A stretch of DNA of 64,000 bases from Psychroserpens luteolus (GTDB taxonomy: Bacteria; Bacteroidota; Bacteroidia; Flavobacteriales; Flavobacteriaceae), in contig NZ_JAHVXI010000001.1 of NCBI RefSeq assembly GCF_021032705.1, forward strand, positions 1,054,001 to 1,118,000. The letters run 5' to 3'. The position numbers and the translations under genes were made by a program. Every line of letters starts with the position of its first letter. The stretch's first letter is position 1. This document shows positions 1 through 64,000 of the stretch, piece after piece. The notes under the pieces are model-generated. The model saw nothing but the letters and a program-made list of their open reading frames with translations, was not told the origin of the DNA and did not search any database.

Positions 1-707
1 CTCCTAATGAATCTATTCGAGTAGATTTTGAGATGGATGCAGAGGAAGAGGAGTTTACACCACCAAGTTTCAGTGATTTTGAAGTGGTAAGTGGTCCACA
101 AAAAAATGTGAGTAGAAGTTGGATTAAAGGCGAAGAGAGTTATAAAAAAACCATAACTTATTATGTTGTGCCTCAAAAGCAAGGCGATTTAACAATTGAT
201 CAAGCTCGAATGACTGTTGATGATGAAACTTACCTAACAAAACCAATGTCTGTTAAAGTTAATGATATGTATAAAAGTAAGGAAGATAATCCTCAACTTT
301 TAAAATTTAATAATACGGTTCACTTGGTTGCTGAGGTATCTAAGAAAACGGTTTCAGTAGGAAGCTCTATTGAAGTTACCTATACACTGTATGTGTCTCC
401 AGAAGTTGGAATTTCAAATTGGAAAGCATTGACTAAACCAGAATATGAAGATTTTGAATCTGAAGACATTGATGTAAAACCACTGAAAGTTGAAGACGGA
501 ACGTATAAAGGTGAAAAACAGCGCTATGTAGTGTTGAGCAAAACAAAATTAACGTCTAAAGAAAAAGGGCAGTTTCAATTAGAACCTTTAAAACTCAACG
601 TCACAGTAGAAATGCCAACAGATAAGAATGATATTTTTGGTAGCCCTGTAATGCAAACTATAAATAAAACATTAACGACCAACGTTATTACAGTTACAGT
701 TAAATAA
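1..707 (+). CDS. BatD-like protein, truncated paralogue (5' end outside window)
   Basis: The reading frame is already open at base 3 and runs to a stop at 705-707, so the gene starts upstream of the window; at least 234 residues are visible. They align with the N-terminal half of the full BatD encoded next door: both have a NE-S/R-(L/I)R(I/V)DF stretch, a PP.F.(D/N)F segment, a SW..G..SY.K motif and then a second Ig-like beta domain with HLVAEVSK. Unlike BatD, it stops after the second beta domain and has no transmembrane helix or cytoplasmic tail. BatD proteins belong to the Bat (aerotolerance) group and are thought to act at the inner membrane or in the periplasm. The role of this short, probably periplasmic, paralogue is unknown. 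The gap to the next gene is 23 bases, suggesting one operon. Confidence 0.8.
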   Translation, partial: PNESIRVDFEMDAEEEEFTPPSFSDFEVVSGPQKNVSRSWIKGEESYKKTITYYVVPQKQGDLTIDQARMTVDDETYLTKPMSVKVNDMYKSKEDNPQLLKFNNTVHLVAEVSKKTVSVGSSIEVTYTLYVSPEVGISNWKALTKPEYEDFESEDIDVKPLKVEDGTYKGEKQRYVVLSKTKLTSKEKGQFQLEPLKLNVTVEMPTDKNDIFGSPVMQTINKTLTTNVITVTVK

Positions 708-730
708 AAAATAGAAACGAATCTATTGAG

Positions 731-2506
731 ATGAAAATCGTAAAACACATAACATTATTACTTATTGTACTGACTTCGAGTATGGCTTCTACGCAAGTTA
801 AATTTGAAGCAAAATTAAGTAAGCAAAAATTAGGTGTCAATGAACGGTTACGTATCGATTTTGTAATGAATAAGGATGGTGATAATTTCAATCCGCCAGA
901 TTTTGCAAATTTTAATGTGGTTGGAGGCCCTAACACTTCAGTGAGTAATTCCTGGCTTAATGGACAGCATTCTTATAATAAAACCTACAGTTATTTCTTA
1001 GCACCTACAAAGAAAGGTAAACTAAAAATTAGTGAAGCCAGTATCGAAATTGAAGGTGTAGTTTATAAAACAAAAGCCGTAACGGTAAATGTGACTAATG
1101 CTGTAAAACGACCAAATGATCCTTATAATGTTGACGGTGTTGCAGCCGAAAACATACATTTAGTTGCCGAAGTTTCTAAGTCAGATCCTTACCTTAATGA
1201 AGCTATTACTGTGGTTTATAAACTATACGTTTCGGCAAATACAGGTGTAAGCAATTGGAGAGAAGTTGATAATCCAAGGTATAACGATTTTTGGAGTCAG
1301 AAAATTGATACGAAAGGATATCGCATTCAAAATGGAAAATATAAAGGTCAAGATTATAGATATGTCGTTCTTCGTAAGACTGTACTTTACCCTCAGAAAA
1401 CAGGAAAGCTAGAAATAGAGCCTTTAACACTGGATATCACAGTAGAAGTGCCAACTAAGAGGCGAGACATTTTTGGAGGAAGACATATGGCTCAAACCAA
1501 TAGAACGGTTTCTGCTGGAAGTAGAACCATTAACGTAAAACCTTTACCAGACGAAGGAAAACCAGAGAATTTTACAGGAGCTGTTGGTGATTTTAAATTT
1601 AATGTCATTACGTCAAAATCTGAGTTAAATGCATCAGAATCTCTACAAGCTAGAGTTGAAGTGACTGGAAAAGGTAATTTGAATTTGTTTCAGTTGCCAA
1701 AATTAACTGTGCCGAGTTCTTTAGAGGTTTACGAACCAGAGCATAATGAAAACATAAGAACGAGATTAGACGGAATGTATGGTTCTATCTCAGATAGCTA
1801 CACTATTATCCCACAATATAAAGGGAAATACCCGATACCAAGCCTTTCCTTCTCTTACTTTGATTTAGAGACCGAAACCTATAAAACCGTATCATCTGGT
1901 GAAATAGTTATTGATGTTATCGAAGGCCCAGTTAATAACAGTTCTAGTGATGATAATATTGCTGAATCTGATAGCAATAAAAAAGAAGTTACCTTAAATA
2001 GTGCGCAATTTGCATTTATAAAAACAAAAGCTAATTTAAAACCAACTAAACGAGAAAATTTCTTCAAGTCTGCTGAGTTTTGGAGCTCATTATTACTCCC
2101 ATTATTAGCCATTCCATTAGCACTTGTATATCGTAAGAAAAAAGAAGAGCGTAATGCTGATGTCTTCGGAAATAAAATTAGAAAAGCAGATAAATTAGCA
2201 AGACGCTATTTAGGAGAAGCTAAAAAATCATTAGGGCATAAAGAAGCATTTTATATTGCTTTAGAAAAGGCATTGCATAATTATTTGAAAGCCAAGTTGC
2301 ATATTGAAACAAGTGATTTTAGCAAAGAAAAAATCGAGACCATATTAATAGAGCGTCAAGTAAATGATATCACAGTTAAAGAGTTTATTAGCATTTTAGA
2401 GCATTGCGAATTGGCGCGATATACACCTATCACTAACGTGGAGATGCAACAAGATTATGACAAGGCAGCGTCAACTATTTCAATTATTGATAAGGAAATC
2501 AGGTAA
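731..2506 (+). CDS. batD: BatD family protein (BAM, Bat operon)
   Basis: The 591-residue protein has a cleavable signal peptide (about residues 1-21), a series of Ig-like beta domains to about residue 400, one transmembrane helix near residues 448-467 followed by a basic KKK stop-transfer, and a cytoplasmic helical tail of about 120 residues. This is the usual length and architecture of BatD of Bacteroidota. The batA-E genes usually follow a MoxR ATPase gene and encode VWA, TPR and BatD proteins linked to oxygen or stress tolerance; their biochemical activity is not settled. The gene lies 2 bases upstream of batE and 23 bases after a shorter paralogue. BatA, BatB and BatC would be expected upstream, outside the window. 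Confidence 0.88.
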   Translation: MKIVKHITLLLIVLTSSMASTQVKFEAKLSKQKLGVNERLRIDFVMNKDGDNFNPPDFANFNVVGGPNTSVSNSWLNGQHSYNKTYSYFLAPTKKGKLKISEASIEIEGVVYKTKAVTVNVTNAVKRPNDPYNVDGVAAENIHLVAEVSKSDPYLNEAITVVYKLYVSANTGVSNWREVDNPRYNDFWSQKIDTKGYRIQNGKYKGQDYRYVVLRKTVLYPQKTGKLEIEPLTLDITVEVPTKRRDIFGGRHMAQTNRTVSAGSRTINVKPLPDEGKPENFTGAVGDFKFNVITSKSELNASESLQARVEVTGKGNLNLFQLPKLTVPSSLEVYEPEHNENIRTRLDGMYGSISDSYTIIPQYKGKYPIPSLSFSYFDLETETYKTVSSGEIVIDVIEGPVNNSSSDDNIAESDSNKKEVTLNSAQFAFIKTKANLKPTKRENFFKSAEFWSSLLLPLLAIPLALVYRKKKEERNADVFGNKIRKADKLARRYLGEAKKSLGHKEAFYIALEKALHNYLKAKLHIETSDFSKEKIETILIERQVNDITVKEFISILEHCELARYTPITNVEMQQDYDKAASTISIIDKEIR

Positions 2507-2508
2507 GA

Positions 2509-3270
2509 ATGAAGCAGTTATTTTACATATTAATAGTGTTTATAAGTACAAGTGCGTCTTTTGCTCAGAATGAAGCACTATTTAACGACGCTAATGCACA
2601 TTATAATGAAGGAAATTATGCTGAAGCCATAGACAAGTATGAGTCTATCTTAGACACTAAAGAGCATTCTGCCGAATTGTATTTCAATATGGCCAATGCA
2701 CATTATAAACTCAATCATATTGCGCCTAGCATTTATTATTATGAAAAAGCACTGCTGTTAAAACCTCGTGATAAAGATATTCAGAACAATATTGCTTATG
2801 CGAGAAATATGACAATCGATGCTATAGAGGTTATTCCCGAAGTTGGCTTTTCCAAACTCATACAAACTATTACAAATACCTTTAGCTTTAATAACTGGGC
2901 TAAGTTATCTGTAGCTTTAGTCGTTCTGTTTGTCATCTTATTTTTAGGATATTACTTTTCCAATAGTACTGCAAAAAAGAGAGTTGCTTTTGTGACGAGT
3001 TTGTCCTGTTTACTTCTAGCATGTGTAGCTGTTGCCTTTGCATTTCATAAGTATGACTTGGTGGAAAAGGATCAACCAGCTATTGTTTTTGCAAAAGAGG
3101 CTCAAGTTAAGAGCGAACCTAATTTAAGAAGTACAGAGGCCTTTAAACTTCATGAAGGCACTAAAGTTCAAGTTCTGGATACCGTGTCTAGTTGGAAGAA
3201 AATTCAACTATCTGATGGGAAAACAGGCTGGATTTTAAACGAAGATGTTAAAATGTTGAAGATTTTTTAG
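2509..3270 (+). CDS. batE: BatE family TPR and SH3b protein
   Basis: The 253-residue protein starts with a signal peptide (residues 1-20, ending SFAQ). TPR motifs occupy about 22-115, with a typical A..HYN.GNYAEAIDKYE repeat. Two hydrophobic helices follow at about 133-152 and 160-180, and the C-terminal 60 residues form a bacterial SH3 domain with the GWI closing motif. This combination is typical of BatE, the last gene of the Bat operon. It starts 2 bases after the batD stop, so the two are almost certainly co-transcribed. The predicted location is the inner membrane, with the TPR or SH3 parts facing the periplasm. Molecular function in the family is not established. Confidence 0.85.
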   Translation: MKQLFYILIVFISTSASFAQNEALFNDANAHYNEGNYAEAIDKYESILDTKEHSAELYFNMANAHYKLNHIAPSIYYYEKALLLKPRDKDIQNNIAYARNMTIDAIEVIPEVGFSKLIQTITNTFSFNNWAKLSVALVVLFVILFLGYYFSNSTAKKRVAFVTSLSCLLLACVAVAFAFHKYDLVEKDQPAIVFAKEAQVKSEPNLRSTEAFKLHEGTKVQVLDTVSSWKKIQLSDGKTGWILNEDVKMLKIF

Positions 3271-3303
3271 ATGTTCTTTAACAAAATTATCAAAATCAAA
3301 GTT

Positions 3304-3311
3304 TATATTTG
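3304..3311 (+). promoter_or_regulatory. -7 box of a Bacteroidota promoter
   Basis: TATATTTG matches the Bacteroidota sigma-ABfr -7 consensus TAnnTTTG exactly and ends 17 bases before the ATG at 3329. No clear TTG -33 box is seen at the usual distance. The assignment rests on the -7 match and position. Confidence 0.5.
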
Positions 3312-3328
3312 TAACTTTCATTTGTAAT

Positions 3329-3634
3329 ATGAGCAAAAACCAACTAGCCATTTTCTTTTCAATATTTTTTTTGTCGCTTACAACAGCGCCAACTATTGTG
3401 ATGGTTGTTGATGATTCTATGGATGTATCATTTCTTTATGATATATCAGAAGAAGAAGAAGAAAAAAAAGGCAAAGACAAGAACAAAGAATTTGAAAAAT
3501 TTCTTATCGATTCAGATAAGGATTTAGATGATTTTCCAGCCCTTAAAAAGGCAAATAATCTTGATTACGCCTATAAAACATACCCCAAACCACATCTCAA
3601 TTTAATTTTCCCACCTCCCGAATTCATTTCATAA
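3329..3634 (+). CDS. small exported acidic protein of unknown function
   Basis: I do not recognise this 101-residue protein. Its first 24 residues are strongly hydrophobic and look like a signal peptide or N-terminal anchor. A highly charged stretch follows (about residues 40-70: a run of Glu, then Lys/Asp-rich), and the C-terminus is rich in Pro and aromatic residues. It has its own -7 promoter box and is followed 73 bases later by the SulP gene. Charge pattern and size are consistent with a small periplasmic or surface protein; no enzymatic motif is visible. Confidence 0.6.
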   Translation: MSKNQLAIFFSIFFLSLTTAPTIVMVVDDSMDVSFLYDISEEEEEKKGKDKNKEFEKFLIDSDKDLDDFPALKKANNLDYAYKTYPKPHLNLIFPPPEFIS

Positions 3635-3707
3635 TTTTTAGAGTACTTCGGATGTAATCATCCAAAAAAATTATTGAAATAAGCTATTGAGTTTCTCTTT
3701 AGCCTAA

Positions 3708-5315
3708 ATGAATTTATATATGTTTAAAACTATTAAGAATGACTTGCCAGCGAGTATAGTCGTATTTTTTGTCGCACTACCTTTATGTTTAGGTATTGCA
3801 TTAGCCAGTGGAGCACCTCTTTTTTCAGGACTTATTGCTGGTATCGTAGGAGGAATTGTTGTTGGAGGATTAAGTGGATCTAAAATTGGAGTTAGTGGAC
3901 CTGCTGCAGGATTAGCTGCTATCGTATTAACTGCCATAGGTACTTTAGGAGGTTATCAAAACTTCCTTTTAGCTGTGGTCTTAGGAGGTATTATCCAGTT
4001 GATTTTTGGATTTCTCAAAGCAGGAATTATCGGGTATTATTTCCCGTCGTCTGTCATAAAGGGAATGCTAACAGGAATTGGTATTATAATTATTTTAAAA
4101 CAAATACCTTATTTCTTCGGATTAGATAAAAACCCAGAAGGTGACTTCGCCTTTTTGCAATTGGATGGTGAAAACACCTTCACAGAATTGCTAAAATCAA
4201 TAAATGCATTAATAAGTGGAAACTTTGATAAAGGAGCAACACTTATAGCATTTGTTGCTTTAGGAATATTGCTACTTTGGAGCAAAGTGTTGAGTAAAAA
4301 AGGCAAATTCTTTGAAGTTGTACAAGGACCTTTAGTTGCTGTTGTTGTAGGAATTATATTCTTTGTAATAACCAAATCTAACGATACATTAGCTTTAGAG
4401 ACATCGCACTTAGTAAGTGTGCCTATTCCAGAAGATGCATCATCGTTTTTTGGACAATTTAGTTTCCCTAATTTTTCGGCAATTACAAATCCTGAAATAT
4501 GGATTGTCGCCTTTACAATAGCACTCGTTGCAAGTTTAGAAACATTGCTTTGTGTTGAAGCTACAGATAAATTAGATCCTCATAAAAATGTGACACCTAC
4601 TAATCGCGAATTATTAGCACAAGGTACAGGAAACATTGTTTCAGGAATGATTGGAGGGCTACCAATTACGCAAGTAATTGTAAGAAGTTCTGCCAATATC
4701 CAATCTGGAGGACGTAGCAAGGCATCTGCAATTATTCATGGTTTCTTTTTACTGATATCGGTGATTCTAATTCCGAGACTATTAAATATGATTCCATTGT
4801 CAGTTTTAGCTGCAGTTTTATTTATTGTAGGATTCAAGTTGGCAAAGCCTTCATTATTTAAAAAGATGTATAACCTAGGATGGAAACAATCTATTCCATT
4901 TTTTGTCACAGTTTTAGGTATCGTTTTCACCGATTTATTAGTAGGAATCGGTATGGGATTAGCGGTTGGAATCGTAGTGATTTTAATTAAAAGCTACCAG
5001 AATTCTCACTTTTTGCACATTGAAGATAAAAGTAATGGGAAGCATAAAATAAAAATGACGCTTGCCGAAGAGGTGACGTTCTTTAACAAAGGTGCAATCT
5101 TAAAAGAACTAGATAGTTTACCAAGAGATACCTACTTAGAATTGGATGTAAGAAAAACAAGATACTTAGATAATGATATTATCGAAATTCTTGATGATTT
5201 TGCATTTAAAGCAAAAGAGAGGAATATTGATATACAACTTATTTCAGAGCGTGGTGTTGTAGAAAACCCAGATAGCTTTTTAGAATTTTTCAAATTAAGA
5301 CCAAAATCTGCTTAA
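3708..5315 (+). CDS. SulP family anion transporter (with STAS domain)
   Basis: The 535-residue polytopic membrane protein has the SulP N-terminal signature (PAS/IVVFFVALPLCLGIALASG, residues about 13-33), repeated Gly-rich transmembrane helices to about residue 430, and a C-terminal STAS domain (about 445-530) carrying the DVR.TRYLDND.IEIL regulatory region. SulP proteins carry sulfate, bicarbonate or other anions across the inner membrane. The nearby carbonic anhydrase favours bicarbonate or a related anion, but this is inference. The ATG at 3720 (MFKTIKND) is an equally good start. It is followed 12 bases later by a UspA-like gene and then by a second SulP gene. Confidence 0.88.
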   Translation: MNLYMFKTIKNDLPASIVVFFVALPLCLGIALASGAPLFSGLIAGIVGGIVVGGLSGSKIGVSGPAAGLAAIVLTAIGTLGGYQNFLLAVVLGGIIQLIFGFLKAGIIGYYFPSSVIKGMLTGIGIIIILKQIPYFFGLDKNPEGDFAFLQLDGENTFTELLKSINALISGNFDKGATLIAFVALGILLLWSKVLSKKGKFFEVVQGPLVAVVVGIIFFVITKSNDTLALETSHLVSVPIPEDASSFFGQFSFPNFSAITNPEIWIVAFTIALVASLETLLCVEATDKLDPHKNVTPTNRELLAQGTGNIVSGMIGGLPITQVIVRSSANIQSGGRSKASAIIHGFFLLISVILIPRLLNMIPLSVLAAVLFIVGFKLAKPSLFKKMYNLGWKQSIPFFVTVLGIVFTDLLVGIGMGLAVGIVVILIKSYQNSHFLHIEDKSNGKHKIKMTLAEEVTFFNKGAILKELDSLPRDTYLELDVRKTRYLDNDIIEILDDFAFKAKERNIDIQLISERGVVENPDSFLEFFKLRPKSA

Positions 5316-5327
5316 AAAATTAATATT

Positions 5328-6140
5328 ATGAAAACCAATAACAATAAATATAAAATACTTGTGCTTTCAGATATGAAAGACACAACTTCTAGAACACTTA
5401 AAAGTAGTGTTAGTCTCTCTAAAATGATAGATGGAAACATCCATTTTTTTCACGTTAGAAAACCAACTGAAATCATTGAAAAGGAAAGTCAGTTGTCAGC
5501 TATGAGAACTATTAACAAGGCTTATGTCTCTATTTCAAGTGAGATAAAAAATATAATAGAACCCATAGCTAAAGATTATAACACAGATATTACTTATAAC
5601 CATACTTTTGGTAATGTAAAGAACGAAATTTTGAATTGCATTGAAACGCATAAGCCCGATATTATAGTGCTAGGAAAACGCAAATCAAAGTCGATTAATC
5701 TGCTTGGTGATAATATTACAGATTTTATAATCAAAAACCACAATGGTGCTATAATGATTGCATCAGAACAAGGATTATTAGAGCCTGAGACAGAATTGTC
5801 AATTGGACTGCTTGACGATTCAAACACCACCTATAATTTAGAATTTGTTGATGCGTTATTTAATCACACTCAGAAACCTCTAAAATCATTTAGAACGGCG
5901 AAAAAAGAAAGTCATAGTGGTGAAGAAAAGACGTTTGCCAATAAAGATACTGTAGAGTTGGTTTTCGATTATGGAGATAATTCTATTAAGAGTTTATCTA
6001 ACTATTTAGCAAAGAGTGATGTTAATTTATTATACTTAAATAGAGCTAACAATAATAACACAAATCAAAGGTCTAAGATAAAGGATTTGATTAGTAATGT
6101 GAATGTGTCATTGTTTATTTCAGAAGAACAAAAGCAATAA
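5328..6140 (+). CDS. universal stress protein (UspA) family
   Basis: The 270-residue soluble protein begins with the UspA pattern: beta strand YKILVLSDM, a helix with SVSLSKMI, then IHFFHVRKP. The first domain closes with DIIVLGKRKS, which resembles the Usp nucleotide-binding loop. The second half (about 150-270) looks like a degenerate second Usp repeat without a clear ATP-binding motif. Usp proteins are cytoplasmic stress or signalling proteins that often accompany transporters. Here the gene starts 12 bases after a SulP gene and precedes another, so a regulatory role in anion transport is plausible but unproven. Confidence 0.75.
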   Translation: MKTNNNKYKILVLSDMKDTTSRTLKSSVSLSKMIDGNIHFFHVRKPTEIIEKESQLSAMRTINKAYVSISSEIKNIIEPIAKDYNTDITYNHTFGNVKNEILNCIETHKPDIIVLGKRKSKSINLLGDNITDFIIKNHNGAIMIASEQGLLEPETELSIGLLDDSNTTYNLEFVDALFNHTQKPLKSFRTAKKESHSGEEKTFANKDTVELVFDYGDNSIKSLSNYLAKSDVNLLYLNRANNNNTNQRSKIKDLISNVNVSLFISEEQKQ

Positions 6141-6234
6141 TCATAAATTCATGTTAATTGGAACAGGTAAGGGAGGGTTTAGCTTTTATTTGTTTAAAAA
6201 GTGCTAAATTTAGGGTTAACCTAACATCTCAAAT

Positions 6235-8103
6235 ATGAAAAATTTGTTTTCTAATATCAAGGGTGATGCCTTTGGTGGTATCACTGCTGGTATTGTAGCC
6301 TTACCTTTAGCCTTAGCTTTTGGAGTTTCTTCTGGGCTTGGTCCTAGCGCTGGATTATATGGGGCTATCTTTATTAGCTTCTTCGCAGCACTTTTTGGAG
6401 GAACCAGTACACAAATCTCTGGTCCTACTGCACCAATGACTGCTGTAAGTATGGTAATTATAGCAGGCATTATTGCGGCCAATGACGGAAGTGTTGAAAA
6501 GGCCTTACCTGCAATTTTATCGGTGTTTTTATTAGCTGGTTTAATGCAAGTAGGATTAGGAGCCATTGGGTTAGGTAAGTACATTCGATATATTCCTTAT
6601 CCTGTTGTTTCTGGGTTCATGACAGCTATTGGTGTTATTATTTTAATCACACAAATCTTGCCGTCTCTTGGGTATTACCCTAAAGAGGATATGGATTATG
6701 TCAATGAGTTTAAACCTCAGGCAGAAGAGGTTATTCTAGAAAACATTTTGAAAGAAGAAGCTGCTGAAGATATTTTAGTGTTAGAAGACTTTAGGGAAAC
6801 TATTTCTCGAGCCGAAAAGATTACCCAAGACGATATTTTAAAAGAGTCACAAACATTAGCTGCTAAAAATGCTTCTGGTGTTTTAGGAGCACTCAAGGTA
6901 TTACCAAGGGCTTTAAAGAATATCAGCTGGCTTGAAGTCATACTAGCTTTAGGGACTATATTTATAATTTATGGATTTAAACGAATAACGACTAAAATCC
7001 CGAGTACTCTGGTAGCTCTGGTCGTCATGTCTACTATTGCTATTCTAGGAAACTTAAATTATAAACCTATTCCAGAAATTCCAGAAGGGTTACCAGTGCC
7101 AAATTTAGCAATTATCACAAGCTTTGAATTAAGTTCAATAACACCTTACTTTTTTACGGCATTAGCATTGGCGCTTTTAGGGGCAATAGATTCATTATTA
7201 ACGAGCATCGTGGCAGATAATATGACCAAAACGAAACATAAGCCTAATAAAGAATTAGTGGGTCAAGGTATTGGTAATAGTATTGCAGCTTTATTTGGAG
7301 GTATTCCTGGAGCAGGTGCCACTATTCGTACTGTAGTGAACATTAATTCAGGTGGAAAAACAAAACTATCTGGTATGATTGCTGGAATATTATTGTTTAG
7401 CATCTTAATGATTCCTGGCTTGCCAAATTTGGCCTCTCAAATTCCTGCAGCTGTGTTAGCAGGTATATTAATTACTGTTGGTATTGGAGTGATGGATTAT
7501 AAGGGCTTAAAAGCAATTCCTGCGATGCCAAAAGATATTAAATTGGGACCATTAAAACTGAGTTCAGAAGTATTGATAATGCTTGTAGTACTTATACTTT
7601 CTTCTTTTTGGGATTTAGTTTACGCCGTAGGTATTGGTTTGGTCATAGCGTCTCTAATGTTTATGAAAAAGATTGGAGATCTTACCGCAGAACGATCCGA
7701 TGTAAAATCGTTAAATGAAGAAGCCTGGGCAGATGAAGGGAGTTTTCCTACTAATTTAAAAGAAGAAGTTTTTGTTAAGCACATTAAAGGACCTTTATTT
7801 TTTGGATCCACTAGTGATTTTCAAGCCTTGGCTCAGCAAATTCCAGGGACAGCGTCTTCCGTTATTATGCGATTAGACCGAATGCAATATATGGATCAAT
7901 CAGGATTATATGCGATGGAAGATATGCTTCAAGATTTAAAAGTCAAAGGTGTCGATGTGCTATTTGTAGGACTGCTAAGACAACCACGTTATATGATGGA
8001 GCGAATTGATATCATACCCGATTTTATTTCTGAAGAACACATCTTCCAGTCATTTGATGAGTGTATAAACTGGATAAAAACAAACATAAAAGACGAATAT
8101 TAA
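6235..8103 (+). CDS. SulP family anion (possibly bicarbonate) transporter with STAS domain
   Basis: The 622-residue protein carries the SulP core: the GG..AGIVALPLALAFGV start, the SGPTAPMTAVSMVI signature near residues 62-75 and about 10-12 hydrophobic helices. A C-terminal STAS domain covers about 500-620 (MRLDRMQYMDQSGLYA). It differs from the upstream SulP by an acidic, Glu-rich cytoplasmic insertion of about 80 residues (about 145-225) between transmembrane segments. Only 19 bases separate it from the beta-carbonic anhydrase gene, which points to bicarbonate as a substrate, as in BicA-type SulP transporters. The substrate cannot be read from the sequence. Confidence 0.88.
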   Translation: MKNLFSNIKGDAFGGITAGIVALPLALAFGVSSGLGPSAGLYGAIFISFFAALFGGTSTQISGPTAPMTAVSMVIIAGIIAANDGSVEKALPAILSVFLLAGLMQVGLGAIGLGKYIRYIPYPVVSGFMTAIGVIILITQILPSLGYYPKEDMDYVNEFKPQAEEVILENILKEEAAEDILVLEDFRETISRAEKITQDDILKESQTLAAKNASGVLGALKVLPRALKNISWLEVILALGTIFIIYGFKRITTKIPSTLVALVVMSTIAILGNLNYKPIPEIPEGLPVPNLAIITSFELSSITPYFFTALALALLGAIDSLLTSIVADNMTKTKHKPNKELVGQGIGNSIAALFGGIPGAGATIRTVVNINSGGKTKLSGMIAGILLFSILMIPGLPNLASQIPAAVLAGILITVGIGVMDYKGLKAIPAMPKDIKLGPLKLSSEVLIMLVVLILSSFWDLVYAVGIGLVIASLMFMKKIGDLTAERSDVKSLNEEAWADEGSFPTNLKEEVFVKHIKGPLFFGSTSDFQALAQQIPGTASSVIMRLDRMQYMDQSGLYAMEDMLQDLKVKGVDVLFVGLLRQPRYMMERIDIIPDFISEEHIFQSFDECINWIKTNIKDEY

Positions 8104-8122
8104 TATTTAATTACAACAACAA

Positions 8123-8752
8123 ATGAAAAATATAGCAATAACCAAAGACGTTCAAAGCGCATTAACACCTGATAGTGTTTTACAAGATTTATTACAAGGA
8201 AATAACCGTTTTGTTAGCGGGAGTTCCCAAGCAACAGATAACTCTGCTCTGATAAACCAAACTACAGGAGGACAATATCCTAAAGCAGTTGTACTATCTT
8301 GTATTGATTCTCGAGTACCAGTCGAAACTGTATTAGATCAAGCCATTGGAGATATATTTGTGGCTAGAGTTGCTGGTAATTTCGAAAATGTAGATATTCT
8401 AGGAAGTCTAGAATACTCATGCAATGTTGCAGGAAGCAAACTCATTCTTGTATTGGGTCACGAAAGTTGTGGTGCAGTAAAAGCAGCTTGTGATGGTGTC
8501 GAATTAGGAAACATAACAGCAATGTTGGATAATATTATGCCAGCAGTTAGAAAATCTGCCGATGAGGTTGATGGTGAAGCAAATTCATCTAATAAAGAGT
8601 TTGTAGCTAAAACAGTTGAAAATAATGTGCGATTGACGATTGACCGTATTCGCGAGAAAAGTAAAATTCTACAGGAAATGGAAGACAATGGAGAAATCAA
8701 GATTGTTGGTGGCGTGTATAATTTACATACCGGAAAAGTAGATATGTTGTAA
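8123..8752 (+). CDS. beta-class carbonic anhydrase
   Basis: The 209-residue protein has the beta-carbonic anhydrase zinc site: Cys60 in LSCIDSRVP, with the Asp62-Arg64 dyad, then His113 and Cys116 in GHESCGAVKAA. It interconverts CO2 and bicarbonate in the cytoplasm. Length and motif spacing are normal for the family, and the C-terminal G.I.I.GG.Y.L.TG.V strand is intact. The gene lies 19 bases after a SulP transporter and ends in front of a strong terminator, so it closes the transporter operon. Confidence 0.93.
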   Translation: MKNIAITKDVQSALTPDSVLQDLLQGNNRFVSGSSQATDNSALINQTTGGQYPKAVVLSCIDSRVPVETVLDQAIGDIFVARVAGNFENVDILGSLEYSCNVAGSKLILVLGHESCGAVKAACDGVELGNITAMLDNIMPAVRKSADEVDGEANSSNKEFVAKTVENNVRLTIDRIREKSKILQEMEDNGEIKIVGGVYNLHTGKVDML

Positions 8753-8770
8753 AAATATCAATCTTAAAAA

Positions 8771-8795
8771 GCCGCTCATTGAGCGGCTTTTTTTT
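8771..8795. terminator. bidirectional rho-independent terminator
   Basis: The 6-bp stem GCCGCT/AGCGGC with loop CATTG is followed by eight T and preceded by five A. It lies between the convergent carbonic anhydrase and CvpA genes and can serve both. Confidence 0.88.
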
Positions 8796-8849
8796 ATCAA
8801 AATTTAACAGATATAAAAGTGTTATAACGAATACATTAGTAATGGTGTA

Positions 8850-9380
8850 TTAGGCTTCAGTAGTGTCTTCTGAAGTGTCTTCATTTGGATCATCTTTTCC
8901 TTTATTCAAGATACTTGGGAAAATCATTGGCGCTAATGACTTTACAGGTTCATAAAGAATAGAATCTTCTAAGTCTTCCTTATCAGCAAATGGAATCGAA
9001 TTATTCATATTATCAAAAACGATAAGTAGTACACTTAAAATTAAACCAATTTTTAATGCACCAAATACACCTCCCAAAAGTTTGTTCAATACACCCAATG
9101 CCGCAAAATCGGCTAACTTGGTTAGGGCTTTTCCTGCCAAGGCAATAACTAAAACTATAATGACAAATGTAATAGCAAACGCAACAATATTGATGTATTT
9201 TTCATCCCAATCCAGCCTGCTATCTAAGAATTCAGCCGCAAAATTACTAAAGTGAATAGCACCATATACACCTGCAATTAAAGCAACAAGAGACGCCACT
9301 TCTACAAAAAGTCCTTTCATAAAACCTCGTATCAATCCAAATAATAAAAGCGCTCCTAATATGATATCAATTATAGCCAT
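8850..9380 (-). CDS. CvpA family membrane protein
   Basis: The 176-residue protein has four hydrophobic helices with the family pattern: an N-terminal IDIILGALLLFGLIRGFMKG segment, followed by VASLVALIAGVYGA. It ends in a charged tail rich in Asp, Glu and Thr. CvpA proteins are inner-membrane proteins first linked to colicin V production and more generally to envelope stress resistance. The C-terminal acidic tail is common in Bacteroidota members. The gene stands alone on the minus strand, convergent with the carbonic anhydrase operon. Confidence 0.82.
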   Translation of the reverse strand: MAIIDIILGALLLFGLIRGFMKGLFVEVASLVALIAGVYGAIHFSNFAAEFLDSRLDWDEKYINIVAFAITFVIIVLVIALAGKALTKLADFAALGVLNKLLGGVFGALKIGLILSVLLIVFDNMNNSIPFADKEDLEDSILYEPVKSLAPMIFPSILNKGKDDPNEDTSEDTTEA

Positions 9381-9458
9381 AGTTTAGTCAGTTTTAACAA
9401 ACCTACATAATTTTTCTCATTTTAAAATAATAACGCTAAAGTTGAGCTTATAGTTTAT

Positions 9459-9466
9459 TAACTTTG
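9459..9466 (+). promoter_or_regulatory. -7 promoter box
   Basis: TAACTTTG is an exact TAnnTTTG match, 27 bases before the ATG at 9494. A TTG is present upstream at 9442-9444, but its spacing of 14 bases is shorter than the usual 17-23. Confidence 0.5.
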
Positions 9467-9493
9467 CAAATTAAATAGCTTCGGTAAGAACTT

Positions 9494-9850
9494 ATGGCAA
9501 GAGATGAGCAATTAAAACAACGTTGGGAATTAGTTGTAGAGAAATTATCTGCACGATTTTCAGATGGAGATCCCTTAGATCTAGACGCTATTATTTATTT
9601 AATAGGCGTTCAAGAATTAGGGCAACTGGATAGGCGTTTTAAAAAAGACCACAAGCTGGATCTGATGCACATTGCCATTTGTAAACTTTTATCGCCTTAC
9701 GGTTATTACGAATTCGATTTTGTAGATGAAGAAGGCTGGCCGCATTACAAGGTAAAAGAGCAATTACCGCCTTTAAAAGCAGGTGAACAAAGTGTCTTGA
9801 TGAAAGACGCTATTGTTAACTATTTCATTGAAACCGAATTTATAGAGTAA
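9494..9850 (+). CDS. conserved hypothetical protein upstream of pheS
   Basis: This 118-residue soluble protein has no signal peptide. It is rich in charged residues and has conserved-looking motifs such as LIGVQELGQLDRRFKKD and LLSPYGYYEF. From memory, proteins of this kind occur in many Flavobacteriia, often next to pheS, without an assigned function. It has its own -7 box and is separated from pheS by 144 bases that hold a dispersed structured element. No catalytic motif is evident. Confidence 0.7.
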   Translation: MARDEQLKQRWELVVEKLSARFSDGDPLDLDAIIYLIGVQELGQLDRRFKKDHKLDLMHIAICKLLSPYGYYEFDFVDEEGWPHYKVKEQLPPLKAGEQSVLMKDAIVNYFIETEFIE

Positions 9851-9860
9851 TTAGTTAGTT

Positions 9861-9949
9861 GGGCGTTACCGCAAGGGTCGCGCTCTCGTCAGTCGCTTCC
9901 AGATAAAAAGTGTCTGGAGAGCTCCAACAAATGCCTCCATCGCTAACGC
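9861..9949 (+). repeat. GGGCGTTACC dispersed intergenic element, copy 1
   Basis: The 89-base element begins GGGCGTTACC and ends TAACGC, so its ends are inverted (GCGTTA/TAACGC). It contains a hairpin at 9895-9922 with stem TTCCAGA/TCTGGAG and a bulged A at 9920. It is much richer in G+C than its surroundings. A second copy (33097-33172, minus strand) matches over the whole length except the hairpin, whose arms differ but still pair. Both copies sit just after one gene and before the promoter of the next gene on the same strand. Confidence 0.8.
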
Positions 9950-9967
9950 AAATCTCGATAAAATGAT

Positions 9968-9975
9968 TAAATTTG
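9968..9975 (+). promoter_or_regulatory. -7 promoter box of pheS
   Basis: TAAATTTG matches TAnnTTTG exactly and ends 19 bases before the pheS ATG. It lies 18 bases downstream of the GGGCGTTACC element. Confidence 0.5.
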
Positions 9976-9994
9976 CGTTTCATTTTCAGGTATT

Positions 9995-11014
9995 ATGATA
10001 GATAAGATAAAAGAACTCATCGCTGAAGCCGAAGCATTTACAACCCAATCTAAAGAAGAGGTTGAAAGCTTCCGTATCAAGTATTTAGGGTCTAAAGGGC
10101 TCCTAAAGCAGTATTTTGCCGAGTTTAAAAATGTAGCAAATGAGCAGAAAAAAGAGTTTGGTCAAACCATTAATCAACTCAAAAAGACTGCTGAAGAAAA
10201 GGTTAATGCTCTAAAAGAGGAATTGGAGAGCAAGGAGGAAACAGCTGGTGTTTATGGTGATTTGTCTCGTCCAGGTGAACCTATAGAGATTGGTGCACGT
10301 CATCCAATTTCAATAGTAAAAAACCAGATTATCGATATCTTTTCTCGCATAGGTTTTAATGTAAGTGAAGGTCCAGAAATTGAAGATGATTGGCATAACT
10401 TTACCGCATTAAACTTACCAGAGTATCACCCAGCTCGTGATATGCAGGACACCTTTTTTGTGCAAACCAATCCAGATGTATTACTACGTACACACACCAG
10501 TTCGGTGCAAGTACGTTATATGGAGAATAACAAGCCACCTATTCGTACCATTTCTCCTGGTCGTGTATTTCGTAACGAAGCCATTTCGGCACGTTCACAC
10601 TGCTTTTTCCATCAGGTAGAAGGTTTATACATTGATAAAGATGTGAGCTTTGCCGATCTCAAACAAACACTTCAATATTTCACTACAGAAATGTTCGGGA
10701 AGTCAAAAATTCGTTTACGTCCATCGTATTTCCCTTTTACTGAGCCTAGTGCTGAGGTCGATGTGTATTGGGGATTAGAAACCGAAACCGATTATAAAAT
10801 GACCAAAGGAACCGGTTGGTTAGAAATTATGGGTTGCGGTATGGTAGATCCTAATGTATTGGAAAACTGTGGTATTGATTCTAAAGAATACTCAGGTTTT
10901 GCTTTTGGTATGGGAATCGATCGTATTGCTTTACTGCTTCATCAAATTAGCGATATTCGATTATTAAGTGAAAATGATGTGCGTTTCTTAGAGCAATTTA
11001 AGAGTGCCTTATAA
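9995..11014 (+). CDS. pheS: phenylalanyl-tRNA synthetase alpha subunit
   Basis: The 339-residue protein charges tRNA-Phe with phenylalanine as part of the alpha2beta2 complex. An N-terminal coiled-coil tRNA-binding region spans about residues 1-90. The class II core follows, with motif 2 near 189-210 (RVFRNEAISARSHCFFHQ) and motif 3 near 301-313 (GFAFGMGIDRIALL). Length is normal. The beta subunit gene pheT is not in the window, a common arrangement in Bacteroidota. A small gene follows after 3 bases. Confidence 0.96.
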   Translation: MIDKIKELIAEAEAFTTQSKEEVESFRIKYLGSKGLLKQYFAEFKNVANEQKKEFGQTINQLKKTAEEKVNALKEELESKEETAGVYGDLSRPGEPIEIGARHPISIVKNQIIDIFSRIGFNVSEGPEIEDDWHNFTALNLPEYHPARDMQDTFFVQTNPDVLLRTHTSSVQVRYMENNKPPIRTISPGRVFRNEAISARSHCFFHQVEGLYIDKDVSFADLKQTLQYFTTEMFGKSKIRLRPSYFPFTEPSAEVDVYWGLETETDYKMTKGTGWLEIMGCGMVDPNVLENCGIDSKEYSGFAFGMGIDRIALLLHQISDIRLLSENDVRFLEQFKSAL

Positions 11015-11017
11015 GTT

Positions 11018-11413
11018 GTGAAAAAAGATATCCAAATCCCAGAGGTTAAAGACGTATTTGTTGCTGTTGTTCAAGAACAACATCCTGAGTACAAAACTGA
11101 TGATTGGAACGCCTATATCATCAACAATAAAGATGTCGATCTCGATACCGTTTTAATCGTATCTAAAGGCTATTCCGAAGATAAGATGACACCGGTAATG
11201 CGTCATACTATAAAGCTACTTCCTGCCAGAAGCTATGCCAAAATAGAATTTATGCAAAATGATGTGTTACAGTTAAACAATGAGTTTAAAGTGACATTTT
11301 TTGAAGGTAATGCGATGTTAGACAAAACCTATGTGTTTAGAAAGAATACGATTAATGTTAAGGCTTTACAAACCATTCCGTTAATGCAATTAAAAGGAGT
11401 TTTGGTTAAGTAA
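11018..11413 (+). CDS. conserved hypothetical protein in pheS operon
   Basis: The 131-residue protein begins at a GTG, 3 bases after the pheS stop; no ATG gives a better start. It has no signal peptide or membrane helix and looks like a small alpha/beta domain with hydrophobic strands (DTVLIVSKGY, RSYAKIEFM). I do not recognise a characterised family. The tight coupling to pheS suggests co-translation, which is not evidence of a role in tRNA charging. Confidence 0.72.
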   Translation: MKKDIQIPEVKDVFVAVVQEQHPEYKTDDWNAYIINNKDVDLDTVLIVSKGYSEDKMTPVMRHTIKLLPARSYAKIEFMQNDVLQLNNEFKVTFFEGNAMLDKTYVFRKNTINVKALQTIPLMQLKGVLVK

Positions 11414-11458
11414 TGGTTTGTCATTGCGATAGAAACATTAGTTTTATTTTCTTGATTC

Positions 11459-11552
11459 TAAATTAACTAAGATCTCTCGACAAGCTCGAAATGACAAATG
11501 ATTGCTATTCACATATGATGTATTGTCATTCCGACCAAAGCGGAGGAATCTA
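11459..11552. repeat. 94-bp palindromic repeat, left copy
   Basis: This copy matches 11870-11963 at 92 of 94 positions in direct orientation. It is itself an imperfect palindrome: the half at 11470-11496 (ending CTCGAAATGACA) is the approximate reverse complement of the half at 11524-11551 (starting TGTCATTCCGACC), around a 27-base spacer. Only 4 bases separate its end from the stop codon of the GIY-YIG gene. A decayed half-site (TTGTCATTGCGA) lies nearby at 11418-11429. Confidence 0.9.
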
Positions 11553-11556
11553 TCAT

Positions 11557-11865
11557 TTAGATAGTATCATTTAAAAATAACCATTTCGGATTGTTTAATT
11601 TTATTAGAGCTTCTTTTTTGTTTCTATTCCACTTTTTTAATTGCTTCTCTCTTTTTATGGCATCTTCAACCTTGAAAAAATGCTCGAAGTAAATAAGATA
11701 TTTGCATTTATACCGATGTGTAAATGATTTAGAATTAGAGGAAGGAGTATTATGATAATGGAGTCTATTACGAAGATTATTGGTCATTCCAATATATAAA
11801 ACCGTTCGACGCTTATTAGTTAAAATGTAGATGTAATAATTATGATTAGCGATTAATTTCGTCAT
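11557..11865 (-). CDS. GIY-YIG domain endonuclease-like protein
   Basis: The 102-residue protein consists almost entirely of one GIY-YIG nuclease domain: YYIYIL near residues 10-15, LYIGMT near 23-28, an Arg in LRNRLHYH, and the catalytic-type Glu in IKREKQLKKW near residue 73. It resembles the small UPF0213/YhbQ-like group, which has no DNA-recognition domain of its own. The gene fills the interval between two near-identical 94-bp palindromic repeats, with 4 bases to spare on each side. This layout suggests a mobile or repeat-associated nuclease. No neighbouring gene explains it. Confidence 0.88.
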   Translation of the reverse strand: MTKLIANHNYYIYILTNKRRTVLYIGMTNNLRNRLHYHNTPSSNSKSFTHRYKCKYLIYFEHFFKVEDAIKREKQLKKWNRNKKEALIKLNNPKWLFLNDTI

Positions 11866-11869
11866 GAAT

Positions 11870-11963
11870 TAAATTAACTAAGATTTCTCGACAAGCTCGA
11901 AATGACAAATGATTTCTATTCACATATGATGTATTGTCATTCCGACCAAAGCGGAGGAATCTA
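11870..11963. repeat. 94-bp palindromic repeat, right copy
   Basis: This direct repeat of 11459-11552 differs at two positions. Its palindromic halves are 11881-11907 and 11935-11962. The last three bases (11961-11963) are the reverse complement of TAG and form the stop codon of gpsA, so this copy is fused to the 3' end of gpsA. It begins 4 bases upstream of the GIY-YIG start codon. Confidence 0.9.
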
Positions 11964-12962
11964 ATCCAACTTCTCCGTCAGTTTCTTAAAGACCTTCTTA
12001 GGGTTCTTGTTTTCATACAAAATATCGTAAACCGCATTTATGATTGGTAAGCGTGTTTTTTTTGTATTCTTCTTATTAAGCTCATGAGCACTTTTTGTAG
12101 CATAATAACCTTCGGCAACCATATTCATTTCCATTTGCGCAGATTTTACGGTATAGCCTTTTCCAATCATGTTACCAAACATACGATTACGAGAAAAGGT
12201 AGAATAGCCTGTTACTAATAAGTCACCTAGATATGCTGAGTTATTGATATTGCGTTTCATTTTATGCATTTTCTTGATAAAACGCTTCATTTCACGAATC
12301 GCATTACTCATCAATACACTCTGGAAATTATCACCATAACCTAATCCGTGAGCAATTCCAGCAGCAATAGCATAGATGTTTTTGAGCATAACGGCATATT
12401 CGGTACCAATAATGTCGTCACTAATTTTCGTCTTGATATAATTACTTGACAATGCGTCGGCAATGGCTTGAGCTTTATTAGCATCTGCACAAGAAATGGT
12501 AAGATATGACAATCGCTCTAACGCTACTTCTTCTGCATGGCAAGGTCCAGCGATAACAGCAATATTTTCAAATGGGATATGGTAAATATCATGAAAATGT
12601 TCTCCCACTAATAATCCAGACTCAGGCATGATTCCTTTTACAGCAGAGACCACAATCTTTTTTGAGATATCTACATTTAATTTTTCGAGTTCACCATGAA
12701 TAAATGCCGATGGAATCACGAAAATCAAGACATCTGCCCACTCGGCGATATCATTAATATCATTACTTATGTTGAGTTGTTCGGTTTTAAATTCTACAGA
12801 ACTGAGATAACTAGGGTTGTGTTGTTCTTTCAATAAATGCTCTTTAGTATATACACTTCGCATATACCAACCAATCTCATCGAGATTTTCAGAAAGCATC
12901 TTAACGATAGCAGTAGCCCAACTTCCTGCGCCAAATACAGCATATTTTAATGGTTGACTCAT
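11961..12962 (-). CDS. gpsA: NAD(P)H-dependent glycerol-3-phosphate dehydrogenase
   Basis: The 333-residue cytoplasmic enzyme reduces dihydroxyacetone phosphate to sn-glycerol 3-phosphate, the backbone of phospholipids. The N-terminal Rossmann motif is GAGSWATA (residues 11-18). The C-terminal catalytic domain contains the conserved Lys in MLKNIYAIAAGI and the SAYLGDLLVT segment. Length is normal. The stop codon is supplied by the terminal bases of a 94-bp repeat, so the last residues may have been altered by repeat insertion. The gene is divergent from a lipoprotein gene. Confidence 0.95.
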   Translation of the reverse strand: MSQPLKYAVFGAGSWATAIVKMLSENLDEIGWYMRSVYTKEHLLKEQHNPSYLSSVEFKTEQLNISNDINDIAEWADVLIFVIPSAFIHGELEKLNVDISKKIVVSAVKGIMPESGLLVGEHFHDIYHIPFENIAVIAGPCHAEEVALERLSYLTISCADANKAQAIADALSSNYIKTKISDDIIGTEYAVMLKNIYAIAAGIAHGLGYGDNFQSVLMSNAIREMKRFIKKMHKMKRNINNSAYLGDLLVTGYSTFSRNRMFGNMIGKGYTVKSAQMEMNMVAEGYYATKSAHELNKKNTKKTRLPIINAVYDILYENKNPKKVFKKLTEKLD

Positions 12963-13192
12963 AAATGGATTATCAATTTCAGTTATTCAAAAATAAGGAA
13001 TTTATGCGCTTTTCCGAAGGGAAACCAGCAGACTTTCAATTTTTGGCACGCGTTTTGAAAGTTAGTTATTAGAAATCAAAAAAGGGACAATTATGAAATG
13101 AACATAAACTTTAAGATCTGAATTTTGTAACCAAGATTTTTTAAAGTTTTGTGAATTCCATTTGACGGCATTTTTTTATAAAACATGGACAA

Positions 13193-14137
13193 ATGAAAAC
13201 GATGAAACTACTTTTAAGCTTTGCTTTAACCGCAACATTATTTACCTCTTGTTATACAGAGGAAGTTATTATCACAGATAACAATCCTGGAATTTCATTA
13301 AACCAGTTGTTAAACTCCTATGAGTTATGGTATGTAGATATCAATCAAACTTTAGGACCTGGTGAGACACCGTTTTTACAAATTGCATTTACGGTTTCAT
13401 TTAGAAATGGGGTATTGTATGCTAATAACAATTTGGTTGGTTTTGGTAGCCAAGGTAATGGTTATGGCATAGACGTTGGAACTTACGATGCATACAATAT
13501 GATTTTAGATATCAATCACGATATTGATGGCTTTGAAACCTTTGATGTGTATCAAATTGATAACAATACTATAGAATTATATAACCCATTTAATGATACC
13601 TCTTATTTTTTAAATGGATACCAAAGAAACACCTTTGATTATGATTTTGTATTCTATGATAACATTCACTATTTCTTGCAGGAATATGAGGCATGGGAAA
13701 AGACCTATACGAGTGAAATGGGTGTGTTAAATGAATTTGATAATGAAAACTACCTTCAGTTTTTAGCTGGTGGAAATGATTCAGAATTTAGAAGTTCTCA
13801 AGATGTAAATATCTCAAACCCAGATAATATCTATTGGGATTATACAGGAGTTTATGGTGTTGGAGACGTAAATGGAAACATGTATTTGAAAACATTAACA
13901 CTAGATTATGATTTCTTTGACAATGAATTCTTCGAATTGAGCGTTATTAATGATCAAAGGATAGAATTATTCCATCCAGCATCTGAAACGGTGTATGAAT
14001 TTACAGGACGAGGATACATTCAGTTCTTAAGAGAAGCAGATGCTTCAGGAAAGCGTATCACAGGTACGAAACAATTGAAAAAACGTAAGCAGAAAACTGC
14101 TAAAAAAGATAACCCTAGGGTAAGTACAAGGAGCTAG
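13193..14137 (+). CDS. lipoprotein with two similar beta-rich domains
   Basis: The 314-residue protein has a lipoprotein signal peptide with lipobox LFTSC, giving a lipid-attached Cys near residue 20. Two segments of about 110 residues (about 35-145 and 155-270) resemble each other: LNSYELW/LQEYEAW at the start, a Gly- and Asn-rich middle, and IELYNP.../IELFHP... followed by a FL.GY or F.GRGY end. The C-terminal 30 residues are very basic. Some databases may carry misleading enzyme names for such flavobacterial lipoproteins; no catalytic motif is visible. The ATG at 13202 is an alternative start. Confidence 0.75.
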   Translation: MKTMKLLLSFALTATLFTSCYTEEVIITDNNPGISLNQLLNSYELWYVDINQTLGPGETPFLQIAFTVSFRNGVLYANNNLVGFGSQGNGYGIDVGTYDAYNMILDINHDIDGFETFDVYQIDNNTIELYNPFNDTSYFLNGYQRNTFDYDFVFYDNIHYFLQEYEAWEKTYTSEMGVLNEFDNENYLQFLAGGNDSEFRSSQDVNISNPDNIYWDYTGVYGVGDVNGNMYLKTLTLDYDFFDNEFFELSVINDQRIELFHPASETVYEFTGRGYIQFLREADASGKRITGTKQLKKRKQKTAKKDNPRVSTRS

Positions 14138-14167
14138 ATTTTGGTTGGTTATTTAGACTCCATAAGG

Positions 14168-14205
14168 CGTCCATCTCAAATTATTTTGGGATGGGCGTTT
14201 CTTCT
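14168..14205 (+). terminator. rho-independent terminator after the lipoprotein gene
   Basis: An 11-13-bp stem (CGTCCATCTCAAA with TTTGGGATGGGCG, including G-T pairs) around a short AT loop is followed by TTTCTTCTTTT. Confidence 0.75.
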
Positions 14206-14335
14206 TTTATAAGGTGAAGTGACCTGAGCATATATCTTGTGTCCTAACTATTGGAAGCTGATTACATTATTGGAATAGAATCAATATTTTGTCAACTTTA
14301 CAATAACAGTATTAACCTTAAAACAATATACAACT

Positions 14336-14845
14336 ATGGGATTATTTTCATTTATTAAAAACGCAGGCGCAAGAGTTTTCGGAATAGGAAAAACAACAGA
14401 AGAAGAAGCGGCAGCAGCCAGAGCAAAGGCGAGGAGAGAAGCAGATGCAGCCGAGCTAAAATTAGAGGAAGCAGCAGCACGTAATTTGGAAGAAACCATT
14501 ACCGATTTACAATTACAAGTAGAAGGACTTAGCATTTTTGTTGATGACGACATGGCTAGAGTATCTGGTATGGCTTATGATCAAGCTACAAAAGAAAAGG
14601 TGGTATTGGTGATTGGAAATACAGCAGGCATATCTACAGTTGATGATCAAATGACTGTGGAGCACGTCGAACCAGAAGCACAATTTCACACGGTTGTGAG
14701 TGGCGATACTTTAGGGAAAATTGCAAAGCATTATTATGGTAATGCCATGAAATACCCTGAAATTTTTGAAGCTAATAAACCTATGTTAACCGATCCTGAT
14801 AAGATCTATCCAGGACAGGTATTACGTATACCACATTTAGATTAA
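14336..14845 (+). CDS. kbp: potassium-binding protein Kbp-like (BON and LysM domains)
   Basis: The 169-residue protein has an N-terminal MGLFSFIKNAG segment, an Ala/Glu-rich helix (about 20-48) that Escherichia coli Kbp lacks, a BON domain (about 50-108) and a C-terminal LysM domain (about 116-166, HTVVSGDTLGKIAKHYYG and KIYPGQVLRIP). Order and end motifs match E. coli Kbp (YgaU), a cytoplasmic K+-binding protein. There is no signal peptide, which fits the cytoplasmic Kbp type rather than a cell-wall LysM protein. A strong terminator follows. Confidence 0.85.
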   Translation: MGLFSFIKNAGARVFGIGKTTEEEAAAARAKARREADAAELKLEEAAARNLEETITDLQLQVEGLSIFVDDDMARVSGMAYDQATKEKVVLVIGNTAGISTVDDQMTVEHVEPEAQFHTVVSGDTLGKIAKHYYGNAMKYPEIFEANKPMLTDPDKIYPGQVLRIPHLD

Positions 14846-14869
14846 GGTATAATTTGATGATATAAAAAA

Positions 14870-14896
14870 GGCGCAACATTTTGTTGCGCCTTTTTT
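14870..14896. terminator. bidirectional rho-independent terminator
   Basis: The perfect 9-bp stem GGCGCAACA/TGTTGCGCC with loop TTT is flanked by an A-run and a T-run, between the convergent kbp and redoxin genes. Confidence 0.92.
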
Positions 14897-14912
14897 AGTT
14901 TAGCTATACTTG

Positions 14913-16223
14913 TTATTTTAAAATGACTTTTAAAGCCTCCACATCATAGGGTTTTGCCACAATGGTTTTGTTTGTGTCTAATAGGAAATAAGACGGTGTC
15001 GATTCTATCCCATAAGCATCAGATGTTGGGTTATTCCATTTTCCTAAGCCTAGCACGTGAATAAAGTCTGGAAACTCAGCAATCTTCTTTTGCCAATTCT
15101 CAGCGTCATCTTCAAGTCCGAAAGCAATCACTTTTAAGTCTTTTTTATTGGCAAGCATAGTTTTTAATTTTGGTAACTCATCTAAGCAATGTCCACAAGT
15201 ACTGCTCCAAAATACCACTAGATACTGTTTAGAAATATTCAAGTCATGAAGCGTTGTGGTTATGGTTTCACCATCTTTGGTAATGGCTAGGTCGAAATTT
15301 GCGGCTTTATTTCCAACCGTATTATTTTTATACACGATGAGTTGTTCGGTAAGAGCTTCGTAATTAACAATCTTAGTGAGTTCTAATAGGTGATTATCTG
15401 CGACATAATTAGCCAGTTCTGGATTGTCCATATCCTTAAAACGACGCCAAATCATTTCATATAAAATCGTTTTAATCTCTAAGTGTCCATCACCCATAGT
15501 CGCCATTAAGTGATCCACATCTTTTTTGTAAATAGCATTACTAGTATTAGCAGTCATTCCGAAGATATAGGCTAAAACACGATCTATAAGGAAATCGGAG
15601 CTTTGTAATAACGGACTTCCAAAGTCGATATGATCTAAATAGGTGCGCTTTAGATTTTTGGAGTAAGTTGATAGATCCTCAAATTCTTGAGGGATGTATG
15701 GTGAATTCGCTTTTATAAATTGCGATGCTAAGGTCTCTTTTGAAGAGTCTTCATAAGCCGTTTGTGTATCGCTCAATGTTTTTATAATATCTAAATACGC
15801 TTTTTTATCTGTGCTTTCTTGGGTGTAAAAGTTACTTAACGTTTGGTTTATCATGTCCATGCTTTTCATATAGCTTGCCCATAACTTGTTTTCGTTACTA
15901 TTGGTAAACTCTAAACCTTTATCGAGGTCAAATGTAAATGCAACCGATTCCTTTCCGTTATATATGAAATCGAAATTATTTTCTTCAGGAGGCAAAGCAT
16001 AGACGATTTTATAAATACCAGGTTTGGCTTCTGCGTCAAAAGCAATACTAAAGTTACCATCATCAGCTAGTTGTGCTCTATCGATATAGTCTGAACCCGT
16101 TGGCGTAGCACGATATAAAAAGGCATAGGTGAATTGTTCGGCAGGTGAAAATGTGCCACTTATGCTTTGTTGAGCACAAATTAATGAGGGGATTAACGTT
16201 AGAAGTAGTAAAAGTCTTTTCAT
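14913..16223 (-). CDS. TlpA-like thioredoxin-fold protein, exported
   Basis: I chose the ATG at 16223, which places a clean signal peptide (MKRLLLLLTLIPSLICAQ) at the start; an upstream in-frame ATG at 16268 would add 15 atypical residues. The N-terminal part is a beta-rich DUF4369-like domain followed by a helical linker. The C-terminal 140 residues form a TlpA/redoxin domain with the active-site motif CGHC in VFWSSTCGHCLDELP. Such proteins are periplasmic thiol-disulfide oxidoreductases of Bacteroidota; the substrate is unknown. The EamA gene lies 53 bases upstream on the same strand. Confidence 0.85.
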   Translation of the reverse strand: MKRLLLLLTLIPSLICAQQSISGTFSPAEQFTYAFLYRATPTGSDYIDRAQLADDGNFSIAFDAEAKPGIYKIVYALPPEENNFDFIYNGKESVAFTFDLDKGLEFTNSNENKLWASYMKSMDMINQTLSNFYTQESTDKKAYLDIIKTLSDTQTAYEDSSKETLASQFIKANSPYIPQEFEDLSTYSKNLKRTYLDHIDFGSPLLQSSDFLIDRVLAYIFGMTANTSNAIYKKDVDHLMATMGDGHLEIKTILYEMIWRRFKDMDNPELANYVADNHLLELTKIVNYEALTEQLIVYKNNTVGNKAANFDLAITKDGETITTTLHDLNISKQYLVVFWSSTCGHCLDELPKLKTMLANKKDLKVIAFGLEDDAENWQKKIAEFPDFIHVLGLGKWNNPTSDAYGIESTPSYFLLDTNKTIVAKPYDVEALKVILK

Positions 16224-16276
16224 TGGTGTTTTATTTATTTTAAACACGTTATCAGTTTCAAATATCAAGCCAAATA

Positions 16277-17143
16277 TCAGGAATTTTTTCTTTTTGATCG
16301 CATACTTTCAATAACGACTGTAGAAATAATGAGTGCGCCACCTAAATAGGTATTCCATGTTGGGATTTCATTTAAGAAGAAAAAGGCAATGATAATTCCA
16401 AAAATGGGCTGTGTACTCGCTATGATACTTGCTGTACTTACTTTAAAATACTTAAGGCTATTAATAAACATGGTGTGGCCAATAGCAGTAGTAAGTAATG
16501 CTAATAAGATCACATATGGGAATTGCGTTTCAATAGCCGACGTTCCTAAAATAAATAGCGACGGAATTAAAACAGCCGCTAAGATGAGCACCTGATAAAA
16601 CATGAGCATACTTCCATTATAAGAAGCGACATGCTGTTTTAGCATGAGTGTTCTAATCGCATAACATAAAGCCGACAACAACCCAAACAAAACACCTTTG
16701 AGTTGCGAACTTTCCAGATCAAACTCTGGTGCTAAAAAATAGATACCTATTAATACAAGTCCGCCGAGAACAAGATGAATAGGATCAAACTTTACTTTTG
16801 AGAAGAACGGTTCTAAAACGGCAGTTATGATTGGAAATGTAAATAAAGAGAGCATTCCAATGGCAACATTAGACAATTTTAGGGCATAGAAATAGGTAAT
16901 CCAATGCGCTCCCAAAAACAGTGCAGAAATAAAAAACGTCATTCGGTCCTGACTAGAATGAATCTTGAGGTTGATCTTTTTGTATTTACAAAACAGGAAT
17001 AGGAAACCTGCTGCTAAAGCAGATCGCCACCACACAATAACAGGAATAGGCATATCTATAAATTTGCCTAAAGCACCAGACGTACTTATAAATACGGTAG
17101 CAACTGTAAGCCAAAGTACGTGCTTTACATGCGTGTCTTTCAT
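16277..17143 (-). CDS. EamA/DMT superfamily transporter
   Basis: The 288-residue protein shows ten hydrophobic helices forming two EamA repeats. The first starts near residue 10; the second contains the ASTQPIFGIIIAFFFLNE signature near 240-257. These are inner-membrane metabolite exporters of the drug/metabolite superfamily; the substrate cannot be inferred. Its ATG overlaps the mfd stop by 4 bases (17140-17143), so the two genes are probably translationally coupled. Confidence 0.88.
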   Translation of the reverse strand: MKDTHVKHVLWLTVATVFISTSGALGKFIDMPIPVIVWWRSALAAGFLFLFCKYKKINLKIHSSQDRMTFFISALFLGAHWITYFYALKLSNVAIGMLSLFTFPIITAVLEPFFSKVKFDPIHLVLGGLVLIGIYFLAPEFDLESSQLKGVLFGLLSALCYAIRTLMLKQHVASYNGSMLMFYQVLILAAVLIPSLFILGTSAIETQFPYVILLALLTTAIGHTMFINSLKYFKVSTASIIASTQPIFGIIIAFFFLNEIPTWNTYLGGALIISTVVIESMRSKRKNS

Positions 17144-20100
17144 ATTTCTTGAAGCCTGCTCAATGCTTGTTTAACTGATTTAACATGCTCAAATGTGAGT
17201 AATAAACGTAAACCGTTTCTGGTTTGTTTCTCTTTCATTTTACAATCTTTCGGACGACTTTGAATGTAGCTTAACACTTTCGTAAAATTATCACTCTGAT
17301 AGAACGGACTCTGTTGATCATTGATAAAATAACCCACAAAGCGCCCTTGTTTCATGATGATTTTTTCAAGTCCTATTTTGGTTGCAATCCATTTTACACG
17401 AACACTATTTAATAAATCGGTGACTTGAATAGGCAATTCTCCAAAACGGTCAATAATCTCTGTTTCGAAGGTTTGTAATTCGTCTTCGGTTTTAAGTGTA
17501 TTCAGTTTCGTATATAGATTTAGTCGCTCAGTAATATTGTTTACATAATCATCAGGAAATAGGAGTTCGAAATCAGAATCGATAGTAATATCCTTGACAT
17601 AATCTTTCTCTTTTCCGTCATCTTGATACAAATCTTTGAATTCATTTTCCTTGAGTTCCTCAATAGCTTCATTCAGGATTTTTTGATAGGTATCAAACCC
17701 GATGTCATTTATAAAACCACTTTGTTCGCCACCTAATAAATCTCCAGCGCCACGAATTTCTAAATCCTTCATGGCAATATTGAAACCACTTCCTAATTCG
17801 GTAAACTGTTCGAGTGCTGTAATTCGTTTTCTGGCATCATTGGTCATTGCCGAATATTCTGGAGTAATAAAATAACAAAAGGCTTTTTTGTTACTTCTTC
17901 CAACACGACCACGCATTTGATGTAGGTCGCTGAGTCCAAAATTATTTGCATTATTGATGAAAATTGTATTTGCATTGGGCACGTCTAAGCCACTTTCTAC
18001 AATAGTTGTACTCACTAAAACATCAAACTCTCCATTCATAAAGGCCAACATGAGTTGCTCAAGTTTTTTGCCTTCCATTTGTCCGTGACCTATTCCAATT
18101 TTCGCATCTGGAACCAAGCGTTGAATCATACCAGCCACTTCTTTAATATTCTCAATACGGTTATGTATGAAGAATATTTGTCCGCCACGTTGGATTTCAT
18201 AAGTCACCGCATCTCTAATGGTTTCCTCATTAAATCGAATCACATGACTTTCTATAGGATAGCGGTTTGGAGGAGGTGTTGTAATTACCGACAAGTCACG
18301 AGCAGCCATTAAGCTAAACTGTAAGGTCCTTGGGATTGGCGTCGCTGTGAGTGTCAATACATCAACATTATCTTTAAGTGTTTTCAGTTTTTCCTTTACG
18401 GCAACACCAAACTTTTGTTCCTCATCGACAATGAGTAAACCAAGATCTTTAAACTTTACATTTTTATTGACTAGCTGATGGGTACCAATAATAATATCGA
18501 CATGACCTTTTTCAAGTTTTTCGAGTGTGATACGTTTTTCTTTAGCAGTTCTAAAGCGGTTGAGGTAATCTACAGTTACCGGAAAATCTTTAAGGCGCTC
18601 TGTAAATGTTTTGTTATGTTGATAAGCCAAAATTGTTGTAGGCACTAAAACGGCCACTTGCTTTCCATTATCTACAGCTTTAAAGGCAGCTCTAATAGCG
18701 ACTTCAGTTTTACCAAAACCTACATCACCACAAACGAGACGATCCATTGGTCTGTCACTTTCCATATCGGCTTTGATATCTGCTGTAGAGGTGATTTGGT
18801 CTGGTGTGTCTTCATAAATGAATGACGCTTCTAGTTCATGCTGAAGGTAGCTATCAGGTTTATACTGATGGCCTTTTTCTAGTTTACGTTTCGCATAGAC
18901 CTGAATAAGGTTAAAGGCAATTTCCTTAACACGTGATTTTGTTTTTTGCTTGAGTGTTTTCCAAGCTTTGCTTCCTAGTTTATAAATTTTTGGAGGCTTT
19001 CCATCTTTACCATTAAACTTGGTGATCTTGTGTAGGGAGTGAATACTCAAATACAGCACATCACGTTCACCATATACTAATTTAATGGCTTCTTGCTTTT
19101 TGCCTTCAACATTAATTTTTTGAAGTCCGCCAAACTTCCCAATACCATGATCGATATGTGTCACATAATCTCCTACATCAAGATTGGTCAATTCTTTTAG
19201 TGTAATGGCCTGCTTTTTAGCGTAGCCATTTTTGAGATGGAATTTATGATAACGTTCAAAGATTTGATGATCTGTATAACAGGTGATTTTCTGGTCGTGA
19301 TCTATAAATCCTTGGTATAAAGACAGTACGATGGTTTTATAATGCACCTCTTGATCAACATCTTCAAAAATATCATGAAAACGTTTGGCTTGCTGCTCAC
19401 TTGCACAAACGATATAATTGGTGTAGCCTTTATTATGATTAGTATTGAGATCTTCAATTAACAAGTTAAATTGTTTATTGAACGACGGTTGAGGCGTGGT
19501 ATTAAATTCGATTTGCTCTGTTGAAAATAAGCTGGATGTTCCAAATTCGACCAAACTAAAATCGAGTAATTGACGTTTCAGTATGTCTGAATTACAGAAT
19601 AGTTCTTCAGGCTCAGAATGTTTTAATTCTGAAGATAAGGTCTTGAAAGTCTCTACAGCTTTTCCGAAGTTATCATCAATACGAGAAAAAAGGAGGTCGG
19701 TATTTTTAGCAAAAACAACTGTTTTTTGAGCGATATATTTTAAGAAGCTCTGTCTGCTTTCTTCTAAAAATTTATTAGCAACATTTGGGATGATTCCAAT
19801 CTTTTTGATTTGTTCGGTAGAGAGTTGCGTTTCTACATCAAAGGTTCTAATGCTATCCACTTCATCACCAAAAAATTCAATACGATAAGGTTCGTCATGA
19901 GAAAATGAAAAAACATCTACAATACCACCACGTACCGAGAATTCACCAGGTTCGGTTACAAAATCGACGCGTTTAAATTGATATTCAAACAAGACTTCGT
20001 TAACAAAATCAATAGAGAGTTCGTCATTAACAGCAATCTTCAATGTGTTTTTTTCCAGTTCACGACGTGTGACCACTTTTTCAAAAAGCGCATCGGGATA

Positions 20101-20469
20101 GGTGACAATAAGGGCGGGTTTTTTTCGCGAGTTGATGCGATTAAGTACTTCGGCTCTTAGCAGCACATTGGCATTATCAGTTTCTTCAATTTGATATGGT
20201 CTACGATAACTTCCAGGGTAAAAAAGAACATCTTTATCATTGCGTAAGACTTCAAGGTCGTTGAGATAAAACGCAGCTTCTTCTTTATCGTTGAATATGA
20301 GTAAAAAAGGGAGTTCGGCCGCTTTAAATGCTTCACTAATAATGAGCGATAATGAAGATCCAACAAGACCTTTTAAATGAAGTTTACTTTGAGATTGGGC
20401 AATAGCAGTTTGCAGATTTTGCATTTGCAAAGCCTGAACATACGTTTGCGAGAGAATGGTTTTACTCAA
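17140..20469 (-). CDS. mfd: transcription-repair coupling factor Mfd
   Basis: The 1109-residue ATPase removes stalled RNA polymerase from damaged DNA and recruits UvrA. The UvrB-like N-terminal domains come first. The RNA-polymerase-interacting (CarD-like) domain contains VGDYVTHIDHGIGKFGG near residues 430-447. The RecG-like helicase core has Walker A GDVGFGKTE near 578-588 and the DEEQ box near 681-684. A TRCF C-terminal domain ends the protein. Length is normal for Bacteroidota. Its promoter is divergent from that of the TerB-like gene. Confidence 0.96.
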   Translation of the reverse strand: MSKTILSQTYVQALQMQNLQTAIAQSQSKLHLKGLVGSSLSLIISEAFKAAELPFLLIFNDKEEAAFYLNDLEVLRNDKDVLFYPGSYRRPYQIEETDNANVLLRAEVLNRINSRKKPALIVTYPDALFEKVVTRRELEKNTLKIAVNDELSIDFVNEVLFEYQFKRVDFVTEPGEFSVRGGIVDVFSFSHDEPYRIEFFGDEVDSIRTFDVETQLSTEQIKKIGIIPNVANKFLEESRQSFLKYIAQKTVVFAKNTDLLFSRIDDNFGKAVETFKTLSSELKHSEPEELFCNSDILKRQLLDFSLVEFGTSSLFSTEQIEFNTTPQPSFNKQFNLLIEDLNTNHNKGYTNYIVCASEQQAKRFHDIFEDVDQEVHYKTIVLSLYQGFIDHDQKITCYTDHQIFERYHKFHLKNGYAKKQAITLKELTNLDVGDYVTHIDHGIGKFGGLQKINVEGKKQEAIKLVYGERDVLYLSIHSLHKITKFNGKDGKPPKIYKLGSKAWKTLKQKTKSRVKEIAFNLIQVYAKRKLEKGHQYKPDSYLQHELEASFIYEDTPDQITSTADIKADMESDRPMDRLVCGDVGFGKTEVAIRAAFKAVDNGKQVAVLVPTTILAYQHNKTFTERLKDFPVTVDYLNRFRTAKEKRITLEKLEKGHVDIIIGTHQLVNKNVKFKDLGLLIVDEEQKFGVAVKEKLKTLKDNVDVLTLTATPIPRTLQFSLMAARDLSVITTPPPNRYPIESHVIRFNEETIRDAVTYEIQRGGQIFFIHNRIENIKEVAGMIQRLVPDAKIGIGHGQMEGKKLEQLMLAFMNGEFDVLVSTTIVESGLDVPNANTIFINNANNFGLSDLHQMRGRVGRSNKKAFCYFITPEYSAMTNDARKRITALEQFTELGSGFNIAMKDLEIRGAGDLLGGEQSGFINDIGFDTYQKILNEAIEELKENEFKDLYQDDGKEKDYVKDITIDSDFELLFPDDYVNNITERLNLYTKLNTLKTEDELQTFETEIIDRFGELPIQVTDLLNSVRVKWIATKIGLEKIIMKQGRFVGYFINDQQSPFYQSDNFTKVLSYIQSRPKDCKMKEKQTRNGLRLLLTFEHVKSVKQALSRLQEI

Positions 20470-20514
20470 GGCATTTTATTTTGTGCAAATATAATTTTTT
20501 TGTCCAATTTCTTA

Positions 20515-20545
20515 TTGTTAAAATGTATTAATAAAACTATCTTTG
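20515..20545 (+). promoter_or_regulatory. complete Bacteroidota promoter for the TerB-like gene
   Basis: A TTG -33 box at 20515-20517 and an exact -7 box TATCTTTG at 20538-20545 are separated by 20 bases, within the 17-23 range known for this phylum. The ATG follows 22 bases after the -7 box. Confidence 0.72.
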
Positions 20546-20567
20546 TGCCACTTAAATAACAAAATAT

Positions 20568-20999
20568 ATGTCATTTTCAGAATTATTCGAAAGCGGATTT
20601 AAAAAGCGTAACGAAGACCACTTTGCAGCGATTGTTAGAGTTGCAATGAGTGATGGATTTATTAACGAAGCAGAAAGAGCTTTTTTAGACCGTTTAGCGA
20701 CGCGTTTAGATATTACAGAGGCTGATTATAAAACGATATTAAAAGATTATCAAAGTCATCCAATTAATCCACCTGTATCTTATGATAAACGTTTAGAGCG
20801 TTTATACGATTTAGCACGTATGGTGTGGGCAGATCATATAGAAGGTGAAAGTCAAGTACGGTTATTAGAGAAGTTATGTATAGGTTTAGGATTTAATCCA
20901 GACAATGTAAAATACATTACAGATAAGGCCTTAAGTTTAGTACATTATGAAGTAGACTTAGACGACTTTATTGAAAAAATGAAAAAGATGAATCAATAA
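20568..20999 (+). CDS. TerB-like protein
   Basis: The 143-residue all-helical protein resembles the TerB (tellurite resistance B / DjlA N-terminal) domain: HFAAIVRVAMSDGFINEAERAFL near residues 18-40 carries the family's acidic metal-binding-type pattern (SDG..NE.E), followed by LARMVWADH. It is a cytoplasmic protein with no other ter gene nearby. In this context it is more likely a general stress or membrane-associated protein than part of a tellurite operon. A consensus promoter lies in front and a terminator behind, so it is monocistronic. Confidence 0.75.
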   Translation: MSFSELFESGFKKRNEDHFAAIVRVAMSDGFINEAERAFLDRLATRLDITEADYKTILKDYQSHPINPPVSYDKRLERLYDLARMVWADHIEGESQVRLLEKLCIGLGFNPDNVKYITDKALSLVHYEVDLDDFIEKMKKMNQ

Positions 21000-21021
21000 A
21001 CGATTTACAAATTAATTTAAA

Positions 21022-21047
21022 AGCAACCTCTGAGGTTGCTTTTTTTA
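21022..21047. terminator. rho-independent terminator
   Basis: The stem AGCAACCTC/GAGGTTGCT, almost without a loop, is followed by a T-run. It lies between the convergent TerB-like and fbp genes. Confidence 0.85.
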
Positions 21048-21057
21048 TAATGTCTAG

Positions 21058-22062
21058 TTATGCATTTCGCATAAACTCTTCTGCTTTTTCTACCATGTTT
21101 TTGCTACCACAGATAAATGGCACACGTTGGTGGAGTTCGGTTGGTTCAATATCCATAATCCTATTAAACCCATCACTTGCTTTACCATTAGCTTGTTCTG
21201 CTATAAAGGCCATGGGATTACACTCGTATAGTAAACGTAATTTACCATTAGAATTTTTAGAACTTTTAGGATACATATAGATACCACCTTTGATCATGTT
21301 TCTATGAAAATCGGATACCAATGAACCAATATAACGACTTGTATAAGGTCGATCACCTTCTTCCATCTGGCAATATTTAATGTAGTTTTTTATGCCTTGC
21401 GGGAAGTGGATATAATTTCCCTCATTTACTGAATAGATTTTACCATCTTTAGGAAATTGCATATCGGGATGTGATAAGTAAAAGGTACCTATAGCAGGAT
21501 TTAAAGTAAACCCGTTCACACCATCTCCAGTGGTATAAACAATCATAGTTGAGGTACCGTAGATAATATATCCAGCTGCCACTTGCTGATTTCCTTTTTG
21601 AAGAAAATCATCAATAGTAACAGGTGTACCTACAGGAGTTACACGCCTGTAAATAGAAAAAATGGTTCCTACCGAAACATTCACATCAATATTAGATGAA
21701 CCATCCAAAGGATCGATAAGCACTACGTATTTGTTTTGATGGTTTTCATCCTGACTATTAATAGAAATGAAATCGTCTTCCTCTTCACTAGCAATACCGC
21801 AAACGATATTACGTTTAGTCATGGTTTGGATAAACTTCGTATTAGCGTAAACATCCAATTTTTGTTGATCTTCACCTTGAACATTAGTATCGCCTGCTGC
21901 GCCAATAATATCTACTAAACCAGCTTTGTTGACTTCGTGATTAACGACTTTTGCGGCTAATCTAATAGAATTAATAAGACGTGATAATTCTCCAGACGTG
22001 TATTTAAAAGAGGATTGATTTTCTATTATAAATTCACCTAGAGTTTGATTTTTTCGAGACAT
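21058..22062 (-). CDS. fbp: fructose-1,6-bisphosphatase class I
   Basis: The enzyme hydrolyses fructose 1,6-bisphosphate to fructose 6-phosphate in gluconeogenesis. The metal-binding signature [12 protein letters not shown] and the upstream EEDD-type acidic loop are intact, as is the C-terminal [19 protein letters not shown] substrate site. I chose the ATG at 22062 ([11 protein letters not shown], 334 residues), the usual flavobacterial start. An in-frame ATG at 22104 would add 14 residues, but it lies within the predicted promoter (22081-22110) and so upstream of the likely transcript start. Confidence 0.94.
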
Positions 22063-22080
22063 GTAGTGTGATTGTTTATG

Positions 22081-22110
22081 CAAATATCTCATTTTTTTAA
22101 TCAACTACAA
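22081..22110 (-). promoter_or_regulatory. promoter of fbp
   Basis: Read on the minus strand, a TTG -33 box is followed after 19 bases by GATATTTG (7 of 8 matches to TAnnTTTG). The ATG at 22062 lies 18 bases beyond. This decides the fbp start. Confidence 0.55.
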
Positions 22111-22155
22111 CGTTTTCGTATTATAATTACATGATTAAATTCTCAAGTTTTAAAC

Positions 22156-22163
22156 TATATTTG
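22156..22163 (+). promoter_or_regulatory. -7 promoter box of the GNAT-lysC unit
   Basis: TATATTTG, an exact TAnnTTTG match, ends 13 bases before the ATG at 22177. No clear -33 TTG is seen. Confidence 0.45.
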
Positions 22164-22176
22164 AGGTAAAGAAAAA

Positions 22177-22659
22177 ATGATGACATTTTCCATACGTAAA
22201 GCGACAAAAGAAGACATGCCTAGAGTTCTAGAACTCATTGTAGAGCTTGCTGTTTTTGAAAAGGAACCAGATGCGGTGAAAGTCACTGTAGAAGATTTAG
22301 AACAAGGTGGATTTGAAGATCCAAAACAGTTTGTATGCTTTGTTGCTGAGTGTGAAGGAAAAATAGAAGGTATTGCTTTGGTCTACAATCGGTTTTCAAC
22401 ATGGAAAGGTCAAGTACTACATTTAGAAGATCTGGTTGTAAGTCAGTGTAAACGTGGTACAGGATTAGGAACAGCTCTATTGGATGAAGTTGTAAAATAT
22501 GCGTATAGCTTAGGTGTAAAGCGTGTGAGTTGGGAAGTGATAGAATGGAATGAACCAGCGATTGCTTTTTACGAAAAAAAGGGAGCTCTAGTTAAGCGTG
22601 ACTGGTTTGTGGTTCAGCTTAATGAAGAGGAAATAAAAAATTATATAGCAAATATTTAG
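22177..22659 (+). CDS. GNAT family N-acetyltransferase (diamine acetyltransferase-like)
   Basis: The 160-residue protein has the GNAT fold: an N-terminal FSIRKATKEDMPRVLELI segment, the LHLEDLVVS strand, the acetyl-CoA loop with CKRGTGLGTALLDE near residues 91-104, and a C-terminal NEPAIAFYEKKGA helix-strand. The pattern LEDLVV...RG.G.G and the ending W......NEPAI.FY resemble the spermidine/spermine (diamine) acetyltransferase group. The substrate is not certain. It is followed 1 base later by the aspartokinase gene. A second ATG at 22180 is possible. Confidence 0.85.
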   Translation: MMTFSIRKATKEDMPRVLELIVELAVFEKEPDAVKVTVEDLEQGGFEDPKQFVCFVAECEGKIEGIALVYNRFSTWKGQVLHLEDLVVSQCKRGTGLGTALLDEVVKYAYSLGVKRVSWEVIEWNEPAIAFYEKKGALVKRDWFVVQLNEEEIKNYIANI

Positions 22660-22660
22660 C

Positions 22661-23911
22661 ATGCAAGTATTCAAATTTGGAGGTGCCTCAGTAAAAAATG
22701 CTGAAGGTGTCAAAAACTTGGCGTCGGTATTACAACAGGTCGGTTATGAGAATACACTTGTGGTGGTGTCGGCCATGGGGAAAATGACCAATGCACTCGA
22801 AGTGGTTATCAAAAACTATTTTGATCAGCCATCAGAATTAGCAGGTTCAATCGAAGAGGTGAAAACCTTTCATCATAAGATTTTAGTAGATCTTTTTGAA
22901 CATATACAACACCCTATATTTAAAAAAATAGCTTCCATTTTTGAGGAGTTAGATTACTTTTTAAGCCGCAATAAATCGCCCGATTATAACTTTGTATATG
23001 ATCAAGTGATTGGTTTTGGTGAACTTGCCTCTACAACAATTATCAGTGCGTATCTAAATGAAATTGGCTTGACAAATAATTGGCTTGACGTACGTGAGTT
23101 GATTAAAACTGACGACTATTATCGTAGAGCAAATGTGGACTGGGAACATACGCAATGGAAAATAAAAGCAAAGCTTGATACTAAGGTTCTTAATATTACT
23201 CAAGGGTTTTTAGCAAGTGATGCCAACAATTTTACAACGACTTTAGGTCGTGAAGGGAGTGATTATACAGCAGCTATTTTTGCCTATTGTTTAAATGCGG
23301 AAAGCGTCACCATTTGGAAAGATGTACCAGGTGTTTTAAATGCCGATCCTCGTTATTTTGAAAATGCACAATTATTGAATAGTATATCCTATAGAGAAGC
23401 GATAGAACTTGCATTTTATGGAGCTTCGGTCATTCATCCAAAAACATTACAACCTTTACAGCAAAAGGAAATACCGTTGTTTGTGAAATCATTTTTAAAT
23501 CCGAAAGAGGAAGGAACACGCGTTGGAAAAGGATTTGGAATTGAACCTAACATTCCGTGTTATATTGTAAAGAAAAATCAGGTGTTAGTGTCTTTATCAT
23601 CATTAGATTTTAGTTATATCGTTGAAGAGAATATCAGTGAGATTTTCAAATTGTTGCATTTGTATAAGATGAAAGTTGATGTGATTCAAAATTCGGCCAT
23701 TAGTTTTTCGGTGTGTTTTGATAACAATTATAACAACCTCGAACGTTTGCTTCAGCATTTAAAAGCAAAATTCAAAGTAACATCTCATAATAATGTGAGT
23801 CTATATACTGTAAGACATTATAATGAGCAGGCCATTTCCTCTATAGAAGAAGGTAAAGAATTGCTCCTAAAACAGTTAACACAAGAAACCATTCAAATCG
23901 TAACTAAATAA
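22661..23911 (+). CDS. lysC: aspartate kinase
   Basis: The 416-residue protein catalyses phosphorylation of aspartate, the first step towards lysine, threonine and methionine. The N-terminal KFGGASVKNAEG motif (residues 5-16), the TTLGREGSDYTAA active-site segment and VPGVLNADPR are clear. The C-terminal 130 residues form ACT-type regulatory sequence but look short and divergent, so feedback control may be weak or altered. It is monofunctional and not fused to homoserine dehydrogenase. It starts 1 base after the GNAT stop; olsF follows after 22 bases. Confidence 0.9.
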   Translation: MQVFKFGGASVKNAEGVKNLASVLQQVGYENTLVVVSAMGKMTNALEVVIKNYFDQPSELAGSIEEVKTFHHKILVDLFEHIQHPIFKKIASIFEELDYFLSRNKSPDYNFVYDQVIGFGELASTTIISAYLNEIGLTNNWLDVRELIKTDDYYRRANVDWEHTQWKIKAKLDTKVLNITQGFLASDANNFTTTLGREGSDYTAAIFAYCLNAESVTIWKDVPGVLNADPRYFENAQLLNSISYREAIELAFYGASVIHPKTLQPLQQKEIPLFVKSFLNPKEEGTRVGKGFGIEPNIPCYIVKKNQVLVSLSSLDFSYIVEENISEIFKLLHLYKMKVDVIQNSAISFSVCFDNNYNNLERLLQHLKAKFKVTSHNNVSLYTVRHYNEQAISSIEEGKELLLKQLTQETIQIVTK

Positions 23912-23933
23912 ACAATTTAGTACATTTACACTC

Positions 23934-25766
23934 ATGACTAAACAACAAGATATAGGATTGGTAACCGCCAAAGAAGTTGCGAAAGCAATTAAAGTAGATA
24001 AGTACGGATTTGTAGGTACGTTCTTTGGGTGGTTGTTGATGAAGGTCTTAAAGATATCGACGCTTAATAAAATTTACAAGAGAAATAAACATTTGAGTGA
24101 TGGTGAATTTTTAGATGCTATTTTAGATGATTTTCAGATTAAATTTGAAATCCCAGAAGAAGATTTAAAACGACTTCCCAAAGATGGCGCTTATATCACG
24201 GTGTCTAATCATCCACTTGGAGGTATAGATGGTATTTTGTTGCTTAAACTCATGATCGAACAGCGTCAAGATTTTAAGATCATAGCTAACTTTTTATTAC
24301 ATCGTATAGAACCTTTAAAACCTTATATCATGCCTGTGAATCCTTTTGAAGACCGCAAGGATGTGAAGTCAAGTATTGCTGGTTTTAAGAATGCGATTCT
24401 GCATTTAAGGGAAGGTCATCCCTTAGGCGTGTTTCCAGCGGGAGAAGTTTCAACCTATAAAGACGGGAAATTAGTTGTTGATAAGCCTTGGGAAGAAGCG
24501 GCTATGAAACTCATAAAAAAGGCTGAAGTACCTGTAGTTCCAATTTATTTCCATGCCAAAAACAGTAAGCTATTTTATAAGTTATCAAAGGTTAGTGATA
24601 CGTTTAGAACGGCAAAATTACCTTCGGAATTATTAACACAGAAAAACCGAATTATAAAAGTTAGAATAGGGAAACCTATTTCGGTCAAAGATCAAGAAGA
24701 ACATGAGACACTCTCGGATTTTTCAGAATTTATAAGACGAAAGACATACATGTTATCAAATGCTTTTGATAAGAAACCAAAAATTTTAGATAATTTATCT
24801 AACACACTCAAACCACCTGCAAAACCACCAAAACGAATCGTTGGATCTGTAAGTACAGAAAAAATGGCGACCGAAGTTGATGCCTTACGTGAAGAAGATT
24901 GTAGGTTGTTGGTGAGTAAAAATTACGAGGTATACCTAACAGATGCAGAACGAATTCCTAATATACTTCACGAAATAGGTCGATTACGTGAGATTACCTT
25001 TAGAGCTATTGGAGAAGGGACTAACGAAGCAATTGATTTAGATAGTTTTGATACCTACTATCACCATATGTTTTTATGGGATACAGAAGCCAAACAATTA
25101 GCAGGAGCTTACAGGATGGGCTTAGGGTCTAAAATTTATGCACGTTATGGTATTGATGGATTTTATCTTCAAGATCTCTTTAGATTTGAGCCTGAATTAT
25201 ATAAAATGATGAGCGAATCTATTGAAATGGGCAGAGCTTTCATTATAAAGCAATACCAACAAAAACCAATGCCATTATTTTTACTGTGGAAAGGGATTGT
25301 GCACACCACGTTAAGATACCCAGAGCATAAGTATTTAATTGGAGGTGTAAGTATTAGTAATCAATTCTCTAATTTCTCAAAATCGCTAATGATTGAATTT
25401 ATGAAATCGCATTACTACGATCCTTATGTAGCGCAATATGTACATCCTAAGAAAGAATTTAAAGTAAAGCTGAAAGACGCAGATAAAGATTTTGTTTTTG
25501 ATGAGGCAGAAGCCGATTTAAATAAGTTTGATAAAATTATTGATGAGGTAGAACCAGGCGCATTACGATTACCAGTCTTACTTAAAAAATATATTAAGCA
25601 AAATGCAAAACTTGTCGCCTTTAATGTGGATCCCTTGTTTAATAATTCGGTGGATGGTTTGATGTACATAAAAATAGCCGATCTTCCTGAAAGTACTGTA
25701 AAGCCTGTTATGGAAGAGTTTCAAGCTGAATTGGAACGCAAATTCTCAAACAATAATGATGAATAG
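23934..25766 (+). CDS. olsF: bifunctional ornithine/amino-acid lipid acyltransferase, OlsF-like
   Basis: The 610-residue protein joins two acyltransferase domains. The N-terminal PlsC-type O-acyltransferase has NHPLGGID near residues 93-100 in place of the NHxxxxD box, and FPAGEVS near 160. The C-terminal half (about 310-605) is a GNAT-like acyl-ACP N-acyltransferase of the OlsB/hemolysin type (LREITFRAIGEGT...DLDSFDTYYHHMFLWD). This order matches OlsF, described in Serratia and Flavobacterium johnsoniae, which makes ornithine lipids. Ornithine or glycine could be the head group here. The C-terminal extension overlaps the next gene by 11 bases. Confidence 0.82.
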   Translation: MTKQQDIGLVTAKEVAKAIKVDKYGFVGTFFGWLLMKVLKISTLNKIYKRNKHLSDGEFLDAILDDFQIKFEIPEEDLKRLPKDGAYITVSNHPLGGIDGILLLKLMIEQRQDFKIIANFLLHRIEPLKPYIMPVNPFEDRKDVKSSIAGFKNAILHLREGHPLGVFPAGEVSTYKDGKLVVDKPWEEAAMKLIKKAEVPVVPIYFHAKNSKLFYKLSKVSDTFRTAKLPSELLTQKNRIIKVRIGKPISVKDQEEHETLSDFSEFIRRKTYMLSNAFDKKPKILDNLSNTLKPPAKPPKRIVGSVSTEKMATEVDALREEDCRLLVSKNYEVYLTDAERIPNILHEIGRLREITFRAIGEGTNEAIDLDSFDTYYHHMFLWDTEAKQLAGAYRMGLGSKIYARYGIDGFYLQDLFRFEPELYKMMSESIEMGRAFIIKQYQQKPMPLFLLWKGIVHTTLRYPEHKYLIGGVSISNQFSNFSKSLMIEFMKSHYYDPYVAQYVHPKKEFKVKLKDADKDFVFDEAEADLNKFDKIIDEVEPGALRLPVLLKKYIKQNAKLVAFNVDPLFNNSVDGLMYIKIADLPESTVKPVMEEFQAELERKFSNNNDE

Positions 25767-26775
25767 AGCGCTAGGTTTTATTTGCTTTTTTATTGTTACC
25801 TCATTACTTCATTCACAAACATTATCAGGAAAGGTTATTGATTTTAAAACCAAGGAACCGTTGATGGCTGTTTCTATCTATTTTGATAATACAACCATAG
25901 GAACAACAACCGATGACCAAGGTGTTTTTTCAATCGATTTTTCTGATGCAATCCAATCCAATCTCATTATTTCTTATTTGGGATATGAGACTATTATTAT
26001 TTCAGATTATAGAACGACATCTACTATTTCAGTTGAGCTGAAGGAAACGTTAAACCAATTAAACGAAGTGGTTGTCAATGCAGATGACGGTTTAACACGA
26101 AAACAAAAATTGAAACTGTTTCGAAAAGAGTTTTTGGGCTTTTCTGAGTTTTCAAAATCCTGTAAAATCCTCAATGAAGATGATTTGATATTACGATTTA
26201 ATAAGACAGATAAAATACTCACTGTTAGTGCTAAAAGGCCTGTTTTGGTGAAAAATAAAAGCTTACAATATGAAATTGCTTATGATATTCAAGATTTTGA
26301 AATCGCGTTTCGTTATGTAGATTCTAAGCTTGATCAATATTCCACACATTCAGTATTGTACACAGGTACATCATTTTATAAAGATGTAAGCAATGGGAAA
26401 AAGCGAAAAACAAAGAAGAATAGGGAGAAAGCCTTTAAGGGGTCTGTCCAGCATTTTATGCGCTCATTATATGATAAGAATTTAAGAAAAGAAGGCTTTG
26501 ATATTTTTCATAAAAAATTTCAAGTAAATGAATGGGAATTTTTTAAAATAGAAGATGTAAAAGATTCTTCATTCAAGAAGGTAACGCTCAATACCAAAGT
26601 TAATATTCTTTTTGACCTTAAAGACCAATCTGTTTTAGAGCCTAGGGTCTCTTATTTCTATATTGATGCCTATGGCAATTATTCACCTATTACAGAGCTC
26701 CTTTTTGGAGGAGTTATGGGAAGTCATCGAATAGGCGATTTATTACCCACTAATTACGGATTAGAAAGCAATTAG
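25756..26775 (+). CDS. exported protein with carboxypeptidase-like regulatory domain
   Basis: The 339-residue protein starts inside the end of olsF (or at the second ATG, 25759). A signal peptide (to about residue 20, LLHSQ) is followed by a CarboxypepD-regulatory-like beta sandwich (about 21-98, LSGKVIDFKTKEPLMAVSIYFDNTTIGT). Such domains are common at the start of outer-membrane-associated proteins of Bacteroidota. The remaining 240 residues are a conserved-looking domain of unknown function, rich in Lys and Phe. It ends face to face with arsC; the stops overlap by 4 bases. Confidence 0.8.
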   Translation: MMNRALGFICFFIVTSLLHSQTLSGKVIDFKTKEPLMAVSIYFDNTTIGTTTDDQGVFSIDFSDAIQSNLIISYLGYETIIISDYRTTSTISVELKETLNQLNEVVVNADDGLTRKQKLKLFRKEFLGFSEFSKSCKILNEDDLILRFNKTDKILTVSAKRPVLVKNKSLQYEIAYDIQDFEIAFRYVDSKLDQYSTHSVLYTGTSFYKDVSNGKKRKTKKNREKAFKGSVQHFMRSLYDKNLRKEGFDIFHKKFQVNEWEFFKIEDVKDSSFKKVTLNTKVNILFDLKDQSVLEPRVSYFYIDAYGNYSPITELLFGGVMGSHRIGDLLPTNYGLESN

Positions 26776-27188
26776 AAATTCTCGTTGACAAAGGCTTGGA
26801 AATAAGATCGAATTTCATTTCTGGCTTTTAGAAACGCATCATGTTTTTCAGAATCACTTCCAACAACTTTTGATGGATCAAAAAAGTTATGATGCAATCT
26901 TACAGCATTTTTACTTGGAATATATGGACAGTTTTCATTAGCATGATCACAAACAGTGATGATATAATCAAAATCAATATTTTCATAGTCATCGACGTGA
27001 TTAGACGTGTGATTTGAAATATCAATATGATCTTCTTTCATAATAGACACTGCTCCTGGATTTAAGCCATGAGTTTCTATTCCAGCGCTATAGATGTTTG
27101 CTTTTCCTTGAGTAAATGTATTGAGGTAACCATGAGCCATTTGGCTTCGACATGAATTACCTGTGCAGAGAACAAGTATGTTTTTCAT
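26772..27188 (-). CDS. arsC: arsenate reductase, thioredoxin-coupled type
   Basis: The 138-residue protein has the low-molecular-weight phosphatase-like loop C8-TGNSC13-RS and the redox pair Cys80 and Cys87 (VCDHANENCP). The spacing (8, 80, 87) is the same as in Staphylococcus pI258 ArsC (10, 82, 89). It reduces arsenate to arsenite in the cytoplasm using thioredoxin. It is the last visible gene of the ars operon; its ATG overlaps the stop of the GNAT gene by one base. No efflux pump gene follows. Confidence 0.93.
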   Translation of the reverse strand: MKNILVLCTGNSCRSQMAHGYLNTFTQGKANIYSAGIETHGLNPGAVSIMKEDHIDISNHTSNHVDDYENIDFDYIITVCDHANENCPYIPSKNAVRLHHNFFDPSKVVGSDSEKHDAFLKARNEIRSYFQAFVNENF

Positions 27189-27682
27189 TAAATTCCTACG
27201 TGGCCACTTCGTCTTTCTAAAAGGACGTTGTCAAACCATTTATTATTAAGTTTTCCTATTTTCTCGCGTATGCCAATCACTCTGAATCCGCAAGATTTAT
27301 GTAAATGTATGCTAATTTTATTGTCTTTAAAAATACTTGCTTGCAATGTCCAAAATCCTCTAGATTCACTTTCTTTTATAAGTCGTAAAAGCAGTTGTTT
27401 TCCAATGTGCTTACCTTGCATTTGTTTGGCAACATATACACTTACTTCAGCGACACCTTTATAAACATCTCTCTGAGAAACTTTAGACAACACAGCAAAT
27501 CCGATAATGTCTTGATTAATGGTAGCTACAATTCTTGGATGATCAATATATTTTTTATTCCATAATGACCAATCTGGTAATTTGGTTTCGAAAGTAGCAA
27601 TTCCAGTGCGTATACCATCTTCATAGATATTCAAAACCTGTTGAAAATCATCTTTTCTGAATGTCCTTAGAATAATACACAT
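27188..27682 (-). CDS. GNAT acetyltransferase of ars operon (phosphinothricin acetyltransferase-like)
   Basis: I chose the ATG at 27682 (MCIILRTFRKDDFQ); an ATG at 27700 would add six residues and overlap the previous gene by 10 bases. The 164-residue protein has the GNAT core with IYEDGI.TGIATFE near the start, VSVYV.K..QGKHIG acetyl-CoA loop, and IHLHKSCGFRVIGIREK near the end. These motifs match the phosphinothricin-type acetyltransferases, some of which (ArsN group) acetylate organoarsenicals in ars operons. The genomic position supports such a role, but the substrate is unproven. Confidence 0.83.
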   Translation of the reverse strand: MCIILRTFRKDDFQQVLNIYEDGIRTGIATFETKLPDWSLWNKKYIDHPRIVATINQDIIGFAVLSKVSQRDVYKGVAEVSVYVAKQMQGKHIGKQLLLRLIKESESRGFWTLQASIFKDNKISIHLHKSCGFRVIGIREKIGKLNNKWFDNVLLERRSGHVGI

Positions 27683-27690
27683 AGTTGAGC

Positions 27691-28188
27691 TTAGCAGCAA
27701 TTGCCATTAGGTGTGCAGCAAGGTTCATCATTGGTTACTAATTCTTTCTTTTGATCAGTAACTCCACAAGCTTCTTTAGCCTTACAATCTGTTTGTTCTA
27801 CAGATAACTTGATGATAAGCTTATTACTTTCTATTGTAAAGTCATTAACAAATAATTGAGCTGTATGAAATGTCTTATTACTGTATTCAAATTTGACTTC
27901 AGCATTTAAATCATATGGCTTCATCTTTCCAACCTTATTAAGAATTCCTAAAGCTTTATATACAGACATGAAATCGGTTTTGCCTATTTCACTTGGACTT
28001 TCCCATAGCTGAATAATCGTTTCGTTCCAATTATCAGTTTGAGCACCACAATCTACAGAGTTGATTGTAATATGTTTGACTTCGGTAATATGATAATTTG
28101 CACCAACGAAAGCATTAGGTATGTATTCAAAAAGTAAAGACTTGTCTTGGTTTTGTTCCAGGATTGAGAATAATTCTTGTGTTTTCAT
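27691..28188 (-). CDS. DUF6428 family protein of ars operon, Cys-rich tail
   Basis: The 165-residue protein starts with a helical segment (KTQELFSILEQNQDKSLLFEY) and a beta-rich core, and ends in a Cys-rich tail with CCTPNGNCC as its last nine residues plus DCKAKEAC before it. Families of this type lie next to arsR in Bacteroidota. The vicinal Cys pairs could bind arsenite or another thiophilic metal ion, an inference from residue content only. It lies 55 bases downstream of arsR. Confidence 0.78.
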   Translation of the reverse strand: MKTQELFSILEQNQDKSLLFEYIPNAFVGANYHITEVKHITINSVDCGAQTDNWNETIIQLWESPSEIGKTDFMSVYKALGILNKVGKMKPYDLNAEVKFEYSNKTFHTAQLFVNDFTIESNKLIIKLSVEQTDCKAKEACGVTDQKKELVTNDEPCCTPNGNCC

Positions 28189-28243
28189 CTTAATTTAATG
28201 TTTAGTTTTTTGCACGAGTGTACTAATTAAAGCTGATTACCGA

Positions 28244-28567
28244 CTAGCAGCAGTTAGATGTTGTTTTGTTAAAAAATGAATTTAATAGTATTTGAAATTC
28301 TTCAAAGCGTTCTAAGTTAAGACAGTAGCATTTCTTCTTACCTTCAAATCGACCTTTTAATAAACCAGCATCACCAATAACAGATAGATGCTGAGAGATG
28401 GTGGCCTGAGATAAACCAATTTCATCGACCAAATCATTGCAAATACAACCCTCTTGCTCACTAATGTATTTTAATATAGCGATGCGAGCAGGATGTGCAA
28501 ATACTTTTGCAATATTGGCAATTTCATTAATATTTTCGGTATAAATAAACCGTTTTGTAACACCCAT
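28244..28567 (-). CDS. arsR: ArsR family metalloregulator
   Basis: The 107-residue protein has a winged-helix domain with the recognition helix in LSQATISQHLSVIGDAGLL (about residues 52-70). Candidate metal-binding cysteines are Cys41 and Cys43 (GCICNDL, near the position of the ELCVC motif), Cys80, Cys82 and the terminal pair Cys106-Cys107. ArsR proteins repress the operon until arsenite binds. A perfect 30-bp palindrome upstream (28597-28626) overlaps its promoter, as expected for autorepression. Confidence 0.92.
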   Translation of the reverse strand: MGVTKRFIYTENINEIANIAKVFAHPARIAILKYISEQEGCICNDLVDEIGLSQATISQHLSVIGDAGLLKGRFEGKKKCYCLNLERFEEFQILLNSFFNKTTSNCC

Positions 28568-28584
28568 AGTATTCTATTAAAGTA

Positions 28585-28614
28585 CAAAGATAGCAAATTA
28601 TCGTAATATTGCAA
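28585..28614 (-). promoter_or_regulatory. promoter of the ars operon
   Basis: Read on the minus strand, TTG (28612-28614) and an exact -7 box TATCTTTG (28585-28592) are separated by 19 bases. The -33 box lies inside the 30-bp palindrome. Confidence 0.78.
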
Positions 28615-28626
28615 TATTACGATAAT
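28597..28626. promoter_or_regulatory. ArsR operator, perfect 30-bp palindrome
   Basis: The half-site ATTATCGTAATATTG is followed directly by its exact reverse complement. It covers the -33 box and spacer of the arsR promoter, so a bound repressor would block RNA polymerase. Confidence 0.85.
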
Positions 28627-28670
28627 AAAAATTAATAAAAAGCCAGAATAAATAATTCCGGCCTCTATTT

Positions 28671-29171
28671 TTATAATGTTTTAAACCAGTCTTGAAATTG
28701 TTCGCCTAATAAAAAAACAGGCTTTTTTTCTCCACTCAAAGCACCAATTATACTCATTACCCATAGGATAATTGTAATTAATGATAGAAATCCTAAAAGA
28801 GGCATAACAAAACTCAATACCCAAATTCCTAGACTAAGAATACATATGCCTAGCATTTGTCTAATATAAAATGAGCCATATTCGGTCCTATTGCTTCCAT
28901 TCATAACTATTGCTATAATAAAACCTATGATTGTAATATGAGCTATTATAGCGACATTCTTTCCATCGCTAAGAACCTCTTTAGCGTCACTAGCAAATTC
29001 TTTAGCAGATGCTTTAGCTTCTTCGGCGAACTCACTAGCTTTCTCTTTAGCTTCTTCGGCAAATTCGCTTGCTTTTTCACTTACTTTATCGGCTGCTTTT
29101 TTTGCACCTTCTTTAGCATCGCCTAACATGTCATTAAGGTCGTCACTTAAACTTTTATTATCGTCAGACAT
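28671..29171 (-). CDS. amphipathic-repeat protein with DUF4870-like membrane domain
   Basis: The 166-residue protein has a charged N-terminal helix (about residues 1-70) made of repeats such as KEKASEFAEEA, which give an amphipathic 11-residue periodicity. A three-helix membrane domain of DUF4870 type follows (about 74-160: VAIIAHITIIGFIIAIV, then FYIRQMLGICILSLGIW). It is likely an inner-membrane protein with a cytoplasmic coiled or amphipathic arm. The neighbouring gene encodes a soluble protein with the same repeat. Function is unknown. Confidence 0.75.
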   Translation of the reverse strand: MSDDNKSLSDDLNDMLGDAKEGAKKAADKVSEKASEFAEEAKEKASEFAEEAKASAKEFASDAKEVLSDGKNVAIIAHITIIGFIIAIVMNGSNRTEYGSFYIRQMLGICILSLGIWVLSFVMPLLGFLSLITIILWVMSIIGALSGEKKPVFLLGEQFQDWFKTL

Positions 29172-29226
29172 AATATAATTGGTTTATGGTTATGATATAA
29201 AGTTAACAAAAAAGCACTAGATGGAT

Positions 29227-29772
29227 TTATTTTTTACCAAACAACCTTTGAAAAAAGCCTTTTGTTTTTTTCTTAGCTTCTGTATAGGTTTCTTTAGCAT
29301 CTTCTGCCAAATCTTCTAATTTATCTTCGGCAACATCTGCAAATTCACCTAATTTTTCACCAGCTTCATCAATAAATTCAGCTGCCTTTTCTTTTGCCTC
29401 TCCAGCAAATTCTTTGGCATCCTCGGCAAGGTGAGACGCTTTTTCTTTGGCAACATCTGCAAAAGCACTAAGTTTTTCACCAGTTTCGCTTGCTAATTCT
29501 GATGCTTTTTCTTTTGCATTATCGAACATTTCTTTACCATCTCCCTTAATAAACTCGGTAGCTTTATCCTTTACATTTCCTAAAACTTCTTTAGCGTCTT
29601 CTGCTAATTCTGATGCTTTTTCTTTAGCGCTATTAAAAGCGTCAGCAGCATTATCTTTTAAATCACTTGTTTTATCTGAAGCGGCACCTGTTATTTCGTT
29701 TACCGTATCTTCTGTAGATTCAATTTCACTATTTAAGTCGTCTTCTAGATTTTTGTTGTTGTCTTCGGTCAT
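29227..29772 (-). CDS. soluble amphipathic 11-residue repeat protein (apolipoprotein/LEA-like)
   Basis: The 181-residue protein is made almost entirely of repeats around (A)KEKASELAEDAKE, rich in Lys, Glu and Ala, ending in a basic-aromatic FFQRLFGKK tail. The periodicity resembles LEA group 3, YtxH-type or apolipoprotein-like helices that lie on membranes or protect proteins under stress. No signal peptide is seen. It is adjacent to, and shares repeats with, the DUF4870-like gene. An open frame of 145 codons on the opposite strand is a by-product of the repeats. Confidence 0.75.
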   Translation of the reverse strand: MTEDNNKNLEDDLNSEIESTEDTVNEITGAASDKTSDLKDNAADAFNSAKEKASELAEDAKEVLGNVKDKATEFIKGDGKEMFDNAKEKASELASETGEKLSAFADVAKEKASHLAEDAKEFAGEAKEKAAEFIDEAGEKLGEFADVAEDKLEDLAEDAKETYTEAKKKTKGFFQRLFGKK

Positions 29773-29824
29773 TGTTGTTACTTGTTTATTTATGAGTAGT
29801 TTAAAATTACAATTTGTTACACCT

Positions 29825-30211
29825 CTACTTAAACGCTTGATCTACTGGTTCCCAAAGTTCAATTTTATTACCCTCGTTATCTAATACCCAACCAAACTTT
29901 CCATAGTCATATTCTTCCATCTCTCCTACTATTGTGACCCCTTCTTCTTTTAAAGTCACTAAAAGTTCCTTTAAATTTTCAACACGATAATTAAACATAA
30001 ACTCTTTTTTAGATGGCTCAAAGTATTTAGTATCGTCTTTAAAAGCACTCCATTGTGTGGAGCAATCATTACCTTCTTTATCTTTCCACCAAAAGGTGCA
30101 GCCATAGTCATCAGTATTAAAACCTAAATGCTTTTTGTACCAATCTTTTGACGCTTTAGGATCTTCCGACTTAAAAAATAAGCCTCCTATTCCTGTTACT
30201 CTATTTTTCAT
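29825..30211 (-). CDS. VOC (glyoxalase/bleomycin resistance) family protein
   Basis: The 128-residue protein has the VOC pattern: GGLFFKSEDPKASKDWYKKHLGF at the start, a second beta-alpha-beta half with EGVTIVGEMEEYDYGKFGWVLDNEGNKIELWEP. Metal-ligand candidates include the Glu in IELWEP. Family members are isomerases, dioxygenases or binding proteins; the substrate cannot be assigned. It starts 1 base after the stop of the DUF1801 gene on the same strand. Confidence 0.85.
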   Translation of the reverse strand: MKNRVTGIGGLFFKSEDPKASKDWYKKHLGFNTDDYGCTFWWKDKEGNDCSTQWSAFKDDTKYFEPSKKEFMFNYRVENLKELLVTLKEEGVTIVGEMEEYDYGKFGWVLDNEGNKIELWEPVDQAFK

Positions 30212-30670
30212 CTATTTTTTGTTTAGTGCTGTTTCATAAATATCTATCCACTCTTCAACAGTCATTTTTCCTAAAAGCTCTTCAATGAGATCATAAGGAA
30301 TATCATCTATCTTTTTAAAACGAATACAACTTTTTCCCATATCCAATTTATATTTTGAATGTTTTGGATATTCTGATACAAACCAGTCGTACAATTCTTT
30401 CTTTGCATACATCCCAGAATGGTACAATGCGATAAAGTTTTTTTGTGACGCCAAATTAATAAATGGTAATGGCGGGAATGGCTTACAATGATAACCCGCC
30501 GGATAAATGGATTTTGGTACGTAATATGCTAACATACCATATCCCATTCCAGCTTCAAGTCCTTTGGGCATGTGTTTTTTTATAAGATTGTCTAATTTCG
30601 TAATAGGGGCTTTTCTTTCTTCTGGTAATTGACTAATATAGTCTTCAGGTGATGTTGCTTTGTATTGCAT
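30212..30670 (-). CDS. DUF1801 family protein
   Basis: The 152-residue soluble protein has the DUF1801 (YdhG-like) features: EDYISQLPEERKAPITKLDNLI at the start, GYGMLAYYVPK in the middle and CIRFKKIDDIPYDLIEELL near the end. The fold is alpha/beta and its function is not established. It belongs to a run of small minus-strand genes (VOC, DUF1801, DUF4199, LuxR) with little spacing. Confidence 0.8.
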   Translation of the reverse strand: MQYKATSPEDYISQLPEERKAPITKLDNLIKKHMPKGLEAGMGYGMLAYYVPKSIYPAGYHCKPFPPLPFINLASQKNFIALYHSGMYAKKELYDWFVSEYPKHSKYKLDMGKSCIRFKKIDDIPYDLIEELLGKMTVEEWIDIYETALNKK

Positions 30671-30680
30671 AATATTAATT

Positions 30681-31187
30681 TTATTTACGTTGGAGGATTA
30701 ATGCAGAAATTAAAGATATAATAAATCCTATAATTACGACACTAGCGAACATGATAAATGCTAGAAAACCAGAACCTCCATAATCATTCATTTGCTGTGT
30801 AAGTTCATTTTTTTTGGCTTCTAATTCTGCTCCAGAATAAGTTTCCTCTAAACCTTTAATAGAAGTGTCTAAAAACTCTTGAGAGAAATCTGGATTTATA
30901 ACTGTAGTGTATAGGTAATCTGCAATTCCGATACCAATACCAACCATTGCAGAAATAAGAACACCGATTAATAAGGCTTTACCAAAACTTATCATACCAT
31001 CATTAACATGATCACGGTAATGTTTTATTCCAAAGAAAACGAAAGAAAGCGAAGCCACCATAGTAGTATAACCTATAATTTCCTGAGTGGAATAACTTAA
31101 ACCTTTTCCAAATACTAATGCCAATAAGAATAAAATAACGGCAACTGCAAGACCATAAAGTCCAAATCTAATAACTGTGTTTTTCAT
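30681..31187 (-). CDS. DUF4199 family membrane protein
   Basis: I chose the ATG at 31187, which begins directly with the hydrophobic MKNTVIRFGLYGLAVA segment; an ATG at 31235 would add 16 residues and start upstream of the predicted -7 box. The 168-residue protein has four hydrophobic segments with a charged loop between about residues 95 and 140, typical of DUF4199 proteins of Bacteroidota. It is an inner-membrane protein of unknown function. Two operator-like repeats lie between it and the LuxR-type gene upstream. Confidence 0.78.
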   Translation of the reverse strand: MKNTVIRFGLYGLAVAVILFLLALVFGKGLSYSTQEIIGYTTMVASLSFVFFGIKHYRDHVNDGMISFGKALLIGVLISAMVGIGIGIADYLYTTVINPDFSQEFLDTSIKGLEETYSGAELEAKKNELTQQMNDYGGSGFLAFIMFASVVIIGFIISLISALILQRK

Positions 31188-31212
31188 AATGTGTTGATTT
31201 AAATTAATAGTC

Positions 31213-31220
31213 CAAAAGTA
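31213..31220 (-). promoter_or_regulatory. -7 promoter box of the DUF4199 gene
   Basis: On the minus strand, TACTTTTG matches TAnnTTTG exactly, 25 bases before the ATG at 31187. The -33 region is not a TTG and lies next to the repeat at 31243. Confidence 0.5.
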
Positions 31221-31242
31221 GATTAATGATGCCATTAAAGGC

Positions 31243-31278
31243 TCATACTAAAGTACCAAAGCGGTCATACTTAAGTAT
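31243..31278. promoter_or_regulatory. two tandem operator-like repeats
   Basis: TCATACTAAAGTA (31243-31255) and TCATACTTAAGTA (31265-31277) are direct copies 22 bp apart, about two helical turns. Each is itself close to a palindrome; the second contains the perfect palindrome ATACTTAAGTAT (31267-31278). They lie just upstream of the -33 position of the DUF4199 promoter. Confidence 0.55.
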
Positions 31279-31292
31279 AAAATACTATGTTT

Positions 31293-31703
31293 TTATATAA
31301 TGTTGATGTCTTTTGCTATTTGAAGCGCTTGTGTACGACGTTTGGCATTTAACTTTGATAGCAGATTCGAAACATGTGTCTTTACAGTGCTTTCTGAAAC
31401 AAAAAGTTTATCTCCAATTTCTTTATTAGATAAGCCTTCGGAAATGCCAATGAGCACTTCATATTCACGTTTACTAATATCCAAGGCTTCGATTTTTTTA
31501 TGATCAATTTCTTTTAAAACTTTAGTAGACTTGTGGAGGCTTTTTTTGTTGAGGTATACACCAACAAAAAAGAAAACCACAGCAATCAAAGCAATAGTGA
31601 ATTCTGACTTTAGATCACCAGAAATAATGGCATATTTACTAAACTGAAACAGCAGTAACAATCCAAGAATGAGCAATCCAAATACAAGAATGGTTCGTTT
31701 CAC
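31293..31703 (-). CDS. membrane-anchored LuxR-type transcriptional regulator
   Basis: The 136-residue protein has two transmembrane helices (about 4-20 and 36-52), a short linker, and a C-terminal LuxR/GerE helix-turn-helix domain (about 72-134) with ISKREYEVLIGISEGLSNKE and VSESTVKTHVSNLLSKL. It has no receiver domain, so activity must be controlled through the membrane helices or by abundance. The candidate binding sites at 31243-31278 lie immediately downstream, before the DUF4199 gene. Confidence 0.87.
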   Translation of the reverse strand: MKRTILVFGLLILGLLLLFQFSKYAIISGDLKSEFTIALIAVVFFFVGVYLNKKSLHKSTKVLKEIDHKKIEALDISKREYEVLIGISEGLSNKEIGDKLFVSESTVKTHVSNLLSKLNAKRRTQALQIAKDINII

Positions 31704-31749
31704 ACCTTTGAATTTTGGTAATTATTAGTGTTGGTTTTATGTTTTAAAT

Positions 31750-32685
31750 TTAGCAAAATTCTGCTTTTATCTTATCAACAATCGTTTGTGCTAGCTTTTT
31801 TTTACTTTCAACAGTCCATCCAGCAACATGTGGTGTGAGAATAACATTTTCTGCAGAAATGAGATACTTGAAGGGTTCTGGCATTTCAGTCGTAAATAAG
31901 TTTTCAAAAGAGGACTTCTCATATTCTAATACGTCCAATCCAGCACCTAAAATTTTACCTAATTTTAAAGCATTTACCAAATCTTTGGTGACAACGCTTT
32001 TCCCACGTGCTGTATTGATGAGCCAGAAAGGTTTTTTAAAGGCATCGATGAATTTAGAATTCACCATATTGATGGTTTGAGATGTTTCTGGTGTATGAAG
32101 ACTTAATACATCGGCATGGTTCTGCAATTCTTCTAGAGAGACTTGAGTAGCGTTATCATCACCAACATTGTGCTTAATGTCATAACAGAGTACTTTAACC
32201 TCAAAACCTCTAAGTTTTTTGGCAAAGGCTTTTCCCATATTGCCATAGCCAATAAGACCAACTGTTTTCCCATCGAGTTCTAAACCGCGATTGTTTTCTC
32301 GCCTCCATTTACCATCACGAACTTCTTTATCTGCAATATTTAGTTTATTAAAAAGGGATAATAGCATGGCCAGACTATGCTCACCAACAGCATTACGATT
32401 ACCTTCGGGAGCAGCAATAAGTTTGATCCCTTTTTGTTGTGCGTAATCCGTATCAATATTTTCTAGCCCTGCACCAACACGACCAATAAATTTTAAGTTT
32501 TTTGCTGCATTTAAAAATTGAGCATCAATTTTAAAACGACTGCGAATAATTAAACCGTCATAGTGATGGATAATTTGTTCGATAGTACTTTTTGAATCTG
32601 TATAATTTTCATCGTTAGTAAAACCTAAAGCATTAAGTTGCTCTATAAGTAATAGATGATTGGTGTCTAGGTGGAGTACTTTCAT
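31750..32685 (-). CDS. D-2-hydroxyacid dehydrogenase (SerA-like)
   Basis: The 311-residue NAD-dependent enzyme has the Rossmann motif GYGNMG (residues 146-151), an INTARGKSVV segment, and catalytic His286 in LTPHVAGW. The family includes phosphoglycerate dehydrogenase, glyoxylate or hydroxypyruvate reductase and lactate dehydrogenase. There is no ACT domain. Phosphoglycerate dehydrogenase is a reasonable guess, but specificity cannot be read from the sequence. The cupin gene lies 6 bases upstream in the same operon. Confidence 0.88.
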   Translation of the reverse strand: MKVLHLDTNHLLLIEQLNALGFTNDENYTDSKSTIEQIIHHYDGLIIRSRFKIDAQFLNAAKNLKFIGRVGAGLENIDTDYAQQKGIKLIAAPEGNRNAVGEHSLAMLLSLFNKLNIADKEVRDGKWRRENNRGLELDGKTVGLIGYGNMGKAFAKKLRGFEVKVLCYDIKHNVGDDNATQVSLEELQNHADVLSLHTPETSQTINMVNSKFIDAFKKPFWLINTARGKSVVTKDLVNALKLGKILGAGLDVLEYEKSSFENLFTTEMPEPFKYLISAENVILTPHVAGWTVESKKKLAQTIVDKIKAEFC

Positions 32686-32691
32686 GTGTAA

Positions 32692-33057
32692 TTATATCCA
32701 AGGATACTCTGTTTGTGTTTTTTCATCTTGCACATTTCCTGTATGTGCCGTGTCTAGTTTTTCGAACAAGAGTAAATGTACTTCTTCACCATTTTTAGTA
32801 GATGGATTATGCTCTACACCTTTAGGTACAACAATCATTTCTCCTTCTTTCACGACTTCTGTTCGATCTCTAAATTGCATGTATAGCGTGCCTTTGATGA
32901 CTTGAAATAATTCATCTTCATTATCGTGACTATGCCATACAAACTCGCCTTTTATTTTGGCTAGTATGACTTGCATATTGTCTACAGTTGCAATACGATG
33001 TGGATGCCATTGTTTTGAGAAAAGCGTATGTTTTTCTTTGATGTTTATGGGTTTCAT
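32692..33057 (-). CDS. cupin domain protein
   Basis: The 121-residue protein is a single beta-barrel cupin: motif 1 is FVWHSHDNEDELFQVIKG, with candidate metal ligands His-x-His and Glu, and motif 2 is VPKGVEHNPS. It could be a mannose-6-phosphate isomerase-like or small-molecule-binding cupin; the substrate is unknown. It lies 6 bases upstream of the hydroxyacid dehydrogenase gene and is preceded by the second GGGCGTTACC element. Confidence 0.85.
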   Translation of the reverse strand: MKPINIKEKHTLFSKQWHPHRIATVDNMQVILAKIKGEFVWHSHDNEDELFQVIKGTLYMQFRDRTEVVKEGEMIVVPKGVEHNPSTKNGEEVHLLLFEKLDTAHTGNVQDEKTQTEYPWI

Positions 33058-33096
33058 TAGGTATAGATGTTTTATGCTTTAAAGTTACAAAGTTTT

Positions 33097-33172
33097 GCGT
33101 TAGTGATGGAGCAATTGTTGGAGCTCCTCAATGAGAGCGACTTGTGAGAGCACGACCTGAAAGGTAACGCCC
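33097..33172 (-). repeat. GGGCGTTACC dispersed intergenic element, copy 2
   Basis: The 76-base element, read on the minus strand, begins GGGCGTTACC directly at the mgtE stop codon and ends TAACGC 39 bases before the cupin ATG. It aligns with 9861-9949 without gaps over the first 36 bases. The hairpin (33123-33138) is shorter than in copy 1 but keeps the closing GC pairs and the bulged A. Gene order and orientation relative to the flanking genes are the same as in copy 1. Confidence 0.8.
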
Positions 33173-34542
33173 TAGATGTTAAGGATCAATTTGGCAATCC
33201 AAAAATAGATAAGTATACCAAAGATATCATTGCTTGTAGTAATAAATGGACCCGTTGCAATAGCTGGATCAATACCTCTTTTGTCTAAAAACAAAGGGAC
33301 AAACGTGCCAATTAAACCTGCAACAATAATAACAGCAATTAAAGATACTGAAATGGCAAGCGCTGTATAGAATTCGCCTTTAGTAGCCCAAACAAATAAA
33401 AACAAGAAGAGCGCTAAAATGGTCCCGTTTAGTGCAGCGAGTAACATTTCTTTTATTAGACGACTATTGATGCTACCTTTAACATCGTCATTAGCCAGAC
33501 CTTGTACGATAATTGCACTAGACTGTACACCAACATTTCCAGCCATCGCCGCAATTAATGGTGTAAAAAAGAATAGTACAGCATATTTTTCAAATGTATT
33601 TTGAAAACCTTCCATAATCAAAAAGGCACCAACACCACCAACTAAACCTAAGAACAACCATGGTAAACGCGCTCGGGTAAGCTCTATAATACTATCATCG
33701 GCTTCAACGCCTTGGGTAATACCTGCTGCTAATTGATAATCTTTATCGGCTTCCTCTTTTAAGACATCGACAATATCATCAATGGTAATTCTGCCAAGTA
33801 AAGTTTGCAAATTATCTACTACAGGTATGGCTTCTAAATCATATTTAGCCATCACTTTTGCAACATCCTCTACATCATCTGCAACATTGACGAAATCTAC
33901 ATTTTCTTTTGCTATGTCGGCTATTTTTTGTTCACTCTTTGCAACGATTAGATCTTTTAATGATAAGCGCCCAATGAGTTTTTCTTCTTTATCAACGACA
34001 TAAATAGAATGTACTCTAGTCACTTCTTTAGCTTGCCCTCTAATACGACGCAAGCATCCTGCTACTGTCCAAGTTTCGTAAACCTTAACAAGTTCTTTTG
34101 CCATTAAACTACCTGCAGTGTCATCGTCATAGGTAAGTAGTTCTGTAATTTCATCCCTATGTTCATCATCTTCAATTCTTGAAATAACTTCGGCTTGACG
34201 TTCTTCGGGTAATTCGGCAATAATATCTGCGGCATCATCGGTATCTAATTCTTCTACTTCTTCAGCAATTTCTTTGGCCGATAGATTTTCAAGAACTTTT
34301 TCTCTGGTATCTTCATCAAGTTCTGTAAGAATATCTGAAGTGGTTTCAGAATCTAATAGTTTAATGACATAGATAGAATCATCGAGGTCTAGTTCATCTA
34401 GAATTTCGGCAACATCAGCATAATGAAAATCATTCAATAGCAGTTTTAACGCTTTATCATCGCTATTAGCGACAAGCATTTCTACCTGCTCAATGAGTTC
34501 ATGAGTAAGCTCAAATTGGATATTTTCTTTCTCTTCGATCAA
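33172..34542 (-). CDS. mgtE: magnesium transporter MgtE
   Basis: The 456-residue protein has the MgtE architecture: an acidic, helical N domain (about 1-130, with repeated EELDTDDAADIIAELPEE-like turns), two CBS domains (about 135-260) and five transmembrane helices (about 285-455) with the pore signature AGNVGVQSSA. It is an inner-membrane Mg2+ channel gated by cytoplasmic Mg2+ through the N and CBS domains. rsmA lies 14 bases upstream in the same operon. Confidence 0.94.
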   Translation of the reverse strand: MIEEKENIQFELTHELIEQVEMLVANSDDKALKLLLNDFHYADVAEILDELDLDDSIYVIKLLDSETTSDILTELDEDTREKVLENLSAKEIAEEVEELDTDDAADIIAELPEERQAEVISRIEDDEHRDEITELLTYDDDTAGSLMAKELVKVYETWTVAGCLRRIRGQAKEVTRVHSIYVVDKEEKLIGRLSLKDLIVAKSEQKIADIAKENVDFVNVADDVEDVAKVMAKYDLEAIPVVDNLQTLLGRITIDDIVDVLKEEADKDYQLAAGITQGVEADDSIIELTRARLPWLFLGLVGGVGAFLIMEGFQNTFEKYAVLFFFTPLIAAMAGNVGVQSSAIIVQGLANDDVKGSINSRLIKEMLLAALNGTILALFLFLFVWATKGEFYTALAISVSLIAVIIVAGLIGTFVPLFLDKRGIDPAIATGPFITTSNDIFGILIYFWIAKLILNI

Positions 34543-34556
34543 ACGAGATGGTTTTG

Positions 34557-35348
34557 CTAATTTGTACTATCGTTTTCAATGAGCTGTGTGAGATCCAAAA
34601 ATGAATCTACACTCAACTGCTCTGGACGTTTGCCAAATATAACATTTGCTTTTAAATTATTGGAAAGATTGAATGTTTTTAAACTGTTACGTAATGTTTT
34701 TCTACGTTGCTGAAACGCTGTTTTTACCACTCTAAAAAATAGCTTTTCATTGACTGGCAAGGTGACGTTTTCTTTTCGTTTAAGTAGTAGTACACCAGAG
34801 TCTACTTTTGGTGGTGGATTAAAAACAGTTGGTGGCACTGTAAATAGATATTCGGCATCGTAGAATGCTTGTGTGAGTACTGAGAGAATTCCGTAGACTT
34901 TAGAACCTTCTTTAGAGCAAATACGCTGAGCAACTTCTTTTTGGAACATCCCAGAAAACTCGGGAATTTGGTTGCGCATCTCTAATGTTTTAAAAACGAT
35001 TTGTGTTGAAATATTATAAGGAAAGTTTCCTATGATGGCAAACGGCTCATTACCGAAAATTTCAGTAAGGTCATACTTTAAAAAGTCTTGCTCATATACG
35101 CGATTGGCTAAATTTAAGTAATTGGCTTTTAAGTAATCTACCGATTCGGAATCGATTTCAATAACATGTGTTTTGATAGGTTTGTCCAGTAAGTACTTAG
35201 TGAGAACACCCATTCCTGGTCCAATTTCAAGCACATGCTTATAGCCTTCTAAAGATAAGGTGTTGGCGATATCTTGAGCTACAGATTCGTCAGTCAAGAA
35301 GTGTTGACCTAAGTGTTTTTTTGCTTTGACCTGATGGTTATTTGCCAC
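34557..35348 (-). CDS. rsmA: 16S rRNA (adenine1518/1519-N6) dimethyltransferase
   Basis: The 263-residue methyltransferase (KsgA) dimethylates two adjacent adenosines in the terminal helix of 16S rRNA during 30S maturation. It has the SAM-binding motif LEIGPGMG (40-47), the catalytic NFPY motif (108-111) and the KHLGQHFL start (11-18). Length is normal. It is the middle gene of a DUF4286-rsmA-mgtE operon; the DUF4286 stop is 1 base before its ATG. Confidence 0.95.
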
Positions 35349-35349
35349 G

Positions 35350-35673
35350 TTATTTAAAATTTACAGTGTATTCATCTACTATTTGAAGTTCTGTTCTAAA
35401 GGCCAGCATTTTATCGGCGAACTTTTTTAATCCGTCGGATCTAAGTCTTTCAGCATCTTCTCTATAGTAGGCGTCTAGTGCTTCACGAGAGTAAGAACGA
35501 TATTGAACAGAATAGGTTTGTCCGCCCATTTCTTCTTCTACCAACACTTTGGTCAAGGTGGCTTTATCAAATTTTCCAGTTCCTAATACTTGAGGAATGT
35601 GTTCTTTTATCCAAAGTAACCATTCGTCATGAACACTATCGTCTATATTGATTGTGACGTTGTATATAATCAT
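35350..35673 (-). CDS. DUF4286 family protein
   Basis: The 107-residue soluble protein is a ferredoxin-like alpha/beta domain resembling DUF4286: [19 protein letters not shown] at the start, then [25 protein letters not shown]. Members are found next to rsmA in many Flavobacteriia and have no assigned function. It is the first gene of the rsmA-mgtE operon. Confidence 0.83.
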
Positions 35674-35717
35674 TTGTATGTATTTATGTGTTCTGCATCA
35701 CAAGCAGATCATGAGTT

Positions 35718-36230
35718 TTATAAATCTTTTACAAATAACAGAAGTTCTTCGTCGTTGTCAAAGGGTTTTACTCTTTTTTGGTAAGATAAGCCTAATTTTT
35801 CCAAAAGATGTATGGATGGTTGATTTTCTGCAAGCGTAATGGCGCTTATTGTTTTTATATTGAACGTGTTTTTGGCGAGCCTCATTACTGCGTTGGCACC
35901 TTCGAAACCATAGCCTAGACCTTCATAATCTGGAAGTAATGAAAAGCCAATGTCAACATGATCCAATGTATCACGTTTTAATAAGCCAAACGAGCCTATA
36001 GGTGTCATGCTTTTAGATTTAATTCTAGCAATATAGTACCCAAATTCAAAATCTTCATAACACTTAAGTTGGTTATTCTGAATATATGTTGCCGCTTGTT
36101 CTACTGTTTTTACATTGCGATCACCAATGTATTTGATCCAACCAGGCGTATTCATTAATTCTAAAATAAATGGTGCATCACCTATTGTGATTTTTGAGAG
36201 GATGAGGCGATTGGTTTCGGCTATTTGCAT
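35718..36230 (-). CDS. GNAT family N-acetyltransferase (RimJ/RimL-like)
   Basis: The 170-residue protein has the acetyltransferase_3 pattern: TNRLILSKITIGDAPFILEL at the start, DIGFSLLPDYEGLGYGFEGA (acetyl-CoA loop) and ISAITLAENQPSIHLLEKLGL. RimJ/RimL-like enzymes acetylate ribosomal-protein termini or small molecules. The substrate cannot be assigned. It lies 6 bases downstream of the TPR gene on the same strand and 44 bases upstream of the DUF4286 gene. Confidence 0.86.
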   Translation of the reverse strand: MQIAETNRLILSKITIGDAPFILELMNTPGWIKYIGDRNVKTVEQAATYIQNNQLKCYEDFEFGYYIARIKSKSMTPIGSFGLLKRDTLDHVDIGFSLLPDYEGLGYGFEGANAVMRLAKNTFNIKTISAITLAENQPSIHLLEKLGLSYQKRVKPFDNDEELLLFVKDL

Positions 36231-36236
36231 TGGTTT

Positions 36237-38012
36237 CTAATTAATAGCATCACCACGTAATCGTCTAAAGCGTTTTCTGGCTTCAATAAAGTAGATGCTA
36301 TCTTCATGATTAAAAATAATTTTCTCATAAAGCTCTTTGGCTTTTTCGGGTTGGTCCAATTTGGTCTGGTAAAGCTCGGCTAAGTAGTAATGTGCATCAT
36401 CTGCTAGAATTTCATCCCTGTAATTGGTGATAATGTATTCATAATTATCAACAGCCTTACTAATTTGATTGGTTTTTTCAAATAATTTGGCTTGCATAAA
36501 CAGCGCTTGATCTTCTATAGTTTCGCCTTTGTGCTCGGTTAGTATTTTATCTAAAAGAGCAATAGCTTCTTCATTTTTATTTTGAAAAGACATTAAATCT
36601 GCTTTCGAGTAGAGTTTTAATGACGTTTGTAATGAGTCTTCATCTTTATTGTCTGAAATCAATAACTTAAGATCTAAAGCGTCATTAGCGATTAACTGAG
36701 ATGTAGATGCCTTTAATATTTTTAATTGTGATTCGGCCCATTGAAAATCTCCTTTATAATAGCTGGTCTTTGCCACTTTAAATCTGGCCTCTTGGGAAAT
36801 GGTACTATTTTTAAGGTTGGCTTGAATTTGTGTATAGTAAATTAAGGCTTCATTAAACCGTTCTTGAAATACAAGAATATCACCTAATTTCAGTTTGACT
36901 TTTGCTTCTTGAAATACAGATAGTTGCAGCTCTAAACTTTTTTTCAAGAAATCACTAGCGTCCTTTGGTTGATGTTTATGGAAGGCGATAAAATTTCCGT
37001 AGGCAATCTGTAAGGCGATGGTTTGCTCGTATTTACCATATTGATCAAATAGTTGGTTAAACTTGTCATCGATTGCATCGAGTTGCTCTTTATTGGCTTT
37101 TTCAATTTCTATATCCAACATATATTGGTGAGCCGTAAGTCTAGTCTCTATATCTTGAGAATTATCTAATATAAACTGAAATATAGAATTGGCGACTTCA
37201 TTTTCTTTTTCCTTGACTGTTGCTAAAGCCAGATCGAGAATACGACTTAGACTTTCCTGATTGCGACGGTAAAGCGCTTTTTCTTGCGTAAAGGCTTTAT
37301 TGTATTCCTTTTGCTGAATGTATAACCAACTCAACATGTCATACCAGTATGGTTCTGGACTGGACTGGAGTTTTTTGAGCAATAATTTTCTTAAAATGAG
37401 ATTATTCTCATTGTCTTTGTTCTCTGAAACAAAATCACTAAACGCCCGTTTAGCATTACTTAAGAAGTTGGGTTTAATTTCGATATAGTCGATATAATTT
37501 GAAAAGAGCAGTTCAATATTACCTTGCTCTCCATAGATACGAGCCATTTGCATATTAAAGTTAAAGTCTGGATTGGTTTCCATACCTTTTTTATAGGCTT
37601 GAAGCGCTTGTTCTAATAGCGAATGGTCTTCAAATTTTTTGGCAATACCATAAGTGTAGCTTGGCTTCTCTTCGACTTTAAGAATGGCTTCTTTGTAATA
37701 TTTGTCGGCAAGATCTGTGCTATCCATAAGTTGATAATTGTAACCCAGTTCTACGAGAAGTGCAGGATAATTAATCTCTTTCATGCGTTGTAAGATCATA
37801 TCTCTTGCCTCTTCATAACGTTCGAGCTGTTGAAGTGTGGCCACAATTTTGTAGATGTACTTAGAACTCTTTTTCTTGGCGTTTAGCTTTTCGTAGGATA
37901 AAAGCGCTTTTTCAAACTCACCACGTTTAAAATAGTCGTTGGCCAATTGCTCGCTTTGAGAGAATAGGAGTCCGCAACTACAAAAAGTTAGAATGATTAA
38001 GAGATGACGCAT
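36237..38012 (-). CDS. exported TPR-repeat protein
   Basis: I chose the ATG at 38012, which begins with a signal peptide (MRHLLIILTFCSCGLLFSQ); an ATG at 38045 would add 11 residues. The 591-residue protein is all helical with about 14 tetratricopeptide repeats, e.g. ANDYFKRGEFEKALLSYEKL near the start and PEKAKELYEKIIFNHEDS near the end. It may be a lipoprotein or a soluble periplasmic scaffold; the FCSC region could act as a lipobox, with low certainty. It heads the GNAT-DUF4286-rsmA-mgtE run. Confidence 0.83.
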   Translation of the reverse strand: MRHLLIILTFCSCGLLFSQSEQLANDYFKRGEFEKALLSYEKLNAKKKSSKYIYKIVATLQQLERYEEARDMILQRMKEINYPALLVELGYNYQLMDSTDLADKYYKEAILKVEEKPSYTYGIAKKFEDHSLLEQALQAYKKGMETNPDFNFNMQMARIYGEQGNIELLFSNYIDYIEIKPNFLSNAKRAFSDFVSENKDNENNLILRKLLLKKLQSSPEPYWYDMLSWLYIQQKEYNKAFTQEKALYRRNQESLSRILDLALATVKEKENEVANSIFQFILDNSQDIETRLTAHQYMLDIEIEKANKEQLDAIDDKFNQLFDQYGKYEQTIALQIAYGNFIAFHKHQPKDASDFLKKSLELQLSVFQEAKVKLKLGDILVFQERFNEALIYYTQIQANLKNSTISQEARFKVAKTSYYKGDFQWAESQLKILKASTSQLIANDALDLKLLISDNKDEDSLQTSLKLYSKADLMSFQNKNEEAIALLDKILTEHKGETIEDQALFMQAKLFEKTNQISKAVDNYEYIITNYRDEILADDAHYYLAELYQTKLDQPEKAKELYEKIIFNHEDSIYFIEARKRFRRLRGDAIN

Positions 38013-38090
38013 ATATATTAATTTATGTAAATATAACAAATGCAATTACGAGATATTGTGAATGTTTTTATAATTAATTCGTTAAAGTGC

Positions 38091-38121
38091 AAAAAAAATG
38101 CCCAAACGCAAGTTCAGGCAT
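38091..38121 (-). terminator. rho-independent terminator on the minus strand
   Basis: A 9-bp stem (ATGCCTGAA with TTTGGGCAT, two G-T pairs) with loop CTTGCG is followed by eight T. No normal gene precedes it, but a tiny ORF at 38216-38284 does. Confidence 0.75.
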
Positions 38122-38215
38122 TCACAACAAAATAAATGTGCTATTAATCTATTCTTTACAAAATGATTCAGATATTCTGCTATGGCTTTTGTAGGTCAAG
38201 TTGGTGGTCTTTATT

Positions 38216-38284
38216 TTAGAAAAAGACTTTGCTAGCCATGACAATAAGAGTCACTAGCAGTACGATGCGTTTAATGTTTTTCAT
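38216..38284 (-). CDS. candidate small ORF, 22-residue hydrophobic peptide
   Basis: ATG to TAA encodes MKNIKRIVLLVTLIVMASKV followed by two Phe. The basic start and hydrophobic core would make a single membrane-associated helix. It has no clear ribosome-binding site, which is usual here. A terminator follows at 38091-38121. It could be a small protein, a leader peptide or chance; only position between a promoter-like sequence and a terminator supports it. Confidence 0.3.
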   Translation of the reverse strand: MKNIKRIVLLVTLIVMASKVFF

Positions 38285-38420
38285 AATAAGTAGGTTAGTT
38301 CTTATTTGGATTACTAACATCATAATTATTAATTGAAAAACAAAGAAAAATGCGAAAAAATCGTTAAACAACGTCTTTTTTTAGCATTTAAACGATAAAT
38401 AATAGTAAAATTCCTACAAA

Positions 38421-39689
38421 TTAGATTTTATTGAATCCTGTATAAGGGATTAGAACTTCAGGAATTTTGATACCGTCTTCGGTTTGATAGTTTTCTAAAA
38501 TGCCAGCTAAAACTCTTGGTAAAGCTAAAGAGCTTCCATTAAGTGTATGGCATAATTGTGTTTTTCCGTCTTTATTTTTAAAACGTAATTTTAAACGATT
38601 GGCTTGAAATGTTTCAAAATTTGAGACACTAGAAATTTCTAACCATCGGTCTTGTGCTGTAGAAAAGACTTCAAAATCGTAAGTTAGAGCAGAAGCGAAT
38701 GTTACATCTCCACCACAGAGTCTTAAAATTCGGTAAGGTAATTTGAGTTCTTTTAAAATGTCCTTGACGTGATCTATCATTCCTTCAAACGCCTTATATG
38801 AATTATCAGGATGTTCAACACGTATAATTTCAACTTTATCAAATTGATGCAATCTATTGAGTCCTCTTACATGAGCGCCATAGCTTCCTGCTTCTCTGCG
38901 GAAGCAAGGTGTATAGCCCGTAATTCCAATAGGTAGATCTTTTTCAGAAAGCAGTTCATCTCTAAAAATATTAGTTCCAGGTACTTCAGCTGTTGGGATT
39001 AAATACAGATTATCTTCGCCAACATGATACATTTGACCTTCCTTATCTGGTAATTGTCCTGTTCCAAAACCAGAGGCTTCATTTACCAAATGAGGTAATT
39101 GATATTCGGTATAACCAGCGGCTGTATTTTTATCTAAAAAATAAGCGATTAAAGCACGTTGTAATCTAGCACCTTTTCCTTTGTAAACTGGGAAACCAGC
39201 ACCAGTGATCTTATTGCCTAATTCAAAGTCGATAATATCATACTTTTTTGCAAGTTCCCAATGCGGAAGAGCCCCATCATGAAGTTTAGGAATATCACCT
39301 TCAATAAATATCTCTTCGTTGTCTTCATCAGAATTTCCATTAGGAACGCTCTCATGAGGAACATTAGGAATTTTATAAAGTAAATTATTTAAGGTTTCAG
39401 CTTTTGCGTTAAGCTGTTCTCCCAAAACTTTAGAATCTTCTTTAAGTTGTGTGGTTTTTTCTTTTAGCGCATTGGCCTCGTCAGCTTTACCAGATTTAAA
39501 GAGGTTACCTATTTCTTTTGAAATACTATTAGATTCTGCAAGTGTATTATCTAGTTTTGTTTGTAATTCTCTACGTTCTTCGTCTAAGGTAATTACATCA
39601 TCAATCATTTGAGACGCATCTAAGTTTCGTTTTTCCAAACGTTTGATGACATCGGCTCTGTTTTCTCTAATAAATGCTACTTGCAACAT
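38421..39689 (-). CDS. serS: seryl-tRNA synthetase
   Basis: The 422-residue class II synthetase charges tRNA-Ser. The N-terminal coiled-coil arm (about 30-100) is followed by the catalytic core with motif 2 (TPCFRREAGSYG) and motif 3 (LPRVLAGILENYQ). It has normal length and stands alone between the HTTM gene and a gene-poor region. Confidence 0.96.
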   Translation of the reverse strand: MLQVAFIRENRADVIKRLEKRNLDASQMIDDVITLDEERRELQTKLDNTLAESNSISKEIGNLFKSGKADEANALKEKTTQLKEDSKVLGEQLNAKAETLNNLLYKIPNVPHESVPNGNSDEDNEEIFIEGDIPKLHDGALPHWELAKKYDIIDFELGNKITGAGFPVYKGKGARLQRALIAYFLDKNTAAGYTEYQLPHLVNEASGFGTGQLPDKEGQMYHVGEDNLYLIPTAEVPGTNIFRDELLSEKDLPIGITGYTPCFRREAGSYGAHVRGLNRLHQFDKVEIIRVEHPDNSYKAFEGMIDHVKDILKELKLPYRILRLCGGDVTFASALTYDFEVFSTAQDRWLEISSVSNFETFQANRLKLRFKNKDGKTQLCHTLNGSSLALPRVLAGILENYQTEDGIKIPEVLIPYTGFNKI

Positions 39690-39730
39690 GGTGTTATTCT
39701 GTTTTTTGAAACGCCAAATTTAATGAATTG

Positions 39731-41053
39731 TCAGTTATTCTCGTCTTGATTTGATGGTAAAATCCAATCGTGGTGCTTAAAATGATTCCATTTCACGTTA
39801 GCTAAGTCAATTTCTGGATCAATAAGTTGCTTTGTAGGTTTTCCATTAACACTAACAAATGCTCTTACGTAGACTTCTATATCGATACCTTTTTCGGCAT
39901 AAAGACGTTTTAAGCGCTGTGCAAATTGCCACATAACATCCGGTTTTGAACTTACCGATCTAATCTGTTTTATAGAAAGATAATCTTTGAGTTTAATTGG
40001 AATAACAGCATTTGTGGCTTTATTAACCACTCTAAAACTTGTGTTTGCTCTTTTTGACCTTAGCATCATTCGCCATGATAATCTATGACCTTCCTCAGTC
40101 CAAAGTACATTGTCCTGTATAAAATGATGTCTTAGAGGCAATGCGATTTGAACAATAAAATAGAGCACAAATACAGTTTTAAAGAGAGGTGCGTAGTTTG
40201 GAACGTCTATTTTTTCATCCTTATAAATAACTTTTCGCTTTAAAAATAACTTTTGAATATGCTTAGGTTCAAAAAAGAATACCGCAAAGGCCAATGATAA
40301 ATAAGGGAAAATACCAACTTGGAATATAAATGAATTGAACAGGTGAAAAAAGATTGAAGCAAAGAATGCTATTTTACGTGTTCGTTTCCACAAGAGCAAA
40401 GGAATGATGAGTCCGTCAAACAAAATGCCTCCATAAGCAATACCATAATGCACAAATTTATATTGCAGAAGGTCACCTACAAGTACATAATGTTTTTTAC
40501 TTTCCATTAATAATTTAGGAACACTTAAATCTAACCAATCGGGATACATTTTTGCTATTGAAGCATAAGTGTATAAAATAAATAGTTGAATGATAAAAAC
40601 CCATCGACACCAATTGGGCATTGAAATACTTTTGATATTTGGGTTTTGTTTAGCATCGATTGATGCATACTTATGTGCAGGTAAAAATACCATGATAGCA
40701 CTCAAAAGCATTAAAAAATAATAGTGATTATTATAGGATGATTTTTGCATTAAATAGGTTCCAGTCCATAGCACTGCAAACCCTAACATACTTACCCTGT
40801 ATTTGTAGCCTATCATTACACCTATGCCACAAAGTCCCATAATAATGTAGTAGACATACATCCATTGTCCAGGAAGTGGTTGTAACCAATCAAAACCTAT
40901 AAAGTTAAATGTAAATTCTGGCTCTATAAGTGTTCTTTTAAGCCAACCTGTGAAGATTGCACCTATACTTTCAAGAAAAATCAAAGCACCAAACATCATC
41001 CTAAAGACAATAAGCGAAGTGTTGTCTATATGTTTAAACAGAAACTTATTCAT
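39731..41053 (-). CDS. HTTM domain protein (vitamin K-dependent gamma-carboxylase-like)
   Basis: The 440-residue protein has a horizontally-transferred transmembrane (HTTM) domain: an N-terminal amphipathic LIVFRMMFGALIFLESIG segment, five to six helices with SSYNNHYYFLMLLSAIM, then RWVFIIQLFILYTYASIAKMYPDWL, and a C-terminal soluble part of about 140 residues. It resembles bacterial relatives of the gamma-glutamyl carboxylase. Whether it modifies proteins or oxidises a quinol is unknown. Its start overlaps the ribF stop by 8 bases. Confidence 0.82.
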   Translation of the reverse strand: MNKFLFKHIDNTSLIVFRMMFGALIFLESIGAIFTGWLKRTLIEPEFTFNFIGFDWLQPLPGQWMYVYYIIMGLCGIGVMIGYKYRVSMLGFAVLWTGTYLMQKSSYNNHYYFLMLLSAIMVFLPAHKYASIDAKQNPNIKSISMPNWCRWVFIIQLFILYTYASIAKMYPDWLDLSVPKLLMESKKHYVLVGDLLQYKFVHYGIAYGGILFDGLIIPLLLWKRTRKIAFFASIFFHLFNSFIFQVGIFPYLSLAFAVFFFEPKHIQKLFLKRKVIYKDEKIDVPNYAPLFKTVFVLYFIVQIALPLRHHFIQDNVLWTEEGHRLSWRMMLRSKRANTSFRVVNKATNAVIPIKLKDYLSIKQIRSVSSKPDVMWQFAQRLKRLYAEKGIDIEVYVRAFVSVNGKPTKQLIDPEIDLANVKWNHFKHHDWILPSNQDENN

Positions 41054-41981
41054 GTTTTTGGATAAATTCTTGAGCGTGTTTTTTATCTAAGTTAAGCTGA
41101 TTAGTAAGTTCTTTTATAGATTCAAATTTTTGCTCATTTCTAAGGCGATGTAATATATTTATTTTCAAGGCGGTATTGTATAGATCTTCATCAATATTAA
41201 AAAAGTGAACCTCTATAGATTGTTTCTTTTCATTAAATGTTGGGTTTGTTCCAATATTCATCATTCCATAAACAGTTTGTTTTTCAATTCTAGAACTCAC
41301 AACGTAAACACCATTTTTAGGAATGAGTTTATAGTCTTTCTCTACATCAATATTTGCTGTGGGAAATTTTAAGGTTTTACCAATTCCTTTTCCTTTAATG
41401 ACGTTTCCAGTTATAAAGTATGGATATCCTAAATAAGCATTAGCAGTCTTAATATCACCTTCTACTAAAGCATGTCTTATTTTAGTTGAGCTTACGGCAA
41501 CATCTTTTATATCTTGAGCCGAAATTTCTTCTACAATAAAATCAAATTCTTTTCCAAAAGCTTTGAGGTCATTAATATTGGCCGTTCTGTTTTTTCCAAA
41601 ATGATGGTCATATCCAATAATAATATGTTTAGCGTTTAGCTCATCAACAAGGATTTTTTTTACGTAATCTCGGGCTGAAAGATTAGCGAAATCATGAGTA
41701 AACTCTTTAATAACCAAATGATCTAACCCTAATTCTTTAAGTGTCTTTTGCCGTTCATCAATAGTATGTAATAGTTGAATTTTAAAATCAGGTTGTAATA
41801 CCATACGAGGGTGAGGAAAAAATGTAAGCACAACAGATTTTAAATGTTTATCATGTCCAGTTTTTACTAATCGTTCGATTATTTTTTGATGACCAACATG
41901 AACGCCGTCAAAAGTGCCAATTGTTATAACAGAAGGCGTATTAGTTTTTATATGATTTTTATCTAGAGATTTCAATATCAA
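41046..41981 (-). CDS. ribF: bifunctional riboflavin kinase/FAD synthetase
   Basis: The 311-residue enzyme converts riboflavin to FMN and FAD. The N-terminal adenylyltransferase domain has GTFDGVHVGHQKII near residues 22-35 and SSTKIRHALVEGD. The C-terminal kinase domain contains KGKGIGKTLKFPTANI and NGVYVV. It ends with an overlap of 8 bases with the HTTM gene, so the two are likely co-translated. Confidence 0.95.
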   Translation of the reverse strand: MILKSLDKNHIKTNTPSVITIGTFDGVHVGHQKIIERLVKTGHDKHLKSVVLTFFPHPRMVLQPDFKIQLLHTIDERQKTLKELGLDHLVIKEFTHDFANLSARDYVKKILVDELNAKHIIIGYDHHFGKNRTANINDLKAFGKEFDFIVEEISAQDIKDVAVSSTKIRHALVEGDIKTANAYLGYPYFITGNVIKGKGIGKTLKFPTANIDVEKDYKLIPKNGVYVVSSRIEKQTVYGMMNIGTNPTFNEKKQSIEVHFFNIDEDLYNTALKINILHRLRNEQKFESIKELTNQLNLDKKHAQEFIQKHE

Positions 41982-42147
41982 TTTTTTGATAAAAATAACT
42001 ATAAACCTAAAATGAATAAAAAAAGAAGGAATAAGATATTCATTTTTTTATATGATTTTTCTGAATATTTGTTAATTAGCCTAGCTCTTTTTGTTAAAAT
42101 CCTAAAATTTTGTTAACAAACAGGGTAGTTTTATGGTTGATTTTCAC

Positions 42148-42155
42148 TAGATTTG
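42148..42155 (+). promoter_or_regulatory. -7 promoter box of the M43 protease gene
   Basis: TAGATTTG matches TAnnTTTG exactly and ends 43 bases before the ATG at 42199. No -33 TTG at the usual distance is seen. Confidence 0.45.
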
Positions 42156-42198
42156 ATGTCATTATTCAAAAATTTACTTTTAACTAAAAAATCATCTA

Positions 42199-44241
42199 AT
42201 GGAAAAGAATTTTACTTTAAAATCAATTTTTGCAATACTCATACTTTTATGTACTATTCATAGTTATGCCCAAGAACGAACTTGTGGGATGGTTGAGTAC
42301 ATGGAAGAGCAAATGCAGGATCCCGAGTTTGTCAAAGAGTATGAAAAAAATCAGGCCATATTTAAAGCGCGATTGGCCGAAGTTATGGCGCAAGGAGAAT
42401 TTAGTCAACGCGGTACTAATGTTGTCATTCCTGTTGCGGTACATTTTCCTAATGCCAATGAAGCAGATAGAGCTTGTTTAGAAGCATTGGCACAAAATCA
42501 AATAGATATTTTAAATGCAGATTATGCTGGTACTAATGCAGATATTTCAAACTGGACTGCAGCCAGTGCATTTTATCCAGGTGTAAGTACAGGTAATGCT
42601 AATATTTCATTTTGTATTGCAGTATCCAATCATCCTATAGGTTTAGATCCAGAATTACTGGAAGGTAATCCAGCGGTGACCATTGGTTACAATTTTGGAG
42701 GTGGTAATAATGCCGATACCAACTGGGCAGGATATATGAATTTTGTGGTAAGACCAATTGGAGGAGGAACTTTAGGGTTTTCTCCATATCCAGGAAGTAT
42801 TGCTGCTGGTCAAGCCGTAACAATGAATACTTTTGCATTTGGATCTGGAGCGGGTTGTCCTGGTTCTGGAGTTGTTCCTGATACTACTTTTGGCCTTGGA
42901 AGAACTGTAACGCATGAATTAGGTCATTTTTATAATTTAGATCACACTTGGGGTGGTGCAGGCGGTTGTGCTAATGATGATGGTATAGCAGATACACCTA
43001 ATATAACAGGCCCAACTTATGGTTGTCCAGCTAACGGAAGTGAAGCTGGTTGTACGGCGACACCATCACTTACCATGAATTATATGGATTATGTTGATGA
43101 TGCCTGTATGTACATGTTTAGTGCAGGTCAAACAACTACAGTAAATACATATGTGAATAGTGTCTTATTAAGTCAACTTAAACCAGGCGTTTGTACACCG
43201 GCAGCTCCAGGGTTTAGTATCGTAGGAGCTAATAGTCCAATAAGTGATTGTTCTGGTGAAGATGTTGTATTTATGATGAATTATAATACAATTCAAGATT
43301 TCTCTGAAACTACAACCTTTTCAGTTTCTGGAAATCCAGCAGGTTCTAATGTCGTATTCAATCCGACATCAATGTCTACAGATGGTGTTTTTACAATGAC
43401 TGTTGAGAATTTAGGAGGGGCTGCTTTAGGTGATTATACAATGACTGTTACTGGAACATCCGCAACTCAGACTAAAACAGCGGATGTTACATTATCTATT
43501 GTTGATGATTTATGTCCTTCTTCAGGAAATACAACCTTTCAAACAAGTAATGAAGGCGTTGTTTTTGGAACGATTAGTAATTTAAACACAGGAAAACCAT
43601 CAGGTTATAGTGATTATACTGCGACATATAGTACTGATGTTAATAAAGAAGAGTCTTACGATCTTACTGTTAATGTCAATACAGATGGAAACTTCCCTGT
43701 AGAGACTAGAGTATGGATCGACTGGAACCAAAACTGTAGTTTTGATGACCCAGGAGAAGAATATGATTTAGGTTTTACAGCTAATGTTGCTAATGGGCCA
43801 TCTGGAGGATCTCCATTATCGATTACTATTCCAAATAGTGCTACGACTGGAGCAACAACAATGCGAGTTGCAACTAAGTATGTAAATACTGACGATCCAG
43901 GGCTTCCAGAATCTTGTTTAACAAATTATGATGGAGAAACTGAAGATTATACACTTAATGTAATGGCTTCATTATCTGTAGGAGAAAATCAATTTGAGAA
44001 TTTTGCAATTTTCCCTAATCCGAATAAAGGTGAGTTTACGATTAAGCTAAGCTCTTATTCTGGAAATGATATATCTGTTGATATATTTGATATTAGAGGA
44101 CGTAGAATTTTTGATAATTCTTACTCAAGTAATTCCGACTTTAACCAAGTTATAAAGCTAAATGATGTGCACTCTGGAGTTTATCTAGTGTCTATAAATG
44201 ATGGCGATAAGAAAACTACAAAGAAGATAATTATAGAGTAA
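42199..44241 (+). CDS. secreted M43-type metalloprotease with GEVED domain and T9SS sorting signal
   Basis: The 680-residue protein has a signal peptide (to about residue 25, SYAQ) and a pappalysin-like zinc protease domain with HELGHFYNLDH (His239, Glu240, His243, His249). A fibronectin-like region follows, then a GEVED domain (about 467-585, VWIDWNQNC...EDYTLNV) and a type A T9SS C-terminal sorting domain (about 600-680, FAIFPNPNKGEFTI ... KKIIIE). It should be exported across the outer membrane by the T9SS. The third metal motif has Asn in place of the usual Gly (HxxNLDH), as in other flavobacterial members I recall. Substrate is unknown. Confidence 0.9.
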   Translation: MEKNFTLKSIFAILILLCTIHSYAQERTCGMVEYMEEQMQDPEFVKEYEKNQAIFKARLAEVMAQGEFSQRGTNVVIPVAVHFPNANEADRACLEALAQNQIDILNADYAGTNADISNWTAASAFYPGVSTGNANISFCIAVSNHPIGLDPELLEGNPAVTIGYNFGGGNNADTNWAGYMNFVVRPIGGGTLGFSPYPGSIAAGQAVTMNTFAFGSGAGCPGSGVVPDTTFGLGRTVTHELGHFYNLDHTWGGAGGCANDDGIADTPNITGPTYGCPANGSEAGCTATPSLTMNYMDYVDDACMYMFSAGQTTTVNTYVNSVLLSQLKPGVCTPAAPGFSIVGANSPISDCSGEDVVFMMNYNTIQDFSETTTFSVSGNPAGSNVVFNPTSMSTDGVFTMTVENLGGAALGDYTMTVTGTSATQTKTADVTLSIVDDLCPSSGNTTFQTSNEGVVFGTISNLNTGKPSGYSDYTATYSTDVNKEESYDLTVNVNTDGNFPVETRVWIDWNQNCSFDDPGEEYDLGFTANVANGPSGGSPLSITIPNSATTGATTMRVATKYVNTDDPGLPESCLTNYDGETEDYTLNVMASLSVGENQFENFAIFPNPNKGEFTIKLSSYSGNDISVDIFDIRGRRIFDNSYSSNSDFNQVIKLNDVHSGVYLVSINDGDKKTTKKIIIE

Positions 44242-44266
44242 TAAAGGCTATATTAAATTTAAGAAG

Positions 44267-44294
44267 GAGAGACCAAACGGTCTCTCTTTTTTTA
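44267..44294 (+). terminator. rho-independent terminator after the M43 protease gene
   Basis: The 8-bp stem GAGAGACC/GGTCTCTC with loop AAAC is followed by a run of T. Confidence 0.9.
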
Positions 44295-44440
44295 TCCTAA
44301 TACTTAGATGTTTATGTGGACAATGCGTATTAAAACGGTAAATCATCTATTTTGATACAAGTTGGTATAGTAATGTTTTAACATTTTTATTGTCAATATG
44401 CTCGAATATCTAGTTTTTTTTAGGGTAAAGCCATTGTTAA

Positions 44441-44462
44441 ATGTTTATAAGAGTATAAACAT
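44441..44462. promoter_or_regulatory. palindromic operator-like site upstream of the reprolysin-like gene
   Basis: The 9-bp arms ATGTTTATA and TATAAACAT are separated by AGAG. The site lies 48-69 bases upstream of the ATG at 44511. The binding protein is unknown, and such AT-rich palindromes can arise by chance. Confidence 0.35.
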
Positions 44463-44510
44463 ATAAATAATCAACCAATTTAATTAGAACTAACCTTAAA
44501 TCATAGTCTC

Positions 44511-47300
44511 ATGAAAAAAACAGCAACTCAATTTTTTATGATTTTCTTTTTATTAATTGTTAATTCCTCATTTGGACAAAAAAGTGATTGGCAATCCATT
44601 TCACCTGATAGGGCAATTAATAAAAGTGAATTGGAAATTTTAGATGAAAGGCATTTTAGCCTATTTCAATTAGACATCGAATCCTTTAAATCTAAATTAG
44701 TTAATGCACCATTAAGAAGCCAATCAAATGGCATCTCAAATGTGATTATTGATTTTCCAAGTTTAGACGGAAAATTACAACGGTATCGTATTGTTGAAAC
44801 ATCTATTTTCTCTTCAAACGATAATGCGTCTCAACATGAGAATATTAAGACCTATTTAGGGTCGAGAGTTGATGATCCTAGAACAAGAGTAAGATTTAGT
44901 GTAACTCAATTAGGTTTAAATGCAATGATTTCTCAGCCGGACGAGGACACGTTTTTTATTCAACCAGCCACAAAAGTTTCAAACGGTCAGTATCTCTTAT
45001 ATAGTAAAAGTGCTAGACAAAACTCTTCTGAAACCTTTGAATGTTTAACAGAGAATGCTGAAATTTCTAACAGAGCAACCAACAATACAATTAATAGGGA
45101 TGCAAACGACCAGCTATTAAGAACCTTTAGAATAGCAATTTCGGTGACTCAAGAGTATACCAATTTTTGGGATGATGGAAATAATGCCAACGGAAACAAT
45201 CGAGCTGATGCCTTAGCGCAAGTAGTATCCACACTTAATAGAACTAATGAGGTGTTTGAGGTGGATATGGCCATTACTTTTGTACTTGTTGATACTGCTG
45301 ATGATCCTGCTATTGACCTCATTTATTCACCGACATTTCCAGATCCATATGGAGGAGCCTTTAATAGCCAATTACAAACGAATTTGACAGCAGTTGTAGG
45401 GCCAGCAGATTATGATATTGGACATTTATTTGTTTTTGGCGGAAATAATGGAAATGCTGGATGCATAGGTTGTGTTTGTGATAACACAGTAAACCCTCCT
45501 ATTTCAGAAGGAAAAGGAAGTGGTTTTTCTTCTCATACCTTTTTAGATAATGACGGAGGACCATATATGGCAGATTTCTTTGATATTGATTATGTGCCTC
45601 ATGAAATAGGACATCAAATGGGTGCTTTTCATACACATTCTCAAGCGGATAATAATTCGGTGAATTTTGAACCTGGAAGTGGAACTACCATTATGGGTTA
45701 TGCAGGAATTACTGGAGATAATAACGTACAAAACCATAGTGATCCTTATTTTCATTATGGAAGTATCAGTCAAATTTTAAATAATGTGGCTACTGCGCCT
45801 AATAATTGTGCTGTGACTACAGGTATTACTAATAATCCACCAGTAGCAGATGCAGGAGCAAATTTCACGATTCCTAATGGTACAGCATTTATTTTAAAAG
45901 GAGATGCTACCGATCCAGATGGCAGTGATGCATTAACCTACACGTGGGAACAAATAGATGATGGTTACACAACCAGAAATGATTTTACACCTACCTTAAC
46001 CAATGGGCCATTGTGGAGATCTAGACCGCCTAGCACTTCTCCTGATAGGTATATGCCTGTACTTGAGCGTGTGTTAAACGGACAGCTAACAGAATCTAAT
46101 CCATTATTATCAGCAAATAATACAACATGGGAAACGGTGTCTACTGTTGGAAGAAGTTTAAATTTTGCTTTAATAGTAAGGGATCGCTCTGAAGCGGGAG
46201 GTGTTAACCAAATGCCGCAAAGTGACTTTGATACCATGACTGTAACTGTGAGTGGTACTTCTGGACCATTTGCAGTAACCTCTCAAGATAATGGGGCACT
46301 TTGGACTAGTGGTACAGCCGAAATGATTACTTGGGACGTCGCAGGTACAACTGCTAATGGAATTAGTACGTCAAATGTGAATATCTTATTGTCAACCGAT
46401 GGAGGACAAAATTTCGATACAGTTCTTGCTTCTAATACGCCTAATGATGGTTCTGAAATGATTACAGTTCCAAATGTACCTGCACCTTATTGTAGAATTA
46501 TGATTGAAGCTGTAGGCAATATTTACTATGCGGTAAACAGTTCAGAATTTCCAATAGATTATGAAGTGACTACGACCTGTACACAATACGCGTCGGGTAA
46601 TGTGGCTTTAGCAATTCCTGATGGTACAGGAGCTAACCAACCTGGAGCTGCCATAACTAATACTATAAATATTCCTGATGCAGGTTCTATTGGAGAAGTT
46701 AAAGTAAATGTAGATGCTTCTCATACTTGGATTGGTGATTTAGTTGTTGATGTCATTCATCCTAATGGAACTGCTGTAAATACGGTTTGGAACAGAACAT
46801 GTAATGGGTCAAGACAAACAGATTTTGATGTAATTTTTGAAGATGGAGCACCAGGTGTGGCATGTGCCTCTCCAACAACAGGAACCTTTAGTCCTTCATC
46901 ACCATTAAGTGTTTTCTCTGGATTGGATAGTGCAGGTGATTGGACTATTGAAATTCAAGACTTTTTCAATGCTGATACTGGTACGCTAAATGATTGGTAT
47001 ATTGAAATTTGCTCTACTACAGAAACTCCTTTAAGTGTTGATGAGTTTGGTGTTAACGACTTTGCGATCTACCCTAATCCGAATGATGGAGAGTTTACGA
47101 TTAAATTAAACTCATCGTCTAATAAAGATATCAATGTGAATGTTGTAGATATTAGAGGAAGACTGATTTTTAACAATGCTTATGAAAATAATTCAGACTT
47201 TAATCAAGTGGTAACACTTAATAATGTGCAGTCTGGAATATATCTTGTCACTGTGAATGATGGTGATAGAAAAGCTACAAAAAAGATAGTTATTGAATAA
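44511..47300 (+). CDS. secreted reprolysin-like metalloprotease with P domain and T9SS sorting signal
   Basis: The 929-residue protein has a signal peptide (to about residue 23, SFGQ), a prodomain-like region, a metzincin domain with HEIGHQMGAFH (His364, Glu365, His368, His374), PKD-like beta domains, a proprotein-convertase P domain (about 690-840, SHTWIGDLVVDVIHPNG and GDWTIEIQDFFNADTG), and a type A T9SS sorting domain (about 850-929). The sorting domain is very similar to that of the upstream protease. A sheddable extracellular protease is the best reading. A palindrome lies upstream and a terminator follows. Confidence 0.9.
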   Translation: MKKTATQFFMIFFLLIVNSSFGQKSDWQSISPDRAINKSELEILDERHFSLFQLDIESFKSKLVNAPLRSQSNGISNVIIDFPSLDGKLQRYRIVETSIFSSNDNASQHENIKTYLGSRVDDPRTRVRFSVTQLGLNAMISQPDEDTFFIQPATKVSNGQYLLYSKSARQNSSETFECLTENAEISNRATNNTINRDANDQLLRTFRIAISVTQEYTNFWDDGNNANGNNRADALAQVVSTLNRTNEVFEVDMAITFVLVDTADDPAIDLIYSPTFPDPYGGAFNSQLQTNLTAVVGPADYDIGHLFVFGGNNGNAGCIGCVCDNTVNPPISEGKGSGFSSHTFLDNDGGPYMADFFDIDYVPHEIGHQMGAFHTHSQADNNSVNFEPGSGTTIMGYAGITGDNNVQNHSDPYFHYGSISQILNNVATAPNNCAVTTGITNNPPVADAGANFTIPNGTAFILKGDATDPDGSDALTYTWEQIDDGYTTRNDFTPTLTNGPLWRSRPPSTSPDRYMPVLERVLNGQLTESNPLLSANNTTWETVSTVGRSLNFALIVRDRSEAGGVNQMPQSDFDTMTVTVSGTSGPFAVTSQDNGALWTSGTAEMITWDVAGTTANGISTSNVNILLSTDGGQNFDTVLASNTPNDGSEMITVPNVPAPYCRIMIEAVGNIYYAVNSSEFPIDYEVTTTCTQYASGNVALAIPDGTGANQPGAAITNTINIPDAGSIGEVKVNVDASHTWIGDLVVDVIHPNGTAVNTVWNRTCNGSRQTDFDVIFEDGAPGVACASPTTGTFSPSSPLSVFSGLDSAGDWTIEIQDFFNADTGTLNDWYIEICSTTETPLSVDEFGVNDFAIYPNPNDGEFTIKLNSSSNKDINVNVVDIRGRLIFNNAYENNSDFNQVVTLNNVQSGIYLVTVNDGDRKATKKIVIE

Positions 47301-47327
47301 TTAGTATAAATTGCTATACATAAAAAA

Positions 47328-47351
47328 GCGAGGTATTAACCTCGCTTTTTT
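47328..47351. terminator. bidirectional rho-independent terminator
   Basis: The perfect 7-bp stem GCGAGGT/ACCTCGC with loop ATTA, with an A-run before and a T-run after, lies between the convergent protease and pth genes. Confidence 0.9.
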
Positions 47352-48021
47352 ATTTGCCATTAAAGGTATTCATCGTATTGTTAACACCTGCAGTACCAAA
47401 TGATTTGATAAGTTCGATTGATTTTTCGAGTCGTTCAGGAAGTTTTTCAGATTCTTCGTCAGTCCATTCACCTAATACATAATCAACTTGTCTGCCTTTA
47501 CTAAATTCGTCACTAATACCGAATCTGAATCTATTATATTTACTGGTTTGTAACACATTTTGTATGTCTTTTAGGCCATTATGACCACCATCACTTCCTT
47601 TTGTTTTTAATCTCAGATTTCCGAAGGGAAGATTAAGATCATCGGTTACAACTAACAAGTTTTCTAATGGTACTTTTTCTTTGGTTAACCAGTATTTAAC
47701 AGCTTTACCGCTTAGATTCATATAGGTACTAGGTTTAAGCAAAATGAAGGTTCTGCCTTTAAACTTATAGGTGGTTAAATCTCCTAATTTTTGAGTTTCA
47801 AACTTGAGTCCTTCTTTCTTAGCAAGAGCATCTAAAATTTTAAAACCTATATTGTGTCGAGTATTGGCATATTTATCTCCAATATTGCCTAGTCCAGCGA
47901 TGAGAAATTTTTTCATAGGATCTGTATCTTCAACATCTTTGGTTGTCGAATTCCATTTAAATAAATTACGTATAAACTTCCAGATAATTGACGTGTGTTT
48001 TTTGTAAAAATAAAAAAGCAT
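47350..48021 (-). CDS. pth: peptidyl-tRNA hydrolase
   Basis: The 223-residue enzyme releases tRNA from stalled peptidyl-tRNA. The catalytic core carries LIAGLGNIGDKYANTRHNIGF, including the catalytic-type His, and GGHNGLKD. An N-terminal extension of 35 residues (basic and aromatic, MLFYFYKKHTSIIWKFIRNL at the start) precedes Met36, the typical start of the core enzyme at 47916. Similar short extensions occur in Flavobacteriia, so I keep the long form, with the short one as an alternative. It follows rplY by 46 bases. Confidence 0.9.
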   Translation of the reverse strand: MLFYFYKKHTSIIWKFIRNLFKWNSTTKDVEDTDPMKKFLIAGLGNIGDKYANTRHNIGFKILDALAKKEGLKFETQKLGDLTTYKFKGRTFILLKPSTYMNLSGKAVKYWLTKEKVPLENLLVVTDDLNLPFGNLRLKTKGSDGGHNGLKDIQNVLQTSKYNRFRFGISDEFSKGRQVDYVLGEWTDEESEKLPERLEKSIELIKSFGTAGVNNTMNTFNGK

Positions 48022-48067
48022 TCTAAATAAATAGAATGCTTTATATAATTATAGAATAATAGTTGTT

Positions 48068-48727
48068 CTATTCTTGAGCTGGTGCTTCAGCTGCTGGAGC
48101 GTCTCCTCCTTCAGTTGCTGCTGCAGTTCCTTCTGCTCCTTCTTCTAATTCTTCATCTTCATCTTCATCTTCAACAATAGCAGTTCTAGCTGTCTTAATT
48201 TGAACAACAACTGTATTGTCAGAGTGTAATAAAGAATATCCTTCACCTGCTAATGCTGTAACATATAGCTTGTTACCAATTTTAAGTGGTGTGATATCTG
48301 CTTCTAAGAAATCAGGTAAATTTTTAGGTAGAGCTTTTACTCTCAATTTACGTCTGTTTCTACGAAGAACACCTCCATTTAAAACACCTTTAGATGTTCC
48401 GATAACGTGTACTGGAATATCCATAGCAATTTCTTTGTCTTCGAATAAACGATAGAAATCTACGTGTAAGATTCTATCTGTTACTGGGTGAAACTGGATG
48501 TCCTGTAAAACAGCATCATAAGTTTCGCCATTGTCTAAGGCAATCACAACTGTATGCGCATTTGGCGTGTATACAAGTTTAGAGAAAGCCAATTCTGGTG
48601 CAGAGAAATGCACGTTTTGGTCTCCTCCGTATAATACGCAAGGAACCTGACCAGCATTACGTAGGGCTTTCGTTGCCTTCTTGCCCACGCTTTCTCTTTG
48701 AGATCCATTGATTGTAATTGATTTCAT
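48068..48727 (-). CDS. rplY: 50S ribosomal protein L25 (general stress protein Ctc type)
   Basis: The 219-residue protein has an N-terminal L25 5S-rRNA-binding domain ([28 protein letters not shown]) and a C-terminal TL5/Ctc beta domain (about 95-185). It ends in an acidic tail of Glu, Asp and Ala (about 190-219) that is common in Bacteroidota. It is part of the large ribosomal subunit. It lies 25 bases downstream of prs. Confidence 0.93.
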
Positions 48728-48752
48728 TGTTTGTGTTTATATTAATATTAAA

Positions 48753-49694
48753 TTACATTAAAAATTTAGAGCTAATCGATTTGTTGTAATGTACATTTTG
48801 CATCACTTCAGCAAATAAATCAGCACAGCTTAATACTCTAATTTTGTCACTTTTTTGTTTTAAAGGAATTGAATCTGTGATAATCAATTCTTGTAATTTA
48901 GAGTTTTCAATTCTGTTATAAGCATCACCAGATAAAATAGGGTGTGTACAAATAGCTCTTACACTAAGTGCTCCTTTTTCCATCATTAGATCTGCCGCTT
49001 TCGTTAATGTTCCAGCGGTATCTACCATATCATCTACCAAGACTACATTTTTACCTGTAACATCACCAATGAGTTCCATATGAGAAATCACATTTGCTTT
49101 TGCACGTTGTTTGTAACAAATAACTACATCGCTTTCTAAAGCCTTAGAATACGCATAAGCTCTTTTAGATCCTCCCATATCAGGAGAAGCAATAGTTAAA
49201 TTGTCTAAAGCCAATGATTTTAAGTAAGGTAAAAATATGGTTGAAGCAAATAAGTGGTCAACTGGTTTTTCAAAGAATCCTTGAATTTGATCGGCATGTA
49301 AGTCCATAGTAATGATACGTGTTGTACCTGCAGCCTCTAGCATCTTAGCTACTAGTTTAGCAGCAATAGGAACTCTAGGCTTGTCTTTACGATCTTGTCT
49401 TGCCCATCCAAAATAAGGAAGTACAGCTGTAATATGTCTGGCCGATGCACGTTTTGCAGCATCGATCATTAATAGCATTTCCATTAAATTTTCTGGACCA
49501 GGATGCGTAGAGCCAATAATAAAAATTCGTGTTCCTCTGATAGATTCTTCGTATGATGGTTGAAATTCACCATCACTATACGTTGATGTAATTACATTAC
49601 CCAAAGGCACACCAAAAGTCACCGCGATCTTCTCTGCGAGTTCTCTACTTTGTCCACATGCAAAAATTTTTGCTTCTGTTGTTACGTTTGGCAT
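48753..49694 (-). CDS. prs: ribose-phosphate pyrophosphokinase
   Basis: The 313-residue enzyme makes PRPP from ribose 5-phosphate and ATP for nucleotide, histidine and tryptophan synthesis. It shows the ATP loop (GWARQDRKDKPRVP), the DLHADQIQGFF flexible region and the PRPP-binding motif VVLVDDMVDTAGTL. Length is normal. It heads the prs-rplY-pth operon and is divergent from the tRNA-Leu gene. Confidence 0.96.
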   Translation of the reverse strand: MPNVTTEAKIFACGQSRELAEKIAVTFGVPLGNVITSTYSDGEFQPSYEESIRGTRIFIIGSTHPGPENLMEMLLMIDAAKRASARHITAVLPYFGWARQDRKDKPRVPIAAKLVAKMLEAAGTTRIITMDLHADQIQGFFEKPVDHLFASTIFLPYLKSLALDNLTIASPDMGGSKRAYAYSKALESDVVICYKQRAKANVISHMELIGDVTGKNVVLVDDMVDTAGTLTKAADLMMEKGALSVRAICTHPILSGDAYNRIENSKLQELIITDSIPLKQKSDKIRVLSCADLFAEVMQNVHYNKSISSKFLM

Positions 49695-49837
49695 TGGTAA
49701 TGAATTATTTGTAATACTTACTACGCTTTATTTTAACGAGGTGCAAATTTAGGAATTTATTTGGACTGAAAAAGCATAAAACCTACTATTTTTAATTGAT
49801 TGTAATAAAATATTTTATAGTTTTGCAGTCCAAAATT

Positions 49838-49919
49838 GCTCAAGTGGCGGAATTGGTAGACGCGCTGGATTCAAAATCCAGTGACTTCGGTCGTGTGGGT
49901 TCGATTCCCACCTTGAGTA
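49838..49919 (+). tRNA. tRNA-Leu (anticodon CAA)
   Basis: The 82-base sequence folds as a class II tRNA: acceptor GCTCAAG/CTTGAGT, D arm with GGCGGAATTGGTAGACGC, anticodon stem CTGGA/TCCAG with loop TTCAAAA (anticodon 49872-49874 = CAA), a long variable arm (GAC-TTCG-GTC) and T arm GTGGG-TTCGATT-CCCAC. The discriminator is A; CCA is not encoded. The first acceptor pair is G-U. Confidence 0.97.
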
Positions 49920-49921
49920 CA

Positions 49922-49955
49922 AAAGGCTTTAACCATATCGTTAAAGCCTTTTTCA
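49922..49955 (+). terminator. terminator of the tRNA-Leu gene
   Basis: A perfect 12-bp stem (AAAGGCTTTAAC with its reverse complement) and a 6-base loop are followed by T residues, 3 bases after the tRNA. Confidence 0.88.
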
Positions 49956-50004
49956 ATATCAATTATAAACCGTAAATTTGGTTCAACCCAAATAAAAATA
50001 CATT

Positions 50005-50595
50005 ATGATTGACAATTTTGTGTCAAATTTTCAAGATGGTGTTTTTCACGTACTCCATTTAACAGCCTACGACCACATTTTATTTTTAATCGTGCTCGCA
50101 GTTCCATATCTATTTAAAGATTGGAAGCGTGTATTATTATTAATTACCATGTTTACACTTGGACATTGTGTGTCCTTGGCCTTAACGACCTACGATATTA
50201 TAACAGTCAACGTGAAGTTAGTTGAGTTTTTAATCCCTATTACAATTTTAATTGTAGCCCTTTTCAATGTTTTTACTTCAGGAAAGAAATCCCATGGTAA
50301 GACCATAGGGTTGCTGTTTTTTGCAACGTTGTTTCTGGGGTTAATTCACGGTTTAGGATTTGTTGGAACTTTTGAACGTCTTATTTCAAGTTCTGAAAGC
50401 AAATTACTCGCCCTCTTAGAAATAGGTTTAGGGATTGAAGTTGGTCAACTTATCGTTGCATTTATTGTAGTCTTTTTGAGTTTTTTATGCCAAACAATCT
50501 TTAGATTTTCAAAACGAGATTGGGTGATGGTTATTTCGGCAATAGTGGTTGGATTTGTCTTACCAATGATTATTTCAAGTGAAATGTTGTCCTAA
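50005..50595 (+). CDS. HupE/UreJ family membrane protein
   Basis: The 196-residue protein has six hydrophobic helices and the family's His/Asp-rich first loops: FHVLHLTAYDHILFLIVLAVPYLF near residues 14-37, then LGHCVSLAL and GLIHGLGFVG. HupE/UreJ_2 proteins are proposed metal (nickel/cobalt) permeases; the His-rich helices fit such a role. No urease or hydrogenase gene is in the window. It stands alone after the tRNA terminator. Confidence 0.83.
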   Translation: MIDNFVSNFQDGVFHVLHLTAYDHILFLIVLAVPYLFKDWKRVLLLITMFTLGHCVSLALTTYDIITVNVKLVEFLIPITILIVALFNVFTSGKKSHGKTIGLLFFATLFLGLIHGLGFVGTFERLISSSESKLLALLEIGLGIEVGQLIVAFIVVFLSFLCQTIFRFSKRDWVMVISAIVVGFVLPMIISSEMLS

Positions 50596-50683
50596 AAAGT
50601 ATTGTTGATAACGGTTTTGATAAAACTTTAACGAAAAGTAAACAGTTTATGCAATTCTATCCTTTTATATTCGTTAAACATAA

Positions 50684-51532
50684 ATGAAATTTTTTTTATT
50701 GTACAAGTTCAATAGTCTGAGGAGATTATTCTTATTATTGCCTCTTTTTTTAGTGTCCTGTTTTCAGGAAAATGAATACAAAATGGTGCTTGAAGAGTAT
50801 GTAGATGAAGATGTTAGACACAATAAAAACAGAAAGGAATATGAAGTGTCATCTCTGGAAAGTTTGGCAGAAGAAAGACCAGAAGAGTTTGAGTTAATGT
50901 ATGAAGAAGCTAAGAACATTAATGTTCTTGTTTCTGAATTTGAAAGTTTTATTCTGAAATCAGAAACTGTTGATGCTATTAATGTAAAATTAAAATTCTT
51001 CAAAGAAAATATATCGACACTCAATTTGAAAGAGTTCAGCATGTTAAATGAGGAGTTAGATTTACAACCATTAACAAGACGATCTGAAAAGTACAAGCTT
51101 TTAAGAAAGTTAAAAAATATAAACTTTGAAAGGTATAACTTATTGTCATCAATAGGATGTGATTTGTCTGGAATGTCAAGTTATAGAGCCAAAATGTTGG
51201 CATCTAGGTTAAATGATAGTGTAGTTGTATTAAATATCTTTAGTAGATTATTAAAACGGTACAATACTAATTTTGATGATTTGTCTATAAACATTGCTAT
51301 AAAAAATAATAAAGCAAATGCTTTTGTAGGTGTTAACGTAAAACCAAGCACTAGTTATATGGCGTATCTTGTAAAGTCAAGGTCTGATACACTTTTTATA
51401 GATGCAGTTTTAAAAACAAACGAAAGAGCTAAGCTTTTAGTTGCAAAAAATTCATCCTATATTTATGTTGGACAATTAAAAGAGTTCGATGAAAATTATG
51501 TGGAGGACTATTTTAAAGAAATCTATAATTAA
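50684..51532 (+). CDS. lipoprotein of unknown function
   Basis: The 282-residue protein has a lipoprotein signal peptide with lipobox FLVSC (Cys near residue 26). The rest is a helical, Glu- and Leu-rich domain (about 40-190) followed by a beta-rich C-terminal part. I do not recognise the family. The gene ends 18 bases before the dCMP deaminase gene; it may share that operon, but there is no functional link. Confidence 0.68.
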   Translation: MKFFLLYKFNSLRRLFLLLPLFLVSCFQENEYKMVLEEYVDEDVRHNKNRKEYEVSSLESLAEERPEEFELMYEEAKNINVLVSEFESFILKSETVDAINVKLKFFKENISTLNLKEFSMLNEELDLQPLTRRSEKYKLLRKLKNINFERYNLLSSIGCDLSGMSSYRAKMLASRLNDSVVVLNIFSRLLKRYNTNFDDLSINIAIKNNKANAFVGVNVKPSTSYMAYLVKSRSDTLFIDAVLKTNERAKLLVAKNSSYIYVGQLKEFDENYVEDYFKEIYN

Positions 51533-51550
51533 TAAAAGTGTTCAAAATAA

Positions 51551-51982
51551 ATGCCGAAAGAGAAACAATTACGTTACGATAAAGCTTATCTTAGAATTGC
51601 CAAAGAATGGGGAAAATTATCACATTGTAAGCGCAAGCAAGTAGGTGCATTAATTGTTAAAGATAGAATGATAATATCTGATGGATATAATGGGACACCT
51701 ACAGGTTTTGAGAATTATTGCGAAGATGATGAGGGTTATACAAAATGGTATGTATTGCATGCCGAAGCTAATGCCATTTTAAAAGTAGCATCCTCTACGC
51801 AGTCTTGCAAAGGCGCTACACTATATATTACGTTGTCTCCTTGCAAAGAATGTAGTAAACTTATACATCAAGCAGGAATTGTAAGAGTCGTATATAATAA
51901 AGCCTATAAAGATTGCTCTGGAATAGCATTTTTAGAAAAAGCAGGAATAGAATTAAAATTAATAGAAGACGTCAAAGTATAA
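51551..51982 (+). CDS. dCMP/cytidine deaminase family protein (ComEB-like)
   Basis: The 143-residue zinc enzyme has the deaminase signature: HAEANAILKVAS with the catalytic Glu and LSPCKECSKLIHQAG with two Cys ligands. dCMP deaminase makes dUMP for thymidylate synthesis; length and motifs fit. Start and stop are tight: the TAA stop is immediately followed by the ATG of the CtpA-type protease gene. Confidence 0.9.
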   Translation: MPKEKQLRYDKAYLRIAKEWGKLSHCKRKQVGALIVKDRMIISDGYNGTPTGFENYCEDDEGYTKWYVLHAEANAILKVASSTQSCKGATLYITLSPCKECSKLIHQAGIVRVVYNKAYKDCSGIAFLEKAGIELKLIEDVKV

Positions 51983-53593
51983 ATGACATTCGATAAAAAA
52001 TACATACCGTTTGTTGTAGGAGTTGCAATTGCAGCTGGTGTATTTATTGGTGGTAAATTAAATTTCACCGATACATCCGATCGCTTATTTACATCAAACA
52101 GTAAAAAAGATAAACTTAACCGACTCATAGATTATATCGACTACGAGTATGTTGATGATATCAATACCGACAGCATTGTTGATGTCACTGTGAATGGTAT
52201 TCTAGATAACCTAGATCCGCATTCTACCTACATTCCAAAAAGCGAATTAGAACGTGTCACTAATAATATGAAAGGTGATTTTGTTGGTTTAGGCGTTAAT
52301 TTTTATACCTATAATGATACCATTACCGTAATTAGAACTGTAGATGGAGGGCCAAGTGAGAAAGCTGGCATTAAAGCTGGTGACCGAATTTTAATGGCTG
52401 ATGGTGATTCTATCTTTGGAAAAGAATGGAGTAATGCCGATATCATTCAAAAGTTAAAAGGCGAAAAAGGGTCTAAAGTGAAACTTTCGGTCTATAGAAA
52501 AGGTGAAGACAAGCTACTCGAATTTAAAGTAAAACGAGATGTAGTACCTATAAAAAGTGTCGATGCAGCTTATATGCTAACGGATAAATTGGGCTATATA
52601 AAAATTAACCGTTTTGCCGAATCTACCTATAAAGAATTTAAAAAGGCTCTTGATAAATTACAGGATCAAGGGGCTACACAGCTGGCTTTAGATTTGAGAG
52701 ATAATCCAGGAGGTTTTTTGGCTATAGCAGAACAAATTGTTGACGAATTTTTGGAAGATGATAAGCTTATTCTATTTACTAAAAACAAAAAAGGAAAAAA
52801 GGAGTACAGCTATGCAACACGTCGTGGTGATTTTGAAGAAGGCGACATTTATATTCTAATCAACGAAAGTTCGGCTTCTGCAAGTGAGATTGTGGCAGGT
52901 GCTTTACAAGATAATGATAAAGGTACTATTGTAGGTCGTCGAAGCTATGGGAAAGGACTGGTGCAGCGAGAAATGTCATTAGGTGATGGTAGTGCTGTAC
53001 GATTAACAGTATCAAGATATTATACGCCAACAGGACGCTCAATTCAGCGTCCGTATGATAATGGAAAGAACAGTGATTACTATAATGACTATTACAAACG
53101 GCTAAGTAGCGGTGAATTTGAAGATGCCGAAAGCATTAAAATTGCAGATTCTCTAAAGTTCAAGACGCCAGAGGGCAAAATCGTTTATGGTGGCGGAGGA
53201 ATTATTCCAGATATTTTCGTACCGCTTAATACGACCGTTCAAAATGAAACATTAAACTATTTAAAGCGTCGCGAGTACATTAGTAATTTTGTGTTTACCG
53301 AATTGGACAAAGACCGAAGTATTTATGAAGGTGTTGAAGCTAATGATTTCATAAATAACTTTGAAGTTAGTGATGATATCGTAGTTAAATTTCAGGATTT
53401 TGTTAATCTGAAAGAACGCACCAATATTACATTTGTGGCTTATCATGATCAAATGCGACGACTTATAAAATCTGAATTGGCCGATCAGTTATTTGGAAGT
53501 AATGTTGCCGAAAAAATCTTGAATGAAAATGATGATGTGATCGAAGAGGTGATCTTGCTAAGTCAAAGAGATGAAGCCTTAGAAGATCACTAA
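51983..53593 (+). CDS. carboxy-terminal processing protease (S41, CtpA-like)
   Basis: The 536-residue protein has an N-terminal membrane anchor (FVVGVAIAAGVFIGGKL), an S41 N-terminal domain, a PDZ domain (about 90-180, PSEKAGIKAGDRILMADG) and the Ser/Lys protease core with GG(F)L DNPGG, SSASASEIVAGAL and SYGKGLVQ containing the catalytic Lys. It cleaves proteins or peptidoglycan hydrolases at the periplasmic face. The first codon overlaps nothing: the previous stop ends at 51982. Confidence 0.92.
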   Translation: MTFDKKYIPFVVGVAIAAGVFIGGKLNFTDTSDRLFTSNSKKDKLNRLIDYIDYEYVDDINTDSIVDVTVNGILDNLDPHSTYIPKSELERVTNNMKGDFVGLGVNFYTYNDTITVIRTVDGGPSEKAGIKAGDRILMADGDSIFGKEWSNADIIQKLKGEKGSKVKLSVYRKGEDKLLEFKVKRDVVPIKSVDAAYMLTDKLGYIKINRFAESTYKEFKKALDKLQDQGATQLALDLRDNPGGFLAIAEQIVDEFLEDDKLILFTKNKKGKKEYSYATRRGDFEEGDIYILINESSASASEIVAGALQDNDKGTIVGRRSYGKGLVQREMSLGDGSAVRLTVSRYYTPTGRSIQRPYDNGKNSDYYNDYYKRLSSGEFEDAESIKIADSLKFKTPEGKIVYGGGGIIPDIFVPLNTTVQNETLNYLKRREYISNFVFTELDKDRSIYEGVEANDFINNFEVSDDIVVKFQDFVNLKERTNITFVAYHDQMRRLIKSELADQLFGSNVAEKILNENDDVIEEVILLSQRDEALEDH

Positions 53594-53607
53594 GATCAAT
53601 TAGTTGA

Positions 53608-54090
53608 TTATAGTTTTGTGTAAACGTACACGAGGTAGCCCATACACACTAAAAAGAAACAACCTACAATTAAGCCAACAAAATCATTAGATTCAACTTC
53701 CTCTTTTAGCTTATTGGGGTCGATATAATTAGTATCTGCTTTTGTGATTTGATATATGGATTTGCTATCGTTTATTGCCAAGGTAATATGATCTCCTCTG
53801 GTAACTTCAGCTAAGAATTTCTCTTTATTTAAAGCACTAATATAAATTCTTGGAATGGTGTACTTTTGATCATCTAAATAAACAGCGTAATACGTCTTTC
53901 TGGTTTTATTGGTTTTTCGTTTTTTTTCTTCGTATTTCACAAAAACACCGCTTACTTTTGCTGTTTCTTCAAGGTTTTCAGAAAAATACGCATATAAACC
54001 TGCTAACGATATAAGCGCGCTTAGCGCGATTAGGATAAGTGTTTCTTTTTGACCTGTTTTTTTGTTCTTCTTCTTTTTCTTCTTCCCCAT
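53608..54090 (-). CDS. membrane protein of unknown function with Lys-rich N-terminus
   Basis: The 160-residue protein starts with a cytoplasmic Lys-rich stretch (GKKKKKKNKKTGQK), a first helix (about 18-38), an extracytoplasmic beta-rich segment of about 95 residues and a second helix (about 137-156). The fold of the middle segment resembles DUF3592-type proteins, though I am not sure. Its ATG overlaps the stop of the FAD-dependent oxidoreductase gene by 1 base, so the two are likely coupled. Confidence 0.65.
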   Translation of the reverse strand: MGKKKKKKNKKTGQKETLILIALSALISLAGLYAYFSENLEETAKVSGVFVKYEEKKRKTNKTRKTYYAVYLDDQKYTIPRIYISALNKEKFLAEVTRGDHITLAINDSKSIYQITKADTNYIDPNKLKEEVESNDFVGLIVGCFFLVCMGYLVYVYTKL

Positions 54091-54692
54091 TATACTTTAT
54101 CATGTATTTTAGTATGTTTCCCATAATTCCAAAGCGTTAAAATATCTGTGGCTACTTGAGCACCACTTCCTGAGGCTATAGCAAACTGACTTCTCCAACC
54201 TGCCAAAGTTCCGGCTACATACAAACCGTCATCAATCAAATGATTGTCATTCTTTAACCAAATACGATTTTTTTCCAGATTGGCTCTTGGATGAGGTTCG
54301 ATATAGTCTTCCAATCCTTTAATCGTAATAAGATTGGTATAACCTACTGAAATCACAACAATTTTGGAGGTATAGGTGTTTTTATTGGTAGCAATTATAA
54401 ATCCTTCTGAAGACTTTGCGACCGATTTTACTTTTTCTTTGTCAATCTGTTCAACATGAGGATATAGGTTTTGCAGTTGTGCTTTTCCATGTTGTAGAAT
54501 ATCGGCTCCTAAAGTTCCAGGAGTTAATCCTAAAACATTATTAAACAAGGCATTTTGAAGATGCGATGTGCGTTGATGCATGACAATACCAATACGTTTA
54601 TGTTCAGCAAAGGGCTTGGATTTGGCAGAACCTAAAACCAAAGCACAAGACATACCTGCTGCTCCACCACCAATAATAAAAGCATCAAACAT
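54090..54692 (-). CDS. FAD-dependent oxidoreductase, single-domain (TrxR-like)
   Basis: The 200-residue protein has the N-terminal FAD-binding motif IIGGGAAGMSCALVL (residues 6-20) and the C-terminal FAD motif GLYVAGTLAGWRSQFAIASG, as in thioredoxin reductase. It lacks the central NADPH domain and the redox CxxC pair, which explains why it is about 110 residues shorter than TrxR. It may be a flavoprotein with a different electron donor. It lies between two small membrane proteins with 0-1 base gaps. Confidence 0.8.
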   Translation of the reverse strand: MFDAFIIGGGAAGMSCALVLGSAKSKPFAEHKRIGIVMHQRTSHLQNALFNNVLGLTPGTLGADILQHGKAQLQNLYPHVEQIDKEKVKSVAKSSEGFIIATNKNTYTSKIVVISVGYTNLITIKGLEDYIEPHPRANLEKNRIWLKNDNHLIDDGLYVAGTLAGWRSQFAIASGSGAQVATDILTLWNYGKHTKIHDKV

Positions 54693-54895
54693 TAGTCGCG
54701 TCCTTTTAATTTTTGATCTACACGTTTAGATAATCGTAAGATTTGTAAGAGTGCAACAGCACAAAGTGAGGCAAGAATTGTTATGAGAGCTACAATACTT
54801 TGTCCTTCAAATAAATTATCAAAGTCAAGTCTTGTTGCATTGTAAATAATGAGACCAAAAGCAATTATGGTCGCTAAAATGGTAAAATATTTCAT
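54692..54895 (-). CDS. small membrane protein of unknown function
   Basis: The 67-residue protein has two transmembrane helices (about 1-16 and 33-54) and a basic C-terminus (RLSKRVDQKLKGRD). Its last base overlaps the first base of the FAD-dependent gene, and a 16-base gap separates it from marC. No family is recognised. Confidence 0.62.
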   Translation of the reverse strand: MKYFTILATIIAFGLIIYNATRLDFDNLFEGQSIVALITILASLCAVALLQILRLSKRVDQKLKGRD

Positions 54896-54911
54896 CTGTT
54901 AAAACTATAAA

Positions 54912-55505
54912 TTATGCTAGTTCAAAAAGCGCTTTAATGTTGTGAGCAAATAATTTTACTGCGATAGCTAAAAGAATAACACCAAAAATTTTACGGATGA
55001 TGTTAATTCCGTTTTGTCCAATTAAACGCTCAATTCTAGCAGAGGTTTTTAGTACGATAAAGATAATGATAACATTTAGTATTACGGCAATAATGATATT
55101 CTCAATTCTGTATTCGGCTCTTAATGATAACAATGTTGTTAAACTTCCTGGTCCAGCAATTAATGGGAATGCCAACGGAAAGACAGAGGCTGTCATTTCG
55201 GTGCCTTCTTCCTGTTTATATAAGGTAATACCCAAAATCATTTCTAAAGCGATAAAAAATAAAATGAAAGCACCAGCAACGGCAAAAGAGTTGACACCAA
55301 CACCTAAAAACGAAAGAATTGTTTTTCCTAGAAACAAAAAGAATACCATAATGATACCAGCAATAATTGATGCTTTTTCACTTTCAATATGCCCAGCTTT
55401 TTTTCTTAAATCTATAATTATTGGAATATTTCCAATAATGTCAATTACAGCAAATAAGATCATAAATGCTGTAAAGATTTCCTTGAAACTTAATTGAATA
55501 TCCAT
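54912..55505 (-). CDS. MarC family integral membrane protein
   Basis: The 197-residue protein has six transmembrane helices and the MarC pattern: FMILFAVIDIIGNIPIIIDL near the N-terminus, PLAFPLIAGPGSLTTLLSL in the middle. MarC proteins are inner-membrane proteins; the original link to multiple antibiotic resistance has not held up, and their function is unknown. It is the first gene of a small minus-strand group and has a -7 box upstream. Confidence 0.87.
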   Translation of the reverse strand: MDIQLSFKEIFTAFMILFAVIDIIGNIPIIIDLRKKAGHIESEKASIIAGIIMVFFLFLGKTILSFLGVGVNSFAVAGAFILFFIALEMILGITLYKQEEGTEMTASVFPLAFPLIAGPGSLTTLLSLRAEYRIENIIIAVILNVIIIFIVLKTSARIERLIGQNGINIIRKIFGVILLAIAVKLFAHNIKALFELA

Positions 55506-55522
55506 GATTCGTATATTTTCCG

Positions 55523-55530
55523 CAAAAGTA
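55523..55530 (-). promoter_or_regulatory. -7 promoter box of marC
   Basis: On the minus strand, TACTTTTG matches TAnnTTTG exactly and lies 17 bases before the marC ATG. Confidence 0.5.
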
Positions 55531-55576
55531 GTTCTTTAACAGAGATATATAACATTAAATAATCGTAAAGTTTGAC

Positions 55577-55584
55577 TATTTTTG
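55577..55584 (+). promoter_or_regulatory. -7 promoter box of the DUF3109 gene
   Basis: TATTTTTG matches TAnnTTTG exactly and ends 25 bases before the ATG at 55610. It is divergent from the marC promoter. Confidence 0.5.
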
Positions 55585-55609
55585 TCTGCAATATTTTTAT
55601 TATAACAGC

Positions 55610-56176
55610 ATGTTTCAGTTAGGAAAAACAATAGTTTCAGAAGACATTATCGAAAAAGATTTTGTGTGTAATTTATCTGCTTGTAAAGGAGCTTGCTGTA
55701 TTGATGGTGATGCTGGTGCGCCTTTAGATGATGAAGAGTCAAAAATTTTGAAAGACATTTACCCTAAAGTGAAACCTTTTTTACGTAAGGAAGGTATTGA
55801 AGCCATTGAGAAGCAAGGTGAATATATCACAACCGATTTTGGTGATTTGGAAACACCATTAATAAATGGAGCCGATTGTGCGTATGTTATTTTTGATGAT
55901 AAAAAAACAGCACTTTGTGGCATTGAAGAAGCTTACAATCAAGGGGTTATCTCATGGAAAAAACCAGTGTCTTGTCATTTGTATCCTATTCGTGTTAAAG
56001 CATATTCTGAGTTTTCTGCAGTAAACTATGATAAATGGGAAATTTGTGATGATGCGTGTGCTTTAGGAAAAGAATTACAAGTTCCAATCTATAAATTTGT
56101 GAAAGAAGCATTAATTAGAAAATTTGGAGAAGATTGGTATTCAGAATTGGAGAAAGTCGCAGAGAATTATCGTTAA
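55610..56176 (+). CDS. DUF3109 family Cys-rich protein
   Basis: The 188-residue cytoplasmic protein has an N-terminal Cys cluster (CNLSACKGACC near residues 20-30), then Cys residues in CAYVIF, CGIEEAY, CHLYPIRV and ICDDAC. This layout matches DUF3109, a family proposed to bind a metal or iron-sulfur cluster because it resembles YkgJ-type zinc/iron-chelating proteins. No activity is assigned. It ends face to face with the histidine kinase gene, with a 4-base overlap of stop codons. Confidence 0.87.
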   Translation: MFQLGKTIVSEDIIEKDFVCNLSACKGACCIDGDAGAPLDDEESKILKDIYPKVKPFLRKEGIEAIEKQGEYITTDFGDLETPLINGADCAYVIFDDKKTALCGIEEAYNQGVISWKKPVSCHLYPIRVKAYSEFSAVNYDKWEICDDACALGKELQVPIYKFVKEALIRKFGEDWYSELEKVAENYR

Positions 56177-58155
56177 GCAGTACGTAAAACGCTTGAGCGT
56201 GTTGGAATATCTACAATAACTTTAGTGCCTATAGGGTTTTGATTTGAATCGTATAAATCTTCTATCACAATTCTGTAGTCGTTAGTATAGCCTTTAGAGA
56301 AATTAGCAAGACGCGCTTTTGTGATTGCGATACCAACAGATTTTCGTTTGAGAAGCTTGTCTCGGTTAATTTTTTCGGCTTCTATTCTGCCAATACCATT
56401 ATCGGTTATAGAGATACTTACATAATCTTCTTCGATGCGATAGACATGTAAAGTTATCTTTTTATCATTTGCTTTTGATGATAGACCATGCCACAGCGCA
56501 TTCTCTAAAAACGGTTGCAGTACAAGTGAAGGTACTTTTACATTGGCCGTATTAATATTGTCATCGATCTTAATCTGAAAATCTATCTCGTTAGAAAACC
56601 TAATATTTTCAATATTCATATAAAGCTGCATCGTGTCTAATTCATCTTCTAAGGAAATCTCTTTTTCTGAGGAGGCGACGAGAATTTTTCTAATGAGCTT
56701 AGAGAATTTATTTAAATAATAGACGGCATTCTCTTTTTCATTATTGATAATGTAAAGCTTGATCGAATTAAGAGAGTTAAAAATAAAATGTGGATTCATC
56801 TGACTACGAAGCATGTCTTGCTCAAGCGTTAAGATTTGCTTTTCTTGCTGTAACTGTCGGTGTCTGTAAAGTGAAACTAAAAGTCCAACGATTACCCCTA
56901 ATGCGAGCATAGAATACCAAAAAATCTTTTTATTGCGTTCTAACTTAGATCGTACAATTAAATTCTCATCTGCGAGCGCTTTTATCTCTTTGTTTTTTGC
57001 TTCGTTCTCATATTGAATGATGACATCATTAACATAACGTAAGTTGCGATCGTTATTTATGGTTTTCTCAACTTCAACAGATTCCTTATAATGATCTAAA
57101 GCTAATTGGTACTCTTTCGTCATATTATATAAATCTGAAAGATGTTTATCTGCTTCAACAATGGAGAGGTTAAGATTGTATGTTTTTGCGACTTGGAGTC
57201 CTTTCTTGAGATTGTCTTCCGAAGCAGAAAGATCACCCAATTCTTTTTGAACCCATCCCAAATTAATATAAGATGCTGCAATATAGAATTGATCATTAAT
57301 CGTTATTGCTTTAGCAAGTGCTCTTTCAATAATCACTTTAGCATCTAAATATTTACGTTGTTTTATATAGACTTGTCCAATGCTATTATAACAGATAACG
57401 CGTCCTAAATTAGAATTAATCTGTTCATTGAATTCTAAAGACAATTTATAATTACGAAGTGCATTTTCAAGCTCACCTTCGGCTTCATAGGCATATCCAA
57501 TATTTTGATAGTTGATTGCTAGTCCTAATCGATTGCCTGCCTTTTTTTCTATTTCTAGAGATTTCTCAAATTGCTTTAGAGCCAAATCATACTGCTCTAG
57601 AATAAGATAGATATTACCTATGCTATTTTGTGATACCGCAATATTATAAGATAGTGTTGGAGATGGGTTTTCTATTGATCTTGAAATATCTAAGGCTTTG
57701 GTATGAAAGTCTAAAGCAGGTTTTACCAAATCCATTCTTCGATAAGCCACACCTATATTATTAAGGCTTATAACTTTTAATTCTGTATTTTCAGCAACAT
57801 CCGCTAACGCTTTTGCTTTTTTATGCGCTTCGATGGATTGTTCATAATACGAGACATTTCTATAAATAACACCTAAAGCATTTAAGGCGTAACTCTCTGC
57901 TTCTGGATAATTAATGCTATTGGCTTTTTCAATAAGAATTTTTGTTTTTATACTATCATTGGAATACCTCTTGAATATAGAATCAATGCTAGTGTAACGC
58001 TTGGTTTTTGAAGCCAATAAGTTGATAATGTCCTGATCGAATTTTGATTGTTGGTCTTGGCCAAAAGATGCACTAGAATTAAAATAAAAGCATAGCACCA
58101 TAGGGAACAGTAAATGGAATAGTCTATGTTTCTTATTTAATTTTAGGGATTTCAT
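56173..58155 (-). CDS. TPR-sensor histidine kinase (LytS type)
   Basis: The 660-residue protein has a signal peptide, about eight periplasmic TPR repeats (about 60-370), a coiled-coil segment, one transmembrane helix (about 406-427) and a cytoplasmic His_kinase domain (LytS type) with HFIFNSLNSIKLYI near 455-468 followed by an HATPase region (DNGIGRIEAEK). It is the sensor partner of the LytTR response regulator encoded 14 bases upstream. TPR-type LytS sensors are common in Bacteroidota and their signal is unknown. Confidence 0.92.
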   Translation of the reverse strand: MKSLKLNKKHRLFHLLFPMVLCFYFNSSASFGQDQQSKFDQDIINLLASKTKRYTSIDSIFKRYSNDSIKTKILIEKANSINYPEAESYALNALGVIYRNVSYYEQSIEAHKKAKALADVAENTELKVISLNNIGVAYRRMDLVKPALDFHTKALDISRSIENPSPTLSYNIAVSQNSIGNIYLILEQYDLALKQFEKSLEIEKKAGNRLGLAINYQNIGYAYEAEGELENALRNYKLSLEFNEQINSNLGRVICYNSIGQVYIKQRKYLDAKVIIERALAKAITINDQFYIAASYINLGWVQKELGDLSASEDNLKKGLQVAKTYNLNLSIVEADKHLSDLYNMTKEYQLALDHYKESVEVEKTINNDRNLRYVNDVIIQYENEAKNKEIKALADENLIVRSKLERNKKIFWYSMLALGVIVGLLVSLYRHRQLQQEKQILTLEQDMLRSQMNPHFIFNSLNSIKLYIINNEKENAVYYLNKFSKLIRKILVASSEKEISLEDELDTMQLYMNIENIRFSNEIDFQIKIDDNINTANVKVPSLVLQPFLENALWHGLSSKANDKKITLHVYRIEEDYVSISITDNGIGRIEAEKINRDKLLKRKSVGIAITKARLANFSKGYTNDYRIVIEDLYDSNQNPIGTKVIVDIPTRSSVLRTA

Positions 58156-58169
58156 TTAGGGATTATAAA

Positions 58170-58904
58170 TTATAGCTTTTCTAAAAAGTCTGATTTACGC
58201 TGCCTTGCAACGGGGATTTTATGGTTAGACTCCATAACAACATAACCTTCGTTTTTGATGAACTCTTTTATTTTATTCAAGTTAATAATAAAAGAGTTAT
58301 GAATTCTGAAGAAGTAATGCTCTGGTAAAATAGCATTCACTTCTTTTAACTTTTTTGTAATGACAATATTTTGCTTTTTTGTTGTGACGATGGTGCTGTA
58401 ATTTCCATCAGACTCTACAAATAAAATGTCGTCTATGTCTAAAAATATTAACTTTCCGTCAGTATTGATAGTGATTTTCTTCTTGTCAAACCGTTCATTA
58501 AAACTCACTAAAACCTCTTCAATTTTTGAGGAGTTCACTAATCTAGAGTTAAATTTCTTTATTTTTTGAATGGTATCCTGTAAGTCGTCAGAATCTATAG
58601 GTTTTAATAAATAGTCAATGGCTTCATGTTTCAAGGCTTTAATAGCATACTCATCGTAAGCCGTTGTAATAACGACTGCAAAATCCTTGTTGGATAGCTT
58701 TTCAAGAAATTGAAAACCATCCATCGTTGGCATCTGGATATCTAAAAACAAACAATCGGGAGTATTGTTATTTAAATATCGTATCGCTTCATCAGGGTTA
58801 GAAAACGTTTCTATAATCTCTATGTCGTCGCTAAAATTTGTGAGTTCCCATGACAATCCTTGAATTGCTTTTGGTTCGTCGTCGACGATAACTGCTTTAA
58901 TCAT
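58170..58904 (-). CDS. LytTR response regulator
   Basis: The 244-residue protein has a receiver domain (phosphoacceptor Asp55 in LFLDIQMP, acidic pocket Asp8-Asp9, conserved Lys in LLKPIDS) and a C-terminal LytTR DNA-binding domain (about 145-244, ending VARQRKSDFLEKL). It is the likely target of the TPR histidine kinase encoded downstream. An exact -7 box TATCTTTG (58910-58917, minus strand) lies only 5 bases before the ATG, which would give an almost leaderless transcript. Confidence 0.92.
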   Translation of the reverse strand: MIKAVIVDDEPKAIQGLSWELTNFSDDIEIIETFSNPDEAIRYLNNNTPDCLFLDIQMPTMDGFQFLEKLSNKDFAVVITTAYDEYAIKALKHEAIDYLLKPIDSDDLQDTIQKIKKFNSRLVNSSKIEEVLVSFNERFDKKKITINTDGKLIFLDIDDILFVESDGNYSTIVTTKKQNIVITKKLKEVNAILPEHYFFRIHNSFIINLNKIKEFIKNEGYVVMESNHKIPVARQRKSDFLEKL

Positions 58905-59084
58905 AGTATCAAAGATAAACTATAATCCAATACTATGTTCGTATTATGTATAGTTAGCACTATTTCCTGTGTAATGTGTTTTAAAGATTGTGTTTGCCAC
59001 ATGCGTTACCAATTATACACTTTTTGTAACCAACCATACATATGGGAACTTTGAGTCTAAAAATATTTATCATATTTGAAATGA

Positions 59085-59197
59085 AATTAAGATGGTCAAT
59101 CAACTTAATCGAAAAATATAGAGTGATCGTGGGGATTCACTTTTTGATTAAATGCTATTAATCATTAAAAAGTCAGGCTCACACCTGACTTTTTTTA
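59085..59197 (+). ncRNA. candidate small RNA before terminator
   Basis: A promoter-like pair (TTG at 59051-59053 and CATATTTG at 59071-59078, 17-base spacing) is followed by a stem AGTGA/TCACT region, a stem GATTAA/TTAATC and a terminator hairpin ending at 59197. The layout resembles a small RNA of about 110 bases. Homology is unknown and the call is tentative. Confidence 0.3.
59171..59197 (+). terminator. orphan rho-independent terminator 1
   Basis: The 7-bp stem AGTCAGG/CCTGACT with loop CTCACA is followed by seven T. There is no plus-strand gene upstream of it for over 2.9 kb. Confidence 0.88.
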
Positions 59198-59270
59198 ATC
59201 TTAATTTCAATTAACACGACTTCATATTAGTAAATAGTTTTAGTTAGTTTAGTTAATTATTAGGGATAAA

Positions 59271-59299
59271 AGAGAGCAGTTCGTTGCTCTCTTTTTTTG
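59271..59299 (+). terminator. orphan rho-independent terminator 2
   Basis: The perfect 8-bp stem AGAGAGCA/TGCTCTCT with loop GTTCGT is followed by a T-run, 73 bases after the first. Confidence 0.88.
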
Positions 59300-59437
59300 T
59301 TCACTTTTTATTCGGTTTTGCAGAATAGAAATTTGCAGTAAACATCACTTGCGACTGACAATTTAATAGGATAATACTTACGTTTTTTAGTTCAACAAAA
59401 TTTTTATAAATGATTGACTATCAAGTAATTAAAAATA

Positions 59438-59485
59438 TTTTTAACAATTCTTTGATTTTTTTGCTAATTCTCTAATTGTTAAAAA
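59438..59485. promoter_or_regulatory. perfect 12-bp inverted repeat upstream of nrdB
   Basis: TTTTTAACAATT (59438-59449) and AATTGTTAAAAA (59474-59485) are exact reverse complements 24 bases apart. They lie 117-164 bases upstream of the nrdB ATG and could be a regulator site. AT-richness weakens the case. Confidence 0.4.
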
Positions 59486-59601
59486 CTTGTTGAAAAGGTT
59501 TCTGAAAAAACCCTAGAATATCTCATACATTTTTGAATCTTTGTTAGTCCCAAATCACACTAAAATTTTCAGCTTTTTTTTAATTTAAAAAACCAATTAG
59601 T

Positions 59602-60591
59602 ATGTCTCAAGTTGTAGAACCAATTTTACAAGAAAATAAAGATCGATTCGTGATTTTTCCAATTCAGCACCATGATTTGTGGGAATGGTATAAAAAATCT
59701 GAAGCAAGTATGTGGACTGCTGAAGAAATCGATTTACACCAAGACATTACAGATTGGACAGATAAATTAACAGACGATGAGCGTTACTTTATTAAGCATG
59801 TTTTAGCATTTTTTGCTGCAAGTGATGGTATAGTTAACGAAAATTTAGCTGAAAATTTCGTGAATGAAGTTCAATATAGTGAAGCCAAATTTTTCTATGG
59901 CTTTCAAATTATGATGGAAAACATTCACAGTGAAACCTATTCATTGTTAATTGATACCTATGTAAAAGACGAAAAAGAAAAAGCAATGCTTTTTAATGCT
60001 ATTGAAACATTTCCTGCGATCAAAAAGAAAGCAGATTGGGCATTAAAGTGGATTGAATCTCCAAGTTTTGCAGAACGATTAATCGCTTTTGCTGCTGTAG
60101 AAGGTATTTTCTTTTCTGGATCGTTTTGCTCAATTTTTTGGTTGAAAAAGCGTGGTTTAATGCCAGGTTTAACGTTTTCTAATGAACTGATTTCTCGTGA
60201 TGAAGGTATGCACTGTGACTTTGCAGTTCACTTACACGAACACCACCTCGTAAATAAAGTGCCTAAAGAGCGTATCAAAGAAATCATTGTTGACGCCTTA
60301 AATATTGAGAGAGAGTTTATCACAGAATCTCTTCCAGTAAGTTTAATAGGAATGAACGCTAAACTTATGTCGCAATACCTAGAGTTTGTAACCGATGGAT
60401 TACTTGCCGATCTAGGTTGTGAAAAAGTGTACAATACAGCAAACCCTTTCGATTTCATGGATATGATTTCGTTACAAGGAAAAACTAACTTCTTCGAAAA
60501 ACGTGTGTCTGAATATCAAAAAGCTGGTGTTTTGAATAAGGAAGAAGAAGAGAATAAATATGACTTTGGTTCAGATAATTTCGATTTCTAG
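59602..60591 (+). CDS. nrdB: ribonucleoside-diphosphate reductase beta subunit (class Ia, eukaryote-like)
   Basis: The 329-residue protein carries the diiron-tyrosyl radical cofactor. The segment [13 protein letters not shown] has iron ligands Glu106 and His109 and the likely radical Tyr113. The blocks [10 protein letters not shown] and [16 protein letters not shown] are closer to animal R2 than to E. coli NrdB, in line with the NrdBe group found in Bacteroidota. It lies 215 bases upstream of nrdA on the same strand; an AT-rich inverted repeat precedes it. Confidence 0.95.
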
Positions 60592-60759
60592 AACTAAAAG
60601 TTAATCAAAGACAGAATTGTTTTAATTGGCATATCATTTCCGAAGCTAATCAACTTCAGAACACATGGTTACTGCCAGTTTTAAATTTCAATATAAAAAC
60701 CTAATTAATTAACATACTATAAATCAACTCCCTGTCGATTTGTAGTTCCAACTAACCCT

Positions 60760-60784
60760 TTTTCTGAATCGTAGCTTCAGAAAA
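60760..60784 (+). promoter_or_regulatory. hairpin upstream of nrdA
   Basis: The perfect 9-bp inverted repeat TTTTCTGAA/TTCAGAAAA with a 7-base loop ends 22 bases before the nrdA ATG. It could be a leader hairpin or operator; no T-run follows, so it is not a terminator. Confidence 0.4.
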
Positions 60785-60806
60785 GAACTAAAAAAACGTG
60801 TAAAGT

Positions 60807-63287
60807 ATGTATGTAGTAAAAAGAGACGGAAGAAAAGAGCCAATCATGTTCGACAAAATTACGGCAAGAGTTCGTAAATTATGTTACGGACTTAACGAAC
60901 TTGTTGATCCTATTAAAGTGGCCATGCGTGTCATTGATGGATTATATGACGGTGTAACCACAAGTGAACTGGATAATTTAGCAGCAGAACAGGCCGCAAC
61001 AATGACAACAGCTCACCCAGATTATGCACGATTAGCTGCACGTATTTCTGTGTCTAACTTACATAAAAACACAAAAAAGACCTTTAGTGAGGTGATGACA
61101 GATTTATACACGTATGTCAACCCACGAACTGGTAAAAAAGCACCTTTATTAAGTGATGAGGTGTATAAAGTTATCATGGATAACAAAGATAAATTAGACT
61201 CTTCTATTATCTATAACCGTGATTTTGGTTACGATTACTTTGGGTTTAAAACACTAGAACGTTCTTACCTTTTAAAATTAAATGGTAAAATTGCTGAACG
61301 TCCACAACACATGTTAATGCGTGTGTCTATTGGAATTCATTTGGATGATCTAGATGCTGCAATTGAAACCTATGAGTTAATGTCTAAAAAATACTTTACA
61401 CACGCTACACCTACATTATTTAACTCTGGAACACCAAAACCGCAAATGTCATCTTGTTTCTTATTAACAATGAAAGATGATAGTATTGATGGTATTTATG
61501 ATACACTAAAACAGACAGCTAAAATTTCACAGTCTGCTGGAGGAATAGGATTGTCTATTCACAATATTCGCGCAACTGGAAGTTACATTGCTGGAACCAA
61601 CGGAACAAGTAATGGTATTGTGCCAATGCTAAAAGTATTTAATGATACAGCACGTTATGTTGATCAAGGAGGAGGAAAGCGTAAAGGAAGTTTCGCAATG
61701 TACATCGAACCATGGCATGCCGATATCATGAGTTTCTTAGACTTAAAGAAAAATCATGGTGCCGAAGAATTACGTGCACGTGATTTATTCTATGCGATGT
61801 GGATGCCAGACCTATTTATGAAACGTGTTCAAGAAGATGGTGAATGGACACTAATGTGCCCTAACGAATGTCCAGGATTATGTGATGTTCATAGTGAAGA
61901 GTTTGAAGCGCTCTATACAAAATATGAAACTGAAGGTAAAGGACGTAAATCAATAAAAGCACGTGAACTTTGGGAGAAAATATTAGAATCTCAAATTGAA
62001 ACAGGTACACCTTACATGTTGTACAAAGATGCAGCAAACCGTAAGTCTAACCAGAAAAACTTAGGTACGATTCGTTCATCAAACTTATGTACAGAGATCA
62101 TGGAGTATACGTCAAAGGATGAAGTTGCTGTATGTAATTTAGCATCGATTGCTTTACCTATGTTTGTGAAAAACGGAGCGTTTGATCATAAAGAGCTATT
62201 TAGAATCACAAAACGTGTGACTAAAAACTTGAATAGAGTTATAGATAGAAATTACTATCCTGTAAAAGAAGCTGAAAATTCTAACTTCCGTCATAGACCA
62301 GTTGGTTTAGGCGTTCAAGGATTGGCAGACACATTCATTAAATTGAGATTACCTTTTACAAGTGATGAAGCTAAAAAATTAAACCAAGATATTTTCGAAA
62401 CACTATACTTTGCTGCAGTTACAGCAAGTATGGAAGAAGCAAAAGCCGATGGTCCTTATGAAAGTTACGAAGGGTCTCCAATTAGTAAAGGAGAATTCCA
62501 ATATAACCTTTGGGGAATTAAAGATGAAGAATTAAGCGGACTTTGGGATTGGGCGAAATTGCGTAAGCAAGTCCTTAAAAATGGTGTTCGTAACTCTTTA
62601 TTAGTGGCACCAATGCCAACAGCATCTACATCACAAATTCTTGGTAATAATGAGTGTTTTGAACCATACACATCTAATATCTATACGCGTCGTGTATTGT
62701 CTGGAGAGTTTATCGTAGTGAATAAACATTTATTAGAAGATCTAGTAGAACTAGGGCTTTGGGATGAAGGATTGAAAAATGAAATCATGAGAGCGAATGG
62801 ATCTATACAAGGTGTAGATAATATTCCTCAAGATATAAAAGAGCTTTACAAAACAGTTTGGGAATTGAGTATGAAAGATATCATAGATATGTCTCGTCAT
62901 AGAGGTTACTTTATCGATCAGTCTCAATCACTTAACTTGTTTATGGAAGGTGCTACAATGGCAAAACTAACATCGATGCATTTCTATGCTTGGAAGAGCG
63001 GATTAAAAACAGGAATGTACTACCTACGTACGAAGAGTGCAGTAGATGCTAAGAAAGTGACCATTGCCAGAACAGAAAAAGCGCAACCTGTTGCTCAACC
63101 GCAACAAGTAGTAGCCGTTGATAATGTTGCCCAAAAGCAACAAAAAGCTGCTGAAACTGCTGCTAAATTTGCGAAGCAAACAGCAGAGAAAGTAGAGGTA
63201 GAACCTATGAGTGCAGAAGAAATGAAAGCGCTAATTGCTCAAGCTAAAGAAGGCGAAGGCGATGACTGCTTAATGTGTGGTTCTTAG
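60807..63287 (+). CDS. nrdA: ribonucleoside-diphosphate reductase alpha subunit
   Basis: The 826-residue catalytic subunit reduces ribonucleoside diphosphates. An ATP-cone domain (residues 1-90, [20 protein letters not shown]) is followed by the 10-stranded barrel with NLCTEI and the [17 protein letters not shown] active-site region. A flexible tail ends in CLMCGS, the shuttle cysteines. The N-terminal sequence is strikingly like animal RRM1, so it belongs to the NrdAe type, in keeping with nrdB. A linker rich in Gln, Ala and Lys (about 760-805) precedes the tail. A terminator follows. Confidence 0.96.
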
Positions 63288-63307
63288 TAATTAAGTGTTA
63301 ACTAAAA

Positions 63308-63333
63308 AGCATCTCGAAAGAGGTGCTTTTTTT
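63308..63333 (+). terminator. rho-independent terminator after nrdA
   Basis: The 8-bp stem AGCATCTC/GAGGTGCT with loop GAAA is followed by T residues. Confidence 0.9.
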
Positions 63334-63357
63334 ATAGTTGAACATATCTCTTATTAC

Positions 63358-64000
63358 ATGGAAAAAAATAAAGGAAATAAGCTCAAAGAGGTTGCTAGTG
63401 TGTTTTTTAAACTAGGCTGTTTTGCCTTTGGAGGTCCAGCGGCACATATAGCCATGATGGAAGATGAAATAGTGACCAAACGACAATGGATGACCAGAGA
63501 TTATTTTTTAGATTTAATTGGAACGACCAATTTAATTCCTGGACCCAATTCTACCGAAATGACCATGCATTGTGGCTATGAAAGAGCTGGAAAGATAGGA
63601 CTTTTTGTGGCTGGGATTTCATTTATATTTCCGGCAACCGTAATTACTGCAATTCTGGCTTATTTGTACGTGTCTTATGGAACACTGCCAGAAGTTGAAC
63701 CGTTTATTTTTGGTATTAAACCTGCAGTTTTAGCAATCATCGCTTCCGCAGTAATAAAACTGGGAAAGAAAGCTGTTAAAGGTCTTGAACTTGCTGTTTT
63801 AGGAGCTTTGGTGTTGGGAGCAAGTTTATTAGGCGTTAATGAAATTATAGCTTTATTATCGGCTGGTATTTTAGGCATGTTGTACTTCTCGCTAAAGGAT
63901 AAGGCCATTAAAAGCACTAATAGTATATCGCCTTTATTTCTATTATCTGGATTGGGAACTTCGGTATTAAAAGTATCTACACTTAATGTGTTTTGGGTGT
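63358..64000 (+). CDS. chrA: chromate transporter family protein (3' end outside window)
   Basis: The frame from the ATG at 63358 stays open to the window edge, giving 214 residues. It has the CHR domain signature FGGPAAHIAMM near residues 24-34, then LIGTTNLIPGPNSTEM and PAVLAIIASAVIKLG, with about five hydrophobic helices. Members export chromate or sulfate-like anions; the substrate is not certain. Only the first CHR domain is complete in the window, so whether the protein has one or two such domains is unknown. Confidence 0.87.
   Translation, partial: MEKNKGNKLKEVASVFFKLGCFAFGGPAAHIAMMEDEIVTKRQWMTRDYFLDLIGTTNLIPGPNSTEMTMHCGYERAGKIGLFVAGISFIFPATVITAILAYLYVSYGTLPEVEPFIFGIKPAVLAIIASAVIKLGKKAVKGLELAVLGALVLGASLLGVNEIIALLSAGILGMLYFSLKDKAIKSTNSISPLFLLSGLGTSVLKVSTLNVFWV

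Follow-up and report, generated by a model that had tools for sequence, protein, structure and literature searches.

A GIY-YIG Nuclease Gene Framed by Outward-Tagged REP Hairpins as a Candidate Minimal Mobile Element of Bacteria

Organization of the Locus

The window, that is, the whole 64,000-nucleotide stretch of Psychroserpens luteolus DNA that was analyzed, carries a small GIY-YIG nuclease gene between a conserved open reading frame (ORF) and gpsA. The features of this locus are as follows, in window coordinates and with the strand given where one was assigned.

11018-11413, + strand: conserved ORF, the other flank of the site
11420-11429, + strand: decayed half-site GTCATTGCGA; the single-REP junction of the relative G006 falls here
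11459-11552: left 94-bp repeat, a composite of two REPs and a spacer
11459-11495, - strand: outer copy of the element's right end (in the left 94-mer), ending in a REP
11496-11524: left 29-nt spacer, abutting the GTCA tag; candidate target duplication or array linker
11525-11906: proposed element of 382 bp, REP (GTCA...), GIY-YIG gene, REP (...TGAC), tags outward
11525-11552, + strand: inner REP, GTCATTCC-hairpin-GGAATCTA, the element end beside the GIY-YIG stop codon
11557-11865, - strand: GIY-YIG nuclease gene, 102 amino acids (PF01541, E=9e-16)
11870-11963: right 94-bp repeat, with the same parts as the left copy
11870-11906, - strand: inner REP, a 37-nt segment with GTCATTTCGAGCTTGTCGAGAAATC on the - strand, the element end beside the GIY-YIG start codon
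11907-11935: right copy of the 29-nt spacer
11936-11963, + strand: outer copy of the element's left end (in the right 94-mer), ending in the gpsA stop codon
11961-12962, - strand: gpsA (glycerol-3-phosphate dehydrogenase), flank of the site

An earlier note on this DNA, made from its letters only, had described a 102-residue GIY-YIG gene between two direct 94-bp repeats. When re-measured, the repeats were identical at 92 of 94 positions, and the ORF lay 4 bases off each of them. The note had also assigned the gpsA stop codon to the right repeat, and the last codon of gpsA indeed occupies 11961-11963; likewise, the decayed half-site that it had pointed out was recovered within a stretch (11409-11429) whose complementarity to a segment of each 94-bp repeat is 81%. 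The flanking ORF at 11018-11413 gave no Pfam match, and a known RNA family at the locus was rejected, with no Rfam match in 11000-12400.

The boundaries of the unit had to be revised: the repeats are present, but the unit is not merely a gene between 94-bp direct repeats. Because each 94-mer consists of two REPs around a 29-nt spacer, and because the nearest REP on each side of the gene has its GTCA tag facing away, the unit is better described as a 382-bp element at 11525-11906 with outward hairpin tags, and this REP-gene-REP architecture recurs at other loci. The two spacers are identical at 28 of 29 positions, and both abut tags. The outer halves of the 94-mers are part of an array structure, as displayed by the related genome G010.

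The GIY-YIG Protein

The encoded protein was assigned to the GIY-YIG superfamily by its PF01541 match and by residues Y24, R34, E73, and N92, which, like G26 and H38, were invariant in 29 sequences (alignment numbering). Tyr, Arg, Glu, and Asn are the catalytic residues of the GIY-YIG domain. NCBIfam profiles were matched below their cut-offs only. The gene is under purifying selection, with a dN of 0.042-0.046 and a dS of 0.37 between the source genome (G000) and G010. An AlphaFold2 model of the 102-residue protein had a pLDDT of 90.3, and the nearest solved structures by sequence or fold were UPF0213 (1zg2, 1ywl; E=1.1e-3) and then the branched-DNA nuclease Slx1 (E of 0.01 and weaker), sequence identity to 1zg2 and Slx1 being about 21-28% when the structures were aligned. 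No solved structure reached E<=0.001 in the fold comparison, so the likeness of the model to Slx1 suggests, and does no more than suggest, that the protein cuts hairpins or cruciforms.

A Second Copy in the Host Genome

The earlier note had proposed that the genome be searched for the repeat together with GIY-YIG genes, and this search, in the 3.84-Mb source genome (56 contigs), revealed a second framed gene. It is located on another contig beside lpd (locus L006), and its protein is 51% identical to the window protein. The gene is framed by the inverted pair TTGTCATTCCTGCGAAGGCAGGAATCCA, with 96% complementarity, in a 404-bp element with inverted REP ends that is bounded by a 28-nt direct repeat (26/28 match). 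The strict unit TCATTCC-N6..16-GGAATC occurs six times in the whole genome, five of them at the two GIY-YIG genes, and the reversed-pattern control gave two matches; with the looser pattern GTCATTYC-N4..16-GRAATC, six of nine genome matches lay at these genes. The binomial value for this colocation (1.8e-17) is overstated, since the strict units are clustered.

Framing Repeats and Tagged Hairpins across Bacteria

Searched alone against 84,980 species genomes, the window protein gave at least 556 confirmed relatives; among the matches listed, the closest named relative of the gene was from an uncultured Psychroserpens, in the same stretch as that of G010. The best 80 of the at least 556 were chosen on their similarity to the window protein and on nothing else. 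A repeat scoring at least 16 was common to the 250-bp flanks on the left and right in 62 of their 75 testable loci (5 of the 80 were dropped for short flanks); at control positions within these loci, the count was 4 of 552. A framing repeat scoring at least 18 was found in 16 of 29 loci of whole-genome relatives versus none of 57 controls. In an enlarged set that includes both smaller sets (5 of 211 genes dropped for short flanks, 7 duplicates removed), 149 of 206 GIY-YIG genes were framed at a score of at least 18 versus 8 of 803 control positions, the controls of these tests being positions within the same loci, mostly inside genes, and the fraction of 149/206 being biased upward, since most of the members used to build profile A1 were known beforehand to be framed. 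The remaining 57 genes had no framing repeat at this score. Chance repeats at the window locus were rejected on the 92/94 identity, the clustering of five of six strict units, and this comparison. The outcome that the earlier note had named as adverse, repeats without any link to GIY-YIG genes, is thus not what was observed, here or across many phyla.

The tag was also found de novo: the tetramer GTCA stood at the stem base in 97 of 416 stem ends near the genes versus 39 of 2098 far off. Strict GTCA-hairpins with outward tags reached 2.76 and 3.11 per kb on the two sides within 100 bp of the gene, compared with 0.04-0.09 per kb more than 1.5 kb away, and 107 inverted pairs of GTCA-hairpins frame GIY-YIG genes in 56 loci; 113 of 211 genes had no strict GTCA-hairpin within 300 bp on either side. 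The stems vary widely across loci with their pairing kept, a pairing that selection imposed in the set of 207 distinct units beside GIY-YIG genes. In that set, where GTCA, pair 1, and complementarity were imposed (GTCA also being found without such selection), the base before GTCA was T in 146 and C in 39, pair 2 was T-A in 188, CCA was the commonest tail (64), and 151 hairpins were 20-21 nt long.

These genes occur beside such units in Bacteroidota, Pseudomonadota, Cyanobacteria, Spirochaetes, Planctomycetes, Elusimicrobia, and candidate phyla. Seven of the 31 plasmid records with a match were inspected, and six of the genes were framed (Neisseria, Azospirillum, Planktothrix, Sinorhizobium, Sphingobium, and Aeromonas), one Rhizobium gene being unframed. 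A phage home for the gene was rejected as far as one query shows, since one relative searched against 50,697 phage records gave no match at 1e-12.

Two further arrangements were observed. Several tandem GIY-YIG genes, with 28-nt spacers between tagged ends, lie at L209 (G121:C86:43500-47700). In Sinorhizobium (L282, L295), a palindromic repeat of roughly 115 bp, which may resemble RIME, recurs many times in the replicons concerned, and the GIY-YIG gene has one or three copies of it on its left; the pSymB site was filled in both compared records, and the number of these repeats differs.

Variation at the gpsA Site

Among 23 genus genomes with gpsA, the cassette is present at this site only in G000 and G010. 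The earlier note had suggested a search for empty sites with a single repeat: the gap measured 1-73 bp in 13 of the 21 genomes where the flanking ORF was found, and G006 showed a single REP, in a gap of 32 bp. The arrangement is not fixed among relatives, the second outcome that would have spoken against the note, since element-free sites exist and G010 carries two GIY-YIG genes and three repeats in tandem with a 411-bp spacing.

Between G000 and G010, third codon positions were identical at 88 of 103 sites in the GIY-YIG gene, compared with 199 of 334 in gpsA, 74 of 132 in the flanking ORF, and 230 of 340 in pheS (Fisher 5e-7, 1e-6, and 4e-4, respectively). This contrast implies, if rates are alike, that the cassette reached at least one of the two sites after the hosts split; judged by it, the cassette is younger than its flanks. 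The 94-bp copies within a genome matched at 92 of 94 positions in G000 and at 92, 94, and 92 in G010, and at 86-88 between the two genomes. Closer copies within than between genomes fit the recent duplication or gene conversion to which the earlier note had attributed their near identity. The dS of the GIY-YIG gene between G000 and G010 (0.37) is also below that of gpsA between G000 and G006 (0.565), which, together with the younger cassette, suggests that G006 may never have carried a cassette at gpsA; the same two observations make it less likely that G006 inherited the cassette from a common ancestor and then lost it.

A different hairpin repeat, CATCCTGAACTCGTTTCAGGATCTC, was observed at the same gpsA 3' end in G004 and G009 (L128, L131), so the site receives different repeat families.

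Variation at the lpd Site and Other Sites

Where G000 has the 404-bp element, its closest relative, G006, shows a terminator-like hairpin without any interruption. The lpd site was read in 13 genus members besides G000, G006 included, and in the distant relative G012 (eight further members lay outside this reading). None of the 13 had a cassette in the stretch read, and 10 of them, as we read the sequences, showed a recognizable uninterrupted hairpin of this type. In G012, a GIY-YIG gene lies at the lpd site beside an intact hairpin, with neither the left REP nor the duplication in the stretch read. The G000 and G012 genes agree at 65 of 98 third positions versus 260 of 440 for lpd (p=0.21). 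Since the gene is here as diverged as lpd, it may have been present anciently at this site and then lost in others, G006 included. However, the L006-like genes that G015 and G013 carry elsewhere are just as distant from it (63/98 and 60/98), so that both shared descent at the lpd site and repeated insertion would be possible; the two 28-nt copies around L006, moreover, still match at 26 of 28 positions, which speaks against an old presence.

The DNA match of L006 to G015 and G013 begins and ends at the REP ends. The elements of these two genomes (L174, L175) are flanked by 26-nt direct repeats, matching at 23/26 and 26/26, of their own host's sequence, which differs between the two and lies about 26 nt outside the right end; both elements are next to a gene start that seems to be the same in the two genomes. 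As a separate observation, the GIY-YIG genes of G015 and G013 agree at 93 of 98 third positions, far above expectation for these species, and the gpsA genes of this pair were not among the 30 closest.

Element-free counterparts were found elsewhere as well. An element lies between two genes in G004 and G005; at this place, G020 has none and G009 has unrelated sequence. Azospirillum lipoferum 4B has its sufB-sufC gap filled, and in A. oryzae, A. ramasamyi, and strain B510 this gap is unoccupied; eight more Azospirillum records covered 81% of the query in two pieces. At the Sphingobium fnrL site, the element is present in MM7A, TYG46, TYG73 (with a 1-nt gap within the gene), and MM15, a lone double-tagged palindrome in TYG64 and TYG74, and neither in TYG72 and TYG65. 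The repeat-associated mobile unit that the earlier note had put forward is thereby supported by the link in many phyla, the element-free sites, the tandem copy, and a cassette younger than its flanks.

At the element of G004 (L112, G004:C16), the left end runs into an inverted copy of host TTTGAACAATTC, as though it had been copied from a fold-back, and the right tag TGAC coincides with the ATGACA of the next gene.

Gene-less REP Pairs and Target Duplications

Apart from the window's own, eight pairs of REPs at most 60 bp from each other were found among the matches listed. In all eight the tags point outward and the pair measures 68-82 bp; the bases just outside tend to be T ahead of the tag and A behind it, and none of the eight showed a long flanking duplication. 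A 69-bp REP pair found in G002 is missing from the corresponding site of G020, G011, and G001, and another hairpin-like sequence occupies that site in G005, G012, and G019. At the orthologous sites of L306 (1045-1113), the REP-pair stems differ between the species G002 and G005 and a spacer stretch is similar, as if the stems had been swapped whole.

The units were more numerous where the gene was detected, with a mean of 15.5 in 13 genus genomes with a detected GIY-YIG gene (counting G002, whose single gene matches only weakly and in a long frame) versus 5.5 in 10 without (p=0.011, relatedness ignored); the reversed-pattern control showed no such difference. Two members without a detected GIY-YIG gene nevertheless have units, 13 in G008 and 9 in G001.

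Direct repeats scoring at least 8 bounded 14 of the 107 end pairs (8 loci) versus 0.00 expected, several of them in arrays. Direct repeats of 28-32 nt in the window, L209, L082, and L229 lie within arrays and may be array linkers. The idea that an element generally comes with a target duplication was rejected, since most end pairs have none and all eight REP pairs lack a long one.

Proposed Mechanism and Alternatives

These genes are strongly associated with tagged hairpins, and there are good signs that the units are mobile. We propose that these loci are probably minimal mobile elements whose sole gene encodes a GIY-YIG nuclease acting on its own hairpin ends, and that lone REPs and REP pairs are derivatives. 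The two ends would be CGTC/TGTC-tagged REP hairpins with the tags outward; the nuclease would recognize tag and hairpin, as a single-strand hairpin or a cruciform, and cut there. Copies would insert mostly between genes, reusing favored sites and sometimes duplicating 26-28 nt of the target. Loss of the gene would leave 68-82-bp, MITE-like REP pairs, loss of one end would leave lone REPs, and recombination between copies would produce the 411-bp tandem unit of this locus. That the nuclease cuts the REP, moves the element, and acts in trans on gene-less REPs is what we infer from these arrangements; movement may proceed by the element's own ends or by homing into favored sites.

A homing endonuclease gene is the alternative that we consider unlikely rather than remote. 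Its target would be a REP or fixed host site, and cutting followed by double-strand-break repair would copy the gene in and leave flanking repeats, the REPs spreading otherwise. GIY-YIG homing endonucleases, of group I introns or free-standing, belong to the same superfamily and occupy the same site in different species, and several observations are of this kind: the reuse of gpsA in G000 and G010, with a single REP in G006; the use of lpd in G000 and G012; and the seemingly shared gene start in G013 and G015. At a score of at least 20, direct framing was also commoner than inverted-only framing (89 versus 32 genes, with both in 19), and the GIY-YIG relatives match homing-endonuclease profiles weakly. 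However, the L006 element lies at a terminator-like hairpin and not in a REP, and the inverted REP ends that it has are its own; outward-facing tags on both sides are seen across loci; the source genome has almost no strict REP targets away from its two genes; no REP appears in the alignment of the unoccupied Azospirillum sites; and gene-less REP pairs with the same ends exist, which likewise sets the element apart from GIY-YIG homing endonucleases.

A host-domesticated, Slx1-like nuclease that processes hairpins or cruciforms, with REPs as its substrates or regulatory ends and the unit now immobile, appears improbable. The purifying selection and the fold resemblance to Slx1 would fit such a role, and there is a precedent in a GTAG-REP transposase that the abstract of PMC8266576 terms domesticated. 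Against it stand copy numbers of up to 10 per genome, the presence of matches in only 122 of 247 genomes of a phylum sample (E<=1e-15), and this patchiness together with tandem copies and unoccupied sites.

Still less credible is a passive neighborhood, in which REPs would mark tolerated intergenic sites, such as terminators, where a small gene lands without any functional link. The control tag ACTG, although rarer than GTCA, was also enriched near the genes (15 versus 3 units), so hairpins in general are commoner there, and REP pairs are intergenic elsewhere too; but in non-ORF sequence only, GTCA-hairpins were still 8.8-fold denser near the genes (2.92 versus 0.33 per kb), the outward tags are symmetrical, and neither the five of six strict units at two genes nor the framing of 149/206 versus 8/803 would be expected.

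That a RAYT-type (Y1, HUH) transposase moves the REPs, with the GIY-YIG gene as a passenger, is highly doubtful: the arrangement resembles REPtrons as outlined in parts of PMC3733652, and Y1_Tnp is matched in 5 of 23 genus members, but RAYT as the mover in the source genome was rejected, with no Y1_Tnp (PF01797, the RAYT domain) match there at E<=0.001, and passages of the same paper report that CGTC REPs do not flank transposase genes.

Relation to Known Repeats and Elements

Returning to the element that we propose, the repeats that it most resembles are the CGTC REPs, which passages of the survey by Di Nocera et al. 2013 (PMC3733652) describe as a superfamily with tag, stem, and tail in five phyla including Bacteroidetes, and which include Neisseria dRS3 and Rickettsia RPE-4/RPE-6. 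Their tag (CGTC/TGTC), stems starting A-T, T-A, frequent CCA tail, dimers, and mostly intergenic location are as found here. The 207-unit set shows the tag, the 8-9-bp stem with A-T pairs in positions 1-2, and the CCA tail of that class, with the qualification that the window's own REP units are imperfect and lack CCA at their end. The survey, in these passages, distinguishes two REP superfamilies and links an enzyme only to GTAG REPs; it states that CGTC REPs "apparently lack a dedicated transposase" or "seem lacking a dedicated transposase", and proposes a lost or borrowed one. By contrast, the units described here frame GIY-YIG genes. A literature search that left out most subscription journals and bioRxiv preprints returned no link between GIY-YIG and REPs, nor did the parts covered of PMC1564403 and PMC12306157.

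REPtrons and REPINs (GTAG REPs with RAYT/TnpA-REP) also consist of a single nuclease gene framed by tagged palindromes, and REP pairs as small non-autonomous units are common to both systems. The likeness to RAYT systems that the earlier note had drawn therefore holds for the arrangement and fails for homology: RAYT combines a Y1/HUH transposase with a GTAG tag, whereas the protein here matches PF01541, with no PF01797 match in the source genome, the tag is GTCA, and the genes can be multicopy and patchy. As in IS elements with MITE derivatives, inverted ends are common to GIY-YIG-bearing and short gene-less copies; unlike in IS elements, GIY-YIG is the sole gene with no known transposase, and the 26-28-nt duplications occur only in some copies. 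Target duplications of this length exceed the usual IS range.

The data point to a specific, tiny candidate partner for CGTC-type REPs. We tentatively extend the proposal, at what we judge to be just short of an even chance, to the claim that GIY-YIG nucleases of this clade are the mobilizing enzymes of the CGTC-REP superfamily across bacteria. If true, this would explain the spread of dRS3, the Rickettsia RPEs, and similar repeats, and would account for many intergenic palindromes. It would also define a class of DNA transposon with a roughly 100-residue GIY-YIG nuclease, acting on tagged hairpins, as its only enzyme, and hence a new enzyme class in bacterial DNA transposition, and a very small hairpin-targeted nuclease would be gained. 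Such categorical newness depends on the mechanism proposed; by arrangement, the elements are like REPtrons and IS/MITE pairs.

Two other GIY-YIG genes of the source genome lie beside tRNA genes. At L007 (G000:C11:107495-110701, positions 1400-1790), a different, 80-residue gene sits between tRNA-Arg(tcg) and a second copy of the 5' part of this tRNA with an inserted GC palindrome. At L008 (G000:C22:98976-102194, positions 1361-1840), a 90-residue ORF lies beside tRNA-Arg(tct), and on its other side is an 80-nt direct repeat (79%) of the region of the tRNA 3' end with a palindrome inserted; it is possibly a tRNA-targeted sister type.
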